NCBI RefSeq assembly: GCF_016097555.1
Contig: NC_054704.1
Coordinates: 44,553,800-44,617,799 of the forward strand
DNA length: 64,000 bases
Direction of reading: 5' to 3'
Source of the DNA: Gigantopelta aegis
Taxonomy: Eukaryota > Mollusca > Gastropoda > Neomphalida > Peltospiridae
Shown here: in pieces, positions 1 to 64,000 of the stretch
Layout: each line of letters begins with the position of its first letter
Numbering within the stretch: the stretch's first letter is position 1
Notes under the pieces: generated by a model
What the model saw: only the letters and a program-made list of their open reading frames with translations
Told to the model about the DNA's origin: nothing
Databases searched by the model: none
Translations under genes and position numbers: made by a program

Positions 1-744
1 AGTTAATTGGTCTATGCTGTTAGTTGCTTCTACCTGTGATTCCTGATTGGCAGGTGTATTTGATTGGTAACCAGACGAGCCAATTAACGACGCTGTCTAG
101 ACACCAAAATACATACCGGTATTGTGGAATAATACCTGTCGCCCCTAAAATGGTAATGGACATGGTTTATTACTGTAAATAGTTCTGTAAAACTATATTG
201 ATTAAGTAGACTTTTCCATCTAAAACCACAGAACTGACCAATTACGTAGTCCCAAAGAAAAGAAAATTATCACTTGGGTATCGTGGGTTGTTGTTTTTGC
301 TCCAACGTAGCATATCAATAGGCCTAATAGTGTACATTTTTCCTTTGGGATTATTTAACAGAGAAAAATACTATAACCCCAGTTTGTTCCGTTAATGCAA
401 CTTGAAATATATTTAGTTAAATAGTTTATTATATTATTACGTCATTTATGCTGTTTTACAAGTCAGGTTGATCAAAGAGAAGCGCCTTGTCGAAAATTAC
501 TGCTTTTGTTTACACTGTACATACAGGAGATGGTCAGGAGCTGACGTCACTTTGCCCCAAGCTATCCCACCAGACGTCACAAAAACGAAACAAAATGGCT
601 GCCCCCAGTTAGCAGGAATAATCATGTTTTTTTTATTAAAACTAAAATTACGCGGTTTTCATTTGCTAAAGTATCAGTATGTGTTGGTGGTCCGGGTATG
701 CATCTTTCCAACACATAAAGCTCTTGTTTGAGTTGACCCTACCT
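1..744. other. Intergenic stretch, no gene seen
   Basis: AT-rich sequence without a convincing exon, splice-flanked reading frame or known repeat. Short open frames here lack codon character and overlap the start of a SINE. Confidence 0.5.
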
Positions 745-918
745 TTAAGGACCACACAGATAATTAGTGAGGAAACCTGCTGTCACCACATAATGTGCTA
801 CTCATTCCAATTAGCAGCAAGAGATATTTTATATGCAGCATCCCACAGACAGAACAGTATATACTACAGCCTTTGTCATACCAATTGCTGAGCACTGGCT
901 GAAATGAGAATCAATTAA
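745..918 (-). repeat. SINE-B fragment, decayed
   Basis: Matches, with many changes, the middle of the SINE family seen intact at 13886-14215 and 27795-28113: the blocks for 'rest of core', 'GCACCATCCCACAGACAG' and 'CCACGGCCTTTG' are recognisable in order. The tRNA-like head is missing. Old copy. Confidence 0.65.
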
Positions 919-1034
919 AGTTGATGTCAGGGACCTTAGTGCATGCTATAAACTTAAAAAATACTAATGAGGCTAAACCACACCCTTTCAATAATGTTCC
1001 AGTTGAATACTTAACTATAGGTGCCGACACATTT

Positions 1035-1275
1035 CATCCTGTAGTGAGTGTATTAGTGGTTACTATGTAAAATATTTTTTACTGGCGAACTTGAAAATTA
1101 TCAGAATAAAGGTATTTAATGTCAAAGCTAGGATTTTTGTTGTATTAAACAGGAATCTTTGCCTACTGTGTGACAGATAGCTATATAGAGATATATCCAG
1201 ATGAGAAAGCGATCATAATTGTCACAAATGTCTGTCTAGCTCTCAAATGGCGGAGTACTTGGGCTAATTCTTGAT
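1035..1275 (+). repeat. Unnamed dispersed repeat R1, copy 1
   Basis: Runs parallel to 26022-26310: both contain 'TGTAGTG(A/G)GTGTATTAGTG', then a stretch like 'GTATTT(A/G)A(T/C)GTCAAAG', then 'AATCTTTG(C/A)CTACT', and both end near 'GAGTACT(T/C)GGGCTAAT'. Strong divergence between copies. Related ends occur at 3955-4040 and 18482-18560. Class not known to me. Confidence 0.55.
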
Positions 1276-2699
1276 GATAAATAGTTATTTTCCCCAAGAG
1301 GTTATAACTGTATTACATTATCTACATTTGATCGTAGTTGTCGTTTTGTTTGGGTTTTTTTATATGTTTCTTTTTTTTCCTTTTTTCTTCCCCACCCCCC
1401 CCCCCCCCCCCCTAATGTTTGTTGTTGTTGTTAGGGTTTTTTTTTTTTTGTTGTTTGGTATTTTGGGGTTGATTTTTTTTTCAGTTTCATTACTAAAGTA
1501 TTTTTTCTAATACGAAACAACAGATTAGGCCTACAACAAACACTTTTGCCTCAATTCAAACCCCTGTACACCACATTATGAAACAGAAATGGACCACTGA
1601 TGGCAATTTAAAGCCTGCCCATTGCAATTGAAAAAAATAAAAGACTTGAATTGAAATTTTAAAGTTGACGTTTTTTTATCAGTATATATATTTCAAGGAT
1701 TGCGAAATAAATAATAAAGCGATGACATATCGATCTATTTTTGTGACTAGTTTTGGACACGACAGTGACGACAGTAGCCTGGTAAACAAAATCATTGAAA
1801 ATGTAGACCTCCCCCACAAAGACAAGTCTAAATATTCTAATGAAACAATATAATGTGATGCCTGTACCTGCTGGTATCCCTTTTCCGCATTACTCGCCAT
1901 TTGGATTATATTTTGTTTAAAACTATTAAAAATGATTATAATTTCCTGGATTGTTTTCGTTGTTGGCAAAAACAAGTGAGTTATCGGTCCTGAGGCTGAG
2001 CTTCAGTTTACATTTCCGGGTCAGAGTTCATTCATCACCATAGTTTCTTCAAACTCAAAAGCTGTTAAGTGGGGGTTGCTTCGATGTCGACCGCTCCTTC
2101 CCTCGCTTCATGCGAATTTTCTTTTTTATATGTCCGTGGGAACTAGCTCCAGCGTCCTCGAGCTAGCCTATCAGTATTGACCCTACCACATAGTGACACC
2201 CCCGGGCACCCTATATAAATCGGTACCTCAAGCCCCGGGCTTTCAAGTCAAGGTTCGCGGTACGGGGATGGGGGGGGGGGGATTGGGGCAGTGGTGCCTC
2301 CTTCCTTTTTAACTATTATTGTGTCCAGAATGCAGGAAATGCTGTAGCCTAGGCCTATAGTATTTGAATCCCTGAAATTGTCTCAGGTAAGCATAATCAG
2401 ATAATGCCCTTGAAATCTTTGCAACAGATAGGGTCCTGAATCTCGCCACCCCCCACCCCCGACACACACACTTTCAAATAGCGTGGGACCTGCACCCCGT
2501 GTGTCCTCGCCTAAACGGGCTATTCCCTAAGCATTAGTTTTTTTAATGTCTTGTGGCGTTTGTGTGTAATTATATTAAATTGGTGGGTTTTTTGTTGGAT
2601 TTTTTTTTTTGAGGGGGGAGGTGGGCCGTTATGTTGGGGGGGGGTGTCTGTGGAAAAAACAGATTGTCACGGAACATGCTCTTAAATTTGTTTTCGCCT
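1276..2699. other. Low-complexity and unassigned sequence
   Basis: Contains a poly-C tract at about 1392-1412, T-rich runs at 1360-1500 and a G run near 2270. A TATA-like CTATATAAAT lies near 2210 in a GC-richer patch, but no exon follows it that I can support. Confidence 0.45.
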
Positions 2700-3921
2700 G
2701 TGGCGATTTTAATTGTGTTAAAGGGCCGTGTGCAGTTTATTGCCCGTAGCCCAGGTGGGCACTTGTTACGTAATACTTCGCGCGATCGGACATTCCAATA
2801 TGCACTTAGTCCAGCTGTGGAGGCCATGTGGCTAGTAGTTACGTAATATCTCCGGTAGTGCTGTTTATGACCAGGAGATTGCTCGCGGTTGGCGACAGCC
2901 AGACTGACGATCAGAGAGAAATATACCGACTCTAGTAGAGGTAGACTATGAGATGATACGTGAGGTACCGCCTTGTACCCCCAGGCAAAATCCTGATTTA
3001 TAATAAATAGCTAGTGTTTTAGAGATATCGAGGAGAACGAATAGGAAGGCTCCGAGGGAACGTTAGTCCATTTGGACTTTGGTAAATATATTATTTCTGC
3101 TCTGTGTATAACCTTGATGTGATTGATGTGACTTTAAATATTTTTATACTGTATTATACCAATATTCTTTAGACAGTGTCTTCGGTCATCTGACGAAGTA
3201 AATCGTAGACTTTTTGTTCTAACATTATATGAGTATTTGGTAATATAAAGCTTAGCCAGTCATCCTAGCGGACCTAGGTACACTGTAGGTTATTGTCTTT
3301 ATTGTGATAGGTACCAATATTAATTCTGTGTCACAAGGTTACTGAATGAGTAGTTAGGGTTAATTAAAAATTAACCCATTAGGAATAGAGCTGTAATTCC
3401 TTTATTAATTAAGTTCCCCTGGAAGCGTTTCTAAATTATCACATGTTACTGAACGAGTAGTAAGGGTTAATTAAAAATTAACCAGTTAGGAATGGTGTTG
3501 TAATTCCTTTATTAATTAACTTCTCCTGGAAGCGTTTCTCAATTATCACACGTGTGGGTGTGGTGTAACGGTGAAGTGATTCGCATATTGTGTAACTAGA
3601 CACCTAGAGATTAACTAATTCAGTGATCAGTTCTGGGTTGTTATTATTGCTGTTATTAATTAACTACTACGGCTGTACATTTGTCAGCGTAGATTAATAC
3701 AGATTCCAAAGTGTATTGTGTTTTTGTTGTGTTTCTAGAGAACTAACGTGCTATATTAATATATACTTTATATAAGATCGTATCTCTGATCATACCTAGA
3801 GACGAGCCATACTAGGGTTTAACAGCCTGTTACAGAGAGATCTAATAGATATACAGTTAGGAGAGATATTTTGGTAATCGTGTTTTATTCAGTTACGGGA
3901 ATTATAGAATCCCCGTGACAC
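2700..3921 (+). mobile_element. LTR-like or repeat-derived block
   Basis: A 1.2-kb block of distinct composition, reading from about 'TGTGTTAAAGGGCCG' to 'CCCCGTGACA'. It has an AATAAA near 3001-3008 and a 107-bp tandem duplication at 3331-3544. It has no open reading frame, which fits a solo LTR or a retroelement untranslated end. No target-site duplication is visible at the proposed ends, so the borders and class are uncertain. Orientation is a guess. Confidence 0.35.
3331..3550. repeat. 107-bp tandem duplication
   Basis: Two adjacent copies, about 3331-3438 and 3439-3545. Both carry 'GGGTTAATTAAAAATTAACC' and 'CCTGGAAGCGTTTCT'. The first words of a third unit ('TCACACGTG') follow. The inner AATTAAAAATTAA stretch is palindromic. 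Confidence 0.85.
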
Positions 3922-3954
3922 AGATGCATATTATAAAGGCTATCTCCTTGTTAG

Positions 3955-4040
3955 CCTGAGTACTCTTGACTGTAAGAGAGTCAGGCAGACATTTGGACAG
4001 TTATGTAATGTCCTTCTCACAGACCAGAGCATTGTAACTG
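3955..4040 (-). repeat. Repeat R1 end fragment
   Basis: 'GAGTACTCTTGACTGTAAGAGAG' style end followed by 'GACATTTGGACA', the reverse complement of the right part of the R1 copy at 26222-26310. Confidence 0.5.
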
Positions 4041-7000
4041 TCCAGAGCATTATAACTGTCCATCTGGCTCTTGGTACTTACTTTTGCTACCTCAGTGTCA
4101 AATTCTATTGTCCATGCAGATATTGGGCTTACATGTGGTGGTCATTCTCTGAAGCTCCCATCCTTTACCACAGAAGGTCCCAGGCCATTAATCTGAGGCA
4201 CTTGTGTAGTCCTCATGGACCGGGCTCAGGATCATCAAATGTCATTGGCACCAATTGGACTGCAGTTGAATAAATGTCAGTCGTTAAGTATAATCAACCC
4301 AGGAGACATCTGAAGTACAGCACAAGGACATGTTATTGGCCTAGAGCAGGTCCATAGCCAAGGAAGGGGAATGGAAGAGCGTCACACCACCATCTCTTCC
4401 ACCCCACCCACCCTAAAAAAACAACAAACAAAACCCACACCAACATTGGACCCTTAGAATTTGTTGGACAGTGTAGTTGTTGTGAGAGCCTAAAGTGTGC
4501 CCCTTGAATATTTAATGCCTTCTCCCTCTGTGACACCAGTATTTATTAGGTATCCCTTAAGTTCTGCCTATTAGGAGATGATACAACCTATGTTGTTTAG
4601 CTAAGTTTTGGTCCCCTCAGTTTCATTTACCTAAAAGGTGAAAAGCATGGAACATGCAAATTTTCTGAAGTATGTAAGCATCTTTCTCCTTACTTATCTG
4701 CAAAATGTTAGGACCAATCAGGTCCACTGGAACCAGGGGTGGGGGAGGGGACTGTGTCTCTCATCTGAAGGATGAAAATGTACTTCTTTTAGTCTTACTC
4801 TGTATAAATAAAGGTTAAAATATTACCTGTGCTTCATATTACCACCACACACACACACTAGAGGTTGTGAACCCTCTAGAGATTGTGCTCCCCTACTACA
4901 GATATCCATCATACAGGCCTGCCAACAATGACAGGCACATTGGTTTTGTACAAGTAGTTTGCTATTTGGGGAAATAAATAAGAAAAATTTATGTTCAACA
5001 TTAGTCACTTGGAACAACCAGCTACAGGTCTGGGAGCATCCTCGATAGGACAACTGTTGTCCATCAGCACACTTAAGTTAGATACATTGTATAACCAATG
5101 GGTTTGTATAATGATATAGTATATGACGAATATTTTCGATGAAATGGCCAGCCAATAGTGGAAACTGTTGCACCTGTAGTGAGCATGAATGTAATCAGGT
5201 ACCAATTATGTAACCATGTTACCTAACTTTTAAGAGTTATATCAAAATATGCAAAGAATAGTCATATGTACAGTGCTGGGGTGGTGTCTGTAAATACATA
5301 ACACTGTAAGGGATGTAAGTGGAATGGATGCCATGGGATGAGCCCAAACACTATGGGGAGGAGGGCTGCGGGAGAGAGGGAAGCTTTAATGGATCGAGTA
5401 TGTTACTTGGTGACCCCATGCATTTTACAGATTTTTCTTTTTCGTTCGTTCGTTCTTTTTTTCTTGTGGAGTTTGATGGGAACAGGATGTTGTCAACAGA
5501 ATGTGAGATTTCAAAGGTAAGAAAGGAAATGCAAAAAGTTTCAAAATTCAGTAAACATGAATTATTTAAAAGACCAGTAAAATTAAAATTTAAAAAAGGA
5601 CTGACTGTACATGTACGTATGTAGTAATCTTTATTTAGTTTTAAACAGTATTAAAACTGTAATAAAAATAAAAACAAAGACAACCTCAAACAACAAAATT
5701 TTAAGTATATACTAGTATACTTGTTCAAATAAACAATATTCAAACACAACTACATTTTACCAAACATAACAATTCATAAAAATGCCAAATTTGGCAAAAT
5801 ATTTCAAAATAAAAAGCTAATATTGCACCACAGTAAATATTTTAACATGTAAAACAACAAACATATAATAGAATAAAAAATATGGCAAGCATTAGGTCTT
5901 AATACGACCAGATATAGTTGCAGTGATGTATATAAATCCTATATTCAGTTACATATTTGTGTATTTAATATAGGTTTATATCCAATTTAAATAGTAATGT
6001 TTGATGTTATTGGTTTAACATGATAAAGGGTTCATTACCAGCCTCATATTTAGGGGGTTTGAGGGGTTGTCTGAACAAAATATATTTATTTACCATATTT
6101 ATTTATTGTTTTAAATTCTGGCACAAAGACTTAATCTTCAATTGTAATTATTGCAACTCTCTTTCATAAAACAACATCTATTTTAATTTTCAACATGGTG
6201 GGGGCAATAGTATAAATTAAAGATGATAATAAAATAATAATAAGAAAAAACCCTTAATAACAAAAATACAACCTTGAAAATATTCAAAAATCATTGTTTA
6301 AAAATATTAAATTTTAAGTTGCAGATGCCAGCAAATAGAATTTTAGGGGAAGCATGTCTCCAGACCCCCCACACACACACCTTTATCTAACTCTGGTCCC
6401 TCAGACAATACACGTCATATCCCGAAGGTCCCACTAAAAACCTAAATGATTCCCCACTTTCCCACCACCACTCCTCGAAAAGCTGGTTATGGATCCGATT
6501 ACTTTTACATGCTAAAATTTTAAAATCAAATTGCAAAGTAAGCAACATAATTCCCATAATTCTATACTTGATTGTGGGCCAGTTTGGCCATTTTCACTAT
6601 ATTTTTGTGAGCAAATATACATTATGTATATTAAAAGTTATACAATTTATTATAGCTTTATATTAGTGAAAGGTGTCTTATTCCAAAATTATGATATAGC
6701 ACTTTTTAAAGCTATTATAATGAATATGATTTCTAAATACAGGGAACACTTTGTTTTCAAAATCGTGATTAGCTATATTTCTAGTCAGTTGAAAATAGAT
6801 TAGCAACTACTGTTTAATGCTTTAAAATTGTGTGACGATCTCTTAAACTTGTGTTGTGAATTGTGACGAGATACTGAATACAATGTTCCCTGAAATACAA
6901 TATCAATATACTGGTAACACATTTATTTACCAGCATTTGACCATCATAATTCTCTTTAGGTTAATTTTATGGCCCTAAAATAAACATCTGTCCACATAGA

Positions 7001-9009
7001 ACTGACCATGTATACCCAACAAAATTAAGGGCCAGTAGATATTTTCAGCTTTTTTAAAAACAAAATGCAGCTTCTTCTGTTGTAACATGTCAACATTGTG
7101 GCATGTTCTTAAAGTTAATAAGTCAAAGAACAATTTAGAGGGAACAAAATGGCAAGTATTATTACAAACCAACTTATAACAATCCTAGCCAAATTTTCAT
7201 TTCGGTATTTTTATAAAAATAAATTTTAATTTTTTTTTTTTTAAATCTAAGATTTTTGCATGTATATCAGATCCAATTTTACTGAAATAAGTCATCTATG
7301 ATCAAAACTTGCTAAAATAATATTAAAATAACAATTATCAAAAGGTTTACTGGTTCTTAACTAATGTTCAGCATATTAACAATAAAATATTTCTAATACA
7401 TTAAAAGACCTCATATTAAATGTGAATCTGTGGGCTGGTTCTCAGTTTTGAACGTTAAAGTAACTAGTCTACTACAGATATGCTAGTGTTTAAATCACAA
7501 TAAACACATGTACATATAAATGTATAACAAGCATAACACACAACATACCTTAACATTCAGGAACAAATTTACAAAGCCCATTTGTCTTAAACACAGGCTA
7601 TTAAGCATTGTAAATGTATACTGATGGAAAAGAAACATGAGAACATGGTATTGTAGACCAAATTTAATTCACTACTAGCATAGTAGTGTCTATAAAAACA
7701 CAAATATGTCATATGGGACGGACTGTCTGTAATGTGAACTGAATGTAAGGAACACAGTTATCTTCCTCATACTATGGGTGAGGGTTCTGGTTGCTGTCAT
7801 TGTTTGCTGGTTTTGTTTAGGTGTTCCCTTATTTCTTTCCATCAGTATATGTAGTTACACGTGTGCAAGACATATATAGGCTTTGTAACTTCAGCCGTCA
7901 GTGTTTTTAGGACAACAACAGACACAAAATAACTACAAACCTGAGAATTGAGTATTTGCGATTGTGTAATATAATTATTTAACACAAAGCTGACAAAGCA
8001 CATGTGTCAGTAGAAATGTTTCTAATCACAAGGATTAGCTTATGCGATGGCAGTGTCTTTGTAAAAGAAGTCATTGTTATAATTACTGTATGCCGAGGAC
8101 AATACTTCGGAATCTTAAGTAATCAGAAGTCAGTTCACAACTTCACACGAGTCTTTCCCATCCTCCATTAGCATTGTTTTTCAACAAGATCGGAACATTG
8201 CTTTTTGTAAATAATTTCAGTTTGGAAATAACACAAAAAATTACACTATTTTTGTATGCAATTAAAAAAAGAAAAAAAGGCTCATGAATAAATATAAGAG
8301 TCAAAAAACAACATTCCCTGATGGGAATGACTATAGGTATCCAATGGTTTGATTACATGAATTATATTTGTGTAACCTAACCATGTATAAGTATATGATT
8401 TTTCAGCTTTTTATCTGATTTCAGCTTCTTCTTTTTTAGCACAATATAACTTTCACAAAATAGATGTAAAGTGGAATTGATTTAAAATGCTCAAAAATTA
8501 ATTTTATTTAAGTATTGTATAGCGAGTTCAGCTTTTGTAAAGGCTAATATAAACTGGATGTTGTGTGTGTGTGCACGGGGCAAAACAAATTGAAATACAT
8601 TAGTTTCAATGAGAGTGTTTAGACTGGATGTGTCCAATGTGTGTGTCTGCAAAACACATGTGACCAGCCACAATAAAAATATTGTATATGTTGTTTATAC
8701 CTAAAACACAAGCCGCAGATGTATCAGATGCATCAGTCGGATTGCACACATGTGCCACATTCAATCTGTAGGAACCTTTAGATCATTTCAGCTTCTGTTT
8801 TTAAAAAGAGCTATCACATTTCAGCAAGCACCTCAACCTTGCAGTTTACATTTTAAGGACAGTAATTTGTGGTTATTAACATAACATACATGATAAAGTG
8901 ATATTCAGAATGTGTAATGGTTCACTAAATAACTGTCTGTCAGTCAACATGACAGTTACATAACTGACAGTTGAACTGAACAATGCTGCATATGGTCAAC
9001 ACCTAACAA
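4041..9009. other. AT-rich stretch, no gene seen
   Basis: About 5 kb, strongly AT-rich from 5600 on, nearly free of the repeat families that fill the rest of the window. No splice-flanked coding frame was found. Part could be 3' untranslated or flanking sequence of the minus-strand membrane-protein gene that ends at 10502, but nothing proves it. A fragment of the TA-flanked MITE end lies at 7013-7046. Confidence 0.4.
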
Positions 9010-9275
9010 TGTTTGTTTTGTTTAATGACACCACTAGAGCACCTTGATTTATTAATCATCGGCTATTGGATGTCAAACATTTGGTAATTTTTGACATATA
9101 GTCTTAGTGAGGAAACCCACTACTTTTGTCTATTGGTAGCAAAGGGTCTTTTATATGCACCATCCCACAGACAGGATAACACATACCATGGCCTTTAAGA
9201 AATAGCCCAATGGACCCACTGATGGGGATCGATCCTAGACCGACAGCGCATCAGGCAAGAACACCTAACAACAAC
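9010..9275 (-). repeat. SINE-A copy
   Basis: Reads as the reverse complement of a tRNA-headed SINE: tail 'GTTTGTTTTGTTTAATGACACCACTAGAGCAC', central block with 'CACCATCCCACAGACAGGATA', then 'GGGGATCGATCCTAGACCG', which is the B-box side of the tRNA-like head. The segment between 'GCCTTT' and 'AGAAATAGCCC' is shortened compared with other copies. Confidence 0.85.
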
Positions 9276-10501
9276 TGCTGATAAAACAATATGCTGAGGT
9301 AATATTCAACATTCCAGTAGAAAATTAAAACATACCAACACGTTGACAGTAATAAAAGAAATGGTGGTCAGGGTGGTGGATGTTGAGATGGTCATGGCTG
9401 TAATATCAACAACATGGTTGTCTGCGAAGTGTCTGCACAATAAAGAAACATGGCAATTGTCAGTGCTGTGTAGTTTTTAATTATCCACAGTACTTTTTCT
9501 GCTGTGGACTATATTCAATTTGATTTTCCACGGTATGTTGGGTTTTTTTTTGCAGTGGTGGCATGTTATTTTCACCAATTTTTTGCAGGGGTGGCATGTT
9601 ATTTTCACCAATCATAAATTTCTAGGCAGAACCCATTAATGAAAGAAAATACAATGAAAATACACATACATCAACAGAAACTGTAATGATATGACGATAA
9701 AGTATCACAATATATGGGATACATACATATTTTAATAAGTTTGTGTAAAAAGATGACAGTTGCAAATATCTTGAGGAATGAAATCATAGTTCCCATGACA
9801 ATGATCATTTCTGGGAATATTATTCGCAAGCATTTAAGATATCTGTATCTATAAACTGCCCTTGGTGTTGCTATGCCACCTTGTACAAAAGTGTTCATTT
9901 ATAAAATGAACTGAAATTGTAAATATGTGTTCTTTCATTATTCAACCAAACATATTCTATATGAAAAGTTAAGGATATCAAATCACGACACACACACCAA
10001 GATACATATCATATTGCACAACACCCAAATCATTACACTTCTAATGTCCACCGAATGTACAGACTGTACTCACTAATGTCAAAAGCATTTGTAATACAGC
10101 CTTCACCAGGAAAGGAGAGTAATCATTCACACTGCCTTCCACATTCTCCTGGGAAGTTTAGGAGAGCTGCAAACTGATCGCCTTGCATTAAAATATTTAA
10201 TGAATTTCATTTGAAATTTCTTGCGATTGCTCGGCTGGCAAAATTTAAGGGGAGTGATCTTCAGCTCACCTTGAGTTTGTTCATGGCGAAGACCTTAAAA
10301 AAACCCTCACTTTAGTCATATCAGAAGCTACATGTAGCTTTATCATTTGTAATAATGATAAAATCAGGTCAGGTCAAAGGGTTTACGAGCACATTCAGAA
10401 CAAGCTGTTGTAGCACACGCCATGATAAAATGCCACAGCTGGGTTTAAGATGTCTAGAATATGGAAGGGTGGAATAACTGTCACAAGTTTATAATACTCT
10501 A
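9276..10501. other. Flank downstream of the TMEM272-like gene
   Basis: No repeat family or coding frame recognised. It lies directly after the stop codon at 10502 of the minus-strand gene, so the right part is probably its 3' untranslated region. No poly(A) signal could be chosen with confidence. Confidence 0.4.
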
Positions 10502-10683
10502 TCATGATTCATTGTCTTTTGCTGCCATGGAAACACCATACAGACAGCAAATACATAAGACTATTAAAACGTAAATGGAGTTTGTGAGCCAGAATGCCAA
10601 GTAGAAGACGGCTGGAGAGCAGTAGTTGACAGATGTTGGGTCTGTACTGAATCGAGTGTGAGTCTTGTAGATCCAAACATTCC
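10502..10683 (-). CDS. TMEM272-like exon 6 (last)
   Basis: Acceptor ACTTGCAG before 10683, ending at the TGA at 10504-10502. Codes residues 207-266: GNVWIY, an extracellular-like loop with 'STDPTSVNYC', helix 4 (FYLAFWLTNSIYVLIVLCICCLYG) and a short charged tail ending AAKDNES. The loop and cysteine-rich helix agree with other proteins of this type as I recall them. Confidence 0.85.
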
Positions 10684-13600
10684 CTGCAAGTACAGAAAAA
10701 GAAAAGCTACTTGGTAATAGACTATTTTCTATTATTTTTATTTACATAAACATTATTGCAAGTCATCTTGCAGTTGCCAACATAAAAGAGTGTCACTTAT
10801 GTTGATGTTTAAGTAAACCGTAAAAGCTATCAACTCAGCTGTTCATTGAATAATAAAACAATTCCCCAAAAAATTTCTCACTTTTTCAGAGGCTGCATAG
10901 CAATCTGGAAAAAGAGGATTTGGGGGGATCCAAGAACATTTTATTTTTTTAATAAAAACTTCGCTCACCAGTCTAGATTACACCCACCCACTCCCGACAC
11001 AATTTCCTGCATGTGCACCTGTTGCAGCAGTTGGCAATGTCAGGAAACATTTTCCTAGTAAAATACTCTGAGATGCTTTTTAATGATGGAACAAACGGCT
11101 TAAATGTTCACTTTATATTTAATTTCACAACTATGCAGTGTTATATACAATGTATGCAGTGCTTTAAAAAGACATTTTCACCAACTATATTAGGGCTTCT
11201 GTTCCAATTTTGTTGGAATTTTGAGAACAGTTCTCTCACTGAATTTCAACTGCCCAATTGGTCACTTCACAATATAAAATTAAAATGTATTTCAAACTCC
11301 TTGGTTTATTATGTATACATACCAGAAAACTCAATCTGCCAGTGTTCCAAATGCAACCATAAAATGCACACTCTAAAGGGCAATAGCTAAACCACTATAC
11401 ATGTATATCAATGAACCTGGATAATTCTTTAACTTGCCTCCTTCTTGTTCCTGTACTCTTACCTGTAATAAACCAGCCAAGCATGAACATTATGAGGAAC
11501 ACTTCAAAAGGATGCCGTTTTGGTGGGTCTTGTTTAACAAAGGAACACTCGTTGCGCCAGTCAAATTTGTAACTCTGGAGCAGTTCCATCACAATCTTCA
11601 CAGTGACACAGGTTCCCATGACAACCAGATAGATAGGGATGTAACGTTCAGCTGGGCAGTCGTAAATGTGAAGTGAACCTGAAAAATAAATAAATCTAAT
11701 CTCACTCACTGAAGGGGCGGGATGTACCTCTTATCGGTAGAGCATTCACCGGAGGTTCTTTAAGCAGTAAGATTGACCCTCCTCTGTGGACCCATCCTTT
11801 GATTGGGTTTTTTCTGGCCCAACTAGAGCCCCATGACTCACTTGTCATAGGCTGTCCAGTCTACGGGAAAGTGCAAATAAAAGATCCCTTGCTGGTTTTC
11901 TCTGAAGACTATCAAGTCAAAATTACCAAATATTTGACATCTGATGATTTATAAATCAGTGTGCTCTAGTGGTGCCATTAAACTAAATAAAACTCACTCA
12001 TTGATATACAAGTACAAAACTAGTCTTATTTCAAAGAAACAATAAATTCTTATGTCAAAGTAACAACAAACTACTAAACTCACCTTAATCAGAAATGATT
12101 CGTATACATGTATAGTCTCACCGTACTCATATTGTGCAAGTTTTGTGCAGTGAACATTATACAGTTCTGTTCATGAACTGACTTTTTAAAATTTACTTAA
12201 GTTTTATACAAGTAAAATTAAAACCAGTCTATATGTTGATGAGACTAGTAAGTAAGGGATTATACTTTAAAATGTTTAAGATGGACAAAAAAGCACTGTT
12301 TGAGAAATAACAAATGTTATTTGACAATGTGTAAACAAATAGAATGTCTTAGTCAACTTATAAGGCTCTTCTAACGAGACTTAAATTAGCTTGTTAGCAA
12401 ATTGTATGCTGAATATACTAACCAAATTCAACTTCAGTTCATATGCAGTGAATGACAAACAAAACCCTGCTAGTACCATAGGATGTGACCATATTCAGAA
12501 TAAACCCAATCTGGCCACTAAATATTTCTCAGACAACATTAGTGTACTCTAAACGTTTAAACACTTATTGTGTATACAAGGATAATTTACTAAAAAGTGA
12601 TCTTAGGTGAGTGGACAAGTCAAAGCGAAACAAAACACAATTTAATGTCAACAGTAAAAGGGGAGACAACTCATCAGTTCGGCTTGATGCTGTTGGGATT
12701 CTTACACATAAGGATTTTGGATACAGCCACATACATAAAGTAACAGTAAAAAAAAGTTTGTTTTGTTTAATGACACCACTAGAGCACACTGATTTATTAA
12801 CCATTGGGACTTGGATGTCCAACATTTGGTAATTTTTACATTTAGTCTTAGAGAGAAAATCCCGTCACATTTTCCATTAGTAGCAAGGAATCTTTTACCT
12901 ACACCATACCACAGACATGACAGTACATACTGCAGTCTTTGATACACCAGCCGTGGTGCACTAACGGGGATCGATCCCAGGATTTATATTGCATCTAATT
13001 TAACTGTACTCTAACTTAATACAGGCAACCATAACAGGGAGAATTGAAAATTTACCTAACCCATTAATGGATTATGTAAAAACAAATTCAGCTAACCTAT
13101 TTCGTTATTGCTTAACACATCATGACAATCCATTTCGTAATTGCTTAACACATCATGACAATCCATTTTGTTATTGCTTAACACGTCATGACAATCCATT
13201 TCGTTATTGCTTAACACGTCATGACAATCCATTTCGTTATTGCTTAACACATCATGACCATGAAAATCATATATCTTACATTTAATGTGTGAACGAAACC
13301 CGAGTTATAAAAAGTTAAGACTTTATAAAAGATGTGCAAGACAAACAATCATTCTCACAATTTTCAGAGGCCTAGAGCCTAATACACTAAACTCTCGCAA
13401 CTTCGTGATCTCGCAGTGCAATGCTAAAAGACTTGCCAAGAGGATGCTTTGTTGTCTAGCAGAGCCTAAGAGACCTTTGTGAATTAGGCCCCTGTACCAC
13501 TCTACAGCATTTACTATGTAGCTATGTTTAAATTTTCCATGTACAATGTTTTACAGCAGACTTACTGCTGTTATAAATATAACGTTGCAAAAGGATAGTG

Positions 13601-16600
13601 AATTACAATGGATGTAAATTGATGGACGTAATATTATTAGGACTGTAGCACAAGTCAGAAAGAGGTTAAAGTAATGATAAATATCATACCTACTACTATC
13701 ATAGCCACTGGTATGGCTAAGAGAACACCAAGGAAAAGGGTACATCCAACTGAAATAAATAATTGAATAATCATCATAATTTTTCATTAAAACTTTCATT
13801 TCCCATTAAGTTTATACATGTATATCTAACTGGAATACACATGATTTTGTCAAGTTTATTTATGGGGATCTTACTTACAAATAATAAGGAAGGAATGTTT
13901 TATTTAATGACACACTCTAACACATTTTATGTACGGTTATATGGTGTCAGACATATGGTTAAGGACCACACAAGATACTGAGAGAGGGAACCCACTGTCG
14001 CCACTTCATGGGCTACTCTTTTTCGATTAGCAGCAAGGGTTCTTTTATATGCACCATCCCACAGACACAGTAGTACATACCACGGCCTTTGTTATACCAG
14101 TTGTGATGCACTGGCTGGAACGAGAAATAGCCAATGTGTCCACCGACTGGGATCGATCCCAGACCGACTGTGCATCAAGCGAGCACTTTACCACTGGGCT
14201 ACGTCTCACCCCCTACTAGTAATAATACCCAATATTGTATGTTTATTTTATTTGTATTCCTTTTCTACAAAATAAAACTAATTAGAGGTTCTTGTAGTTT
14301 TCTATGTTTTGGGTTGTTTTTTTCACTGATCCCCTATGAGTTGTTTGTAAATACAAATTACAATTCTTTAATGAAATACATTTGCTTAATAGAGAATAAT
14401 ACAAGTGGCCGTTAGATACCATTTATCTCACAACAAGTTGTTTTAAAATGTATCTAACAAGCGAAAGCGAGTTTGAGACGTTTTTAAACAACAAGTTGTG
14501 AGATAAATGGTATCTACATGTAACAGACACAAATGTATTATTCTATTTGTTAGATATCCTCAAAAACCAGGTTTTAAGCAAACGTTAACATTTTTATTGA
14601 CTAAAACATATTTACAACTCTTTGCACTTGTAGCTGACTTATGCATCGCACACTCATGATTGCCAGGTTAGCTATATGTCACAGTGTAATCAATTTCCAC
14701 TGAGCTGTTTTTTTTATTGGACGTATGGCATTGGTGACCTGGTCATCATCTAGGAGCAGCCAATTGTATGTCTTAAAATTGTTAACACATGTACATATAA
14801 AAAACTATGTGTTATTAAAAATAATGCATGATGTTCTCACCAACAGGTGTGTAAGAAAATCAAATAATAGTCATTCAGGGAACATTTTGTTCAGCCAAGT
14901 TTCAAAGATCGCAACACAATTTTGAAACATTAAACAGTTAAACAGTACATGTAGTTGATAATCAATTTTTGACTGACTAGTAATATTATTAATCAAAATG
15001 TTGAAAACAAAATGTTCCGTGTCAAATACAGAGTATTACTGAAACCTATACATGTATATATTTGTTTTCTTACATGTCTCCCTTAGTACGTTGTAGGTCT
15101 GTTTAAAAAAATCATGGTGTCCAACACTTTGTTGTCGCATTAGCCTCACTCTGCCAAACACGGTATCATAGGATGGTGGCAAATCTGCAAAAAGACAACC
15201 AACATGGTCAATCACTGATCAGCAATACCTGTAGTGTTAATGATCAGATACTTCAATCTTTTGTCAGACTATCCATGTCACAAATAATGTTTTACCATGT
15301 CACAAATAATGTTTTAAAATAATTTTACATTTGATAACTTTATTCCGGAAAATGTAATGTACATCTTTTTTTTGTCAGATTTGAAAATAATTTCAACACA
15401 AACTTGAAATATGACATTTTTTATGAATCTGATCACAGACCCCAGAACTCAAAGTTAACTTTTAATTTATTATTATATAATGTTTGTTCTAAATATTCAA
15501 TGTTCACTGTGAAAACAATGTAAGCAATTTAGTTTAGTTACATGTAGGTAGCAATTTTTATAGATCAATCATGTTATGGACAGCAAATAATTAATATTAT
15601 GTGTTATTTGTTACGTATATTTTGTTATTTTAATGCAGATTTTTAAAGAGTAATCTTAAAGTGACAGACCCTAGTTTCTAAAAAGGCACGTTTATCTAAG
15701 ACGTAATGGTTAATGAGACAAGCTCTAGTTATTTTAGACGGTATTTCTCACTGTTGTGACCATATCCAGATGTGTGTTGCAGGTTTGTAGATTAACAAAA
15801 CTTAGTGTCCATTTTTATGGGCTGAAACTAGGGACTGTGTCTTAAATTAATTATATTTATTATAGACCCAGGGCTTCTAGATTATGGTAGTCCCACTCCC
15901 ATGGCTAGTGATATTCAGTGTTGGGCTAGTAAATAATTACTATAACTAGCCCGACGGCTAGTGAATAAAACCCTTGTCAAATGCTGCATTTACATATTTT
16001 ATAAATATGAATATCTTGCCCCATCTTTCTACCCCAATCTAAGGATTTTTAAGCTCAATCTCCCTCTTTAGGTGACATATCTGATTATTACTATTAGTAA
16101 AATTTTATTTTTTTAAAGTAGGGCTAGTGAATTTTTAATCATGGCTAGTACATTTTTAAAATCACTGATCCCATGGCTAGTGGATTTTTATAAAATTCTA
16201 GAAGCCTTGACATACTTGTGAGAGATATCAAGAGTTTAATAACAAAATCGTACGTCACATTGTGATATACTGTTTTCCTCAACAAAGCTGGGATATAAAC
16301 TCTAACATGATTGGCCACAGCCATTAAGGGAGATGGGGGTCACACAGCACATTAAGGGTGAATGGGGTCAACACTTTGTGAATATAAGGTCATGTGACGT
16401 ACGATGTTGTACATTTTTTATTGAAAGGCCTGGCTACATTCAGCCAGACCGAGCAGAAAACCATCCACCAGAATCCAGTCAAAATAGTTCGCAAACTGTA
16501 ACAAAAAACAATTGGCTGAACTGAGGGATGATTTTACAAGTAGTTTTAAAAGTGCCTCCCTATATCCGGTAAACTAAACTATTTGTGAAATCCAAATCTG

Positions 16601-19600
16601 GGAATTATTAACCTCGCTTGAGGTAGGGGGGGGGGGGGGGGGGGGGTCGACGGGGTGTGGGACTGCAGTGGTGCCAGATTCATCGGGCCTCAACTGGGGC
16701 GACAGGTGTGGTTCAGTGACGAGTCCCGATTTTCTGCTCCGACGTCATGATGGAAGATGTCGCTTGTATAGGCGTAACGTTATGCGGCAAACCTGCCAGG
16801 AAGTGCTCTGAATGTTTGGACTTTGGCATAACTGTTGCTTTTTGATGAATTCTAAGCAATAATTATAGGTAGGTAATAAATAAAATACTACATGACATTC
16901 AGTTTAATATCACCATTTTTATGAATGAGTACATTAGAAAATGGTATCTAGCTGGCAGCAGCTTGCTTTGTGTAGTATTCTCTATTTAACATTAACACCC
17001 GGTATTACATAAAAAATGCATTTCTAAAATAACAATCCTGCAACATTTTGGTAATTATTTTAAAAAAATATCATTACCCAAGAAGAACTAAATTTTAGTA
17101 TAAAGTGTACATTATACTACATGTGCCTCACTGAAAATGATTCTGATGAACATTTTTAGTTATAAATGGGTCAGAAAAACTAAATCAAACTATTGAAAGT
17201 AATGTGAAATGGAAAAGTGTGAAATATCAGGGCTTTCTAGAATTTGTATAAAACTCCACTAGCTATGGGATCAGTGATTTTAAACATTTACTAACCACAA
17301 TTGAAAATTAACTAGCCCTACTTTAAGTAAATACAGTTTTACTAACAGTAATAATCAGATATGATATCTAAAGAGGGAGATAGAGCTTAAAAACCCTTGG
17401 ATTGGGGTGGGTGGTGGTGGACAGGATATTCATAAATTTACAAAATAGACTAAAAATGCAGCATTTAACAAACAAAATTCATTAGTCATCGGGCATGGCG
17501 ATAGTAGTTATTTACTAGCCCAACATTGAATATCACTAGCCATGGGAATGGGGCTACCATAATCTAGAAGCCCTGGAAATATGTTAAATATTAGTTGAAA
17601 ATGATATGCGGGGCGGGACGTAGCCCAGTGGTAAAGCGTTCACTTGATGCGTGGTCGGTTTAGGATCGATCCCCGTTGGTGGACCCATTGGGCTATTTCT
17701 CGTTCCAGCCAGTGCTCCACAACTGGTGTAACAAAGTCTGTGGTATGTACTATCCTGTCTGTTGGATGGTGCATATAAAAGATCTCTTGCTGCTAATCGA
17801 AAAGAGTAGCCCATGAAGTGGCGACAGCGAGTTTCCTTTCTCAATACCTGTGTGATCCTTAACCACATGTCTGATGCCATATAACCGTCAATAAAATGTG
17901 TTGAGTGCATCATTAAATAAAGCATTTCCTTCCTTGAAAATGATACCTTGTGCAGCCTGTTCGTACTCTGGTGGAGGTAAGTTACTTTCTGTTGGCACCT
18001 GGCTGTCATTGTCAACATATCCCAGTGTGCTCGGAAAGCTTGGTGGCTGTTGCAATTCATTGGAGAATGGTGCAGATGGCCTTGACACAGACAGCTGATT
18101 GTTATTTTCTTGTACAGCAAACAATTCACTGTATGACGGAGGTAATGTCTGAAATAATAAAGAAAACAATCATAAATTATTACTCTTTTTTTCTGTAATT
18201 TCAGCCAGCAAATTAAAAGATAAATATGAGGTCATTTCCAAAAGACGATACCTGTGCCAATTTCCAAATTGTGGAGTTAGGAGTCAGGTACTCGGTTATA
18301 TATCAATGTTAGTACAATAGGACAATCAAGTTTCCATCAAAACTATGCCCAATGAACAGGATTTGAAAACTGTACTTCATGCATACTACGTCAAAACTGT
18401 GCTTCAGTTACACTACATCATGTTGCAACAAAATCATTTTCTCTCTCAAAATAATGTAAAATTAGATAAAAATATCCAGATACTCTGACTGTAAAAGACG
18501 GACATTTGGACATAAATATGCTCTCATTACAGTCAGAGACCAAGCTATGTAATATTTTGGCAATCACCGACCACTTGGATGTCAAATATTTGGTAATTTG
18601 ATCATAGTGTTAGAGAAGAAACCCGCTACATTTTATCATAAGTAGTAAGTGATATTTTATAGGCCTATGCACCATTCCACAAACAGAACAGCACATACCA
18701 CAGCCTTTGATGTCAGAGTGGTACACATGCCAAACAGGCATACGACTCGTAGATCAAATACCATATACGCAAAAATGTTCGCAGGCATCGAATTTTAACT
18801 TTTTGAGGGCACGGCAAATGTTGCCTTCGTGTCAAGAACAAAAATTGGGGCACCAAGGCAAGTTGGAGGGGCACCAAGGCAAAGTTTTCCTTCATAAAAG
18901 AGGCACGAAGGCAACTTATTTTCTATAAAATTATCCCATATTATTACAAACTGTAATGTTACTACTGAAGGCCTAGGACTATTCCATAAGGGAATGGGTG
19001 AGTCACTTGATTATTACTCTATGACTGATACATTCATAAGCATATCCGCATACTAACTACTACTTGGATAATAATTCAAATAATTATTGTAAAATAGAAA
19101 CTTTTAATCTTCTAAATGTAATAGACAGTGGTCCTGTGTTTAAACTTTATTACCAACCTGTATAGCAAACAATAACACACATTTGAAATAATATTGTTAA
19201 AAAAATACTATACAACTTGTCAATTCTATCATACCAAATAATTCTCACAAAGAAATGACCTGAGAATGACAGTCTATGCCATTATGATCAAGAACGAGAA
19301 AGAAAGATCAATACTATGAAAATGTCACGTTGGATACCTCAATGTACTACTTTTGAAGATAATGAACATTAAATAGCACCAATCACTTCACTGGATAACT
19401 GCACATTAACTTCAGTGAATAATCCTCATTTTCCATCTGAATCACACTCCGAAGAGTACCATAGTCATATAATGAATTGTGTATTGTACAAGTAAGTTGC
19501 GAATAGACTGATAATGTGGTCACTATCCAATGCTGAACTGAACTTAGTGTACTTTTGCCGTTTTGTCAAGCTGACTAGAAGATAGTTTTCTCTTCATTGA

Positions 19601-21422
19601 CTGAAAATAGGCTATGCATAGATGGTTTGGCTATTCCCCTAGCGAGAGAAACATGTGTTACAAGGTGACTAGACTACATTTATGTATGACAATGAAAATA
19701 AGTTCAGTATACGGTACATATTCATGAACCATAAATAAAACAAAAATATCCTAACTCGGATATGTGCAAAGAGTTTCTCACTATGATGTTTGTCTACTCT
19801 AGTCTGTGTCAGTATCACTGTCCACTTGCTCATAATCTGTAGGAGTAGCAGCAATGGATTTTGCCTTCTTTCTCGGGCCATAAGGCATGATTTCAGGCCT
19901 CCTGGATTTAACACAGGAAGACCTCCATCGATTGACTGCAGGCGCTGGCTGGAAATTTTCAGGCTTCGGGTCCCTCAGAACATATGCGGGGAGTAAATGC
20001 TGGATGGTACTCAGGCCCAGGTTGAGACGCCAGTCTCCCAGAATTCTCTTTATGTATGAGAACTGACGCTCGACATGCGCAGGGGCAATAGGGCAGACCA
20101 GTAGAATTCGTACAAGGTGGAGTACGTTGCTGTTACCGGTCCTCCTTCTGGGTAAGCATCTTTTGCCATAACGGATAGAATGCCTCCTGTCTGTGATTTC
20201 GAGATATATCATATTTCAGCTTGGCCCACTCCCGTTCTATCTCATCTACCTGGCAGCCCTTTTTCAGCACTAGAAGTGCATTGAAATGATCTGTGGGGTT
20301 TGTAATTTCCTTTTGTCCATAAACAACCAGCAAGAGCTTGATGATCTGTGGGTAGTTTTGTTGGGTCTAAAATATCAGCTGCTGAAAGCACTGGGTCATC
20401 AACAAAAATTTCGGAATCTGCTAGAGATGCAAATGGTGATCCTTTCTATTATCTCTTTCGACTTTCTGTTGAACGTGTCCACTTCAGAAGGAGATGTCAC
20501 CAACTCGATACCTTTAAATCTTACAACGCCATCATTTTCAGCAGCTGTGGTCTCAAGTAGGACTCTACGTAGAGATTTCTCCCTGGATTATTGACCATTG
20601 AAATGAGGTTAGCCTGCGCAAGATCAATGTTTGCTCGTACACCAGAAATTGGAAGATTGTCATCTTGGAGTGAGAGCGACAATTCTGCCAGGTCTTCCAC
20701 AAGATCCTGGTAGGAAGCTAAGTATAGTACGAAGCGCGGTTGTGAGGTCATGAGTTTGGAATATCCTCTCATTTTTGCACGGTCTCCTGCTGGGATGTCT
20801 TTTCGCAATTCGGATCCTTGCTCTTGGAGTTGGGTTACAAGGTGCAGCGGTAATCCGGGATCAGGGACTGTTAATGCCTTTCTGCGATGATCTATCCATC
20901 TGGTGCCCTGAGATCGTGATGGTTTCACTACATGTTCACCAAATGTCTCAGCTGTTCTCTGAAGCTCGTGCCATTTCTTGACAGATCGATCGCCGGTACA
21001 TATAAATATAGATGCATCATCAGATTATCTATCTGAAAAATAGAAGGCAAAAAAACGAAACATAATAAGTATTTCTCAAAAAACAAATGAAACCATTTTT
21101 TACAAACAGTAAAATTTTTCAGAAACTAACATGAGATCCTATTTCAGATTATTAGCAATACTCAATAAAATATAATGAAGATGAAAAGAAGATATATACC
21201 AAGGAAATTTTTTTATATATTTCAAGTCATCTCATTGACAAAAATAACATTGTGCATAATCCATTTCTTATGTTTGGCCAACTAGCATATGTCAACAATA
21301 ATTGATTTAGTTAAACCAGGTATATTTAGTACATAATTATGTTTTGGTACACTTGGTATAGTTAAGTTGTAGTTACATCATCCTTTTCCGAGAGATTTCA
21401 GTGGCGGATCCAGAAAATCCAT

Positions 21423-21455
<33 letters not shown>

Positions 21456-24400
21456 AATGATATAAAAAGTAAGTTTGTTTTATTTAACGACGCTACTAGA
21501 GCACATTGATTGTTATCTTATCAGCGGCTATTGGACGTCAATTTTGACAAATTTTTAGAGGAAACCCGCTGCTGCCACATAGGTAGGACGTTTAAAAAAT
21601 ATAATATAATTATAACTGTCGCAAAATTTAGGGGGGCCCGGGCCTAACTATGGGATACACCACGGGTAAAATCAATGGGACTGACACCCAAAGCGTGGTA
21701 CAAATATTATATTCTACCAGAAACCACTCAATGTAAATAGGATGCAGCATTTCAACATGGTGCAGGTGAATTGCGTTTAGCTTTGTATGACAATACGATA
21801 TTTAGTCAGTTTAATGTACATTTGTAAGCTTGCCTTTAATAGTTATTTGAAACTTACATTAATCTAACCATATTGTTTTGTACAGGTGACGTCTACTAAA
21901 CAAATGCTTCCCTATTACTTGAAATTACATGTATTGTGTGCATTTTCCAGACACTGACAGCAAATACCATGATCTTAAAAAGTCAAGAATATAATTCACC
22001 TCAAGTTCATAAAATGAACCCTTGAATGAATCTTTCAGGGCCAACTCAAGACGATGTGCAATGCAGTGTATAATTATAAGCCATGGCATGTTTTCTTCAG
22101 TCGAACCAGTACACCAGATTCTTTCCCAAAATTAACTGAAGCTCCATCAGCTGCTGTTGCAAACACAGCATGTCTTGATGTCAAGCTGCATTTCTCGAGT
22201 CTTTGCAGTAATTGCATTGTATATGCCCTCAGCAGTACATTGACCAGGTTCTGTAATTCTAGAAGAATAAAGGAGAACTTTATTTATTAATGGTGCAATT
22301 ATTTATGTAGCTAGGGTGACTAGTCTAAGCCATATATGTCATAAAAAGTCACGTTATCACAAGAAGTAAACACTTACTTACCCAAGAAGTTTGAACCTAG
22401 GCAGTCGTCCTCAAGCAACTTAACACTAATTACTTCTTTTTCCGAGAGGCTCTTGTCAGTGCTGCCATCAAACAGGATTGAACAGTAGAAGGGTTCCGTG
22501 GAAAAACAGATGCTTCAAGTCGTCGTCTGCCATCGTTCATCACCAATTTCATCAACAAAGGTTCGGCATGCCTTGTCATTGGCATAAGTGTTACCAAGGT
22601 TGACTCCATGTTTTTTTCTACACTAATTAAGACTGGAAAGTTTGTAAAACAAAGTTCTGAGTGTGCGACTGTGTATGCCCAATCAAAAAGGTGACAGGGC
22701 ACATTCTTGTAAATGTCTCTTTGTCCATTTTTTTTTTTTAAGGTGCCTGTAAATAACAGGCATCTCTTTGGTGGCCTTGGTCGCCTTAATCGCATCTCGA
22801 TGCAGCTTGCTAGCATTGTGGGTCCGGGGCAGTATCTTTTTTCACATTCGCAGTCCCTTTATATATGCTTCCAATTCGCATAATTGTGACTGTCCTTGGT
22901 GTAAACTGCTTTTTCCACCTTCACTATAGTAGGCCTTACAAACTTCGCACCATACCAGTGTAACATACCCGTCTTTTTCCTGGAATCCTATCCAATCCCA
23001 GTCCGTTTTCCAGGAAAGTATTGTTGTCACCTTTACACTTGTACTTCGGTGCTTTAGTGATGTTAACTACACTTTTTCGGGATTTCCAGCTTTACTAGTA
23101 CTTGGACCCTGGTCCCACATTGGAAAGACACAACAGTAGTAGACCTCAGGCAGAGGTTCCAAGGAAGGTACTGAATCAGCATCAGGCTATCATTTCCTGA
23201 TGACTCGGGCTTGGAGCTGAATAAATTAAAAATTCAATTAAATTAGACAATTATAATATATCCATGTCAGTTGTTACAAGATTCATGCAACTGAAGGAAG
23301 AGTAGAATGGCAAATGCATGACAACTGCTTGTTAAGTATTGGATGGTAAACTATAATGAAATCAATCACACCTTCCCATCCAGGAACATATATTTTTTAA
23401 CAAGCCTGCAAACATTTGACTGCCTGTCAAAAATGCCCTATAATATATTAATCAATGTGTGGCTTTAATAAACTAACAATGTACTCGTGACCAGGAATGG
23501 GATGAATAACAAAAACACACTTGTAAGTACGGTATTGCCAAATAAATTAATTTCTTTTTTAATTTGTTAATGTTAAATGAAAAAAAACAGCAGCAAGCTA
23601 TCTTAATGAAGCAAAAAATTAGATACAAAGTTTGTTGTTTCTTTTTTTCATATCTAAGTGATAAAGTTCTAATATTTAAGATGACGATTGATGTGGGCGT
23701 AATATAGTTTGATAGCATGTGAGTAAAGAGTTTAGACAAAGATTTGGGAATTCAAATCAGTGGCGTAAATACGGGGGGCCCTGGGGGGGGGGGGGGGGGG
23801 GCGGTGCCCCCCTTCAAAAACATCGCCCCCCCCCCCATTTCACATTTGATTGTACACAATAAATACAACATTGGCCCCCCGGACAAAGGGTCTGCCCCCC
23901 CCCCCCCCAAAAATAAAGACTCGGTTACGCTACTGATTCAAATAACATTTAATTATATGGTGAAAAACTACAAAAATTCTATTAATTTAACACTTTAATA
24001 ATTTTGATTTTCATATTGTTAAATATTTTAATTAATTTATTGTTTTAATTACATATACGTTTACTGCACAAAAATTGTACTAAGGAGCAGCTGTGAAAAT
24101 AAATAATTGTAGAACATGTTGGCAAACCGTCCAATCTGGCGGTTAGCCAGAACCATTCGGAATAAGTCGGGCGCTTACGGCTTCTCGCTTGTGTCTATTA
24201 ATAGCAAACGCGATGATGTACCATTTAGCGACGGATGACATTTTGGCTAGCGGTGGCTATAACTGTATCGGTTGTTCTGTGCAGGCATGGTACCGTTTAA
24301 AACGCGCATGTCGAATCAATGACTGTTTGAACACTTAAAAAATAGCATTTTTACTACCCAATATCGAACCGCTTCAAAACAAAAACTGCATTTTCGTCAA

Positions 24401-26617
24401 AACATTGCCGTGTGTCGCACACAAATTACCGTTAATATTAAAACTGTGTGACCTTCAAAGCGCGAGTTCGATTCTATAAATTTATGTTCGGTCATGGCGC
24501 TTAGTCAGTTTGGAAATGTCCGACGATTGCGTCAAAGGCTCATTATGGATTGTTAAGTACTTGACTAAAAAATCGCCGAATGGTCGTCAGTATTACATGT
24601 AAAATATATAACGTTTCTTAAATCTGACTCTAGACCTTTAGTTTGATCATTTTCGATTTCATTCTGGCAATGGCATTGGAACGGACAAATTGATGATTGG
24701 TGTGCAGGTGCTACAAGGAGAAAAATTTCGGGAGTTCACAGTTATCTCTGTTTTCGTCTTGTTAACGGTTGTGTACTGACTGCCTTTAATAATGTCATGA
24801 TGTGAACACGAAAAATTATCAAACAAATGGTACCTGTGCCGTCAAATTTTAATAAAATGTACATGTATGTATGTATGTTTGTATGTATGTTATCGTTACA
24901 TATAGATATATAGCAGGCCTACTGACGATCAATTTGTTAGAAATTCTCAGGACAAGAAGACAGTTGAGACAACTGGACTGGTGCCAAGTTATTGATGTTG
25001 GAAAAAGAAAACTGCAGTTCAATAGCTAATATAACTAAGTTTAGTAGAAATACTCATACCCGAAGAATTTGGACAGCTTGACGCACTTTGCTGCTGCCGA
25101 GCTAAGCTCCTGTTCTTTCCTTTTTTTTTAGTCTTCCTTTCCGTGGCATTTCTGTTAACTAATACTAGGGGAAAATCATGACATGAGCACGTGCGTGCGA
25201 GTGTGTCTGTGTGAATCGGTGGTTGTGTGACCTATATTGGGGTATAATTTCATTTTTCATTTTGATATAATACGCTAAATTTTCAAATGGTAATTACACA
25301 TCCATTTGAGTTAGTTCTTTGGGTAGTATGTCGAACAGTTACCAATCAAATTAATACAAGAAAAAACTATAGTATAAAGGCAGTGCGTAATTAACATAAA
25401 GATATACCGACCTTGTCCCACGAAGGTGTTCACGTGATCACAATATAGCTGCGTCCATGATGCAGTCTCTTGCAACGTAGCCTCCTTGATTGTTGATAAC
25501 GCGAGTTGTAACGTAAATAAATTTTAAAACATAATGAAATACGGGTGTTTTAACACTTTTTATTCGAAATTGTCAGTGAAACAATAAATGATCATATGTA
25601 GATCTGGGAAGGGCACGGTTGCAAACCAGGAAGGGCACAAAGGCATTTTCCTTGCCGTCGATAACGTTCGATTTTCGGGGCACAACGGCAAGTAAGGAGG
25701 GCAACGAAGGCACTTGCCGTCGTTGCCGTGGTAAAATTCGATGCCTGTGTTCGCAAATAAAATATATCAAAATTACCAAATATATGACATCCAATAGCCG
25801 ATGATTAATGAATCAATGTGCTCTAGTGGTGTCGTTACACAAAACTAACTTTTTTTGGTGATTGTCGGGCACTTGTCGTATTATTGAATGAGACGGCCCC
25901 TGGAAGACGGAATGGCTGAGTGGGCGATCAAATGACGCAACGTCACGATATAGGTCAGTGAACTTAGAATTCTGCTGTCCGGAGTTTGCCGAAGCTTAGC
26001 TGAATGTGGGTGCTGTCGGGTTTCTTTCTGTAGTGGGTGTATTAGTGATTAATATCTGAATTTGTTTTTTTAATAAAAGAACTCGAAAATGGTCAATGTA
26101 AATGTATTTGACGTCAAAGATAGGATCGTTGTGGTATTATAGCGGAAATCTTTGACTACTTTTTGGTGGTCGGCGATTGCCAAAAAATTACATATTCAAC
26201 ATACAATGATACATAGCTTTGTCTCTGACTCAGTGACTGTAATGAGAGCGTATTTATGTCCAAATGTTCGTCCAGCTCTCTTACAGTCAAGAGTACTCGG
26301 GCTAATGTGCGCCCACAGGTATCCCCAAACAGAAACCCGTAATACAAATGCTATAGTTACATATATAACGTTACTATGATATATCTATTATCTGACGTTG
26401 TTGTTTTCACAGTTTTGGGATACCTGTGATGTGCGCCATGCATTGAACTACATCGCACCCCTGCTTATTTCGATGCATGGCTGACTAAACAAATCTGCAA
26501 CTTGTAAATGCATATCTAATCAAATTATCTGAAACCTAGCACTGTGTACGGAAACACAGACTGATTAAACAATTTAATATCACAAACCTGAGGGTAAGAA
26601 GACGACAAAGATGCCAT
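10502..26617 (-). CDS. TMEM272-like four-pass membrane protein with PPxY motifs (whole gene, six exons)
   Basis: Coding exons in transcript order: 26617-26588, 18148-17947, 15184-15074, 13749-13690, 11678-11463, 10683-10502. They total 801 nt, a 266-residue protein. Every intron is GT-AG and the phases (0,1,1,1,1) join without a gap. The N-terminal part carries PPSY 13-16, PPEY 69-72 and PPSY 80-83. Four hydrophobic segments follow at about 115-139, 147-167, 192-212 and 231-256. The pattern 'AIPVAMIVVG..YDCPAE..IPIYL' and 'GNVWIY' before the last helix are what I recall of invertebrate TMEM272-like proteins, whose function is poorly known. PPxY motifs usually bind WW domains, for example of Nedd4-type ubiquitin ligases, so a sorting or turnover link is an inference. 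The family name is from memory; the structure is read directly. Confidence 0.85.
11463..11678 (-). CDS. TMEM272-like exon 5
   Basis: Acceptor TTTTTCAG and donor ACAG|GTAAGA; 216 nt, phase 1 to phase 1. Codes residues 136-206: the conserved YDCPAE, helix 2 (IPIYLVVMGTCVTV...), a polar loop with two Cys and a PPKR, then helix 3 (FEVFLIMFMLGWFIT). A divergent SINE lies 38 nt upstream of the acceptor. Confidence 0.9.
11717..11992 (+). repeat. SINE, family C-like, divergent
   Basis: Begins 'GGGCGGGATGTA.CTC..TCGGTAGAGC', continues through 'GGGAAAGTGCAAATAAAAGATCCCTTGCTG' and ends 'GTGCTCTAGTGGTGCCATTAAACTAAA'. It lies in intron 4 of the membrane-protein gene, in opposite orientation to the gene. 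Confidence 0.75.
12754..12985 (-). repeat. SINE-A copy, head truncated
   Basis: 'GTTTGTTTTGTTTAATGACACCACTAGAGCAC' tail, middle with 'TAGTAGCAAGGAATCTTTTACC', then 'GCCGTGGTGCACTAACGGGGATCGATCCCAGG'. The rest of the tRNA-like head is absent. Inside intron 4 of the membrane-protein gene. Confidence 0.85.
13098..13261 (+). repeat. 33-bp minisatellite, five copies
   Basis: The unit starts CG(T/A)TA at 13103, 13136, 13169, 13202 and 13235, an exact 33-bp spacing; each holds 'TTGCTTAACAC(A/G)TCATGAC'. Because 33 is a multiple of three, it gives a repetitive open frame (YCLTHHDNPFR), which I regard as accidental. Lies in intron 4. Confidence 0.95.
13365..13494. mobile_element. MITE with CAGRGGCCTA ends
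   Basis: Left end CAGAGGCCTAGAGCCTAAT; right end reads, reversed, CAGGGGCCTAATTCACAAAG. The ends form imperfect inverted repeats about 130 bp apart. No clear target-site duplication. Confidence 0.55.
13690..13749 (-). CDS. TMEM272-like exon 4
   Basis: Only 60 nt, acceptor TTTATTTCAG, donor TAG|GTATGA, phase 1 to phase 1. Codes the first membrane helix, GCTLFLGVLLAIPVAMIVV. The 'AIP.AMIV.G' pattern is the best family marker in the protein. Confidence 0.85.
13886..14215 (-). repeat. SINE-B copy, near full length
   Basis: Starts with the B tail 'AAGGAAGGAATGTTTTATTTAATGACAC', then 'GGTTATATGGTGTCAGACATATGG', the shared centre, and the head 'GGGATCGATCCCAGACCGACTG...GGGCTACGTC'. Lies in intron 3 of the membrane-protein gene, same strand as the gene. 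Confidence 0.9.
14387..14547. mobile_element. Palindromic MITE-like element
   Basis: Arms 14413-14447 and 14483-14516 are nearly perfect reverse complements (TAGATACCATTTATCTCACA and its partner), separated by about 35 bp. Weaker complementarity continues outward to 'AATAGAGAATAATACA' and 'TGTATTATTCTATT'. Can fold into a long hairpin. Confidence 0.75.
15074..15184 (-). CDS. TMEM272-like exon 3
   Basis: Acceptor TTTTTGCAG and donor CAT|GTAAGA; 111 nt, phase 1 to phase 1. Codes residues 78-114: a third PPxY (LPPSYDTVFG) followed by a basic, amphipathic stretch (RVRLMRQQ) leading to the first membrane helix. Confidence 0.85.
15869..16209 (+). mobile_element. CAGGGCTTCTAGA MITE, copy 1
   Basis: Left end CAGGGCTTCTAGATTATGG; right end TTCTAGAAGCCTTG, its inverted partner. 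The inside repeats 'GGCTAGTG' several times near both ends ('CCCATGGCTAGTG'). A second copy in the opposite orientation is at 17228-17575. Ends of this type suggest a hAT-related non-autonomous element. Confidence 0.8.
16625..16650. repeat. Poly-G tract
   Basis: An interrupted run of about 20 G. Length in such runs is unreliable in most assemblies. Confidence 0.8.
17228..17575 (-). mobile_element. CAGGGCTTCTAGA MITE, copy 2
   Basis: Reverse complement of 15869-16209 over its whole length. Flanked by the direct repeat GAAATAT at 17221-17227 and 17576-17582, a target-site duplication, so the borders are firm. Lies in the same intron as copy 1. Confidence 0.85.
17608..17936 (+). repeat. SINE-B copy, full length
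   Basis: Head 'GGGCGGGACGTAGCCCAGTGGTAAAGCG', B box 'TAGGATCGATCCCCG', centre 'GTGGTATGTACTATCCTGTCTG', B tail 'CATTAAATAAAGCATTTCCTTCCTT'. Opposite orientation to the membrane-protein gene; its tail ends about 11 bp from the exon 2 donor. Confidence 0.92.
17947..18148 (-). CDS. TMEM272-like exon 2
   Basis: Acceptor TTATTTCAG before 18148 and donor AAG|GTATCA at 17947; 202 nt, entering in phase 0 and leaving in phase 1. It codes residues 11-77, rich in Pro, Ser and Gln, with PPSY at its start and PPEY near its end. No hydrophobic segment, so it is cytosolic by inference. A SINE begins about 11 nt beyond the donor. Confidence 0.85.
18482..18560 (-). repeat. Repeat R1 end fragment
   Basis: 'CTCTGACTGTAAAAGACGGACATTTGGACATAAATATGCTCTCATTACAGTCAGAGAC' in parts matches the reverse complement of 26225-26290. 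The two CTGACTGTAA / TTACAGTCAG ends are inverted. Confidence 0.6.
18565..18712 (-). repeat. SINE-A fragment
   Basis: Central part only: 'TTGGATGTCAAATATTTGGTAATTTGA', 'AGAAACCCGCTACATTTT', 'GCACCATTCCACAAACAGAACAGCACATACCACAGCC'. Confidence 0.7.
18783..18925 (+). mobile_element. CAGGCATCGAATTTTA element, partial copy 1
   Basis: Begins CAGGCATCGAATTTTAACT and continues with repeated 'GGGCAC(C)AAGGCAA' words. The same end and words occur reversed at 25610-25750. The other terminus is not present. Confidence 0.5.
18930..19798. other. Intron sequence, nothing recognised
   Basis: Part of intron 1 of the membrane-protein gene; no repeat family or exon seen. Confidence 0.45.
19799..23092 (-). pseudogene. 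Dead hAT-type (ZNF862-like) transposase
   Basis: Broken minus-strand coding sequence in family order. 23092-22842: N-terminal zinc-finger-like part (DWDWIGF..KDG, WCEVCKAYY). 22816-22430: continuation with a frameshift (AHSELCFTNFPVLI; SVFPRNPSTVQ). 22290-21980: catalytic-type segment with IHCIAHRLELALKDSFK. 20980-20521: middle part (KPSRSQGTRWIDHRRKAL). 20333-19799: C-terminal dimerisation region (APAHVERQFSYIKRILGDWR). Frameshifts and stops separate the pieces, and 21000-21960 holds inserted repeats. The parts resemble the transposase-derived ZNF862/hAT type from memory. It lies inside intron 1 of the membrane-protein gene, same strand. No terminal inverted repeats were found. Confidence 0.8.
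21399..21660. repeat. Poly-G MITE end plus SINE-A fragment
   Basis: 'CAGTGGCGGATCCAG' runs into about 30 G, followed at 21471-21585 by a minus-strand SINE-A tail ('GTTTGTTTTATTTAACGACGC'), then 'GGGGGGCCCGGGCC'. It interrupts the dead transposase. Confidence 0.6.
23758..23935. mobile_element. hAT-type MITE with 8-bp target duplication
   Basis: Left end CAGTGGCGTAAATACG; right end reversed CAGTAGCGTAACCGAG. Flanked by ATTCAAAT at 23750-23757 and 23936-23943. The 178-bp inside is mostly poly-G/poly-C with a short AT-rich centre. An 8-bp duplication fits hAT transposition. Confidence 0.88.
23944..25609. other. Intron sequence, mostly unassigned
   Basis: Part of intron 1 of the membrane-protein gene. 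24120-24560 is richer in CpG than its surroundings. I see no exon and no family match. Confidence 0.4.
25610..25756 (-). mobile_element. CAGGCATCGAATTTTA element, partial copy 2
   Basis: Ends, reversed, in CAGGCATCGAATTTTACC and contains repeated 'GGGCAC(A)AAGGCA' words as in 18783-18925. Directly followed by a SINE-A tail. Confidence 0.5.
25757..25852 (+). repeat. SINE-A tail fragment
   Basis: 'ATCAAAATTACCAAATATATGACATCCAATAGCCGATGATTAATGAATCAATGTGCTCTAGTGGTGTCGTTA' in parts; last third of the SINE only. Confidence 0.8.
26022..26310 (+). repeat. Unnamed dispersed repeat R1, copy 2
   Basis: The longest copy of the family also seen at 1035-1275, 3955-4040 and 18482-18560. The right part contains inverted words CTGACTCAGTGACTGTAA and TTACAGTCAAGAG. 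It lies 0.3 kb inside intron 1 of the membrane-protein gene. Confidence 0.55.
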
Positions 26618-26700
26618 CGTCCTCCATAGTTCGTCTTCTGTGGATATTTTCTTCCATTGTTTTCAAGAAGCTTTAGTCCTGAGCCACGGCCTTCAGGGTA
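26588..26700 (-). CDS. TMEM272-like exon 1 (5' UTR and first 10 codons)
   Basis: The ATG at 26617-26615 starts MASLSSSYPQ and the exon ends CAG|GTTTGT at 26588. This start is chosen because it alone joins in phase 0 to exon 2 and continues the tyrosine/proline-rich style. An earlier ATG at 26657 is in another frame. The upstream border (about 26700) is not determined. Confidence 0.7.
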
Positions 26701-26774
26701 GTTATTCGGTTAACCCAGTCCCTTCAACGTTACACTAGCCTACTGTTAGTGTCAGATGTACATTATCATTGTGG

Positions 26775-26824
26775 CATTTATTTATTTATTTATTTATTTG
26801 TTTATTTATTTATTTATTTATTTG
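26775..26824. repeat. (TTTA)n microsatellite
   Basis: About 12 units of TTTA with one G interruption. It lies about 75 bp upstream of the presumed 5' end of the membrane-protein gene. Confidence 0.95.
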
Positions 26825-26893
26825 CATTTAATAATGAATAAAGAGTGAAATAAAGTTCAATGTTCAGATATACGGTCTGTAACAAAACGTTAA

Positions 26894-27217
26894 AGTTTGT
26901 TTTGTTTAACGACAGTACTAGAGCACATTGATTTATTAATCATCGACTACTGGATGTCAAACATTTGGTAATTATATGACATATAGTCCTAGAGAGGAAA
27001 CCCGCTACATATTTCCAATAGTAGCAATGAATCTTTTATATGTACCATCCCATAGACCGCTAGACAGCACATATTATTACGGTCTTTTAAACATCAGTCG
27101 TGGTGCACTGGCTAAAAGGAGAAATATCCCAATCAACCAATGGGCTCAACAACGGGGATCGATCCCGGAGCGATCGCGCATCATGTGAGTGCTTTACCAA
27201 TGGACTACGTCCCGCCC
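26894..27217 (-). repeat. SINE-A copy, full length
   Basis: Tail 'AAGTTTGTTTTGTTTAACGAC', all central blocks, and head 'GGGGATCGATCCCGGAGCG...GGACTACGTCCCGCC'. About 200-500 bp upstream of the membrane-protein gene. Confidence 0.92.
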
Positions 27218-27572
27218 AATAACTGTATTAGAAACCCCATGTAACAACGCAACACGCATATTGTTAACAGATGTCTTGTTTATATTAGCGGAGGGATGGA
27301 ACCTGATTACATTGTTTACAGTCACAGTGTCGTCTAGCTCTGTTCTGTTTATAGCCTATGTTGTCAAGGCAAGAGAACACTCGAGCTAACTGAATAGTAG
27401 ATAATAGTAAATGATTTAAATTCGAAATTTGCATATTATGCTAATGGTAAAAAAATGTGGCGAGTTTCCTCTAACACTACGAGTAAAAAAAAAAAAAATA
27501 ATAATCATAATAATAATAAAAAAAAAAAAAAAAAAATAAAAAAAAAAAAATAATAATAATAATAATAGTAAT
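27218..27572. other. Short unassigned stretch with A-rich run
   Basis: 27484-27566 is poly-A mixed with (AAT)n, which may be the tail of an unrecognised retroelement. Nothing else seen. Confidence 0.5.
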
Positions 27573-27782
27573 GTTTAACATCCAATATCCTATAGGGATG
27601 TCGTTATTTTTAGTTTAAAGACACTTGTTGGAGCTACATTTTTCTATTAGTAGCAAGTGATCTTTTATATGTAACATCCCACAGACAGGATAGCATATAC
27701 CACAGTCTTTGGTATACCAGTCGGGGTGCACTGGATAGAGTAAGAAATAGCCCAATGGGACCACCAACGGAGATCGATCCTA
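27573..27782 (-). repeat. SINE-A copy, partial
   Basis: Has 'TAGTAGCAAGTGATCTTTTATATG', 'ACATCCCACAGACAGGATAGC' and 'GGTATACCAGTCGGGGTGCACTGG', ending in 'GGAGATCGATCC'. Diverged tail and shortened head. Confidence 0.8.
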
Positions 27783-27794
27783 AAGAGACCATGA

Positions 27795-28113
27795 GGTGGG
27801 ACGTAGCCCAGTGGTAAAGCGTTCGATTGATGTGCAGTCGGTCTGGGATCGATCCCCATTGGTAGGCACATTAGCCCACTCGTTCCAGCCAGTGCACCAC
27901 GACTGGCATATCAAAAGGCGTGGTATGTACTATCCTGTCTGTGGGATGGTGCATATAAAAGATTCCTTGCTGCTAATCGAAAAGAATAGTCCATGAAGCG
28001 GGTTTCCTCTCTCAATATCTGTGTGGTCCTTAACCATATGTCTGACGCCATATAACCGTAGTTAAAATGTGTTGAGTGCGTCATTAAATAAAACATTTCC
28101 TTCCTTCCTAAAA
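27795..28113 (+). repeat. SINE-B copy, full length
   Basis: Head 'GTGGGACGTAGCCCAGTGGTAAAGCG', B box 'GGGATCGATCCCC', tail 'GCGTCATTAAATAAAACATTTCCTTCCTT'. Head-to-head with the SINE-A at 27573-27782. Confidence 0.92.
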
Positions 28114-28261
28114 CGATCATCTTCAGGTTAGGTTATAATGTTGTACAATATGCCACAATTGCATGATAAATTAATGGCTGACTTTGTTGTTTTTCTAATG
28201 ATTAAGCAGCCTAGTGTAAAATGTACATATGCCACATCCACAACTGCCCCTGTCTTATAAA

Positions 28262-28475
28262 GTTAAAATTTGTTTAGCACTAGCACATTGATTTATTAAT
28301 ATTCAGCTATTGGATGTGAAACATTTGTTTCTTCTGACAAAGGAAATCCGCTTCATGCACATTTTCCTGTACTGTACGTCTTTTAAAAATACTTGTAGTG
28401 GAGCACTGGTTAGAATGGAAAATGTCCAAGTGTGTTCTCCAAGGAGATTCGATCCTATAGGCTTCTCCTAGGCTC
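28262..28475 (-). repeat. SINE-A copy, decayed
   Basis: Tail words 'GCACTAGCACATTGATTTATTAATATTC.GCTATTGGATGTGAAACATTTG' and later 'GTGGAGCACTGGTTAGAATGG' remain; the middle is shortened. Confidence 0.6.
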
Positions 28476-28479
28476 GAGT

Positions 28480-29424
28480 GTCCCAGTGATATTCTCTTAA
28501 TAGAATTCGTCTTGAGGATAACTCAAGTTTCTCGAGGGAAACATAATAAATAAATAAATAATTTTTAATGAAAAAAATATTATTTAAAAATTTAAAAATT
28601 AACAAACAAAAAAAGAGAAAAAAATACAGACAATGTCGGACCACGGTCGGCCTTTTACTGTTAGCTTATTTTTAACAAAGAGCTAAATTGCTTTAGTCTT
28701 CACGAAATAAACGACCTGTGAATAATGAACCGACTTTTAAAATGTTATTGTGGAGACGACAGACACTAATTATAGTGCCATGACTTTGACCTGCTTTTGT
28801 ATGTTTTTCAAAAACCTCGTCCCCTGGCAACAGAAATCTGGTTTTGTCCTTTTTATGAAGAGGCACAAAAACATCTTATTGTCAAGCATGACAAACGGTG
28901 GTTAGGTCGGCTGTCTCCGTGCCTAATTTGTGATCATAGTTAACGGTGTGTAGTTCCAGTAGCTGTGAATTGACAGTAGACAAAAGGTGATGCTTCACTT
29001 CCGGAGAGATCAAAGTGTATCGGCAGCTGACAGGTGTGCTATTATACACCCAGGGTGCCGTTAGGGGTTACACTGCCCCCAAGGAATGCCCATCTAACTG
29101 TTCACCATTGCACGCAGATTAAATCAGGCACAGCTGAGCGCGTAAAAAAAAAAAATCATTTGTTCATGTGAAATATCTAAAATAAGTCAAAGGGGGGATG
29201 CTGTCAGGAATGTATACAGGAAATGTCGAAAGGAGAAACGCCGTGCATTAGGGTTGTTGAATGAAAATAAAATTTGAGAAGTTTAGAAGACTTTTTGTTC
29301 GCATGCACGTATAGACGTTGAATAATGCAGAATCGGGTGGAGGGTGCATACTCTTCAGAGCTGAGGGACCATTCCCCCTCCCGCCCCCCCCCCCCCCCCC
29401 GCTTCCGATGCCTACATGTAATGT
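28480..29424. other. Intergenic stretch, no gene seen
   Basis: Contains a C/G run at about 29384-29401. No coding or repeat assignment made. Confidence 0.45.
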
Positions 29425-30232
29425 TAAACAGTTTTTGTTTAACGACACCACTAGATCACATTGATTAATTAATCATCGACTATTGGATGTCAAACATTTG
29501 GTAATTCTGACATTTATATATGTAGTCATCAGAGGAAACCTGCTACATTTTTCCTAATGCAACAAGGGATCTTTTATATATGCACTTTCCCACAGACAGG
29601 AAAACATATACCACGGCCTTTGACCAGTTGTAGTGCACTGGTTGGAACAAGAAAAATCCAATCAATTGAATGGATCCACCGAGGTGGTTCGATCCTGCGA
29701 CGTAAGCAGGCATCGAAATAAGTCGAGAACGGTCGTTCGGTTACCGGGATGTTACCACATGTAAGAAAAGTCGAGAACGGTGTATCGTTCTCGAAATTTT
29801 TTTCAACGTAATGGTAGTTAAAATTTCGTTTCTGAACGTAAACCAGGCAATGCATTCCGGACTTCCGCGTTTAATTTTCTCGTAAGGAATTGCATCGATG
29901 TTCGCGCGCACTTGTGCAATTGCAAGCAATTATAGTCATTCCGCTTTTAAGCAGCGCCCACTAGATGAATTTACTTCCGCGTTTCGTTTTCTCGTCCCAA
30001 TGTTCGCACGCACCGATACAATTTCAGAACGTCCGCGTTTTAGCGTTAAAAGTAGTAGTAGTAACAGGAATTCAATTCTAACTTTCATGTAGTTGTGGTA
30101 ACCTGTAAGTTACTAGGCTATATTTTGTGGTAACCTGTAAATGGGTTACCAAACCCACAGTGCTTATTTCGATGCCTGCGTAAGCACCTCAAGCGAGCAG
30201 TCAACTGACTGAGCTAAATCTCGCCGCTCCCC
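29425..30232 (-). repeat. SINE-C copy split by an insertion
   Basis: 29425-29706 carries tail and centre ('CTAGATCACATTGATTAATTAATCATCG', 'CACTTTCCCACAGACAGG', 'GAGGTGGTTCGATCCTGCG'); 30185-30232 resumes with the tRNA-like head, reversed 'GCGGCGAGATTTAGCTCAG'. The element between is described separately. Confidence 0.88.
29707..30178. mobile_element. CAGGCATCGAAATAAG MITE inserted in a SINE
   Basis: 472 bp with perfect 16-bp terminal inverted repeats (CAGGCATCGAAATAAG). Flanked by CGTAAG at 29701-29706 and 30179-30184. It sits between the B-box side and the rest of the tRNA-like head of the SINE-C. Internal words 'GTCGAGAACGGT' and 'GGTAACCTGTAA' are repeated. Confidence 0.92.
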
Positions 30233-31176
30233 CCCCCCCCCCCCCCACCATGTAATGTACGCTATAAGTTTTATAACTGTTTAAATAGTTCGTTCAAAAT
30301 AAAAACAAACTAGACTTGTATTTGTTAGGCTTGTTTTAATATATTCAGTTGTGTAGTGTTTCTAAGTGTTAAGAAAACACACTATAGCAGCGTTATTAAT
30401 ATAGTATTGCACAGAATGCTCAGAAATAATACAGTGAGATACAGCACCATCATAATATTATAAATTAAGACAAAACAAACACAAATCAAGCAGTACACAT
30501 TGTGACTATTAAAGGCTAAGTCAAAACAGAAATTGCCATTAAAAATATTGCCCTTTTAAATGATACAAACAAAATACACAATTTGCCCTTGGTTTTTCTG
30601 GCCCATTTTTATATGCTTACCATGCTTAGTGTGCATTATCATTCACAAATACGTTTTCCTTTCATAATTATTTACAATGCTCTTTTGCATTTGTAAATAC
30701 TTTTCAGTTGACTCATACTTGTTTTTTAAGGGTTAGTATCTATTATAAATCTACAAACCCTGCGTAACAAGGTAAACGAATACTAATTTATACACACAGC
30801 TACTTAATAATGCATGTAATACATTTGTCAGTATTGCACACTAGCCAAAGAGACATTTCTATGCTAATTTGCTATGTAAATGTTATTAAATCTGAAACAA
30901 TTCGTGTTTGGAGACTGATGTGCATAATTGCGTATATTATTATGTACTGTAGAAATATAATAAATATCTTACAATTGTTATATAAATGTAATTCGTCATG
31001 TGTGCGGCGTGTGCGTGCATGCGTATGCGTTTCTGTTGTGTGTGTGTGCGTTCGCGCGAGTACAAGTTTCTACATATGTGCATGTATCTGACCATGTGTA
31101 TATGCATATGTGCTGTAATACTGCTATGACGTTTCACGTGTTTTAATCACACTTGAAAAGACAATATTCTATTATA
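30233..31176. other. Intergenic stretch, no gene seen
   Basis: Starts with a C run. AT-rich, with a GT/GC-rich patch near 31000-31060. No repeat assignment. Confidence 0.45.
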
Positions 31177-31178
31177 TA

Positions 31179-31622
31179 CTCAACAAAATTAATTAGGGGT
31201 CAGTAGACGTTTGGTAATTTTATGTCAAGTCTCAAATCATTTTATCAGTTTTGATCACCGATGACTAATACACGGCAAGTATCTTGCACACGGTAGTGGT
31301 TTTTTTGTACATTTATGAATTTACCGAAATGCGTAATCAGTTACAATTCGTTACACGTTGGATCGTAAAGATGATTGGATCGTAAAGATGATCATTTTGT
31401 TTTCTCTTAATTGGGTTGTTAAGTCATTAGTTTAAGAGCATTTCACAACATCGACATCTTACAACTGACGAATCTGTATTTACCCCCCCCCCCCCCCAAA
31501 AAACCCCCAAACAAAACAAACAAACAAACAAAACAAACAAACAAAAAACAAACAAAAAAAAACAACACATATTTGAAGAAAAATGCCGAAATATCTACTG
31601 GCCCTTAATTAATTATGCTGAG
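31179..31622. mobile_element. TA-flanked MITE, Tc1/mariner style
   Basis: Left end CTCAACAAAATTAATTAGGG; right end reversed CTCAGCATAATTAATTAAGG, with matching 'CCAGTAGA' further in. Both ends abut TA (31177-31178 and 31623-31624), the target of the Tc1/mariner group. A C run and a CAAA-rich stretch lie near the right end. A related left end is at 7013-7046. Confidence 0.78.
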
Positions 31623-31624
31623 TA

Positions 31625-32688
31625 TTATTTAACATGTCTAGTGCTAGAAGCACAAAACAATAAACGGTGAATAAAGTAAACAACAAAACAACGTTTCACG
31701 GATCCATGCGCACGTTTCAGATTTACTCGTTTAGGAAGCACTACTTTGCCATTTATACAAAACAAAACATTCATACGGCCATTTCATAAAGAATACAGTC
31801 CAAAAGTTTGGAGATGAAAGAGAAAACAATTCTCACGGGAATGAGACAGTGGAGGTAAATAAAGATTATAATACACCTGTAGATGGGCAATACTGCTTAT
31901 ACGATTAATGTATATGCTGGGTAGTTTCACTGTAAAACTTGTATGGACTAACAGGCTGCATCAAGCCCGTAGGAACGATATCTGGAGTATGGGGCACAAT
32001 CTGTAGTGGTGGGCAAGAACCATAGTTTTATTTCTGTATGGAGTAGAACAAAGAAACGTACAAATGTTTTAAAGTGGGGCGGCAAAGCATCCCCCCCATC
32101 TCCGTTCCTACGGGCCTGTGCTTTGTAGAAATATAAACGTGAATCCAGTAATTGAAAGTTTAGTAATAAAATTAATTTGTCTTTTGAATATTTACTGTTA
32201 TCTGAAAAAAGAGAAATGAAATTTTAAGTAAAAGGAGATTTAACTTTTAAAGAAGGCATCAAAATTGAAGAAATGGAAATAGATGGAGCGAAAATGGTAG
32301 TTTTACTTATACATTTAAACACTAGATTGAAAAAAAAAGATGGAATAGGTAATCCAGAGAAACAGGAAAGAGTTATATCAAATATAACATGAACGTTAAC
32401 ATAACAATACAAATCAAGTGAATTATGGGAGGATGAAAACGGGGTGCGGGGTATAAATAAATATGTAAAACATGACTAAATTCTGATTTTTTCCTTGTAG
32501 CTAAGGATGATCTGAATTCAATATCTTACTCATACAAAACAACATTCTTAAATAACGAACGGCACACAATAACTCAACAACAATTACTGACTAGAATATC
32601 AACACAAAGCATTATTATGCATACGAACCGTCTAAATTAAATAATCAACACCGGTAAATCAACATCAAACGAATTTGTTTGTATACAC
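31625..32688. other. Sequence downstream of ovo, nothing firm
   Basis: May include the 3' untranslated region of the minus-strand ovo gene. A reversed AATAAA-type word lies near 32024, but no end can be assigned. Confidence 0.35.
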
Positions 32689-32812
32689 CAGGCCACGTGC
32701 GTATAAACCTTAAGTCTAGACTTTAACGTCATAGCAACGCCATTCAAATAGCATTACGTTAAAGTCTGGACTTTATTCCAGTCTAGACTAAGTTTTATAA
32801 GCACGGGCCCTG
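32689..32812. mobile_element. Short palindromic MITE
   Basis: About 124 bp. Left end CAGGCCACGTGCGTATAAAC; right end reversed CAGGGCCCGTGCTTATAAAA. Both continue with 'CTTA(A)GTCTAGACT', and inner words 'CTTTAACG'/'CGTTAAAG' pair again. No clear target duplication. Confidence 0.75.
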
Positions 32813-33076
32813 TTCTCATTTTTAAAGCTTCAAACAACTTCATTAAAGGGAGCAACTCGAAAACTTTATCAGAAGGAGAAATAAAGAAAAGGAGTTGGGA
32901 ACAGTTCTTGAGTGAGGATCGAGTTAGGAATGAATTCAGTCATTATGCTGCTATGGCTATTTCACTTACAGAGAAAAAAACATATGAAAGTCAAAGAGCT
33001 AATACATATATGAATGTAGACAGACTAAAACGTATGTCCAATTGGAGGTGACCGGGATATATATGGACTTCGCTCT

Positions 33077-33399
33077 TCATCGCACAAAGTTTTCTGCCAT
33101 GGAATTCTCGTGTTTAGGTCTTAATGCAGCAAGAGGCAGATCCTTGTCGAATTTGAACTGACGTTTGTCGTGGAACTTGGTCAGTGCGGGACAGTTCGGG
33201 TGTTTGTCTTTCAGATGGAAGAAGTGAGCTTCCGGATCACGAGTTGTCTCCCCGCAGTCCTCGCACACGTACATCTTGTCGCGGCGCTCCTTGTAGGCAA
33301 ACCGGAAGTTCGATCCGTGCACCTTCTTGGCGTGCGACTCCAACGAACAGCGCTGGGTGAAAGCTTTGCTACATAGTTGACACTTGTAGGGCTTGACTC
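33077..33399 (-). CDS. ovo: ovo exon 5 (zinc fingers 3 and 4)
   Basis: Acceptor CATTTCAG before 33399; stop TGA at 33079-33077. Codes GVKPYKCQLCSKAFTQRCSLESH (in two parts), KKVHGSNFRFAYKERR, the fourth finger YVCEDCGETT..HFFHLKDKHP, then PALTKFHDKRQFKF and a short tail. The 'FTQRCSLESH' and 'AYKERR.KMYVCEDCG' words are diagnostic for ovo. A SINE lies 17 bp upstream of the acceptor. Confidence 0.95.
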
Positions 33400-36300
33400 C
33401 TGAAATGATTTAATAAAAAGTTTATTGTGGTAACGACACCACTAGAGCACACTGTTTATTAATCATTGGCTATTGAATGTTAAACATTTGATAATTTTGA
33501 CCTATAGTCTTAGAGAGGAAACCCGCTACATTTTCCCATTAGTAACAAGGAGTATCTTATAAGACACCTTCCTACAGACAGGATAGGACATACTACGGCC
33601 TTTGATATACCGTCGAGGTGCACTGGCTGGAACGAGAAATAGCAATACCCCAATGGGCCCACCGACAGGGATCGATCCCAGACAGACCGCGCATCAGGCT
33701 TTACCACCGGACTAAGTCCCGCCCCTTACAGATGATGATCCCACCTTTCAAAAGGATATAACAATACACCAGTATATCTTTATTTAGCATATAAAGTTAT
33801 CAGTATTGGGATTTGAATTCAACTGTTTTAGCAGCAATATCTACATGTAGTAGTGTAAATCCGGTAACCCAAAATATATCTTATCGGCAGTATCGGTTAT
33901 ATTTTTTCAAGGGTGATGTTCAAAAGGTGGTGAACTCCAGATGTACACCAGTGTTACTTTTTGGTGTAGTCATGTATCCGAAAAAGTATATTCCTACAAA
34001 ACTGACCTGGCTGAAAAGTATGGTTCGTCTGAATCATGGGATGTACCGACTTTTCTTACGATTGTCCACAAACCTAAACCTCACTAGTTAGTCTGACAGT
34101 GTTGTCTTTTACAATTTCAATCATACATAATGTGTGTAAAATGTACCTGTGTGTATTCGAGTATGGCGCTTTAAGTCAAAGGTATCGTTGAATCTTTATG
34201 TGTCGGTTTAACACAGAATGAGCAGAGGTACCTCTTCTGACGTCGTTGCACTGTGGCTTCTTTATGTGTCAGTTTAAAAATGAAACTATTTGCACCTTCA
34301 AAAGAGACAGTCTTCTGCAAACCAAACTCCTTCTGGCAGACGTTGCACATGTATTTTCCCGAAAGATGAAACCTTTCGGTCACCGTAACTACAAGAAACA
34401 ATTTTCAGAAAATATATAAAAGGTATAAACAATTTATTTGCACTTACAAACAGTCAAAAAAAGACTAATGTTATGTGAAAATTCATCTGAGCAGGATGTT
34501 GTCATGCTATGTATTAAAACAACGATAGGCTAACACCGCCCCTTCTCTCTACGTATACCATAATAATATATTTTAAAGAACTTTCATATGAGGCCTTTGT
34601 CTTGATACATTTGTGTTAATAATGATGGTTTACCTTTGTCTTTGATGCAGCTGTCTCTACTGTCCCTCTCTGTGAATTTGGGGTTCTTGATGCCGTAACC
34701 ACCGTTTATCATTTCCAACTCCCCGGCGTTAGTAGTGTATTGCTAAAATAAAGAGATATTTAAGGGGTGAAATATGCAATTGGGTACATGCAATCATCAA
34801 AACAATAGACAAAAGTGAATTAATGTTTAATAATCTCTTAACAAAGCCATATGGTTTACTTCTTTAGACTCACACACATGTAGACGGATGGTCATAAATA
34901 TTAGGCGTGGTACGGGGACGGGGGAGGGGGGTGGGGGCGATGCTGCCTATTTGTGGTCAGGTAATTATTGTTTGTTTGTGTAAGACGAATTAAATTTTTT
35001 ATCAATACCAAGAAACTAAATAATAATAATGTAATAACCCACCCACCTACCCCAGTTTAAAAAAAAAAAAAAAATCGGCTGAGGATAACCAAATACTGTC
35101 GCAGTGAGCCTTAATATTACCGGTATGTTGAGGAATGGAAGTATTTAATGACACTCCATTATTACTCAACGAATGCTAGGTATCACGTGTCAGGTAATTG
35201 CTATGCGCGTTCTAGACCAAGAAAGAAAGAAAGAAGAAGACGACAACCCAGCACGGAAGGCAACAATACATGTCATGACGTGATGAGACAAACGGTACAT
35301 ACAGCTGCTGTAGGCGTCACCTTTGTTGTTATTTAAAAACATGAAACGGGCGACTTTATCCAGTGTGCCATGACACAACACAAATCAAGTTTATTATAAA
35401 TGATGGACCGTTTAACACGTGGTGTAATGAATGTGAAATCCCAACCGCATTTAACCAAATAAATAGGTATTTGTTTATTCTTTTCTTTTGTTTGTGTTGT
35501 AAATTAGGGGAGGTGGAGTGGGGTGAGGTTGAGTGGGGTGAGGTGGAGTGTGTGTGTGTGTGTGTGTGGGGGGGGGGGGTCTATTTGTTCCTTATATATA
35601 TACATTTTATTATTGTAATTATTTTTTTTGGGGGGTGGGGGTTGGGGGGGGGGGGGGCGTACTTACATTCAACAAATTCAATAGTGTTGGCTCCGATTTA
35701 ACTGTGCTGTCCTCTTCAAACGGGGACAAGGCAGAATTTTCTTTGGATACCGGACATTGATCTTCTTCCCACGTCTTCTCATGCTCTCTCCACGAAATGC
35801 CCGAGGGCCCTCTGCTTCTTTCTCCGTGTCCGAGACCGGAGGGTTCAGCTGGACCAAGCACATCACCAAATCGTTTCTGAGACACTAGATATTTCCTAGA
35901 CTGGCCGTCTGCCCGAAATGGCTGGGTCCTCACATGACTTGGTCTGCCGACATTGTGGTTTGGATTGTTGTTGGGATTGTTACTGGGCTTGATATCGGCT
36001 AGCGGAAGTCGAGGCGTGTTATACGATGAGACTGACCTCAGAGGTTCGAAAGGAATCACCGACATGTTCTGGGGGATGTTCGAAGGAGGCTGCGCCTCGA
36101 ACGTGTTCTCCTTATTCATGTGTGGCGATATCCGCATTACATGTCTGTCCTGAATCTCCAACCGCTGGCTAGCTTCACGTCTGCCCAAGTCTGTAGACGT
36201 CACAGCTACGGGTAGTTCTCGTTTTACAACCATTTCAGGCTTTACCTGAAAGGTTGGTCTGTAAACACAATTTATTGGCAAATAGTTTCGCGTAGCTGGA

Positions 36301-38127
36301 CTCTGGACGTTCCAAACAACTGGCTGGCTCGACGTTTTAACGGGTACGTGTTGCATGTTTTTAGAACTCGTCTTCGACTCCGACCTCTCTCTCAATTCTG
36401 CGTATTCAACAGTTGGCACTTGGTGAGTATGAGTAGCACTGCTGCTGGTTTCGACCACAGACATGTTCAGCGGAGAAACCACTCTTGGAAACGGGCTTGG
36501 GAAGCGTGGAGGTATGACTGAATAGTCAGTGCCAACCAGCGGCAGCCGACCCACCGATGGAACACTCGACACCGGAGTGGGCGAAGGTTGTTGATTCCTG
36601 ACGGGTAATGGTCTGACAAACGGCAACTGACTCGACAGATAGGGACCACTGCGAACCACTCCGAAAGACGTATGCACAACAGGTTTAGAAAGGTCTTTGA
36701 TAGAAAGGTCTTTGATAGCAACGTCATTTGGTAATGTTTGTGTTCGGTAGAACTGCTCGTTGACGGGACTGGATCTGGCGAAAAGAATTGGGTGCTCGGA
36801 TGGTCTGGACTGTTGGTAGTCGTCTCGCGACACTGGTGCTGGTGCGGATGACCGCTGCATGCTTCTGTGTAAAGAGGTTGCCACAGGCGTCGACGTGAAC
36901 ATTTCTGCTGCAGGACTAGTTGGAGCACTTGCTGGTTTCCAGAGATTTGCCATGGCCACTGAACTACCACAAGACGACGGAGGTGGGGTAAAGCAGGCCA
37001 CACGAGCCTGGTTGATCAGTCGAACGGGTATCGGTGAATGCACCCATGGTCGGGCGATGTGCGAAATCAATTTCTGATCACAAAATGCACTGGGGTCTTT
37101 CATTTTAGGTGTAGAATTAAACACTAAGGGAATACTGTGGTGTTCTGCGAGTCGATTTGACACTAGTGGAGCAAACGGAACAAATGTGTTTGGCATGTCT
37201 AGCATATAGCGATGTGGATCATGAGGCGAGCTGATACTGGACTCCTCCGCTGAAACAGGGGGACTTCGTGCGGTGGAAGTGGACTCCTGCAAAGATTCGT
37301 CCGTGATTAGACTGCCATAGCCACTGGAATCGCTACTCGTTGATTGCGAGTGTATCTTGAGACGAGTTTCACTTTGGTCGTTGGTCCATTCATCTGTAAG
37401 CTTCGGTTTCTTGGCGGCAGTGTACCCTTCCTCACCTGTAAACAGAAGAGATAATAAATTAATAAATGTGATTATCTTCAAGTCTTTACGCTGAAAACGT
37501 ACGTAGCTGTTTGAAAGTTAGGTCACCTAATCATGCATTGCCCCTCTTAGTTCCTCTAGCTGAAAGGTGAATTAATATAGCATTCCCGCCAATTTGTCGG
37601 TGTCTTCCCACGCCTAGTATGGAATAGGGACTACGTCAACATCTGAAGACATGTGGCTGCTTTCAATATTTATATTATTATCCATTATTCTTTTTTACAT
37701 GGTTTCTGTTTTTCCCTGAAATGTTCTGGAAGTGGTTAACATGTTCAAAAATGTTACTTATTTTAACAAAAACACACTTCGCTGATTTGGGCTACGACAG
37801 GTGTTACTCGGCGTATATAGCATGCGTAATTGTTTCATATTACTCTGCGGACTCTTCTTCCAAACTTCCTTCAGTGGCCTATCTAACCAAACATTCGTAT
37901 GAGGGCCTCCTATTATTACTGTTGAGTGTGGGATGGTGGGGGGGGGGGGGGGCGGGGGGCAGTGACGTAGGTAGCTAAATTATTAATCAGATGTAAAGGT
38001 TCGAAATTCATTATTTGGAGTGGGGATGAATTATTAATGCCACCCCAGAACAAAAAGTACACATCCGCTATTGGGTGTAAAAGTAAGTACATAAATGAAT
38101 TAATAATCAACATCCGATCGATATACA

Positions 38128-38163
<36 letters not shown>

Positions 38164-40780
38164 CCGAGGCCTACACCATGATGTTGGTGTAAACTTTTAA
38201 AACTTAAGACTCCCATTCTCTCACCCCATTCCTTTTTCGTCATTTCTGGAACAACAAATCCAGTGTGTTGGCAACAAAACTGTCCCCACTGTCAATAGCA
38301 CATTGTACATACTATAAATACGTACAAAGTAACAGTATATGCCTTTATATTCTCTGCACGATTAACCTTTAAGTATTAATAAAAGTCAAAACACGCTGAC
38401 ATGAATGTACTATAAATCAGAATCTATGTAACGATGAAGTTGCGGTTTTTAATGGAAAAACTTCAACAAGAATGGGGCATCGGATGCCGTTCATCGACTG
38501 CGGACAAAGCCCCCACTTGTTGAATGCTTGAAACCCCCGCGCGTGCCTCGGGACGGAAATTCTTTACACAAACAAGTTCAAACGCTCACTTTCGTGTTTA
38601 CGGCAGGCCCCGTCCACCCCAAATCAGCCACGACATGCCGGCCTTCACAAACTAAACCATTCATAACGACGACAACTGAAGAACAGCTGTTATTCGCATC
38701 ACGTGACTGCCGATCAGATTATCCTTATGAATAACCCATCCATTCACTGTACAGGAGATTTGCCGTTATTTTGGCGCGAGCCGGGTTGCTGGATAGCACG
38801 TGACACTACCTGGGTTAAACCATAGCAAACGGTATCTGTCGTCCGTGGTGAAGATGTTCGGCTTTTGTGTGGATTCGGTGACGTAAAATTTCCCGCCTTT
38901 TTCCTTCCATCTACCCATTCATTGGACTATCTGGGTCAAAGATCTATACCACAGCTGTCGCACTTCAGTTTCGTAGTAAATAATTAAACAGTCGATGGCG
39001 GGAAAAACAAGACAGGTGGCGACTTAGGTAACTTTTTTTCCTTTTTTTAAGACGAGACTTAATCCAGGAAATGCGATCAACAGTTGTTGCGTAAAATATG
39101 GCATGCGCCTGTCTCCGCCGTAGGGCAGAACAGATGAACTGCCAAAGTCACCTGTATGGAAATGATGTTTTTTAAAAGAACATCCTGTGGTTACTGGTAA
39201 AATAAAAATACATGTATGTTAAGGAGTCTCGGTGAATGACTCGTCCCCGTCATAAATATAACATTTGTGAAAAATTGACGTGTTTACAGCAAGAACACAT
39301 TCTAATTGATGTATTTGTGTTTGCCAACTTTTGGTTTAGTAAACGACGTATAGGATGGGGAGACGAACTTGCATCTTTAATACTCTATATAATAAAAACT
39401 CGAAATTAAGGGTTTTGTTGTTGTTGTTGTTGTTTTTTGTGTGCGTTTTTTTTTTTTTTTTGGGGGGGGGGGTTTGTGGTTTGGAGCGGGATTTAGCTCA
39501 GTTGGTCGAGTGTTCGCTTGAAATGCTTGCTTCGCAGGATCGAACCAGCTCGGTGGATCCATTCAGCTGATTGGGGTTTTCTTGTTCCAACCAATGCACC
39601 ACAACTGGACAAAGGCCGTGGTGTGTGCTTTCCTGTCTGTGGGAAAGTGCACATAAAAAGATCCCTTGCTGCATTAGGAAAAATATAGCAGGTTTCCTCT
39701 TATGACTACAACTCAGAATTACCAAATGTTTGACACCCAATAGCCAATGATTAACTAATCAATGTGATCCAGTGGTGTTGTTAAACTAAACAACAAAAAC
39801 CCCACACCTTTTTAAAAAAATTATAATAATAAAAAAATAAAAATATCATTATTAATTTTTTTTTTGGTGGTGGTTTTTCTAAAAAAAAATTGTTTTGTTC
39901 TGTTTGTTTATTGTTTTTTTGTTTTGTTTTGTTTTTATTTTATTTTTTTAAAACATCAACAAAATAAAAACAGAATCCAACATCCTAGCTAAGATGTGCG
40001 CACAGGATAGCATGTGTGAAGATTGTTTTTAACTTACTTTGTTTTTAACCAACCAAAGTAAAGTGAGTGTTGGGTTATGAAAAATAATTGCCATAGTAGA
40101 TAATTAAGCTATTACAACGTCCAATAGACAGATGGTGTGATGACGGTAGGGGGTGTGGATACGTAAACAAGTTGTAATAATTAGGTCAACAAGTTGGCAT
40201 AAAATGCCTAACACGAAATTACATGTAACGACGTCTATCGTAAACAAAAATGATCCGATTCTTACAACCAGTTTTCTTCTTTAATTATAAAACAAACACG
40301 AATCGCCTAGTCAATAAATATTTGCATAATTCCATTAGACCAAGTGTGGCAGTAATCAGCGGCTGTAAGGAAAACATACCAGTGTCACGGATCAATTACT
40401 GGTGGTGAAAACAGTAGGACACCGCCGGTGTTACAGTAATTATCGACCAATTCGTTATTGATACAAATTGCCATCAGACCAAACCCGCGGCGTATCATAG
40501 TCAGTATGACACGAATGAATATGCATGAAGCATGTCAAAAATAAAACATTGTTGAAATGACATAATGTATAAATAAAATATTAAATGTTGCGAAATCATA
40601 GACCGCGCAATTTTTATTATGATAAAGTCATATTTAAAAGTATTTTGAGTAATAGTAGGCCTACCGCTTAAATCTGAATTAGAAAGGTCATTATAATTGA
40701 AAGATGGAAGGAAGGAATGTTTCATTTAAGGACACAACCAAAAGATTTAATTATGGTTATATGGTACAGGGGCGTAGGCT

Positions 40781-40811
<31 letters not shown>

Positions 40812-42467
40812 GAACACACACACACACACCGCTGAAGCAAATGGTCCGCTTTCAGTACTAAAACATACAGGTTTATAAATATGGAGTTTCGGGTGGTGCA
40901 AAAACAAAATAGAAAAAGGTCCACTTGGTTCATATTCGACCCCCCCCCCCCCCCCCCCCCCCCCCGGTCCAGATCACGCTACGCCCCTGTGGTATTGGAC
41001 ATCTACTTAAGGACCACGCAGATAATGCGAGGAAAACCCGTTGCCGCCACGCAATAAGCACTTCTTTTTATATGCCGCAACACACACACACAGGGTAGTA
41101 GGCTATAAACCTTTGTTATATCAGTTGTGGAGTATTGACTGCAACAAGAAATAGCCGAACGTGTCCATCGACAGTGATCGACTAGCGTAGCCAGAGGGAC
41201 AATACCCCAATACCCATTGGTCCCACTGGTCGTGCAAATAGTGTTAATAACGGAAAGCGCGCCGTAAGATCAGAACAAAAAAGTAAATTAATAAAAATAA
41301 AAAAATAAAAACTAAAGTTAATTTTATTAATAAATTAGTTTCAAATAAGGGGTAGTCACACTTCGGTTTCGTAGCTGTTGAACGTCAGATAGACAAACCA
41401 GATAACCACGAGAGAAAGATAAAACAGCAGACGACAATTCACACAAATGAAAATTTGAATCTGTCGGGTTACGCAACCGCATTACTCTGCTGGTCAGCTT
41501 TTCACACAAAGAGAAAATCTGCTTCATTGACGGAGTCAGAACATAACGTGGCTGGGTGATCGGCCCTTCATTGGGCGAGAGTAACGGCAAATCGTCCGGC
41601 ATGTCAGTAACTACGGCAACTGTCATTAAACGCTGCAGCGGGAGATTTGAAAAGCGGCAGGTGCGCATGGTCTTTTGTTCAACGATCTTCCACGTGTCAT
41701 GGCTTCCTCAATCCCACAACACAAACTTTTAATTTGAACGCTCAATTCGAAACAAATAAGCGATACGTACAAGATACACTACTTTTTGTATGAATTAGAA
41801 TCATTAGAATTTTGTGACTTTTGTATTTAATCTATTTGAGATTATAATTTATTTTATGTACGTCCTATGCACGGTAACAACATAAGTCGGTCACATCATG
41901 ACTCAAAATATCACTGTGTTAACATGCATATAATCCATAAAGAGTAAAATTTATTACCGACCCCAGACAAGCCACTCTTACAATAATTTAAATAATGGAA
42001 TTGTCTTTAATATAAAAACAAACTGAATAAAAATCAAGTTCATATTAAATGGACCAATTAGAGAAATAACATTAACAGGAACTAAATAAGCAGAAATGAA
42101 ACATTTAACATATTCCTATTTAAATAGGTAATACATGTTGATTGTTAGTTTGCATTCTGAGAATAACAAATTCTGTAAAATAATTTATATTTATTGTTGA
42201 AACACGACTTTTGAAAAACATAATTACATAGCTGTATCAATTAACAAATCCTGAAATTACGAAACGCCATTGATTTTTGATCATATAGTGGGTAGGTGGT
42301 TGGGAATGGAGAATATATAGACTTACTGAGGGTCATATTATTTTGTATGCCTGCTGGTTCTGTTGGATTAAAATCTACACACCACATGAAACAGGTTGTT
42401 ATAGTGTGAGTGATTGTTTTGGGGTGTGTGTGTGTGCGCGCGCGCGCCTCTCTCTGTGTCTAAAGCT

Positions 42468-42507
<40 letters not shown>

Positions 42508-44700
42508 GTGTGCGTGTGCGTGTGCGTGTGCGTGTGCGTGTGTATGTGTGTATTGAGCTACGTGTGTGTGTGTATTGAGCTCCACACTTGCCTCGAAAGT
42601 TTAAGGTGAACGGCAAATTGATCGCCTTGCAAATTGATGTGTCTCCTATTTCAACTGCAATGCGATATATGTCCATTCTTGTTCAATTTATGGTACTAAC
42701 GTTTTGGGGATGTTTGGCCACTGGCATGAGTATGTGAAATATTTTGGATGTTAGTCGACATACAGTTGGAAATACGATAACCTTAATTATTTGTGGGGAG
42801 GTTGTTGGTTTTTTTTGATGTGTTCGACCCGGTACCGGGAAATGAACCCAGTACCCACCAACCCGATGACCAGACCACTATGTCGTCAATGTCGATTTGC
42901 CGACTGTACCGATTAGCAGCATGTCTAGGTGTAACACTTTCCATCATGGTCAGACATGACAACACATACCACGACCCTTATTAGATCAAGTCCACTCAGT
43001 TTACATGGTCAGGCACGATCTTGATGGCGTGATTTGTGAACCATGGGAGTGCTATGGAGCAGAGCAGCACAGCTGACAATCAACTGGCCGGTTTATGACA
43101 GGTCACCGTGGTACACCTAACCCCCAGATTAACTCCGGTTTACTACGACAGATGTGTATACTACTACCACCACCACCAAGAACTCGGCAGTAAACAAAGA
43201 ACATGACTTGCTCTGGGCCTTGGAAATTTCAAATCGGCGCACGACAGGTGTGTGCAGAGTGATTGGGAGAAGCCGCAACGTTTAATCGATTTTTAGACTG
43301 GGAGATCAAAGTGCCCTGCCCTTCACAAACCGGCCTACCAAGATGTTTGGCGCGGGTTACGAACCGATAAAACGAACGTCTGTCGTGTTTCCTGCACACG
43401 TGTAGAATTTGGAGTGAAAATGAAGTGTTTAATGTCATTTTAGTCATTAATATTCTTTATACAATAAGTTAAATCTACTTGTTCTTGTTTCTTGGTTTTT
43501 TTTTTTTTTAAATAATATTAATAAAATTGTTTGTACAAAACCAAATAATATTACTGATAGTTCTACAAACCAAGAAACAATAGCAAAATAAATGTCAAAC
43601 GTAAACTGTCTAAATAAAATACCACATACTGACAGGGTTTCTGTGAGAGGATACGAAGGGTAAAATTACGTATCCTAAAATCTTAGAAATTAATCATAAA
43701 TTAATATATATTTTTTTCAATTTAAAATATTATAGTTTAAAGAATTACTGCGTCAAAATGAAATGCAGTGTTGAATTTCAAAGATTTTAAACCCATAATC
43801 ACTTAGATGGGGCACTTATCGTCTGTTTTTATTATTTACTATCAAATGATTTTCTGGCAGAAAGCCTGATTGGTGTTTATTTTTAACATTCTTAACTGTT
43901 TGTTACAAAATATTTTAAAGATTTTTTTTAATGGAAGTTATAAATGATCCGGTTTGCATTTTTTTTCTATTAAGAATTATAGTTTACCCTATACGTTAAC
44001 TTATGAACATTCTATGTTGGTATACAATTATATTCAAATGTGATGACAGTGATGACGAAGCTATGTATATCGTCACTATATCGGCATATTACTGACAGAT
44101 GTTACAAAACATTAATAGTAAAAACAGACGAACATAAACACAGGGCCGGATTTAGACCGGGGGAGGGGTGGGGTGGGGGGGGGGGGGGAACTTCAGGTTC
44201 GGAGGCCCCAGAAATTAAATTACATGACAACTAAAAAACCCACCTAATTTTATAATTATTAATTTTTTTAAATAAAGGATGTCCTTAGTTTTTGGGGGGC
44301 CCCTCTGGACAATTTCCCCCTTTGCCCCCTTATAAATCCCGCACTGCATAAAGACAACCCTTTTAAAATAATAACAAATATTACATTATAAACAAGACGA
44401 AAAATGTCGATAAGCGATGTCTACAATAAAAGTTGTATACAAGTTATCTATGTGTGTATTACTAGTTGTACGTTACTGCACTGGAATGAATAAGAAAAAC
44501 CCCTGTCAAGGCTTGTAACAAGATACTAAACCACAACAGACAAAAATAACGTGAAATCACTGACCTGTGAAAGATTCCCCATCATCTTCTTCTACCAAGA
44601 TATCGTCTGCTCCTGTATTCTTGTTTATATCAGTGACGTCCGTTGAATCCAGTCCTCTTTTCTTGGCCTCACATCGACGTATTAGGAAAGACCGAGGCAT
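33077..44700 (-). CDS. ovo: ovo/OVOL-type zinc-finger transcription factor (whole gene, five exons)
   Basis: Exons in transcript order: 44700-44565, 37435-35667, 34742-34634, 34388-34147, 33399-33077. Introns are GT-AG and phases match except across exon 4. The protein would be about 855 residues: N-terminal SNAG peptide MPRSFLIRR, an acidic stretch, a basic KKPKL, about 590 disordered Ser/Pro-rich residues, a 36-residue linker, then the ovo C2H2 region (CNVCQKEFGLQK; FNDTFDLKRHTRIH; YKCQLCSKAFTQRCSLESH; YVCEDCG). OVO/OVOL proteins are nuclear repressors/activators of epithelial and germline genes; SNAG peptides recruit LSD1-type corepressors (family knowledge). Exon 4 is damaged (see its entry), so as written the sequence does not encode a full protein. 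Alternative first exons, as in other ovo genes, were not seen. Confidence 0.9.
33417..33725 (-). repeat. SINE-A copy, full length
   Basis: Tail 'GTTTATTGTGGTAACGACACCACTAGAGCAC', centre, and head 'GGGATCGATCCCAGACAGACCGCGC...GTCCCGCCCC'. Same strand as ovo, in intron 4, with its 3' tail next to the exon 5 acceptor. Confidence 0.92.
34147..34388 (-). pseudogene. ovo: ovo exon 4 (zinc fingers 1 and 2), damaged
   Basis: Acceptor TTCTTGTAG, donor ACAG|GTACAT, both sound. The start reads VTVTERFHLSGKYMCNVCQKEFGLQK, proper finger 1. Then the two histidines are missing and about 13 foreign residues appear. KRYLCSFC of finger 2 follows, then the frame shifts and hits a stop (TAA within TTGACTTAAAG); in the next frame FNDTFDLKRHTRIHTG is intact. 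The exon is 242 nt where 240 or 243 would fit. A 19-bp word occurs twice (34193-34211, 34259-34277). Causes may be assembly error, a null allele or real decay. Confidence 0.85.
34634..34742 (-). CDS. ovo: ovo exon 3 (linker)
   Basis: Acceptor TATTTTAG, donor AAAG|GTAAAC; 109 nt, entering in phase 0 and leaving in phase 1. Codes a 36-residue polar linker (QYTTNAGELEMINGG...SCIKDK) between the disordered region and the fingers. Confidence 0.8.
35505..35660. repeat. G-rich low-complexity block in ovo intron 2
   Basis: Repeated GGGGTGAGGTGGAGTG words, a GT run, and two G runs (35569-35579, 35632-35657). The last one ends beside the exon 2 donor. Confidence 0.85.
35667..37435 (-). CDS. ovo: ovo exon 2 (disordered regulatory region)
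   Basis: 1769 nt fully open, acceptor CTGTTTACAG, donor GAAT|GTAAGT. Codes residues 47-635: rich in Ser, Pro, Thr and Asn, no predicted fold. Visible motifs: AAKKPKL (possible nuclear signal), three psi-K-x-E words (VKPE, VKRE, VKSE; possible SUMO sites) and a tandem IKDLS repeat. The exon ends in LLNLLN. A poly-C run starts four bases after the GTAAGT donor. The long open frame, with no lesion, argues that the gene is under selection. Confidence 0.9.
37436..38440. other. ovo intron 1, 3' part
   Basis: Contains a G run at 37938-37957, 'CAGTGACGTAGGTAGC' and a poly-C tract of about 32 at 38131-38162, which together look like a hAT-type MITE with unclear borders. No exon seen. Confidence 0.5.
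38441..39150. promoter_or_regulatory. GC/CpG-richer block in ovo intron 1, possible regulatory region
   Basis: Stands out from the AT-rich, repeat-filled intron: many CpG, no SINE, words such as TTTTGGCGCG (E2F-like), GCACGTGAC (E-box) and CCGTTA at 38763-38768 (OVOL-type site). No TATA box or exon could be linked to it. The role is an inference. Confidence 0.25.
39484..39800 (+). repeat. SINE-C copy, full length
   Basis: Head 'GAGCGGGATTTAGCTCAGTTGGTCGAGTG', B box 'GGATCGAACC', centre 'GGGAAAGTGCACATAAAAAGATCCC', tail 'GTGGTGTTGTTAAACTAAACAAC'. Best-preserved member of family C here. Confidence 0.92.
39801..40700. other. ovo intron 1, T/A-rich, nothing recognised
   Basis: T-rich runs at 39860-39950, then unassigned sequence. 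Confidence 0.45.
40705..41215 (-). repeat. SINE-B copy split by an insertion
   Basis: Left part starts 'GGAAGGAAGGAATGTTTCATTTAAGGACAC' and 'GGTTATATGGTA'; after the insertion it resumes 'TTGGACATCTACTTAAGGACCACGC' and runs to a degenerate head near 41185. Old copy. Confidence 0.8.
40767..40989. mobile_element. CAGGGGCGTAG MITE inserted in a SINE
   Basis: Ends CAGGGGCGTAGGCTG and, reversed, CAGGGGCGTAGCGTG. Flanking repeat TGGTA at 40762-40766 and 40990-40994. The 223-bp inside matches 53679-53896 ('GCTGAAGCAAATGGTCCGCT', 'GGTCCACTTGGTTCATATTC'). G and C runs lie at the two ends. Confidence 0.9.
41327..41668 (-). other. Unrecognised 113-codon open frame in ovo intron 1
   Basis: Begins MRTCRFSNLPLQRL and is of mixed, protein-like composition (MPDDLPLLSPNEG, QIFSLCEKLTSRV). 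No family recognised, no splice context checked out, no low-complexity bias. Most likely chance or a transposon remnant. Confidence 0.15.
41670..42420. other. ovo intron 1, AT-rich, nothing recognised
   Basis: No repeat family or exon seen. Confidence 0.45.
42425..42560. repeat. (GT)n / (GC)n microsatellite
   Basis: Interrupted GT run with GC and CT patches, longest from 42471 to about 42545. Confidence 0.95.
43633..43868. mobile_element. CAGGGTTTCT MITE
   Basis: Left end CAGGGTTTCTGTGAGAGG; right end reversed CAGGCTTTCTGCCAGAAA. AT-rich inside. Similar ends at 47845-48086. No clear target duplication. Confidence 0.55.
44141..44346. mobile_element. hAT-type MITE with near-perfect 8-bp target duplication
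   Basis: Left end CAGGGCCGGATTTAGACCGG; right end reversed CAGTGCGGGATTTATAAGGG. Flanks CATAAACA (44133-44140) and CATAAAGA (44347-44354). Lies about 220 bp inside intron 1 of ovo, next to exon 1. Confidence 0.85.
44565..44700 (-). CDS. ovo: ovo exon 1 (SNAG exon)
   Basis: The ATG at 44700-44698 starts MPRSFLIRR, the SNAG repressor peptide, which must be N-terminal; that decides the start over an in-frame ATG 20 codons earlier. 45 codons plus one base, then ACAG|GTCAGT. After SNAG come basic CEAKKR and an acidic ADDILVEEDD. Confidence 0.88.
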
Positions 44701-45025
44701 GATGTATATCTGTCCGTGTGTCTGTCTGTCTCTGCCACAGTGACAGCTCTGCCCTGTCAAACGTAAACTTGAACTGAATCACCAGCCGGCTTCGACGAAC
44801 ATTTTGTAATAAGCGCCCTTTCTCTTGGTTGGGAACAAAGCGTAGCGCGTGCAGCCGGGCTGGCCACACAAATTATTCCGACTAATTGATATGCAAATGA
44901 ACTCTGGGCCATAGCGGTAATTCAGTGGGACTCGCGAGAAAACCGTTGAGACAGTGTTGGAGGATGATAACAATTCGTCGGGTAGCCTGACCTTTCCTTG
45001 TGGACTTAGAGAGAAGATAATAAAA

Positions 45026-45033
45026 CTTTATAG
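45026..45033 (-). promoter_or_regulatory. Candidate TATA box for ovo
   Basis: CTATAAAG on the minus strand, about 330 bp upstream of the ovo start codon. A start near 45000 would give a 5' untranslated leader of about 300 nt. Only the word itself supports this. Confidence 0.35.
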
Positions 45034-45079
45034 ACCGTGTTACAGAATGTTTGTTCTTTGTTCCGCTTGGTTGAATTTC

Positions 45080-46100
45080 CATGTGTAAATAGCGAATGTA
45101 AATTTTGATTCAATTTTTTTTAGGGGAAGTGGAGAGGGTGGGGTGGGGTGGGAGGGTTCTTTTGTTTGCTAAGACGGACGAAAGTATTAGAAATTTTTGC
45201 TATTGTTTTAGTCGTGCCATTTTGTTAATTCGTCCTGGCCAGAATGGGTTATTATGCAATCTAGCCATCTTTGCTTGTTTTCCCAAGTGTCAGGAGATAA
45301 CGTAGCGATAGGATTACATTTCAAACATGGTCGAACATGGCAGCAAGGAATGTCTGCCGAATTTACCGAGAATGTTGAGCCTATAAATGTTGCTACATCT
45401 TTAAAAATATTGTTATCATTTTAATTTTTAAAAATTTACCATTCAGTTTCATTCCATAAAGTTTATTGGAAACGTGGTCATGACAATAAAACATAATACC
45501 AAAATGGTTCATGTATCTTCTTATAACAAAAACATTTAATTTACAATGTAACCAATACTGAAATTATCTGCTAGAGATTTGCATTTTTAAGCTAAAATCG
45601 CATTCACGGCTGAACAGTACGGTAAGATTCAATGAATGATATTAAGATTTTATTATGAAATTATTGTTTACACATATAATCAGATAAACAAAAGAAAGAA
45701 AAAAAAGATGAACGTTATAAATACGATTATATACATTACACTTCACTGATGTTTCAAGTTAATGGTAGTTCCATGTTTGATGTTCCATATCTTAATGTTT
45801 GAAAAAAACACAACTTTACTGTTAGTACTGCGTTCAATGGAACTACAACTGGTTCCGTTCCGCACACAGGTAATTTAGCTGACGATTAGTCTATTCATTC
45901 ATTCATTCAGTTATTTATTCATTCACTCGTTCATCTATCTATCTGTTCAATATCATTCAACTGTCAGACATGAAATTTAGCCATAGTTTGAAATGTCCTG
46001 AGAGTTGTTTTTAAACGAACGCTTTTCTTTCCTTCGTACATGTATTCAGTGAAAATACCCTGAGGTTCCATGAACAAAGAATCCGTTCATTTTTCTTTCC
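45080..46100. other. Upstream flank of ovo, nothing recognised
   Basis: No repeat family or coding frame. A short (ATTC)n run near 45890-45930. Confidence 0.45.
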
Positions 46101-46104
46101 ACTG

Positions 46105-47025
46105 TACAATCACCCATCTCTCGTTCCCCTGTACAGTAATTTCATATTGACCTTATTCCAAACATAAAGTCACTCGCCTCTCATTCCCCTGTATGTACCT
46201 TCTTATTGACCTCATCCAAACATGTCACCCGCCTCTCATTCCCCCTGAGCAGTACTGTATTACTGACCTCATCCCAAACCACAAACACAGCCACCCGCCT
46301 CTCATTCCCCTATACAGTATTTTCATATTGACCTCATCCCATACAGTCACCGGCCTCTCATCCCCCTTTACAGTACTTTCTTATTAACTCATCTCAAATC
46401 ACAAACACAGACACCCGCCTATCATTCCCCAGTACAGTATTTTCGTATTGACCTCATCCCATACAGTCACCGGCCTCTCATTCCCCTGCACAATACTTTC
46501 TTATTGACCTTATCCCAAACCCAAAACATACAGTCACCCGCCTCTCAATCCCCTGCACAATACTTTCTTATTGACCTCATCCCAAACCCAAACCATACAG
46601 TCACCCGCCTCTCATTCCCTTGTACAATTCTTTATTATTGACCTCATCCCAAACCCAAAATGTACAGTCACCCGCCTCTCATTCCCCTGTACAATACTTT
46701 CTTATTGACCTCATCCCAAACCCAAAACGTACAGTCACCCGCCTCTCATTCCCCTGTATAATACTTTCTTATCGACTACATCCCAAACCCCAAATACATA
46801 CAATCACCCGCCTCTCATTCCCCTGTACAATACTTTCTTATCGACCTCATCCCAAACCCCAAATACATACAGTCACCCGCCTCTCATTCCCCTGTACAAT
46901 ACTTTCTTATCGACTTCATCCCAAACCCCAAATACATACAATCACCCGCCTCTCATTCCCCTGTACAATACTTTCTTATCGACTTCATCCCAAACCCAAA
47001 ATACATACAATCACCCGCCTCGGTT
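46105..47025 (+). repeat. 62-69-bp minisatellite, about 14 copies
   Basis: The unit carries 'CACCCGCCTCTCATTCCCCTG', 'CAATACTTTCTTATTGACCTCATCCC' and 'AAACCCAAA'. Early units are irregular; from 46741 the spacing is steady at 69 bp (46741, 46810, 46879, 46948, 47017). A 69-bp unit keeps one frame open for 135 codons; I do not regard that as a gene. It lies 1.1-2 kb upstream of the candidate ovo TATA box. Confidence 0.95.
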
Positions 47026-47097
47026 AATACCTTGTGTTATTTTTCGTTCCCGTTGACTCACAATTTAAAAACAAATAAATATATTAATAATAAAGAA

Positions 47098-47170
47098 TCT
47101 CAAAGGTTGTGGTATGCGCTGTTCTGTCTATGGTCAAAATGCTTATAAATGTTTCCTCATTGCTAATAAG
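47098..47170 (+). repeat. SINE fragment, decayed
   Basis: 'AAAGGTTGTGGTATGCGCTGTTCTGTCTATGG' followed by a 'GCTAATAAGA'-like word; central block only. Confidence 0.5.
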
Positions 47171-47844
47171 ACAAGAATAACATAGAACAAGAGTATTATT
47201 ATTCCAGTCCTTGATTAAACAATACTCTTTTATTCGTTTTAACTTTAAATCTTTATTATTAAAATGACGCCTCCCTCCTCAAGCTTACTGTGTCTTGTTT
47301 CTCTATTATCGTTAGAAATATATTAGCTACAACATACAGAATCTATTGACCAAGTTTGAAAACAAAAAGAAGAAATCGACACAAGAACCAAATTGACAAA
47401 AAACTTAAATTTACTGAAGTAAAGTATGATGGATCATACTGGGTAATGTGAACGGGTCTCACTAATATTGCGCGCGAAAACGCGTGCATGTGCGCGTGCA
47501 TCATGCGCTCAACAGCCGATCGGTTTTTAACATTGATATAACGTATTGATTAGATTTGAAACATAACGTTGTAATTTTGGTTCTGTCAGCTTGTGTTGAA
47601 ATCACAAAATGGAATCTAAGCTTTCATATTGTGGGCTGGTCCAAAAATGAAAATAGTCGAAAGTTCGGAGGAGGGGAGGGAGGCGTGCGCAGTCGAGGTT
47701 GAAGGTAAATAACTAACAACTTTTTTCACAGTGAGTTTGTTTACATAATTTCTTAACGAATTACTTGTTTTTGATTTGACTTTACGTAACATGCCTCAAC
47801 ACATTATTTGTTTTGATATCACTTTTGTTTTCTTTTTTTTTTTG
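47171..47844. other. Unassigned stretch
   Basis: A CpG-rich patch (GCGCGCGAAAACGCG) at 47468-47510. No exon or repeat family seen. Confidence 0.4.
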
Positions 47845-48086
47845 GTAGGGTTTCAGCCAGAGGGTAAAACGGGTATGGTACCATACACAATTTTTTTGGC
47901 AGATTTATTTTTTATAAGTTAACCTTTTGACAAAATTAATTACTTTTATCATTACTGTATGATTTCCTTAACCCTAACCCTAAACATAACCCCATTTTCT
48001 TTCTGGGGGAGGCCCCCTTGTTGACTGTACATGCATTCAATTCCATAGCGCCGTACCCAAAAATTTCTTTCTGGCAGAAACGCTGG
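47845..48086. mobile_element. MITE with GTTTC(A/T)GCCAGA ends
   Basis: Left 'AGGGTTTCAGCCAGAGGG'; right reversed 'GCGTTTCTGCCAGAAAG'. Contains 'TTAACCCTAACCCTAAAC', which looks telomeric but is part of the element. Confidence 0.5.
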
Positions 48087-48189
48087 CATCGTTGTGTTGA
48101 TGTTTTTTGTTTGTTTGTTTATTTGTTTATTTTTAAAATTGTTATCATTTTGTGTTCGTGTATTTTAAAGGGTGCTTGCATTCAAACTT

Positions 48190-48325
48190 AAAGTTTGTTT
48201 TGTTTAACGACACCACTACAGCACATTGATTTATTAATCATCGGCTATTGGATGTCGAACATTTGTTAATTTTGACGTATAAAGGAAACCCGCTGCATTT
48301 TTACCACTGGGCTACATCCCGCCCT
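48190..48325 (-). repeat. SINE-A copy with internal deletion
   Basis: Tail and first centre block intact ('AAAGTTTGTTTTGTTTAACG'...'AAACCCGCTGCATTTTT'), then directly the head end 'ACCACTGGGCTACATCCCGCC'. About 170 bp are missing. Confidence 0.88.
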
Positions 48326-48785
48326 GCATTAAAAAAAGGTGTATTGTAGGTGGATATTACATTCCACACTCTTCTCAACATTCAACTCTCTTTCTATATC
48401 CTCCACCACCACCACCACCCTGTAATAATTTTTAGAACTACCACAACAAAATGGAAGATAAAGTAACTGCAACTTACAAAATATAAGTATATATGATGGA
48501 GACACAATCTACCCTTGTGGGAAGCCGGTTTCTAAGATGTTGTCAGTGTGAAAGAAACAACGGAAGCGGTTGATTGATTAATCGCGAATGTAACCGGAAA
48601 ATAGCATGCATTGATGTTGCTGGTATATTTCAGCAAGGTGACTATTATTCAGTGTAACGTTAGGGTAAACTACATGTATACATTTTGGCACTGAAATGAA
48701 ACGAAAGGATTATTTAATGATACCGGTATCTCGGGGTATTTTTAACTACAGTGATCAACATGTGATCTATGGAGCCAGAGAAACA
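48326..48785. other. Unassigned stretch
   Basis: Short CAC trinucleotide run near 48405. Nothing else recognised. Confidence 0.45.
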
Positions 48786-48789
48786 TACT

Positions 48790-48990
48790 TTTTGTTTTGT
48801 TTAACGACACCACTGGAGCACATTGTTAATCATCGGCTATTCGATGTGAAACATTTGGTAATTTTGACATAGTCTTAGAGACTCCCTACATTTTTCCATT
48901 AGTAGCAAGGGATATTTTATATGCATCGCCCCATAGACAGTATAGTACATCCTACACCCTTTGATATACCAGTCGTGGTGCACTGGCGAA
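48790..48990 (-). repeat. SINE-A copy, truncated by a GA array
   Basis: Tail 'TTTTTGTTTTGTTTAACGACACCACTGGAGCAC' to 'CCAGTCGTGGTGCACTGGCG'. The head is missing; the purine array begins soon after. Confidence 0.85.
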
Positions 48991-49021
48991 AAATATCAGA
49001 GACGGACAGACACAGACACAG

Positions 49022-49435
<414 letters not shown>

Positions 49436-49621
49436 GGCGCAACCGCCACACAGACTATTCCTACCGAAAGAGCAGCAAGGAATCTTTATATTCACTTCCT
49501 TTCGTTATTGAACGTCCTGAATATGTTGAGGGTGCTCCGATTACTGCATAAGCACGATACGTGGAATAAATAGCCTAACAAAATATTAAAAAGTACAAGT
49601 CAACCACTTACATTACATCCA

Positions 49622-49653
<32 letters not shown>
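49622..49653. repeat. (AT)n microsatellite
   Basis: About 16 AT units. Confidence 0.95.
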
Positions 49654-49661
<8 letters not shown>

Positions 49662-49907
49662 TAGTATAAAAGAATTATTAGTATTAAAATAAAATTCACT
49701 TTTTGCCCTAAACAATTTCAGTTCCCAGTTCCACCCCCAGGCACCCTCGTACGCCGTTGAATGTAATATGTACAGTTAATTATGTGATGTAATGTCAGAA
49801 TAAAATACAATTTTTAATTTTTTTTAATTAATATGCCAGTACAACCATGTACATGTCTGATAATCACTTATAACAAAATGCTGCTATAAAGTGTTCATTC
49901 ATCCAAT

Positions 49908-50168
49908 CATTTCAACTTATTTTAGTGTTTCAAGCACGCTGTCCTAGGCACACACCTCGGCTACCTGGATTGTCAGTCCAGGACTGTGGGTTATCCTATA
50001 TATGTGTGGTTAGTGAGAGAGAAGTCGGCGTAGTGGTCTTACACCTACATGTCTACCCACTAAATCATTAAAGCTTGCTCTGGGTGGGATCCGAAAGCGG
50101 GCTACGAACCCAGAACCTACCAGTCTTATGTCCGATATCCGATGGCTTAACCACGACACCAGTGGTCG
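49908..50168 (-). repeat. SINE-D copy
   Basis: Tail 'ATTTCAACTTATTTTAGTG.TTCAAGCACGCTGTCCT', centre 'GTTAGTGAGAGAGAAG', head 'GCGGGCTACGAACCCAGAACCTACC...GATGGCTTAACCACGAC'. The reversed head contains a B-box-like GGGTTCGTAGCCC. Confidence 0.88.
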
Positions 50169-50187
50169 TTTAAAGGAATGCTCCTTG

Positions 50188-50262
50188 TCTGTCCCCTACG
50201 AGATCGATACTACGACTTTTTAGCCTACCAGGAGGATACTCTAACCACTGAGCTATACTCTT
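50188..50262 (-). repeat. tRNA-like sequence, probably a SINE head or tRNA relic
   Basis: Reversed it reads 'GTATAGCTCAGTGGTTAGAG' (A box) and later 'AGTATCGATCTCGTAGGG' (B box), spaced as in a tRNA. The stems are not clean enough to call a functional tRNA gene. Confidence 0.45.
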
Positions 50263-50305
50263 TTTTTTCCACTAAGGTCGCAGACTGTTCAACACACCCT
50301 TATGA

Positions 50306-50904
50306 AAAAAGTAGGAATGAAAATATAGAAAAAGTAGGACAAAAGTAGGTACACAGAAGGAAAAAGTAGGACAAAAGTAGGACTGAAACAGTACGTAGCG
50401 ACATTATTCATGATCATATTGGGAAAACGAATGTGTTAAATCCAAAAAGTGCTATTATTGAGAAAACACTTTAAATTTTTTTTATGTAGTGCTCGGTTGG
50501 TAAATGTATTTTGTCTTCTATCCAAAATAATATGAATCTTGTGTACCGGTTAAATTCAAATTACTGTACACTATGCTAATCACTGTTTCTTTATAAACTA
50601 TATAAAGAATTCAAACATTTGAAAGGATTTTCAATGGATTGAAAATTATCGCAAGTGTTCATGAAATGCTGGATGTTGTAATAGTATGTTATTAAAATAG
50701 CAAACCTTTATCGTAAATCAGATTAACATTATAAATTTAAGTTTTCCATAGTATATTATAGATTCTGAAGTAATACATACGCATTGTACATGTATATTAT
50801 AATCCTGTTAATCATTGAAAAAATGATTAGCTTTCAGGGTGTAATTTTAATAGGTTGAGATTATATTGTGCCACAAATTGTAAGATAGGGCCTACATCTT
50901 GCTG

Positions 50905-50990
<86 letters not shown>

Positions 50991-51135
50991 AATTCCCTAA
51001 CTGTCGACTTTTATAATAGCACAAGGAATATGCACACTTTAACAGCAATTTGAAAAAAAAAAGTACGAAAAAGTAGGTATTTTGAAGAAAAAGTAGGAAA
51101 AATAGGACAAAGACCAAAAAGTAGGAAAAGTAGGA
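50306..51135. repeat. Two AAAAGTAGGA word arrays around an AT microsatellite
   Basis: 50306-50385 and 51055-51135 each contain several AAAAAGTAGGA(C) words in the same orientation. Between them, 50909-50988 is a pure TA run of about 40 units. Confidence 0.75.
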
Positions 51136-52340
51136 TCGCTAGACAACCTGAGGTCGACAACCGTTACTTTTTGCACCCTTGTTTTGGTTTCGTACACAAT
51201 AAACATAACATATTTTATGATAATTCCACTAGATTTTCTTCGAACATAGTCAGTTGCATTAGTAGTTCAAATTTTTCCAACATTAAACTTGATTTTTCCA
51301 ACATTAAAGTTGGATTTTTCCTATTTTAAATGTTGGAAAACAGAATTATTTTATTGTGTGTGATGGCACTAATACGCTTCCGTAAATTAGGCCTATTTTT
51401 CCAGCGTTCTTAAAACGGAAACATAACGCACTCAGTGTATTGTTATTGTGTATTGTTATTGTAAGGCGATGCAAGGTGATGACTGGAATACTGACGTCAT
51501 TCAAATTCAAAAAGTATCTATATTATCACAATGCTGTACACATTAAAATATGACTGGTATAGCCTACTTACCTTGACCCCTGTCAAAATAGTACAGAGAG
51601 TACACAACGAAGTTTACAGACCCAATATTAAGTTTAAGTTTCAAATGATGAAAAAGATAAAAAGTACCATTAGTCAAATATATCATATGAAAAAATTAGT
51701 TAGATATGCTATATTTATTGTGTACAAAGCCAAAACAAGGGTACATTAAAAGTGACTGTCGTCAGTGAACATAGCTTCAAGCCTTAGCTTCGCTAGACAC
51801 ATTTGAACTGAAATATTTACAATGACTACTAACGTGGATTGTTTTAATGCATACTGACATTCATCCACTAGTTAAAATAATTACCTAAAAAACGAAAAGA
51901 AACAAGTCAGAACCACATTGTTAACAACTACAATAAATTACTCACCGACGTTTAATTACCGTTAGGAGAGGTATTACCGTTAGGAGTGGAAGGATATGAC
52001 GTAATCTAATACCGTCATGACATGCGCAGCGATATATAATATTTATAAAGCAATCATCATGACGTCAGATTAATTGCGTCATATACTTCGGTGGTGTCCA
52101 ACCCTCTAGAAGAATATTTCATTAAAAGGCCATGAGAATGAAAGTTATAGATTTGCGTCCGAACAATTTTAAAAACACATGAGGATTGTTTTTACTTTTC
52201 ATTATTCATTATTTTTATTGATCTATTATTTCCATAGTAGATTCAAGTCTAAATGAGGTCGACACATCAAGAGTTCGGCAATTTTCGTCAATGTTTGGAA
52301 TATACTGCTTCCTGCTTGAGGATTTAATGCTCTACTGGGA
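51136..52340. other. Unassigned stretch with small repeats
   Basis: 51265-51345 holds 'TTTTTCCAACATTAAA' twice and its inverse 'TTTAAATGTTGGAAAA'. 51955-51986 holds ATTACCGTTAGGAG twice. No gene seen. Confidence 0.5.
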
Positions 52341-52347
52341 TACTTTT

Positions 52348-52630
52348 TCATTTCAACTTATTTTCGTGCTTATATCCAATTAAGGTTCAAGCACGTTGTC
52401 CTGGACACACACCTCAGCTATCTGGGTTGTCTGTCCAGGACAGTGGGTTAGTGGTTAGTTGGTTAGTGGGTTAGTGGTTAGTGAGAGAAAAGAGGGTGTA
52501 GTAGCCTTACACCTACCCACTGAGCCCTTAAGAACGCGCTCTGGGTTGGAGCCGGTACCGGGCTGCGAACCCTGTACCTACCAGCCTGTAGTCCGATGGC
52601 TTAACCATTGCTCCACCGAGGCTGGTTACT
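52348..52630 (-). repeat. SINE-D copy, full length
   Basis: 'ATTTCAACTTATTTTCGTGC', 'GTTCAAGCACGTTGTCCTGG', a small GGTTAGTG tandem expansion, 'GAGCCGGTACCGGGCTGCGAACCCTG', 'GATGGCTTAACCATTGC.CCACCGAGGC'. Confidence 0.9.
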
Positions 52631-52634
52631 GGGT

Positions 52635-53050
52635 TACACTTCAGAATTTATGACGGAGAAGGCAGTTTTGGCGCGAAGGACCTCGTAAACATTACCACTA
52701 TTGACGATTTGGAACTTGAATTTGTGTGATGATCATTAAGTGCCTTTTTTGTGCAAATAATGAAACATTTTGTAAATAACGAAATTTTCAGCGGTACCTT
52801 TCACGGCATGTGGGCGGTGGACGCAAATCTATAACTTTCATTCTCATGGCCAAAAAGGCAAAATAGCAGACTGAAAAAAAATCGTTTTTTGTCCTAGGAG
52901 ATATCAGCGAAGTCGATATAAATGACATGGTTACCATCTAGTAAGTGGAAACTGTGTCGTAATTATTTTTTCGCGATTTGTGCCCTGAGATACTCCAATG
53001 TTCAGTACACTATAGGGTCGTCGGAGCTGGGGGAGAGGGGCTGGGGTGGG
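52635..53050. other. Unassigned stretch
   Basis: No gene or family recognised. Confidence 0.4.
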
Positions 53051-53054
53051 GTGG

Positions 53055-53212
53055 GGGGACTAGCTCAGCTGATAGAGCGGTTGTCTGAGGTGCTTGGGTC
53101 AGAGGATCGAACCCCCTCGTCGGTCCACTTCTCTGATTGGGTTTTCCTTACCAAACCTGTGCTCCCACGACTGGTATATCAAAGGCTGTCGTATGTGCTG
53201 TTCTTGTTGTTA
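53055..53212 (+). repeat. SINE-C copy, 3' truncated
   Basis: Head 'GACTAGCTCAGCTGATAGAGCGGTTG', B box 'GAGGATCGAACCCC', then 'CCACGACTGGTATATCAAAGGC', stopping in the centre. Confidence 0.85.
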
Positions 53213-53230
53213 GTCATTATTATTTTTAGG

Positions 53231-53550
53231 TGGCGGGATGTAGCCCAGTGGTAAAGTGCTCGCCTGATGCATGGTCGGCCTTGGATCGATCCCCGCCGAC
53301 GGGCCCATTTCGTTATTTCTCGTTCCAGCCTGTGCACCACCACTGGTATATCAAAGACCGTGGTATGGCGATATGTCTGTGGGATGGTGCATGTAAAAGA
53401 TCCCTTAATTGCTACTCATGGCAATTGGCAAAATGTAGCTGGTTTCCTGTCTAAAACTATGTTAGAATTACTAAATGTTGCATCCAATAACCGATGATTA
53501 CAAAATCAACGTGCTTTAGTGGTATCGTTAAACAAAGCAAACTTTAACTT
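53231..53550 (+). repeat. SINE-A copy, full length
   Basis: Head 'GGCGGGATGTAGCCCAGTGGTAAAGTG', B box 'TTGGATCGATCCCCG', tail 'GCTTTAGTGGTATCGTTAAACAAAGCAAACTTTAACTTT'. Lies 18 bp after a truncated SINE-C in the same orientation. Confidence 0.92.
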
Positions 53551-53678
53551 TCATTATTTTTATGCCCCTCTGTTCCCAACCCCATCTCAGTCTTCTACGG
53601 GGTTACTATTTTACAATGTCTAAATACAAGGTACGATCCACCAGTGTGTCAAATTCGGCTCAGACCACCCACAAAATT

Positions 53679-53896
53679 CAGGGGCGTCGGCTGGGGGGTG
53701 GGGTGGGGGGGGGGGGTGGACGAACCCCCGCTGAAGCAAATGGTCCGCTTTCAGAACTAAAATATACAGGTTTATACATATGGAGTTTCTGGTGGTCCAA
53801 AAACCAAATAGTAAAAGGGTCCACTTGGTTCATATTCGACCCCCCCCCCCCCCCCCCCCCCCCCCACCACCAGGCCCAGATCACGCTAAGCCTCTG
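53679..53896. mobile_element. CAGGGGCGT MITE, second copy
   Basis: Same inside sequence as 40767-40989. Ends CAGGGGCGTCGGCTG and, reversed, CAGAGGCTTAGCGTG. No matching target duplication is visible. Confidence 0.85.
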
Positions 53897-53899
53897 AAG

Positions 53900-54410
53900 T
53901 TTGGACGTGGCAAACGAAACGTACAACGCATGCAAAACCTTCTTTCTTGATAGCTCAACATTAATTCGTTTAATCAGTAGATCTCTACACTTCCATCTAC
54001 CACAACAGAACTGATCGTGGATTTGCGCGCCTATACAGCGATTCAAATCTGACCTCTTTTCGATACAAAGTTGTAGTTCACACTGTTTGCGATGTTTTAC
54101 TGTTTCAAGCTGGTTTCTGGCTGACCCTCTACCAGACATGGACTCCCTGGAGATTCGAACTGAGCTGTTCTCACCTAACTATCAAACGATGCCGTGCGCC
54201 ATGTTGGGACAATCTTATCACAACCGTGTTTATCGCCAACTTCACGCCAGATAGTTGTCAAGATTCTTAATTTTAGTAGTTAGGTTCCAGCCACAGGGAT
54301 GGCGTTGTCCGAGCTGTAATTATGAACGTGGATTCCACGACAGTCTTTAGTGATGAGGCTTTCACAAAGACCTTGTATTGGCTCTTGTGAAACAGCAATC
54401 TGACGTGCAG
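53900..54410. other. Unassigned stretch
   Basis: Less AT-rich, no repeat family recognised. Minus-strand open frame 54139 downward has no family match and runs into the MITE. Confidence 0.4.
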
Positions 54411-54416
54411 ACATTG

Positions 54417-54617
54417 CACTGGCGTAGGAAGCGGGCGGGAGGGGGGGGGGGGGGTGGATACACCAATCGCCTTTGTAGCAGCAGCGATATTTTAAAAATA
54501 TATTTATACATGTATTTATACACATGTATATATACGTGTGTGCTCTCCCCCCCCCCCCCCACACGCACACACATACACACACACACACACAGTCTTTGGC
54601 ACCTTCCTACGCCCCTG
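54417..54617. mobile_element. CACTGGCGTAGGAAG MITE
   Basis: Left end CACTGGCGTAGGAAGCGGG; right reversed CAGGGGCGTAGGAAGGTGC. CATTG at 54412-54416 and 54618-54622. A G run follows the left end and a C run plus CA microsatellite precedes the right end. Confidence 0.85.
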
Positions 54618-54622
54618 CATTG

Positions 54623-56130
54623 TTGTCATGTACGTCTATGATCTCATGAACCAATTTCACAAAGCATCGTAAATTTACGTCTGCGACTAGTAGTTATGCT
54701 GATCAAACGTTTTACATGAGTTTGGAATCTATTTTATGCAGAATTTGAAATTATACCGAAGATGGAGCATTTTAAGGGCAATAGACCTTAACGTATGTGT
54801 ACTTCAAACAATATTTGTTGTACTGTTAATGCATGTGTAGTAATACGAATTGTGGTTTAGTCTTAAATTTGCGTGTACATGCAAACCTAGTCTTCGGCTT
54901 AGGATTTTGTTTTATAAAACTAGATGTGTCCCGCCCAATATGCTATGTGATTGGCCTTCAGAGGTAGTGGTTATTCATTGGCTTTAAGACCACGGGATAC
55001 TTGGTTCGTATCCTTTTGTATGTTCTGTGGTCACGAAGTGCCACATCTCGAAGTGGGATAAATTGTAAGATCTATCACTGACTGAACCTAATAAGCAGGT
55101 TTAGGAACTGTATCACCCAAAAATGAAAATTTTAAAATATAAAATTATTGGTAGTAAAATAGTTATAACCCTAACCCTCAACTCATGAAAAACGTATCCT
55201 TTGCAATTACTACTTTATACTGAATGGGGAAGCAGACTTGTTGTTTATAATTTTAGTTTAGTTTTAGTCTTAATTTTTATTTATTTATTTATTTATTTAT
55301 TATATACATCGGACGATGCCGGTAACTAGGAGTGCCAAACTGGAGGGGCTAGTTATTATATGTTAGGTCATATATAATTAATTCAAATCAATATTTGTAT
55401 CGACTTTCAACTGTGGGGAGGGCCTGGCCCCTCTAACTTCAGAGTTGGTGGGGTAGTGGCCCCTGCCCTCACCTGTTTTCAACGCCTCTGGTTTACTTAT
55501 TTATTTATTTTTGTACTTGTCATTGGATACTATTTTTATTTAATGTCATTAGCTACAATAAAAACACAGAAGTAAATTAAAAAAACAAAAACAAAAACTT
55601 CTTCAAAATCTTTATACACACAGCATTGATTTTCATTTACGGTTAATGGGATTCCATATACCCCGTGGCTTCACAAACCTCTATACTTACATAAATGTTT
55701 CTTTACCTATTAAGAACAATTACCCCTGCATCCCATCTTTAGATTTGAAATTCCAGCCAAGCATGCATCTTAATTACGACGTAATGTGTGTGATATAGAC
55801 ATCATACTACACGAGAGGTACACTAATCGCCAAGGATAATCCAGATAATCCTATAAACACTGGCATCAGACAATGGCCGTGGCTGATAATGGTGACATTA
55901 AGCCATTCCGCTGTCATCAAGTTCGCCGCTTGTGGCCTGAGGCCTCGTCAGATATTTGAGTAAAGCAACCCTGTAGGTTTTTAAACTGAAAACAGGAGAC
56001 ATTGTAACAAATGAGGATCGTAAAAGATTTAAAAGAAAATAATGAATATTTAGTTGTGTTTGTTAAATGTACTTGGTAATTTATTATCCAAAGGATGTTG
56101 TCACATGTTTTGTAATTCTATTTTACTTTT
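54623..56130. other. Unassigned stretch
   Basis: A (TTTA) run near 55278-55300 and scattered AT-rich words. 54650-54920 may be an old MITE. No gene seen. Confidence 0.4.
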
Positions 56131-56135
56131 TATTG

Positions 56136-56402
56136 CATTTCATTTCAACTTATTTTCGTGCTTATATCTAATTAAGGTTCAAGCACGCTGTCCTGGGCAC
56201 ATACACCTCAGCTATCTGGGCTGTCTGTCCAGGATGGTGGGTTAGTTGTTAATTGTTAGTAGTTAGTGAGAGAGAAGAGGGTGTAGTGGCTTTACATCTA
56301 CCCACTGAGTCGTTAAAACTTGCTCTGGGTGGGAGCTGGTACCGGGCTGCGAACCCTGTACCTACCAGAATTATGTTCGATGGCTTAATTACGACACCAG
56401 TT
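56136..56402 (-). repeat. SINE-D copy, full length
   Basis: 'ATTTCATTTCAACTTATTTTCGTGC', 'CAAGCACGCTGTCCTGGGCAC', 'GAGCTGGTACCGGGCTGCGAACCCTGTACC', ending 'GATGGCTTAATTACGACACC'. Confidence 0.92.
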
Positions 56403-57035
56403 TTCTTTTATTTTGAAATAACTGTTCTTTAGGTTATTTATGTTTAAATGAAACTGTGCTTCCAATATTAATTCTACAAAGTTGCTGTTATATATGTTAT
56501 CATGAGCTGTAAATATTGTTATATTATTATATAAGCATGACAAAATATTTTTAAAATAAACTCTTTGGTACACCAACCATGCTTTGTGTTGAGGCTTTGG
56601 AGTACTACTATATCCAGGGTGGGGACATGGAGGAGGGGGGGGGGGGGGGAGGGGGTCATTTCTTGTGAACATAATACCTAGATCTATTTTGATAGTTTAT
56701 ATACCGAATTAATTATACAATGAAATTAAAACAACCAAATATGCATGTTTCTTTTGTTGCTCACTGTATATTGACCGTCTTATTATCCTAATAGGACTTA
56801 ATGTGTTTGTTTAGATACCACCATCACTCCAGCCCCATATAAATCTGGTTGGAGAATGGGCCTAATTAGGAATTTGATATTACGACCTAAGAACCCCAGC
56901 AAACAAAATAAAAATACGTCGGCTATTGGGTGTCAAACCTCTGCCGACTCAGCCGGATTCATATGAGAAAGTGTGTAAAACAGTTTTGTTGTTGTTGTTG
57001 TTGTTGTTGTTTTTGGGGGGATTTTCTTCTTCTCT
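56403..57035. other. Unassigned stretch
   Basis: G run at 56634-56649 and a TTG run near 56985-57010. Nothing else. Confidence 0.45.
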
Positions 57036-57037
57036 TT

Positions 57038-57165
57038 TGCAGAAACAGAGTATCACATGCCACGGTCTTTCAAATACCAGTCAGAGAATGGGTCCACCAA
57101 GTGGATTCGAACCTACTACCTAATCACCTGAGCGCTCTACAGACTGAGCTAAATCCCGCCATCTT
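57038..57165 (-). repeat. SINE-C fragment
   Basis: 'ACATGCCACGGTCTTTCAAATACCAGTC', then 'AAGTGGATTCGAACCTACTACC' and 'CTCTACAGACTGAGCTAAATCCCGCC': head and part of the centre. Confidence 0.8.
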
Positions 57166-57190
57166 GTCCCCAACGAGTGCTTAATGAATG

Positions 57191-57270
57191 CTATCAAAGA
57201 CCGTGGTATGTACTGTCCTGTCCATGGAAACGTGCATAACATACATGTAGCAGGTCCCATGTTACAATTG
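57191..57270 (+). repeat. SINE fragment
   Basis: 'CTATCAAAGACCGTGGTATGTACTGTCCTGTCCATGG' and a few following words; central block only. Confidence 0.65.
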
Positions 57271-57443
57271 GTACTAATAGTTTACTCGGTATGAGACGTT
57301 AGCGGTTTTTTTTAAATTTTATTATGTCGCCATAACCATATATTAAACAGCGTCTATAAAACATTTCTTAAATTTAAAAAAAAAAGAGGATTATATAGAA
57401 TTAAGGTTCAAACACTTAAACACTTCATTTACTAACCTTTGTT

Positions 57444-57540
57444 TCATTTCATTTCATATAATGCTTATTTCGTGCTTATAGCCAATTAAGGTTCAAGCAC
57501 GCTGTCCTGGACACACGCTTCAGTGAGTTAGTTGTTAGTC
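57444..57540 (-). repeat. SINE-D tail fragment
   Basis: 'CTTATTTCGTGCTTATAGCCAATTAAGGTTCAAGCACGCTGTCCTGGACAC' in parts, stopping at 'GTTAGTTGTTAGTC'. Confidence 0.85.
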
Positions 57541-57735
57541 GTTTAACATGTGTAATTAAACAAATATTTCTCTCCTTTCCTAATTACTGTTAATTTAAAC
57601 AATGTGCTGGGGTGTCGTCAAAATAAACATTCGTTTTATTTTGTTAATGTTATGCATTTACTGTTGCTCTCCTAAACTGTATTTGTAATTAGGAGAGGGC
57701 CTCGTAAGTTGGATATCTTGTGCCCAATCCTTTTG

Positions 57736-57747
57736 TTTGTGTGTGTG

Positions 57748-57825
<78 letters not shown>

Positions 57826-57890
57826 GTATGTATATATGTGTGTATGTATTGTATGTATGTATGTATGTATGTATGTATGTATATGTATTA
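57736..57890. repeat. (GT)n(AT)n(GTAT)n compound microsatellite
   Basis: GT to about 57791, AT to about 57823, then GTAT words to about 57890. Confidence 0.95.
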
Positions 57891-57899
57891 TATATGTAT

Positions 57900-58500
57900 T
57901 ATATGCAGTAAAATATGTTTTCAATCAACTGTTTTCTGTAAACAAATTATGCATATTCTTAAGTCCCATGGCTGAAATCTATGTTTTTACAATTTCATTT
58001 TAGTTGTATATGCAATTTATGTCTTCAAATGCAAGTATGAACCCATAGATATACACTTGTTTTAAATGATGTACATTATTTGACATTTATTTATTTAATT
58101 ATATTTTTACAATGTACCTTGAATTACGGCCAGAGTGTAAATAAAGTTCAGTTCAGTCCTTATTTTGAAAACTAGATTCCTATAGTACTCAGACGGACAG
58201 TACAATTGGTCTTGGTCGTGTGGTCCCGCCCCTTGAGACGGTCTGTCGTCTGCCTACAACAACTTGAGAATCGTGAACAAAATGTCTCAAGTCGCTCTCC
58301 GCAGACGCCAGGTCGCTAATTTCGCTAATTACAGACATAATAACACTTAATTACTTCGCCATAATCTGTTTATAGTCGTGTTTTAAATGCTTGTTGGCCT
58401 TTTTAACGATTGTCGAACACGTTAGTTCAAAGAAATGCAATGCCGTATCTATTTTTCTAAAGGATATTTATTTTACTTCAATTCTTGTGTAATGAAAACA
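57900..58500. other. Unassigned stretch
   Basis: No gene or family recognised. Confidence 0.4.
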
Positions 58501-58503
58501 CAT

Positions 58504-58790
58504 ACCGGCGTCGGTGGCGTCGCGGTTAGGCCATCGGATATAAGACTGGTAGGTACAGGGTTCGCAGCCCGGTACTGGCTCCCACCCAGAGCGAATTTTA
58601 ACGACTCAATGGGTAGGTGTAAGACCACTACACCCTCTTCTCTCTCACTAACCACTAACAATTAACAATTAACCCACTGTCCTGGACAAACAGCCCAGAT
58701 AGCTGAGGTGTGTGTCCAGGACAGCGTGCTTGAACCTTAATTGGATATAAGCACAAAAATAAGTTCAAATGAAATGAATGAAAACATGCA
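58504..58790 (+). repeat. SINE-D copy, full length
   Basis: Head 'CCGGCGTCGGTGGCGTCGCGGTTAGGCC', B-box-like 'AGGGTTCGCAGCCCGG', centre 'CTCTCTCACTAACCACTAAC', tail 'GAACCTTAATTGGATATAAGCACAAAAATAAGTTCAAATGAAATG'. Defines the forward orientation of family D. Confidence 0.93.
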
Positions 58791-58851
58791 ACTCTATTAG
58801 TCACAGCCCAACCCCTTTCAAGCAAAGCACACACACATACATACAGACACG

Positions 58852-58854
<3 letters not shown>

Positions 58855-58928
<74 letters not shown>

Positions 58929-58961
58929 GCACACTCACATACATACAGACACGCCCACACT

Positions 58962-59032
<71 letters not shown>

Positions 59033-59045
59033 GCACACTCACAGA
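58855..59045. repeat. Duplicated (CT)n microsatellite
   Basis: Two CT runs (about 58855-58925 and 58963-59028), each bordered by 'ACATACATACAGACACGCCCAC' before and 'CACGCACACTCACA' after, so the whole unit is duplicated. Confidence 0.93.
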
Positions 59046-59078
59046 CACAAACATACACTCATTCACACGCACACACTA

Positions 59079-59334
59079 TAGTTTGTTGGGTTTTTTGCTT
59101 AAAGACACCACTAGAGCACATTGATCATCGGCTATTAAACATTGTTCCATTAGTACAAAGGGATATTTTGTATGCGCCATCCCACAGACAGGGTAGCACA
59201 TACCACGGCCTTTACATATACCAGTCATGGTGCACTGGCTGGATAAGAAATAGCCCAATTGGCACACCAACGGGGATCGAACTTAAACCGACCGCGCATC
59301 AGACGAGCGCTTTACTACTGGGCTACGTCCCGCC
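59079..59334 (-). repeat. SINE-A copy
   Basis: 'GTTTGTTGGGTTTTTTGCTTAAAGACACCACTAGAGCAC' to 'GGGGATCGAACTTAAACCGACCGCGC...GGGCTACGTCCCGCC'. A piece of the tail-centre region is deleted. Confidence 0.9.
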
Positions 59335-59394
59335 GGTACACACTATAGTGACAAGAAGTCAAAGATTGGTATTAAATTTGAAGTGAACAGCGTG

Positions 59395-59528
59395 TTTAAA
59401 TTTAGTCTTCAGAGAAAACCTGCTACGTTTGTTTGTTTTGTTTTTCATTAGTAGCAAGGGATCCTTTATGTGCACTTTCTCACTGACAGGACAACCCATA
59501 CTACGGCCTTAAATATACCAGTCGTGGG
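59395..59528 (-). repeat. SINE-C fragment
   Basis: 'TTTAGTCTTCAGAGAAAACCTGCTACG', 'TAGTAGCAAGGGATCCTTTATGTGCACTTTCTCACTGACAGG', ending at 'ATACCAGTCGTGGGA' where the next element begins. Confidence 0.8.
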
Positions 59529-59999
59529 AGTATCAGGTCGTTTCGCCCTTATTCCCGATCGCCCCGTGTCGTTTCTCCCCGTGTCGTTTCGCCCACATAC
59601 CGGGTCGTTTCGCTCTCTATACAGGGTCGTTTCGCCCTCATGTTTATGTTTGTGAATGATGAATAAATTTGTTTACGTGACTCTAGTTGCAAATCAGATA
59701 TAGGTTATCAATTTGTAACCCTTTATCAACCATAAACACCATTTATATATTTGCAATATTTTAAAGAACCCCTCCCCTCACACCATCCCAGTTCCTACGG
59801 GCCTGATGTATTTTATATTAATAAGTACAAAGACTAGCCTACACAGTTATGTTGTCGATAGGACATATTAGTTATAAAGTGCTTTGGTGTGTGTGTGGGG
59901 GGGGGGGGGGGGGGGGGGCGCTTTTTGGCAAATTTGTAATATCCATGACGTGTCATGTTTACATCTATGCTGAAGAAGATTTATGATGAAATATTAAAA

Positions 60000-60596
60000 G
60001 GTCCATTTGCTTCAGTTTACATTTAAAAAATGCTTGTTGTATGCTATATATGGCATTGTTGTTGTCCTTATTATTAAAATAATGCGCATTTTGTTATTAA
60101 AATGTTTTTAAATAATGCGTGTTTTGTGCTTTTTTAAACAGATTTTAACTAAGAGTTCCCGTTAGAAAATCACATACAGATGTAATCATAGAGCGAGTCT
60201 GAAATATTATTACATTTTGTGTTTTCTTCTAATTAGGTCCATTTGCTTCAGTTTACATTAAAAAAAGTCATTAAAAAGATATGTTTAAAAAAATGTTTGT
60301 TGTATGCTATATATGGCATTTTTGTTAAAATAATGCCTATTTTGTTATGGGCAATGGGCAACTCAATTAACGTGCCCCTATCCACAAGGGTTCAGGCACG
60401 CCTGCCCCGGATTTAGCCTCTGACTTCGCCAGTGACCAACTCCGGGGCGGGGGGATTTTGTTATTAAAATGTTTTAAAATAAAGCGTATTTTATGGGGGT
60501 TTTAAAACGATTTTGTGAGAATATACTCGTTTTGGGTACAAACTAAGAGTTCCCCTTAGAAAATCACATACAGATGTAATCATTGAGCGAGTCTAT
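60000..60596 (+). repeat. Internal direct duplication
   Basis: 60000-60213 and 60235-60596 share 'GGTCCATTTGCTTCAGTTTACATT', 'TTGTATGCTATATATGGCATT', 'AACTAAGAGTTCCC' and 'GAAAATCACATACAGATGTAATCAT.GAGCGAGTCT' in order. The second copy has small extra inserts and one 106-bp insertion. Confidence 0.9.
60349..60454. mobile_element. 106-bp insertion with 10-bp target duplication
   Basis: Flanked by ATTTTGTTAT at 60339-60348 and 60455-60464, and absent from the sister copy near 60096. Contains 'CAACTCAATTAACGTGCCCC' and 'GCACGCCTGCCCCGGATTTA', ends in a G run. No inverted termini, no poly(A). Confidence 0.88.
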
Positions 60597-61035
60597 TGTT
60601 TGTTTATTTAGCAGCTCGGAGAAACTGAGAGTACAAGAGAATCTTGCAGGGTATTATCTGCTTAATTAGCAGTTAAAAGAATCTGAAGGGATATTTACTC
60701 CTGGTACAATATAGCCTTGCAGGGGATTGTCTGCTTAATTAGCAGGTCATCCTTAGCATGAGTAGCCTATGTGATTACTTGAATTTGGGCCTCTTTGGGC
60801 CTTTTCTTGATCTCGAATAGAATCGGTATTAAACAAATATATCTTTGTAGTATAATGAGTAATTAAGGTAGGAGCAATTTATTGTAGTTGTCCACATTTT
60901 GTTTCGGACCACCCCAATACATAGGGGCGTAACGACTCATAATGGAGGACGAAACGACTCATTCTAAGGGCGAAATGACTCGGGGCGAACGGGAATAAGG
61001 GCGTAACGACTCAGGGGCGAATAAAAACACCGAAT

Positions 61036-61096
61036 TGTCTCTCACTAACCAACTAACAACTAACTCACTGTCCTGGACAGACGGCCCAGATAGCTG

Positions 61097-61176
<80 letters not shown>

Positions 61177-61235
61177 AGGACAGCGTGCTTGAACCTTAAT
61201 TGGATATAAGCACGGAAATAAGTATTTATGAAAAG
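61036..61235 (+). repeat. SINE-D copy with internal (GT)n expansion
   Basis: 'CTCTCACTAACCAACTAAC', 'CTCACTGTCCTGGACAGACGGCCCAGATAGCTGA', then GT from about 61100 to 61174, then 'CCAGGACAGCGTGCTTGAACC' and 'TTGGATATAAGCACGGAAATAAG'. The head is missing. Confidence 0.92.
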
Positions 61236-61239
61236 AAAT

Positions 61240-61723
61240 AAAACAACGGTCAGTAATTGAAGTGTTTAACACACCTACTGAGTTCGGTGCCAGCGCTCCT
61301 GGACTTTCGTCTCAGACATGGAGACAAACTAACTGCGCTAATTCCGTCTCATTCAGACACAATAATAACACTTCATTAATTTCAAATGATTTGTTTATTG
61401 CTCTTTTAACAAGTCAAGTCGGTCTACTTCGTGTAACGTAACTCTTTTGTTGTGGAGGAAAGTTTGAGGTATTGACATTGTTAACGAAAACTGACGGAAA
61501 TGTTTTTGTTTAGGTAATTAGGATGCTAATGTGCATGTGCTTATGTATTACGTGGGTCTGTTATTGACAACATCCATGATGTAGACAGTGGCTGAAACAA
61601 ACAAAAACAATGTGTATTTATTACAAAATTGATTTGTTTAAAATGTTATAGTTTATTCTTATTTAGAAACAGTGTATGTAAAATATCTTAGTGTATGGCG
61701 TGTGTGTGCAGGATTTCTGAAGT

Positions 61724-61754
<31 letters not shown>

Positions 61755-62205
61755 GTGTCCAAATGTAATATTTTTTATTATTTAAGCATTTAGAACAGTT
61801 AATATAATCACGTTTCCCCTTAAAGATTATGGTCGGATTTCAAAAAGGAGGGTCCGGGGGGGGGGGGGGGGGGGTGTGTGTGTGTGTGTGTGTGTGCTAT
61901 ATTACCATTTAGTCTTCATGTGTATATTAGTTTGTTTTCCTCTCTTTTTGTTTCAGATATTTTTTTTTTTCTTCTCAAAACCCGTCTTCCTGTTTATGAC
62001 GTGTATAATCTGTGGATTGCGTCATCCGTGGTGACACTAGCGGTAAACTGTAGGACGCTCCCACGGGAGTCGTTAGAACTGGCACACGTCAGTCAATCGT
62101 GGATTTATTTCTGATTCCAATCATGATATCCAGGTCGAAAACTGTTTTAACGGACATATGATAGACAAACGCATTGGTTTTGTTTTGCTTTGTTTGCTTG
62201 GGCTG
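61240..62205. other. Unassigned stretch with G and GT runs
   Basis: G runs at 61739-61755 and 61857-61874, GT runs beside them. 61970-62115 is less biased, but no exon can be supported. Confidence 0.4.
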
Positions 62206-62208
62206 GGT

Positions 62209-62209
62209 T

Positions 62210-62241
<32 letters not shown>

Positions 62242-62242
62242 T

Positions 62243-62275
<33 letters not shown>
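62209..62275. repeat. (TTG)n microsatellite
   Basis: Two TTG blocks split by TTTATT. Confidence 0.95.
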
Positions 62276-62277
<2 letters not shown>

Positions 62278-62439
62278 TTATTCATTTCATTTCATTTATT
62301 GTTTATTTATTTATTTGTTTATTTTCGCTGTATTTTTGGGGTGATGTTGGGGTGTTATTTTAAAAATATTTGTTAATTTTGTTTAAGATTTTTAGCATGT
62401 ATGATGATCGAAATCTACCTCTCCATCTCTATCTCTCAA

Positions 62440-62752
62440 GGGGCGGGATGTAGCTCAGTCGGTTGAGTGTTCGCCTGAGGTGCTTGCCTCGCAGGATCAA
62501 ATCACCTCGGTGTATCGATTTAACTGATTGTTGTTTTTTTCTCGTTACAACCAGTGCACCACAAGTGGTCAAGCCGTGGTATATGTTTTCCTGTGGGAAA
62601 GTTCATATAAAAGATTACTTGCTGCTAATACAAAAATGTAGCAGGTTTCCTCTGATGACTGCGAGTCATGCAAATATTTGACATCCAATAGCCTATGATT
62701 AACTAATTAATGTGTTCTAGTGGTGTAGTTAAAAAATAAACTTTAACTTTAA
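62440..62752 (+). repeat. SINE-C copy, full length
   Basis: Head 'GGGGCGGGATGTAGCTCAGTCGGTTGAGTG', 'CGCAGGATCAAATC', centre 'TGTGGGAAAGTTCATATAAAAGATTAC', tail 'GTTCTAGTGGTGTAGTTAAAAAATAAACTTTAACTTTAAC'. Confidence 0.9.
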
Positions 62753-62972
62753 CTACTAGTATCTCTCAAGGTTCCAAAAAGGTCAGAGCTGCTTCCAACT
62801 TTTGTTTCCTGGTCCTAGTGAGCAGCAGCTGCGACACCAACAACCACGACAGCATAGAGTAAGACTTACTTTTGCTGAAAACAAAACCGTGAAATATAAG
62901 TGACATAATTTAATTATTATTATTATACTACGATTACTGGAACACACATAAACACACGCATACGCGAGTAGA

Positions 62973-62974
62973 CA

Positions 62975-63011
<37 letters not shown>

Positions 63012-63042
63012 GCGCACGCACGCACGCACGCACGCACGCGCG
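62973..63042. repeat. (CA)n / (GCAC)n microsatellite
   Basis: CA run followed by GCAC words. Confidence 0.95.
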
Positions 63043-63241
63043 TACAAACAAGCATACCAAAATGCCTACCGTACGCAAATCCCCAGTTTGTAGATTTGGC
63101 AGGACATTTTTAAACTGTTGTACAAGCGTGCTGTGTTGTGAATATACCTTGACTGACCACATGAACTGTCCCAAGACCATGGGATAAAAGTAGAGGGTAA
63201 GCACGCGTGGATCTGTGGAGTTTTGTTGTTGTTGTTGGGTG

Positions 63242-63244
<3 letters not shown>

Positions 63245-63279
<35 letters not shown>
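63245..63279. repeat. Poly-T tract
   Basis: About 33 T. Confidence 0.9.
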
Positions 63280-63280
<1 letters not shown>

Positions 63281-63450
63281 AGAAGTGGGAGTGTGGGGGG
63301 TGGGGGTGGGATGCAACTACTTAAACTGAAGTTGTACATTAATGGTGAATGTGCACTTTAAAATAAGTGGGAGGAAAATGTTTTCGTTGAGATCAACCAA
63401 CCCCAGCCACGTTTAGAAAGCCACCCCCTCGAACCTCTGGATCCGCGCCT

Positions 63451-63567
63451 GGTTAGTGAGAGAAATTAGTGGCTCTATATCTATTATACTTGTGTTGAAG
63501 CCGCTACAGGGATATGAACTCAGATCGTATTGGTTTTAAAGCCCATAGTCTCACTACTACGCCAACA
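63451..63567 (-). repeat. SINE-D fragment, decayed
   Basis: 'GGTTAGTGAGAGAAATTAGTGG', 'GCCGCTACAGGGATATGAACTCAGATC', 'CTCACTACTACGCCAAC': order as in family D, strongly diverged. Confidence 0.5.
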
Positions 63568-63575
63568 AAGGAACA

Positions 63576-63868
63576 GGGCGTAGCCCAGTGGTAAAGTGCT
63601 CGCTTGGTGCGCGGTCGGTTGGGGATTGATCCCCGTCGGTGGGCCCATTAAACTATTTTTTGTTCCAGCCGGTTCACCACGACTGGTATATCAAAGACCG
63701 TGGTATGTGCTATCCTGTCTGTGGGATGGTGCATATAATAATACCTTGCTACTAATGGAAAAATGTAGCGGGTTTCCTCTCTAAGACTATTTGTCAAAAT
63801 TACTAAATGTTTGACATCCAATAGCCGATGACTACTAAAACATCTACGTTCTCTAGTGGTGTCAGTAA
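63576..63868 (+). repeat. SINE-A copy
   Basis: Head 'GGGCGTAGCCCAGTGGTAAAGTGCTCG', B box 'GGGGATTGATCCCCG', centre and tail 'ACGTTCTCTAGTGGTGTCAGTAAAC'. Confidence 0.92.
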
Positions 63869-63906
63869 ACGCCGGCGTTCTGAAACCTTCTTCTGTTATA
63901 TCAACT

Positions 63907-64000
63907 AACGGTTTCAAGTACGCTGTCCTGGTAACGCGTACATTTCAACTATGTGAGCTGTCCGTCTAGGACAGTGGATTAGTGATTAGAGAAGTCGGTG
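63907..64000 (-). repeat. SINE-D copy cut by the window end
   Basis: 'GGTTTCAAGTACGCTGTCCTGG', 'GAGCTGTCCGTCTAGGACAGTGG', 'GATTAGAGAAGTCGG'; continues beyond the window. Confidence 0.8.

Follow-up and report, generated by a model that had tools for sequence, protein, structure and literature searches.

How does a conserved developmental regulator come to carry one broken zinc-finger exon amid coding sequence that is otherwise intact, and is the damage in the animal or in the assembly? The locus in question lies in a window of 64,000 nt (C6:44553800-44617799) of the Gigantopelta aegis assembly (1.149 Gb, 5216 contigs), the published genome being given as 1.15 Gb in 15 pseudo-chromosomes in the consulted part of its description (PMC7895826). 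The open reading frame of the largest exon, exon 2, matches the NCBI protein of LOC121374569 from the same species at 100% identity across 94% of the frame, and a relative (P0002) at 57% identity across 66% of it. The gene occupies the minus strand in five exons, with intron phases 1, 0, 1, 1 and GT-AG sites:

44565..44700, minus strand, exon 1: start codon at 44700, reading MPRSFLIRR; donor ACAG/GTCAGT; phase 1
35667..37435, minus strand, exon 2: 1769 nt, open; acceptor TTTACAG; donor AAT/GTAAGT; phase 0
34634..34742, minus strand, exon 3: motif INGGYGIKNP, like a motif of the paralogs and of Haliotis; ends in phase 1
34147..34388, minus strand, exon 4 (finger 1/2 exon): length 242 nt, disrupted by 50 nt of inserted sequence
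33077..33399, minus strand, exon 5: holds complete fingers 3 and 4 and ends in the stop codon

The protein start is the same as that of the NCBI model (P0001), and we take it to be a SNAG-like repressor start. Exons 1, 2, 3 and 5, 2337 nt together, join into one frame that is open to the last codon and free of lesions, as expected from the initial annotation of this DNA, which had placed all the damage in exon 4. The NCBI model is built of all five exons, keeps the in-frame insertion of exon 4 and departs from the frame once, before FNDTF.

Exon 4 is confirmed as an exon of an ovo/OVOL gene that has good splice sites and no complete zinc finger. Acceptor (TTCTTGTAG/TTACGG) and donor (ACACAG/GTACAT) are both in place, and 242 nt cannot keep the frame because both flanking introns are of phase 1. 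The in-frame reading runs through YMCNVCQKEFGLQK-TVSFEGANSFIFKLTHKEATVQRRQK-RYLCSFC, then shifts and ends at a TAA stop, FNDTFDLKRHTRIHTG being in another frame. In a MAFFT alignment with its counterparts in two paralogs, exons of 198 and 177 nt, exon 4 differs over the finger region by insertions alone, of 31, 1, 7 and 11 nt, with no deletion, within about 120 nt; the 7-nt block resolves by eye into 5 + 2. Upstream of finger 1, where the paralogs vary freely, exon 4 falls 6 nt short of the exon of paralog B. The first three insertions total 39 nt, so that fingers 1 and 2 have their cysteines in one frame, and both finger-1 histidines are lost between these two sets of cysteines; it is the final insertion, of 11 nt, that displaces the frame ahead of FNDTFDLKRHTR. 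The exon is thus much as first described, with its good splice sites, its length incompatible with the frame, a first finger deprived of its two histidines, some 13 unrelated residues after GLQK and a later frameshift.

34280..34311, minus strand: largest insertion, 31-32 nt with ambiguous ends, after GLQK, inside finger 1
34171..34173, minus strand: TAA stop of the in-frame reading

A Pfam scan of the open reading frame holding exon 4 returned no family above the cut-off; the same scan of the Haliotis protein gave three zf-C2H2 (PF00096) stretches. No alternative exon 4 was present among the roughly 40 best window matches listed by a permissive tblastn, and none of the five proteins matched by a short exon 4 query, one of Lottia gigantea among them, carries the insertion.

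In the consulted part of the literature on the family, ovo/OVOL proteins are recognised by a tetrad of C2H2 zinc fingers (PMC3380836), whereas LOC121374569 keeps the complete pattern only in fingers 3 and 4. The Haliotis protein P0003 has four complete fingers, and it is fingers 1 and 2 that are destroyed in the assembly of Gigantopelta aegis. Beyond this difference the likeness to Haliotis ovo (P0003, P0004) extends over the start (MPKSFLVCR vs MPRSFLIRR), the NGGYGIKNP motif, fingers 3 and 4 and DKRQFKF, and residues 640-858 of the NCBI model share 63% identity over 94% with Haliotis. The tree comprised 25 rows (24 proteins hand-picked from 120 listed, minus two of Saccostrea in which the end motif was not found, plus LOC121374569 and paralogs B and C); it groups LOC121374569 with Haliotis (85/80) and joins paralog C to a second group of bivalves (90/84); paralog B, whose branch is very long, stands next to the first group. 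These supports are modest, and the placing of long rows, our three included, is rated unsure. The kinship and the tree placement bear out the earlier proposal of a mollusc ovo gene, and in the recommended comparison with ovo of related molluscs the Haliotis orthologs are intact. Judged from its sequence, LOC121374569 is an ovo gene by descent that has lost half of its domain. Its branch is long (0.55, vs 0.014 and 0 in Haliotis), which would fit loosened constraint. Two OVOL genes have been reported from Lottia gigantea, according to the part of that study consulted (PMC3380836); the word ovo has no occurrence in the Gigantopelta aegis genome paper.

A gene that Haliotis and bivalves retain would not, a priori, be expected to be lost. 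The concern of the initial annotation, that a conserved regulator is unlikely to be lost alone, is softened: LOC121374569 is not the only ovo gene of the assembly. When the assembly was searched at the protein level with a generic ovo finger domain, 150 of 2561 candidates were scored and gave 257 matches; among those listed are two paralogs, followed by other zinc-finger genes:

C6:44697671-44698984, plus strand: paralog B (L022, L023), about 110 kb from LOC121374569
C6:50832457-50838958, minus strand: paralog C, about 6.2 Mb from LOC121374569

Both lie on the same chromosome as LOC121374569, and in each the finger 1/2 exon is complete and, further upstream, a large open frame occupies the place expected of exon 2. 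Among the three genes paralog B alone has four complete fingers; in paralog C fingers 1-3 are complete. Their exon 5 proteins are 62.5% (B) and 54% (C) identical to that of LOC121374569, and exon 2 has no significant match in either (lowest E 0.17 for B and 1.5 for C); by this divergence they are diverged paralogs and not recent copies. The suggestion that a second, intact locus might make the present one a partial pseudogene copy is unsupported: exon 4 with its flanks (301 nt) and exon 2 (1769 nt) matched only themselves in a DNA search of all 5216 contigs in which simple repeats and very common words were skipped. A search of a plasmid collection gave, as expected, no match.

Some features of the paralogs deserve mention in their own right. 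Finger 4 of paralog C (C6:50832457-50832759, L024) reads CEEDG vs CEDCG and lacks the second cysteine, a zinc ligand kept in all 120 of the fetched proteins in which the motif occurs. Paralog B is inverted relative to LOC121374569 and fast-evolving. RYLCSFC is common to B and LOC121374569, the Haliotis form being RYLCTFC, and because it is common to both it hints that B may be a lineage duplicate of LOC121374569.

The state of the other exons limits the time available for decay. If the gene had been neutral over its whole length, and if indels are assumed to arise at a ratio of 0.1 to substitutions, 2.8 lesions would be expected in it per 1% divergence; since 2337 nt hold none, the time since death would be at most about 1% divergence (0.8-1.6% for ratios of 0.15-0.05). 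Within 1%, the chance of at least five independent indels in 192 nt of exon 4 is about 2e-6; for four, worked out by hand, it is about 5e-5. That a redundant ovo copy has slowly become a pseudogene, as the existence of two other ovo genes would permit, is therefore extremely unlikely: a classical pseudogene has lesions spread over its coding sequence, and five evenly spread independent events would all fall in exon 4 with a chance of 2.5e-6. More can be said for an exon 4 that has long been dispensable and decays by itself while a two-finger protein is made by exon skipping, as exon 4 is of phase 1/1 and exons 1, 2, 3 and 5 form an open frame of 778 aa with fingers 3 and 4 complete. An exon that had long been neutral should, however, hold far more substitutions than indels (about ten to one, an assumed ratio), and the surviving pieces of exon 4 resemble Haliotis at 35 of 40 residues vs 68 of 83 in exon 5 (Fisher p 0.60, no significant difference), so that we regard this possibility too as quite unlikely. 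Long decay, of the gene or of exon 4 alone, does not fit, and the readings to be separated are those of the initial annotation, namely an artefact, a segregating null allele and a very recent event. The clean exons and the conserved pieces of exon 4 together imply that the insertions arose in one event or are absent from the animal.

A local source for part of the inserted DNA bears on the single event. The finger-1 coding sequence TTAAACCGACACATAAAGA is present again inside finger 2, 66 nt downstream, as a direct repeat matching at 18 of 19 positions that sets finger-1 codons in finger 2; the segment TTAAACYGACACATAAAGA corresponds to the codons of L-N-R-H-I-K in the old frame, with TGA in copy 1 and CGA in copy 2.

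34259..34277, minus strand: repeat copy 1, taken as the original finger-1 site; TGA
34193..34211, minus strand: repeat copy 2, inside finger 2 at the G-K-G codons of paralog B; CGA; net frameshift of +11 nt
34427..34455, minus strand: tail of intron 3, resembling the 31-nt insertion; a possible, weak template

Local repeats of 18/19 occur at 13 places of the window, the exon 4 pair included, and several of them are in tandem arrays. For the 31-nt insertion, similarity to exon sequence does not exceed that of shuffles. The intron 3 tail matches it with a score of 27, which in two shuffling designs is reached by 0.4% and 0.9% of the shuffled sequences; the match emerged from several comparisons, and under one other scoring its p was 0.037. 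The same score is reached by 9 of 1704 window stretches, a count that includes the insertion itself and the match, and three other places score 28-29, no lower than the intron 3 tail, which as a template is only suggestive. By a rough estimate made by hand, an 8-nt match (GTGCAACG) is no more than chance would give. The inserted pieces thus comprise one sure local copy, one weak one and a rest without traceable source. Elsewhere in the window, 46169-46953 is dense in local direct repeats with spacings of 55-138 nt, overlapped by a repetitive open frame on the plus strand (46575-47027).

From an insertion cluster with one copied piece, set among intact exons in a gene with two paralogs, we infer, tentatively and at somewhat less than an even chance, a very recent clustered loss-of-function change in the finger 1/2 exon of the sequenced Gigantopelta aegis haplotype. 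One event would be needed because independent indels in exon 4 are improbable within about 1% divergence. It is tempting to propose that a polymerase slipped back and re-copied nearby sequence, by template switching or serial slippage, and so left four or five short insertions, one or more of them copied from finger 1 of exon 4, after which fingers 1 and 2 could no longer form. The change may be fixed or heterozygous, and the two other ovo genes may buffer the loss. That they could do so, and that the branch of LOC121374569 is long beside Haliotis, speak for a real event. The direct orientation of the copy is closer to serial replication slippage. Several indels within about 100 nt, one of them with a local template, nevertheless recall the short-range template-switch clusters treated in the consulted part of PMC7954356, where the median copied length is 12; that study requires templates in reverse orientation, unlike the copy in exon 4.

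The strongest competitor of a recent mutation is an assembly error, in which the animal itself has an intact exon and the assembly retains a faulty stretch of consensus, about 120 nt long; we hold this to be a serious possibility, slightly behind the former. According to the consulted part of the genome paper, PacBio reads were corrected with Canu (corMinCoverage = 0), assembled with wtdbg2 (-e 2, --rescue-low-cov-edges) and polished by two Racon rounds and one Pilon round, with 171 Gb of Illumina foot reads on one reading of the sentence (PMC7895826). In our judgement this route could leave poor patches at low coverage. The damage consists of insertions only with few substitutions alongside, the rest of LOC121374569 is perfect and the Haliotis orthologs are intact, all of which would be natural for an error. 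NCBI had already tagged the model LOW QUALITY PROTEIN, which speaks in the same direction; the label means that NCBI's model departs by alteration from the genome sequence and is silent on whether genome or gene is at fault. Against an error, the Pilon round with Illumina reads should have removed many simple consensus errors; residual PacBio errors are usually single-base, and insertions of 31 and 11 nt, one of them copied from nearby, would be unusual.

Exons of the CCT family served as a control. Of 64 matches, 13 on small contigs were set aside, and none of the 51 on large contigs has a break in mid-exon, which also argues against an error, though this control is blind to exons too broken or too short to match. 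The closest two matches are 262 nt apart and in one frame, none abutting as a split exon would; stops occur in 13 of the 51, at match ends or in spanned introns as read from the translations. The 13 CCT-like matches on small contigs (C758, C861, C950, C1023, C1076, C1234) have in-frame stops in 11 cases and may represent pseudogenes, foreign DNA or matches that continue into an intron.

What is at stake differs between the two readings. If the change is real, it would be a datable one-step loss of half the DNA-binding domain in a conserved developmental regulator, and the two remaining paralogs would allow a direct test of duplicate buffering. If it is an error, it cautions that a chromosome-scale assembly can contain a plausible-looking loss that gene-loss surveys would count.

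Splicing might also remove the damage. No internal splicing of exon 4 restores both fingers, the yield being one weak chimera: of 21 in-frame open internal GT/GC-AG pairs, one (GT 34327 to AG 34194) gives a complete C2H2 finger, CNVCQKEFNDTFDLKRHTRIH, by fusing the halves of fingers 1 and 2 across a would-be new intron of 134 nt (34194-34327). The donor (GTTTGG) and the acceptor (ACACATAAAG, with no pyrimidine run) are poor, however, and fingers are modular enough for such a fusion to arise by coincidence about one time in ten (rough hand estimate), which makes a new intron very unlikely.

It is unlikely as well, if somewhat less so than a long-dispensable exon 4, that Gigantopelta aegis is replacing its ancestral ovo, with LOC121374569 reduced to a two-finger protein through exon 4 skipping and paralog B taking over; a single replication error would then just have removed fingers 1 and 2 from the ovo gene that matches Haliotis. 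Should the change be real, transcripts retaining exon 4 would be translated through 72 of its codons and yield a predicted product of 743 residues with no complete finger (exons 1-3 supplying 671 and exon 4 the other 72), and those that skip it would stay in frame and encode a protein of 778 residues with fingers 3 and 4. The TAA at 34171-34173 lies about 25 nt upstream of the last exon junction, and under the usual 50-nt rule the former transcripts may therefore escape nonsense-mediated decay.
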